Under the pieces are notes generated by a model. That model was not told the DNA's origin. It saw nothing but the letters and a program-made list of their open reading frames with translations, and did not search any database. Made by a program: the position numbers and the translations under genes. 9,639 nucleotides of DNA from Candidatus Fermentibacterota bacterium (GTDB lineage: Bacteria; JAFGKV01), in the NCBI GenBank assembly GCA_016928395.1, contig JAFGKV010000339.1:1-9639 (forward strand), written 5' to 3'. This document shows, piece after piece, positions 1 to 9,639 of the stretch (the first letter of the stretch is position 1; each line of letters starts with the position of its first letter).

Positions 1-84
1 ACCATCGATCATCAGCCCGCCTGGTCACCAGATGGGCGGACCATCGCCCACACACACGGATGGAACCGCGCCGGTGCCCTTTTG
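1..84 (+). pseudogene. 3'-truncated fragment of a TolB-like WSPDG (PD40) propeller protein
   Basis: Frame 1 is open from the window edge and reads ...QPAWSPDGRTIAHTHG..., with the WSPDG signature at codons 8-12 followed by the T-I-A strand that normally comes next in PD40 (WD40-like beta-propeller) repeats. The intact gene at 2826 contains six such repeats, so this is the same fold and perhaps a paralogue. The reading frame enters the transposon-end repeat at base 85 and continues as non-homologous sequence antisense to the transposase until a TGA at 178-180. No WSPDG-like continuation is visible just beyond the far end of the element (after 1172). I therefore read it as a host gene whose 3' end was removed or replaced when the element arrived. 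The 5' part lies outside the window, so full length and function cannot be judged. Confidence 0.6.
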
Positions 85-112
85 GGGGTCAAATCTTTAA
101 TCTATAATCTTC
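85..112 (+). repeat. RAYT-associated repeat, copy 1 (left end of the unit)
   Basis: GGGGTCA is followed by three tandem heptads, AATCTTT (92-98), AATCTAT (99-105) and AATCTTC (106-112). Read on the reverse strand, the repeat contains a stop codon in all three frames, and one of them (97-99) ends the transposase. It interrupts the propeller reading frame that enters from the left. Confidence 0.85.
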
Positions 113-1065
113 GGTCGGAGTTGAGCTTCCAGGTCTCGGATTCGTTGGGCCACGGCGGGGTCCCCATCGATGGCGTCTGACACGCGCCGGCATGCATGGC
201 TGACCGCGGCGGCCTTGATGCCGCCGAAGCGTTCGCCTATGGTGGCGTTGGTCAGGCGGCAGTGCCGCCACGTCAGATAGATCGCCACATCCCGTGCTTC
301 GTCACCCTTTCTGCCTCGTCTTCGCAGGTGCTCTGCAGCGCACCCATAGGTTGTGCCGACGGCTCTGGCCACGGCCTCCGGATTCACCGACGCGGCCTCC
401 ACCATGCGAGACACCTCGGTATCGAGGGGCTTCTCCTCGAGTTGCATCCGCATCTGTCGGACGAAGTCCTCGCCCCCCAGTAGCGCCCCATGCACGACCG
501 CATCAAGGGGAGATGGTTCGTCTGACGCCGTCAGGAACTGCAGGTAGCCTTCCCGCTGCTCCTGTGCGGTGCGCCCGAATCGCTCCAAGACCCATCCGGT
601 GGTGAGCCACGGGGGTGGCTCGACCATGCCCAGATAGGCACGGCAGCTCGACCAGTCATACTTCCATGGACGCCTCACCATACCCGCTCTGACGGGATTG
701 AGATGGATGTAGCGAGTGAGGGCCGAGAGATAGGATTCCGCCTCGATGACGGCGCTGTGGAACCGACCTTGGAACAGATACCCAGATCGTCGGTAACGCC
801 GGTTAAATGCTGAGGCATAGGTCTCGTTGAGCCATTGCATACTGCGGCTGAGATGACCCTCGGGGGTCTCGAGCTCGAGATGATAGTGGGTATCCATGAG
901 GCAGTAGGCGTGGACCAGCACGCCAAAGCGTTGACAGAGCTGCTGAAGTCTGGCGAGAAAGTCGAGGCGATCATCGTCGTCGCCGAAGATTGTGGTGCCG
1001 GCAACGCCGCGGGCGGTGATGTGGTAGTGGCCGCCAGGGAAGTCGATACGCAGTGGTCGGGCCAT
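97..1065 (-). CDS. REP-associated tyrosine transposase (Y1 HUH family) with DnaA-like C-terminal domain
   Basis: This 322-residue protein is an IS200/IS605-type Y1 transposase of the RAYT class, a single-strand DNA endonuclease that nicks and joins DNA at its cognate repeats. Visible hallmarks are the N-terminal MARPLRIDFPGGHYHITARG block, the metal-binding HUH motif H60-Y61-H62 within DTHYHLELE, the block GYLFQGRFHSAV, and the probable catalytic Y112 in ESYLSALTRYIHLNPVRAG. Residues from about 240 to 305 (ARDVAIYLTW...IGERFGGIKAAAVSHACRRV) resemble the helix-turn-helix of DnaA domain IV, a known fusion in this family. I chose the ATG at 1065 because it begins the conserved MARPLR block and has GGAG about 8 bases upstream; the upstream start at 1101 would only add 12 unconserved residues. 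The last codons (KIID-stop) are encoded by the left repeat. All key residues are present, so the enzyme could be active. A TATAAT lies in the right repeat (1149-1154, reverse strand) 84 bases before the start, but no good -35 is visible. Confidence 0.93.
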   Translation of the reverse strand: MARPLRIDFPGGHYHITARGVAGTTIFGDDDDRLDFLARLQQLCQRFGVLVHAYCLMDTHYHLELETPEGHLSRSMQWLNETYASAFNRRYRRSGYLFQGRFHSAVIEAESYLSALTRYIHLNPVRAGMVRRPWKYDWSSCRAYLGMVEPPPWLTTGWVLERFGRTAQEQREGYLQFLTASDEPSPLDAVVHGALLGGEDFVRQMRMQLEEKPLDTEVSRMVEAASVNPEAVARAVGTTYGCAAEHLRRRGRKGDEARDVAIYLTWRHCRLTNATIGERFGGIKAAAVSHACRRVSDAIDGDPAVAQRIRDLEAQLRPKIID

Positions 1066-1145
1066 GGCGATCTCCAGAGGGAAGGCACAGGGGGAGGACA
1101 CGTAAGGGACCTGGCAGGCATGTTAGGAGGAGTATCTGTCGCGTC

Positions 1146-1172
1146 AAGATTATAGATTGAAGATTTGACCCC
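1146..1172 (-). repeat. RAYT-associated repeat, copy 2 (right end of the unit, inverted)
   Basis: On the reverse strand it reads GGGGTCA, then AATCTTC, AATCTAT and AATCTT. It differs from copy 1 at one position (C for T in the first heptad). Together with copy 1 it forms the inverted ends of the transposase unit. It includes a TATAAT box on the strand that reads toward the transposase. Confidence 0.85.
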
Positions 1173-1284
1173 ACGTGGACAGTGCAGCTCTGCGCAAGGA
1201 CAGACCGGATCGGGTGGTAGACCCATGCGCACGGTGGACCTGGCACTCCAGCATGCCGACACCAACCCTCGCCTGATGACACAG

Positions 1285-1325
1285 ATTACACCATGGTTGA
1301 CACATGGTGTAATACACCAATATTG
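1285..1325 (+). promoter_or_regulatory. vapBC promoter with overlapping palindromic operator
   Basis: A perfect 11-bp inverted repeat, ATTACACCATG (1285-1295) and CATGGTGTAAT (1303-1313), is separated by 7 bp. A consensus -35 hexamer TTGACA (1297-1302) sits in its centre. A second overlapping palindrome, GGTGTA-A-TACACC (1306-1318), reuses the right arm. A plausible -10 is AATATT at 1319-1324 (16-bp spacing, 4 of 6 matches). A repressor bound here would cover the -35 box, as expected for autoregulation by VapB or the VapBC complex. Assigning VapB as the binder is inference from family behaviour. Confidence 0.75.
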
Positions 1326-1357
1326 CCATCAAGAACCGTCGAAAGGAGGACCATGCC

Positions 1358-1630
1358 ATGGCACTGAATCTGAAGAACCGCCACGTCGAGATCCTGGCCG
1401 CCGAGGTCGCCGAGCTGACAGGCGAGACCAAGACCGAAGCCATTCGGCGCGCGCTCGAGGAACGTCGGGAACGGCTGCACTTCCGCGTGGTGCGGCGAGA
1501 CCGGAGAAACGACCTGCGGAGGTTTCTGGAGACAGAGGTGTGGCCGTGCATCCCCCGCGAGGTGCTCGGCACACCCCTGGCTCGTGCGGAGGAGAATGCC
1601 ATTCTGGGGTATGGGGAGCAGGGGGTATGA
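1358..1630 (+). CDS. vapB: VapB-type antitoxin (Rv0623/PSK transcription-factor family)
   Basis: This 90-residue protein has an N-terminal ribbon-helix-helix-like segment (MALNLKNRHVEILAAEVAELTGETKTEAIRRAL, residues 1-33) typical of VapB antitoxins that pair with VapC28/30-like toxins. A basic middle (residues 34-56) and a C-terminal tail with LGYGEQGV complete it; in this family such tails thread into the toxin active site. The start is set by a strong AAGGAGGA at 1343-1350, seven bases before the ATG. The ATG at 1353 is out of frame. Its stop overlaps the toxin start (ATGA at 1627-1630), which implies translational coupling. It should neutralise the downstream RNase and repress the operon through the operator at 1285-1318. 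Confidence 0.9.
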   Translation: MALNLKNRHVEILAAEVAELTGETKTEAIRRALEERRERLHFRVVRRDRRNDLRRFLETEVWPCIPREVLGTPLARAEENAILGYGEQGV

Positions 1631-2013
1631 TTCTCGACACATCGGCCGTGCTAGCGATCATCGTCAGAGAGCCGGGATGGGAGGCCCTCTTCGACAAGAT
1701 CGTGGCCGCACCAAGAGCCGGCATCGGCGCTCCCACTGTAGCCGAGGCTGGCATCGTGCTGAGGGCTCGTCTGGGCGCCTCGGGAGTCTCAGTGCTGACG
1801 CGGTTCCTCCAGGAGTTCCGTATCGAGACCGTTTTGTTCGGTGAGGAGCACTGGCGTGCGGCAGTCGAGGCATACGGCGCCTTCGGTAAGGGGCATCATC
1901 CCGCCGGACTGAACTACGGAGACTGCATGGCATACGCCACGGCGCGATTGGCGGCACTCCCGCTCCTGTGCAAAGGGGAGGACTTCCCGCTCACCGACAT
2001 CCCTCTCGCATAG
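1627..2013 (+). CDS. vapC: VapC-type PIN-domain ribonuclease toxin
   Basis: This 128-residue protein is full length for a VapC toxin. The four PIN-domain acidic residues are visible: D4 (MILDTSA), E40 (TVAEAGIVL), D99 (NYGDCMAYATA) and D119 (CKGEDF). These coordinate the Mg2+ used for endoribonucleolytic cleavage, usually of tRNA or rRNA in this family. The real start is the ATG at 1627, which overlaps the antitoxin stop by four bases; the same frame is open far upstream, but nothing there resembles a PIN protein. The pair looks intact and regulated, unlike the other PIN relics in the window. The RNA target cannot be predicted from sequence. Confidence 0.93.
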   Translation: MILDTSAVLAIIVREPGWEALFDKIVAAPRAGIGAPTVAEAGIVLRARLGASGVSVLTRFLQEFRIETVLFGEEHWRAAVEAYGAFGKGHHPAGLNYGDCMAYATARLAALPLLCKGEDFPLTDIPLA

Positions 2014-2366
2014 ACACGCCGATCCCGCCGCCTGCCGAACGGGAATAGGCGCACGGAGGGCTGCGGCCGACAGCACGTGACCACGGGCGAGTACTTCGTT
2101 GTGGGATCTGTGGGCCTTCAGAGGCGGCTGCATGCGGCCGCGCTCAGGCACAGCAGCGAAGGACAGCCAGTGAGGAGAAAGGAGAACGACGCACGCAGCC
2201 CGTCTTCTCCGGCCGCTTGACCGGGCGGTTCCTCTCCCTTCTCTTCCCTCGTGCTGTTTAGAGAATCGCCCTCTCCGTGAGGGCTGTGATGTGCGGAGAT
2301 GCTCGGTCAGGCGCACATCCTGGGTGGGTGTGCGGGTGGGGATCCCGAGACATTTCCTCCCGACTG
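2014..2366. other. Intergenic stretch without a recognisable gene
   Basis: Nothing here resembles a known protein in any frame, and the open frames are short shadows. A small hairpin, GCCCTC (2268-2273) with GAGGGC (2279-2284) and a 5-base loop, is the only local structure I noticed. It has no following T-run and lies 250 bases past vapC, so I do not call it a terminator. Confidence 0.5.
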
Positions 2367-2498
2367 CCTTGTTCTCTTCACTCCATAGGGATCGAAGGCC
2401 GCATCGCGGCTCACAATCGTGAGATCATCAACAAGGCACTGCGCAGCCAGCATACGGTCAAGAGGATCGCGATGGAGGAACGGGAGCATCTCGCGGGG
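2367..2498 (-). pseudogene. C-terminal relic of a second PIN (VapC-like) toxin
   Basis: Reverse-strand translation gives PREMLPFLHRDPLDRMLAAQCLVDDLTIVSRDAAFDPYGVKRTR. This is the recognisable C-terminal third of VapC-family PIN toxins, with the HRDPLDRMLAAQ helix (third acidic position), the T-I-V-S-R-D strand (fourth acidic position) and the usual FDPYGV ending. The frame is closed by a TGA at 2499-2501 just before this segment. None of the three reverse frames farther upstream contains the N-terminal LDTS/LLDTH-like block or the central Glu, so the first two thirds and any antitoxin are gone. The normal stop is also lost, and the frame runs on to 2307. It is a dead fragment of a toxin gene from a different subfamily than the vapC at 1627. 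Confidence 0.8.
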
Positions 2499-2586
2499 TC
2501 AGGGGATGGCATGTGAGCGCACCCGCTCCCCTTGCTCGTCGAGGACTCGCGGTCACCCTGGATCGCGGCGCGGAGGCCAGGCCGGG

Positions 2587-2755
2587 AATCCTCGGGCACT
2601 CGTGGAGGGTTCCCGCTCGGCAAGGATCAGAGGTTCTCCACGCGGGGTACCATGTCGTGCTGTGCGACGCCAGTGAGTTCCCGAATGGAGTGTATGTCTA
2701 CACGATGCGGACACCGGTGTTCTGTGACTCCAGGCGGATGATAGTATCCCGGTGA
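2587..2755 (+). pseudogene. Frameshifted relic of a FlgD-like/T9SS C-terminal sorting tail
   Basis: The segment 2636-2755 reads HAGYHVVLCDASEFPNGVYVYTMRTPVFCDSRRMIVSR-stop. It matches the conserved last 40 residues of FlgD-like/Por-type sorting domains (GxHxVxWDAxxLPSGVYxYxL...ETRKMVLxR). The preceding strand of that domain, RALVEG, appears just upstream in a different frame (2593-2610), so there is at least one frameshift between about 2611 and 2638. No passenger protein is visible before it. I interpret this as the remains of a once longer exported protein. The ending, including the stop, is well preserved. Confidence 0.68.
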
Positions 2756-2825
2756 GAGCAGTCGAGATAGGCCAGGGGCACCGGCGCGGCTTCGCGCGCT
2801 CAGGGCGAGAGCCTTGGAGGAGAGG

Positions 2826-3725
2826 ATGAAGAGCGCACTAGCGCTGATGATCGTGCTCTGGATGGTGGCCCTGGGCGGGTGCGCCAGCGACGAACTATTC
2901 CTCGATCCAGAGCCGCCTGTCGAGGTTGAAGTTGATCCAGACTGGTCGCCCGATGGCGCCACCATCGCGTACACCCACTCCCTGGATGAGGTCTGGCTCT
3001 TGGACCTTCAGACCACGGAGAGACGCTTCCTCACGAAGGGCATGTGGCCAGTATGGTCTCCGGAGGGGAAGCGGATCGCCTATGTCAAAGCGAATGACGT
3101 CCATGTCATTGAAGTGGAGACTGAAGAGATAACCCGTCTGACGGACTGGGGGGAATGCTACTTCCCGTCGTGGTCGCCCGATGGGACAAGGATTTGCTAC
3201 GATGTGATTGCCGTGCCTGCGGACTCCCTGGGTCTTTGGATCATGAACTCGGATGGGTCGGGGAAGACCCGGGTAGTCCGTGGGCGCGCGCCGGACTGGT
3301 CTCCTGATGGCGCCACTCTCGCATACGTCGGAGGGCCCGGCTCGGCCGCCCGCACGGAATCGCAGATCTGGCTGGTCCGCACAGACGGGACCGAGGAGAC
3401 ACAGCTCACGGAGCGCGCAGTCGCCAATCGTTACCCATGTTGGTCGCCCGACGGGGCGAGAATCGCGTGGAACTCCTTTGGCAGCCGGAATGACTCGTCC
3501 AATGGGATCTGGATCATGAATGCGGACGGGACGAACCAGCGGAAGGTCGTGCGCGATGGCAGCTTTGGAGGCAGGCCGTCATGGTCGCCTGACGGCGAAC
3601 GGATCGTGTATCCTGGACACAACAAGGATTCCGACACCGTGACCCTGTGGATCGTGAACGCCGATGGAACAGATGCCCGGCCTCTGACCCGTCCGGAAGA
3701 CTACGGGACGCCCGGCGGAACCTGA
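2826..3725 (+). CDS. TolB-like six-bladed beta-propeller lipoprotein (WSPDG/PD40 repeats)
   Basis: This 299-residue protein starts with a lipoprotein signal (hydrophobic residues 4-16, lipobox LGGC with the acylated Cys at 19), so it should be membrane anchored. Six PD40 repeats follow, each centred on WSPDG or WSPEG, with Trp at residues 40, 77, 116, 158, 206 and 253. The outer strands carry the LWIMNSDG/LWIVNADG motif. Six blades make a full TolB-like propeller. Its ligand is unknown; such surface propellers are usually protein-protein or glycan-contact scaffolds. The ATG at 2826 is preferred because GGAGGAGAGG lies immediately before it; a TTG at 2814 in the same frame would place that Shine-Dalgarno inside the gene. 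The protein ends abruptly at EDYGTPGGT, where relatives often continue into another W-S-P strand, so slight 3' truncation is possible. Confidence 0.88.
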   Translation: MKSALALMIVLWMVALGGCASDELFLDPEPPVEVEVDPDWSPDGATIAYTHSLDEVWLLDLQTTERRFLTKGMWPVWSPEGKRIAYVKANDVHVIEVETEEITRLTDWGECYFPSWSPDGTRICYDVIAVPADSLGLWIMNSDGSGKTRVVRGRAPDWSPDGATLAYVGGPGSAARTESQIWLVRTDGTEETQLTERAVANRYPCWSPDGARIAWNSFGSRNDSSNGIWIMNADGTNQRKVVRDGSFGGRPSWSPDGERIVYPGHNKDSDTVTLWIVNADGTDARPLTRPEDYGTPGGT

Positions 3726-3907
3726 GGGCACCGGGAGAGACAGCGGGGCGGAGATGCGGGAGGCACAGAGGCGCAGTGGTGCCTTGGGGTCACCCATTAG
3801 AGGGCGGGTCAACGAAAGACATTCCTCCCTGAGAAGACCGCACTCTCCTCGCGCGACCTTCTCCTCTCCCGCAGGTAGGTTCGAGTCCCTCGTCGTTCAT
3901 CGCACCC

Positions 3908-3949
3908 GTTACATCTCTGAGATGGGGTAACGATCAGCTTCTGCTGATC
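3908..3949. other. Two adjacent perfect hairpins
   Basis: The first is CATCTC-T-GAGATG (3912-3924), flanked by GTTA (3908-3911) and TAAC (3928-3931), which can extend the stem across a three-base bulge. The second is GATCAGC-TTCT-GCTGATC (3932-3949), a 7-bp stem with a tetraloop. They share or abut at base 3931-3932. Neither is followed by a T-run. This could be the 3' structure of an RNA or a protein-binding site; I cannot decide. Confidence 0.5.
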
Positions 3950-4016
3950 CGCGCCAGTCACCCATCGGGTTCAAGGCTCGTGGAGGGCGATCGTGCCCGG
4001 TTCACTGCCCCTGGTC

Positions 4017-4033
4017 CATCTGGATCCCAGATG
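4017..4033. other. 7-bp perfect inverted repeat
   Basis: CATCTGG (4017-4023) and CCAGATG (4027-4033) are separated by ATC. It lies 67 bases after the double hairpin and in the same gene-free stretch. No gene or promoter can be tied to it. Confidence 0.4.
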
Positions 4034-4214
4034 ATCATCGGTTCCATGCCGTGGCCCAAGTGGTAGTGCAGATCTCGTGGTTGTGTCCCAACCCTTGTGT
4101 GACTCGCGGCATAGGCGAATCAGACTCGAAAGACTCGCACCCCTCTCTTGTGCACAGACCAATCTCGGCCCTACCCACCGACCTGTCAAATCGCGATGGC
4201 CCTCTGTATGATTA

Positions 4215-4238
4215 TCAGATCTTCAATCTGCAATCTTC
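4215..4238 (+). repeat. RAYT-associated repeat, copy 3 (solitary, degenerate)
   Basis: TCA is followed by GATCTTC, AATCTGC and AATCTTC. It matches the copy-2 consensus at 21 of 24 positions but lacks the leading GGGG. It stands alone in the gene-free region, so it was probably deposited separately or is what is left of an older insertion. Confidence 0.75.
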
Positions 4239-4519
4239 GCGTACCACACCACTCCTGTGCCTCGTTCTCGTGGGGACGGCGGCGCACAGGCCACCGTGCG
4301 TACAGGACATTGGAAGAATGTCAACGTGCGGTGCGATAGATCTTCCCACACAAGGCCACCAGGCCGGCTGCAGCACGCCGAACGGCACAGCGTGGCCCTG
4401 ATCCGAGGTATTCTAAACTTGGAATAGTGGCCCCACGGGCTGTTGCGGGGACGCTTCGGGGAAACGCTGGAGCACCGCAGGGTAGTCGGCGAGTCTCTAT
4501 GTGGGAGTCCCCGACGTGC

Positions 4520-4558
4520 CACGCATGCGTGCCTCCCTGTTCCGTTGACCGGGAGGCA
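4520..4558. repeat. Palindrome and inverted repeat in non-coding DNA
   Basis: CACGCATGCGTG (4520-4531) is a perfect 12-bp palindrome. It overlaps the left arm of a perfect 8-bp inverted repeat, TGCCTCCC (4530-4537) and GGGAGGCA (4551-4558), with a 13-base spacer. No clear promoter elements or T-run accompany it. It is about 240 bases upstream of the secreted protein gene and could be a regulatory site for it, but this is only positional. Confidence 0.4.
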
Positions 4559-4794
4559 ACGGTTTGGGAAATCGTACTGCCGCACGGAGTTGACTGAAGC
4601 CTCCCACCGGGCGGGTGCACGCTCCGGGTGCACCTCCTCATCACACTACGGCCTCGCACACACAACGTCGACAGTGCCATCTCTCCGACTTCCGCCGACG
4701 CCACCTGATCATCCGATGTGACGGAAGCGAACCAGCGTGGTGTTATTCATTCGTAGGAACCCGCCACTAGTGGCATCGCTTTCCAGGAGGAACC

Positions 4795-6672
4795 ATGCGC
4801 GTGCAACTCATCGGAGTGTGTGTCGTCTCCCTCATTGTCTCATCGCCCTCGGTGCGTGCACAGCCCCGCGACGTCGTGCTCAACGGATCATTCGAGAACG
4901 GCCTCGCCTGGGACGGGCTTCGGCCTCAGTACTGGACGGTGGGTTTCCCCGGAGAAGCTCCTATTGATTCTCTGGGAACATGGGATCTTGACGGCACGGC
5001 AGCAGCCTCGGGCACCGTGAGCCTGCATCTCACCTCCCACACAACTGAGGAGTGGTATTTCCTGGCCCAAGCGCTTGATGCACCCACGTTCGATCTTGAG
5101 GGCAAAGAGGTGTCATTCTCGCTCCAGGTGAAGACCAACGATTCCACCGGTGTCTATGCCCTGGTCGCGGCCTTCAATCCCGACGTGCCTGACACCGGCG
5201 ACTTCGGTTCATCCGTTGGGCATGTCATCCTGGCGCCCTCGCCATCCGATTCGGGATTCACCCGTCTCGAGGGATCCTTCGTGGCCTGGGATGCGGCTGC
5301 GGCGTTGGCCTTAGTATTGGCCGTCGAGGGCAACGGCACCGAGGCATGGTTCGATGACGTCGCGGTGATATTCGAGCCGGCGGTGCCCGGGCCCGGACCT
5401 GACTGGTCAGAGGTTGAAGACCCCTTGGGCGGGCAGCAGAGGACGTTTCACCTGGGGACCGTCTCGGAGCTGGCGCGCAACCTCTCCGAAGCGGCGTACG
5501 AAGACCTGCCCCTCGAGGTCAGCGAAGCCGGTGACATGATCAACGTGTTCACGCACATACAGTGGAACTCGTTGCGCGGTGCACCCCTGCTGGAGGGTCA
5601 TGACAGGCCCCTCCAGATCGCATCTCGGGCAGAGGCATTGGGGCTAAGCCGTATGCTCACCTTCGATTTCACCCATGACGATCCGGAGGGTGTGGGGTAC
5701 ATCAACCCCATGCCCGACGGCACGCCTGTCACCGCGCTGACTGGCGAGGTGCGACGTGCTTACGTGGACGAACTCGTGGCGTTGGTTGAGGCCGTTGCTC
5801 CGGAAATCGTGAGCGTCGGGATCGAAACCAACATCTTCCAGACATTCTGCCCAGGCCAGTGGCCGGACTTCCTCCTGATGATGCAAGAGGCCCGCGCCGC
5901 CCTCTCCGTGTACCCGGATCTCCACGTGACCACCTACTGCACCCTGGATGCCGTGCTCACCCTCGATGGCAGGGTTCTCAGTCCGCAGGAGTCTCCCTGG
6001 CTGCAGGTGCTTCCCTACTGCGACTCGGTTGCCTACAGCTTCTACCCACAACTCGCCGACACCACGGTCCTGCACATCGACGGCTACTTCGCCCGTCCGC
6101 AACTGGCTGCGCCGGGCACACCGCTGCTGATCCCGGAATTCGGCTGCCGGTCAGATACCGCACAGGGGTTCTCGGAATCGCTCCAATGCCGGCTCCTGTC
6201 GAAGGTCGTGCAGGATGTGGCATCCCTGGAACCCCACACCGAAGCAGTCATCTGGTTTGCGCTGTATGACTTCCAGTACCTGGGTGCTCCTCCCTGGTTC
6301 AAGGAGAACTTCGCCACGCTGGGATTGCGGGACTATGCGGGGACACCGAAAGCCTCGCACGTGGCATTCCAGAAGATGAGAGCGCATCCGCTGGGCGGGC
6401 TGGGGAGACCCCCGATACCCGAGATCGCTTCGATCGAAGCGTCCCCCAATCCCTGTGACGGTGCATGCACGATCCGTCTCGCCGCCGTGTTCCCTGGCCA
6501 GCGGGACCTGCACGTCTACGACATGGCTGGTCGCCTGCACACCACGGTGCCCGTGCCTCCGGCCCACCACAGCGTTCGATGGACCACGGCCACCATGCCC
6601 ATCGGCGCGTATCTGATCCGATCCGGGAACGGGGATGACACGGCCCACGCGCTCATCACCGTGATCCATTGA
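4795..6672 (+). CDS. Secreted glycosidase-like protein: CBM-like domain, clan GH-A-like barrel, T9SS tail
   Basis: This 625-residue protein has a Sec signal peptide (residues 1-22, likely cleaved after VRA). Residues 29-195 form a CBM4/9-like jelly roll, starting NGSFENG and ending AWFDDVAVIFEP, the usual borders of carbohydrate-binding domains. Residues about 220-535 look like a (beta/alpha)8 barrel of the GH5/GH53 kind. E344 in VSVGIETNI is the likely acid/base, and E448 in PLLIPEFGC the likely nucleophile after strand 7. Residues 546-625 (SIEASPNP...HVYDMAGRLHTTV...PIGAYLIRSG) are a FlgD-like type IX secretion sorting tail, so the product should be exported to or beyond the outer surface. 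The start is fixed by AGGAGG four bases before the ATG. The barrel is too divergent for me to name a GH family or substrate; the enzyme role is inference from the domain order and two Glu motifs. It converges with the toxin gene at 6697, leaving 24 bases. Confidence 0.85.
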   Translation: MRVQLIGVCVVSLIVSSPSVRAQPRDVVLNGSFENGLAWDGLRPQYWTVGFPGEAPIDSLGTWDLDGTAAASGTVSLHLTSHTTEEWYFLAQALDAPTFDLEGKEVSFSLQVKTNDSTGVYALVAAFNPDVPDTGDFGSSVGHVILAPSPSDSGFTRLEGSFVAWDAAAALALVLAVEGNGTEAWFDDVAVIFEPAVPGPGPDWSEVEDPLGGQQRTFHLGTVSELARNLSEAAYEDLPLEVSEAGDMINVFTHIQWNSLRGAPLLEGHDRPLQIASRAEALGLSRMLTFDFTHDDPEGVGYINPMPDGTPVTALTGEVRRAYVDELVALVEAVAPEIVSVGIETNIFQTFCPGQWPDFLLMMQEARAALSVYPDLHVTTYCTLDAVLTLDGRVLSPQESPWLQVLPYCDSVAYSFYPQLADTTVLHIDGYFARPQLAAPGTPLLIPEFGCRSDTAQGFSESLQCRLLSKVVQDVASLEPHTEAVIWFALYDFQYLGAPPWFKENFATLGLRDYAGTPKASHVAFQKMRAHPLGGLGRPPIPEIASIEASPNPCDGACTIRLAAVFPGQRDLHVYDMAGRLHTTVPVPPAHHSVRWTTATMPIGAYLIRSGNGDDTAHALITVIH

Positions 6673-6696
6673 GGATTGCACCGAGCGTCTGGATCC

Positions 6697-7116
6697 CTAT
6701 AGCAGAACGAACGCACGGCCATTCGGGAGACGGTAGCGCGTGAAATCGGCAACGTCGGTGGTCATGATCACCACGATGCCTGTCTCGCACGCAAGCCAGT
6801 ACAGCGATGCATCGGCAAGATCCATTTCTCGCCTCGCCACCTCGGCGTATCGCTCCATCCAGCTCACCATCTCGCCTAAGTGACGTTCCTCGAACGGGTA
6901 CACCACCGCGCCTCCAGCCTCCAGCCAGCGCAGCAGCTCATAGCGCTGCGGCACGGTGAGGAGGTAGGATGCCTCGACTACGCACGGCCACGTCGTCATC
7001 AATTGAAGACCATGCCGTGACAATTCTGTCACGAGGGTATCGAAACGCCTATGATGGTGATCATCGACGGCGAAAAGCGCGATGAGAGGCCCTGCATCAA
7101 TCAGAACGCTTCGCAC
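6697..7116 (-). CDS. PIN-domain toxin (VapC-like ribonuclease)
   Basis: This 139-residue PIN protein starts MRSVLIDAGPLIALF and carries the expected acidic residues: D7, E48 (CVVEASYLL), D99 and D102 (EMDLADASLYWLA), and D121 with D124 (TTDVADF). It belongs to the PIN subfamily with the MDLADASL motif, distinct from the vapC at 1627. The start is a GTG at 7116 inside the last codons of the upstream antitoxin, overlapping it by 20 bases, so expression is probably coupled. It likely acts as an Mg2+-dependent endoribonuclease held inactive by the RHH partner. The sequence appears intact. Confidence 0.9.
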   Translation of the reverse strand: MRSVLIDAGPLIALFAVDDHHHRRFDTLVTELSRHGLQLMTTWPCVVEASYLLTVPQRYELLRWLEAGGAVVYPFEERHLGEMVSWMERYAEVARREMDLADASLYWLACETGIVVIMTTDVADFTRYRLPNGRAFVLL

Positions 7117-7336
7117 GCAGCTTCGCTCTTACTTGCGCCGAGACGTCTTCCGAGGCGCTCGGGGCTCCCATTGGCGTCAAGCTCCGGATCTCCCGCAGCA
7201 GACGGGCAGGATCCTTGAGGCCCAAGGCACGCTCGAGTGCGTCGATCACCAAAGCAGATTTCGTAACCCCGCGTCGACGAGCCTCTTGCTCCACGCGCGC
7301 CTCCAGTGTGGCATCCAGTCTGACCGACATTGGCAT
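7097..7336 (-). CDS. Ribbon-helix-helix (CopG/Arc-type) antitoxin
   Basis: This 79-residue protein reads MPMSVRLDATLEARVEQEARRRGVTKSALVIDALERALGL..., a classic RHH domain in residues 3-41: a beta strand MSVRLD, then two helices around the G-V-T-K-S turn. The C-terminal part (residues 42-79) would contact the toxin. GGAGG lies about five bases upstream of the ATG at 7336; a second in-frame ATG at 7330 is also possible and would still preserve the strand. It precedes and overlaps the PIN toxin, the usual antitoxin-first order. It should dimerise and bind the tandem sites in its own promoter. Confidence 0.9.
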   Translation of the reverse strand: MPMSVRLDATLEARVEQEARRRGVTKSALVIDALERALGLKDPARLLREIRSLTPMGAPSASEDVSAQVRAKLRAKRSD

Positions 7337-7353
7337 GGGTCCCTCCAGAGAAG

Positions 7354-7396
7354 CGTACTACCGTACTACAGTAATCACAGCCGTGCGGCATGTCAA
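7354..7396 (-). promoter_or_regulatory. Promoter and tandem operator of the RHH/PIN operon
   Basis: On the reverse strand a perfect -35 TTGACA (7391-7396) is followed by a 17-bp spacer and TACTGT (7368-7373; a weak -10, 3 of 6). Two abutting identical octamers, CGTACTAC at 7354-7361 and 7362-7369, lie at and just downstream of the -10. RHH repressors typically bind such short tandem sites cooperatively, so the antitoxin is the likely ligand. The weak -10 overlapping the operator suits tight autoregulation. The binder is inferred from context. Confidence 0.7.
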
Positions 7397-7460
7397 GCAT
7401 GGGAGGCATGGTCACAGCGACTACGCAGGGTCACCAATCAGCCCCCTCCCGGCAGAGCAG

Positions 7461-7514
7461 ATGCAGCAGGGTGTCGTAGGGTTGGCTGCGGGGTCGGGCA
7501 TCGCCCTGCTGCAT
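7461..7514. repeat. Perfect 11-bp inverted repeat between divergent antitoxin operons
   Basis: ATGCAGCAGGG (7461-7471) and CCCTGCTGCAT (7504-7514) are exact reverse complements with a 32-base G-rich spacer. They lie in the 311-bp gap between the divergent RHH/PIN and Phd modules, about 65 bases upstream of the RHH promoter -35. The transcript could form a long stem-loop. It is unrelated in sequence to the RAYT repeat. Confidence 0.6.
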
Positions 7515-7559
7515 TCTCGGGGAGCTGCACGGGGGCGTGACATGTGACCGACTGCACAG

Positions 7560-7574
7560 CCTGCCGCAGGCAGG
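7560..7574. other. Short perfect hairpin upstream of the Phd-type antitoxin
   Basis: CCTGCC (7560-7565) and GGCAGG (7569-7574) are separated by GCA. It has no T-run. It lies 74 bases before the antitoxin start and could be part of its leader or promoter region. Confidence 0.35.
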
Positions 7575-7607
7575 GTGACGTCAGGGTCTCCGGCGAGTAT
7601 CGTCCAA

Positions 7608-7635
7608 GTACACAAGGGCTCTTTGATGTACACAA
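7608..7635 (+). promoter_or_regulatory. Paired operator-like sites before the Phd-type antitoxin
   Basis: The octamer GTACACAA occurs twice, at 7608-7615 and 7628-7635. The copies are exactly 20 bp apart, about two helical turns, and the second directly abuts the Shine-Dalgarno AAGGAGG (7636-7642). This spacing fits two repressor dimers on the same face of the helix, as in Phd/YefM autoregulation. The match to a Phd site is inference. Confidence 0.55.
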
Positions 7636-7647
7636 AAGGAGGAATCC

Positions 7648-8061
7648 ATGACCATGAATACGGTGGGCGTCCGGGATCTGCGCCAGAAGCTCAGCACGTA
7701 CCTGGACGTCGCCAAGGCCGGACACAAGGTGGCGATCACCGAGCGCGGCCGCATAGTGGCACGGCTTGTGCCGCCGGAGGTGGACCCAGGAGACCGGTTG
7801 GAGGCTCTCAGGAATGCCGGATTGATCAGGTGGTCCGGTAGGCGGCTGCCTCCAGCTGAACCCGTGGCCCGGCTTCGTGGCAGGAAGCTTGTGGCGGAGC
7901 TCGTGTCGGGGGGGACCCTGTTGGGTCAAATCTTGAATCTACAATCTTCCCGTCCCGCCTCCGTGGCATTCGCGTCCCGTGTCCGGATCTCTCTCCATAC
8001 CAGCCTGGATTGCGCGAACCAGCCGGGCAATGACGGGGCGTTGAGAGTGAGCACCAAGTAG
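7648..8061 (+). CDS. Orphan Phd/YefM-type antitoxin with a repeat-derived C-terminal tail
   Basis: Residues 1-89 are a normal Phd-family antitoxin: MTMNTVGVRDLRQKLSTYLDVAKAGHKVAITERGRIVARLVPP, then GDRLEALRNAGLIRWSG and ending near RKLVAELVSGG, where VapC-linked relatives finish with an AELVxxDR-like end. After a run of seven G (7908-7914) the frame passes straight into the RAYT repeat, which encodes GQILNLQSS, and continues through non-homologous sequence to residue 137. AAGGAGG five bases before the ATG fixes the start. The PIN toxin that should follow within a few bases is absent, and nothing PIN-like is visible up to 8168. The module was therefore broken at the repeat, leaving an antitoxin with a foreign tail. 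It may still bind its operator; whether the fused protein is stable is unknown. An alternative is that a G-run slip makes it end at a TGA in the repeat. Confidence 0.8.
   Translation: MTMNTVGVRDLRQKLSTYLDVAKAGHKVAITERGRIVARLVPPEVDPGDRLEALRNAGLIRWSGRRLPPAEPVARLRGRKLVAELVSGGTLLGQILNLQSSRPASVAFASRVRISLHTSLDCANQPGNDGALRVSTK
7923..7949 (+). repeat. RAYT-associated repeat, copy 4 (in the 3' end of the Phd-type antitoxin)
   Basis: GGGTCA is followed by AATCTTG, AATCTAC and AATCTTC. It differs from copy 1 at two positions over the 27 aligned bases. Because the second heptad ends AC instead of AT, the TAA that copy 1 has in this frame is lost, and the antitoxin frame reads through it. Confidence 0.85.
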
Positions 8062-8109
8062 CGAAGTGCCGACGCCGGCACGACCCGTGTTGGGATCGCC
8101 GGTGAGGGC

Positions 8110-8124
8110 CTTCCCCGGGGGAAG
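8110..8124. other. GC-rich hairpin downstream of the GH78-like gene
   Basis: CTTCCCC and GGGGAAG flank a single central G in a 15-base near-palindrome, 43 bases beyond the stop of the reverse-strand gene at 8168. It has no T-run, so a rho-independent terminator is doubtful; it could stabilise the 3' end of the transcript. Confidence 0.35.
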
Positions 8125-8167
8125 ACGCCCAGCCGTCTGGAGTTCTCAGCAGTCGCGCGCCGTGTGG

Positions 8168-9639
8168 TCAGGGTGAGGCTTTGAATTCCCACTCGCCCGG
8201 CGCTACACCGAAGAAAAGGTGCGTGGGGCTCGGCGTGTCGAATTCGACTCCTTCGAGATGCCCGTGGCGCCCGCCGCGCCCCCACACGGGATACCCATTC
8301 GCGGTAATGCGTTCCCACGAGACGGCGTGATACCGCGGAATGCCCACCATTGCGGCTGTGCCCGGAGGCGAATGCATGCGCAGTATGAACGAAGAGTCGG
8401 CCCGCTCGAGATGCACCACGATGGGGCCCTTGATCGTGGGAACGGTCGCGTCGACGGAGCGAAGAGGCCCCATCTGGGGCATGAGGCGATAGCGCCCATA
8501 CCCGGGCTCAAGGGGAGCAACCCCCAGCACATACTGAGACAGCAGAGTCAGCGGCCCCCCGGCCCAGCCGTGATTGTAGCTTTCCCCTACCCGGTACCAG
8601 TGTTCCCAGAGGGTCGTGAGATCGCTCTCCACCATGCCCGCGTAGCGGCGCTTCATCCGGGCGAGACCGCCGAACGCGTCGCCCATCACGAAGAAGGCTT
8701 CCAGCACATACTTTTCCATGTAGGGGCTCGCGTGTGACTGGCGAGCCAGCAGCCGACGCAACGAACCCCACTTCGATCGATCCGCGATGCCCGCAACGAC
8801 TGCCAGCCCATTCGCACGGTCGTCGGCGCTGGAGATGTGGCGGGGTGAACGATACCCGCTCCGCCTGCGCCACCACCGTCGGTTGACGCTCCTGATCAGG
8901 CCTGCCCGTCTCTTGGGGAAGGCTCGCGCATCGGCGGTGTCGCCGCAGACTGTGGCCATCCTTTCGGCGGATTCCAGCGCCATGCAGTACCATGCAACTT
9001 CGATCATGTCGCGATCCTGGTTGTCGCCCCAGTCAACCCAATCCCAATCTCCCGCTCGAGGCACGAGCAGGCCGTCGCCCCCGATGCTCCACAGGTTCAG
9101 GTAGCCGCGCACGTGAGGGTAGACGTAGCGGATGGTCTCCTTGTCGCCGGTGGCCATGTAGTAGGTCCAGAATCCCTGGATCCCGACCGCAGCAAGCATC
9201 TGACAGGGGACTTCCTTGTTCCACGAGCCGGACGGGACCGGCGAGTACAGCACACCGTCCGCGCGGCGCCAATCGACAAGATTGCGCATCGCCTTCCTGA
9301 CGAGGGAGTGTGCGCGTGTGTCACAGCAGTAGAAGATCTGCCCCGCGATGGTGACTGCGTCTCCCCACCACTGCGCCCGCTCCCTGTCGGGATCCTGAAT
9401 GCCGTCGCGCATCGAGACACGGAGGGTGTTCGCTGCCTTGTGCCACAGCGCGGTGTAAAACGAGTCGTCGCAGGCAAAAGAGCCCGTGAACTCCGTGGCG
9501 AAGCTCGTCTCACGGTATCCGAGCCTGAGGATTTCAACACCGGGGGGGATGTCATAGCCCGGATATTTCATGAGGGGTTGGGATCGGGGGTAAAAGAGGG
9601 GTGGAGCCTGGCCAGACGAGACCGAGCCGCGATCGCCTC
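8168..9639 (-). CDS. GH78-like alpha-L-rhamnosidase, 5' end beyond the window
   Basis: At least 489 codons are open to the right edge. The protein shows the six-hairpin (alpha/alpha)6 catalytic domain of GH78 bacterial rhamnosidases. Numbered from the ATG at 9571, it has ILRLGYRETSFATEFTGSFACDD (14-36), then DPDRERAQWWGDA (60-72; family relatives have CPxRDERxxWxGDA, and D62, E64 and D71 are the likely catalytic and sugar-binding acids). DWDWVDWGDN (175-184), TTLWEHW and SYNHGWAGGPLTLLSQYVLGVAPLEPGY follow. A C-terminal beta domain (YRLMPQMGPLRSVDATVPTIKGPIVVHLE onward) ends it. The ATG at 9571 has no Shine-Dalgarno, and 22 more codons upstream are open and protein-like. GH78 enzymes also carry N-terminal beta domains, so the true start is probably outside the window. 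It would release terminal L-rhamnose from plant or algal glycans. An unsaturated rhamnogalacturonyl hydrolase or other six-hairpin family is less likely. Confidence 0.88.
   Translation of the reverse strand, partial: GDRGSVSSGQAPPLFYPRSQPLMKYPGYDIPPGVEILRLGYRETSFATEFTGSFACDDSFYTALWHKAANTLRVSMRDGIQDPDRERAQWWGDAVTIAGQIFYCCDTRAHSLVRKAMRNLVDWRRADGVLYSPVPSGSWNKEVPCQMLAAVGIQGFWTYYMATGDKETIRYVYPHVRGYLNLWSIGGDGLLVPRAGDWDWVDWGDNQDRDMIEVAWYCMALESAERMATVCGDTADARAFPKRRAGLIRSVNRRWWRRRSGYRSPRHISSADDRANGLAVVAGIADRSKWGSLRRLLARQSHASPYMEKYVLEAFFVMGDAFGGLARMKRRYAGMVESDLTTLWEHWYRVGESYNHGWAGGPLTLLSQYVLGVAPLEPGYGRYRLMPQMGPLRSVDATVPTIKGPIVVHLERADSSFILRMHSPPGTAAMVGIPRYHAVSWERITANGYPVWGRGGRHGHLEGVEFDTPSPTHLFFGVAPGEWEFKASP

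Follow-up and report, generated by a model that had tools for sequence, protein, structure and literature searches.

A two-part end of header and tandem repeats in a TIRYT transposon, with a likely division of labour between the HUH and DnaA-like domains of its transposase

The ends of the transposon described here have two parts, and each appears to follow a different domain of its transposase. We consider it likely that the HUH domain reads an outer header and that the DnaA-like C-terminal domain reads the tandem repeats lying inside it. The element is found in the window, by which we mean the whole 9,639-nucleotide stretch of DNA that was analysed. An earlier note on this DNA had observed heptad-array ends around a gene for a DnaA-like HUH transposase and had proposed that the DnaA-like domain reads the heptads. 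The observation is confirmed, and the proposal, which we judge to be probably right, is the best-supported reading of the ends. Its support comes from sequence comparison, which bears on how the ends are built, on the presence of heptads only where the domain is present, on the coupling between the two repeats of an element and on the separate tracking of header and heptads by the protein. New here are the two-part end, the domain-dependent repeat period and the comparative link between the repeats and the recognition helix.

The Y1/HUH transposase gene is bracketed by inverted repeats of 27 bp at 85-111 and 1146-1172. These end repeats are complementary at 26 of 27 positions and consist of GGGGTCA plus AATCTNN heptads. 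The features are as follows.

85 to 111, + strand: terminal inverted repeat at the gene's 3' side, with its header at 86-97 (GGGTCAAATCTT) and its heptads at 98-104 and 105-111
97 to 1065, - strand: transposase coding sequence, 322 amino acids when begun at MARPLRI; the frame is open to an alternative GTG start at 1101
181 to 381, - strand: DnaA domain-IV-like C-terminal domain, residues 229-295 (Pfam Bac_DnaA_C)
196 to 219, - strand: IKAAAVSH (residues 283-290), a segment of the recognition helix and the best tracker of heptad sequence along the protein
703 to 1029, - strand: Y1/HUH catalytic domain, residues 13-121, with HYH at 60-62 (Pfam Y1_Tnp)
1146 to 1172, - strand: terminal inverted repeat at the gene's 5' side, with its header at 1160-1171 and its heptads at 1153-1159 and 1146-1152
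4211 to 4238, + strand: solo end-repeat copy, degenerate and without GGGG
7920 to 7949, + strand: solo end-repeat copy reading TGGGTCA, within the ORF of a Phd/YefM-like antitoxin

The earlier note had described four repeats, each GGGGTCA followed by three tandem AATCTNN heptads. Two of the four are exact and the copy at 7920-7949 carries one change, but the copy at 4211-4238 has decayed. Tandem heptads are real, but there are only two of them. The first AATCTTN overlaps a header position conserved in the family (GGTCTT) and is therefore rejected as a third heptad, so that the repeat proper is the two heptads at 98-111 and 1146-1159. At up to three mismatches the end motif has three matches in the window, compared with none in 200 dinucleotide shuffles; genome-wide there are 17 copies at the same threshold and none of a reversed control pattern. 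Two more pieces of related elements, on C330 and C84, occur in the same genome. The claim that the repeats hold no internal hairpin stands: folding gave minimum free energies of 0.0 and -1.5 kcal/mol for the two window ends.

The neighbouring genes include several of toxin-antitoxin type. The frame of the Phd/YefM-like antitoxin ORF (7648-8061, + strand) runs through the solo repeat at 7920-7949, which there encodes GQILNLQSS; because the frame crosses the end repeat, the C-terminus of the antitoxin may have been replaced or lengthened by it. A VapBC-like pair adjoins the transposon (1358-2013, + strand), with a PSK_trans_fac antitoxin at 1358-1630 and a PIN-domain toxin at 1627-2013, and a second PIN-domain ORF (6697-7116, - strand) has no evident antitoxin directly adjacent.

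The identification of the protein as an HUH transposase with a C-terminus like DnaA domain IV holds at the level of both profile and fold. The IS200-like Y1_Tnp domain (E 4.9e-10) and Bac_DnaA_C (E 1.6e-10; 41.3 bits against a gathering cut-off of 31.5) score above their Pfam cut-offs, while the NCBIfam model REP_Tyr_transpos reaches 74.2 bits, below its curated cut-off of 80. An AlphaFold2 model with 69 relatives as input has a mean pLDDT of 91.3, and its best fold match in the PDB is 4er8, a RAYT bound to a REP hairpin. The C-terminal fold is shared with DnaA domain IV: compared with the DNA-binding domains of DnaA in 3pvp and 1j1v, it gives TM 0.88-0.89 (normalized to the target) and rmsd 1.7-2.2. 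A helix spans residues 285-301 of the model, and segment 283-290 forms the start of this recognition helix. Its counterpart in E. coli DnaA (1j1v) is the RDHTTVLH region, in which DHTT corresponds to KAAA of the window transposase. We reject the heptads as DnaA boxes, the best match to TTATNCACA being 4-5 of 8 positions, equal to shuffles.

The element belongs to a known, little-studied class, TIRYT, or TnpAREP subclass 2.1.2. In the text of Di Nocera et al. 2013 (PMC3733652), such units are named TIRtrons and their proteins TIRYT; GGGGWSAS is given as a motif of many ends, and genomes are described as also carrying end copies that stand alone or as dimers. The text of Quentin et al. 2018 (PMC6006769) assigns Bac_DnaA_C, HTH_23 or HTH_28 C-termini to TnpAREP subclass 2.1 and suggests the replication fork as a possible target of the DnaA-like domain, leaving open its recognition of the ends. 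As far as the TIRYT and TIRtrons are described there, the window element shares their HUH/Y1 domain and HTH C-terminus, their long terminal inverted repeats and their solo and dimeric end copies; it has Y1_Tnp, Bac_DnaA_C and 27-bp inverted repeats that are not REPs. The published repeats start GGGGWSAS. The window end GGGGTCAA agrees with this at 7 of 8 positions, its last base being A, and GGGGTCAG, the commonest outer-end form in relatives, fits it in full. Tandem heptads go unmentioned in the text of PMC3733652 and PMC6006769, and literature searches added nothing more on this matter.

Two other groups invite comparison. With the IS200/IS605 family (IS608, ISDra2), the window element has the Y1 HUH catalytic domain in common. 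Members of that family carry subterminal hairpins on one strand and are not known to have a DnaA-like domain; the window ends are without subterminal hairpins, which speaks against membership. Classical RAYT, or TnpAREP, systems (4er8; PMC8266576) share the HUH fold, and small non-autonomous inverted pairs, REPIN-like, occur in both, as does a short conserved tetranucleotide at the end, GTAG in the RAYT systems and GGGG in the window element. Their REPs are palindromic and are recognized as single-stranded hairpins, whereas the window ends carry direct repeats and form no hairpin. The crystallized RAYT-Ec (165 residues) also lacks the DnaA-like domain that the window transposase has. Since the ends do not fold and the repeat contains no GTAG, we rule out a RAYT with a palindromic REP.

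The same anatomy is found across relatives. These were taken with their flanks from whole genomes and named contigs, and inverted repeats, sought de novo with no motif assumed, were found around 146 of 189. For the 135 elements anchored on a G-rich start, the family consensus is a 12-nt header, GGGTCAGGTCTT, followed by two 7-bp direct repeats. Arm identity in this set holds to position 25, the end of the second heptad, and is near background beyond it; of the periods compared, none but lag 7 (z 13.9) stands out strongly, and control lags are not raised. Among 107 non-redundant elements, heptads 1 and 2 match at 3.70 of 7 positions within an element compared with 2.58 between elements (z 12). 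This coupling is strongest at the first four heptad positions, and the header has little or none of it. The heptad core is therefore element-specific and common to both units. The coupling was repeated in a later set (n = 9, z about 3) that stayed small under broader taxon sampling around G042, G171 and G187, at 2-9 genomes each.

Some twelve paralogous elements occur in genome G042, and most have a repeat core of their own (L079, L087, L089, L092-L094, L096, L098-L101 and L104), and this set is a natural test bed for the repeat code. At another locus, L393 (G000:C56), two direct end-repeat copies are separated by 41 bp and preceded by the same flanking sequence, so that repeat and flank have been duplicated in tandem.

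The heptads appear to depend on the presence of the C-terminal domain. Relatives of about 220-230 amino acids that are without it served as a control set, a small one of 24 anchored ends. They do have inverted ends, mostly starting GGGGAC, in which arm identity stops earlier; across the 24 anchored ends lag 7 has z 0.0 and heptad coupling is absent. These ends are often palindromic, as in AATACTGGGGACAGGCCCCAGTATT, and are more hairpin-prone than those of domain-bearing relatives, with a fold z of -1.76 compared with -0.36 (Mann-Whitney p = 0.006). The repeat period, in turn, varies with the type of domain. Elements whose proteins have the short C-terminal form (270-299 amino acids) show lags 7 and 8 mixed, and those of the long form show lag 7; the two forms differ at p 0.0014. 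A divergent domain-bearing group has 8- or 9-bp tandem repeats, such as TGTCAAGATGTCAAGA, with a lag 8 z of 9.5 that is descriptive only, since the group was put together by eye from two sources. Within it, Bac_DnaA_C is above cut-off in L403 and just below in L395, L398 and L408. Three relatives (L107, L102 and L104) possess the C-terminal domain, yet have palindromic headers and no clear heptads, and may be intermediates between hairpin and heptad ends; their ends are palindromic around GGGGTCAGACCCC or similar.

Header and heptads track different parts of the protein. In partial Mantel tests on the 107 non-redundant elements, heptads followed the HTH given HUH (r 0.19-0.22, p 0.001) and not significantly HUH given HTH, while the header followed HUH given HTH (r 0.27, p 0.001) and not significantly HTH given HUH; the linker added no signal. 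As a pattern of covariation this is a double dissociation, pairing the header with HUH and the heptads with the C-terminal domain. When the protein was scanned in 8-residue segments conditioned on HUH distance, residues 283-290 ranked first for heptads in both the full and the long set. Family-wise p for this segment was 0.0025-0.005 by permutation, also performed within HUH clusters (one of which holds 81 of the 107 members), and 0.003-0.03 when compared with simulations of heptads along the HUH tree; the segment came first in half of 100 random half-sample draws. For the header, the best segments lay in HUH strands 1 and 4, none significant family-wise, and RAYT-Ec contacts to GTAG have been reported in the same HUH region (PMC8266576).

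The covariation between helix and heptad is a small effect. The earlier note had suggested looking for it, and what emerges is divided: the helix is the best of all segments, at a family-wise p of about 0.003-0.03, but in phylogenetically independent nearest-neighbour pairs it does not predict heptad differences (r -0.09 for all, -0.31 for the long class). In such pairs the whole HTH relates weakly to the heptads, in the full set only (r 0.24, p 0.04). Nearest-neighbour prediction by the helix leaves 5.4 mismatches of 10 against a segment median of 5.85, a slight gain, and HUH neighbours predict equally well, at 5.34 of 10. The set is sparse, being filtered at 60% identity with identities to the window transposase mostly 30-40%, and heptad changes in it are near saturation. 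For the proposal that the DnaA-like domain reads the heptads, then, the occurrence of heptads only with the domain, the within-element covariation, the helix tracking alongside the header's tracking of HUH, and the co-occurrence of motif and transposase in genomes speak in favour. The heptads do not resemble DnaA boxes, and the small covariation, its absence from independent nearest-neighbour pairs and the domain-bearing members with palindromic headers speak against.

It is also conceivable, though we think it unlikely, that the HUH domain or a dimer surface reads the whole end, heptads included, and that the DnaA-like domain targets the replication fork, as suggested in the text of PMC6006769, or a host factor. 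The long class lends this some weight, as its heptads also track HUH given HTH (r 0.14-0.16; independent pairs r 0.43). However, domain-less relatives have the same HUH fold and no heptads, the best heptad tracker is the recognition helix, which the header does not track, and the period changes with the type of C-terminal domain. Far less plausible still is that the repeats are by-products of replication slippage or of A/T-rich low-complexity drift, with only the matching of the arms being required. The repeats are indeed short and A/T-rich, and both arms of an element are kept alike, but drift of this kind sits poorly with one sharp period in the main family, placed at a fixed distance from the header and ending with arm identity, and with a different period in the divergent clade. 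Nor do domain-less relatives with similarly A/T-rich ends have repeats, and control lags are flat.

Motif and transposase also occur together at the level of genomes, a point that the earlier note had suggested testing. Across 98 genomes, 16 of 18 that bear the heptad-type motif have the transposase, compared with 23 of the 80 others (odds ratio 19.8, p 3e-6). Several genomes contain gene-free mini-elements of 60-133 bp, in which two inward-facing ends surround unrelated sequence. Those of G175 differ in core (GAAATTT/GACTTAA and CACAATT/CACATTT), and in each case the core is largely the same in the two heptads and in the two arms. On one strand, the arms of such an element can pair with each other to give a long stem, which would show the heptads as double strand to the DnaA-like domain. 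We reject, as having next to no likelihood, a role of the heptads as promoter or operator of the transposase gene, under autoregulation by the DnaA-like domain and apart from transposition: most genes do have the 5' arm some 40-120 bp upstream, and TTGACA is contained in many heptads, which read TTGACATTTGACA, but the heptads are retained at both ends, although no gene starts at the 3' one, as well as in mini-elements that have no gene, and TTGACA is absent from the repeats of several lineages, the window element among them.

The search for a clean empty site found none. Window positions 1-68 are 93% identical to C106 and diverge from it 16 bp before the end repeat; the C106 stretch resembling the left flank (1-84) is PD40/TolB-like, and the window's other flank does not resume that gene. 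With divergence so early and the gene not resumed, no target site is readable. Carriage on 2 of 72,556 plasmids, one weak phage match and three loci on viral contigs are few, so that spread on such vehicles is not evident.

We propose a model for the two-module end in which the outer 12-nt header is bound by the HUH domain, which probably cuts next to it. The inner two tandem repeats would be read by the DnaA-derived C-terminal domain, probably as double-stranded DNA and with one domain per repeat, at a period of 7 in the window element and of 8 or 9 in its divergent relatives. Tandem repeats would thereby replace the single-stranded hairpin of classical RAYTs, and paired inverted ends would supply the double strand. 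The physical binding, its stoichiometry, the cut site and the double strand formed by paired inverted ends are what we infer.

In a broader context, we lean towards the view that a large branch of REP-type transposases has passed from hairpin recognition to a DnaA-derived domain acting on repeats. Such a branch would have a lineage code written by the helix, a period of 7, 8 or 9 set by domain type, and paired ends offering a double-stranded target in a single-stranded pathway. The end anatomy gives the DnaA-like domain a concrete target and predicts which half each domain reads, and the header with its fixed-period repeats provides a means of annotating such elements along with derivatives that have lost the gene. 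If the two-module reading is true, the ends of a widespread transposase group carry a double-strand code that is modular and evolvable, and the transition between hairpin and tandem-repeat ends would be traceable in living relatives.
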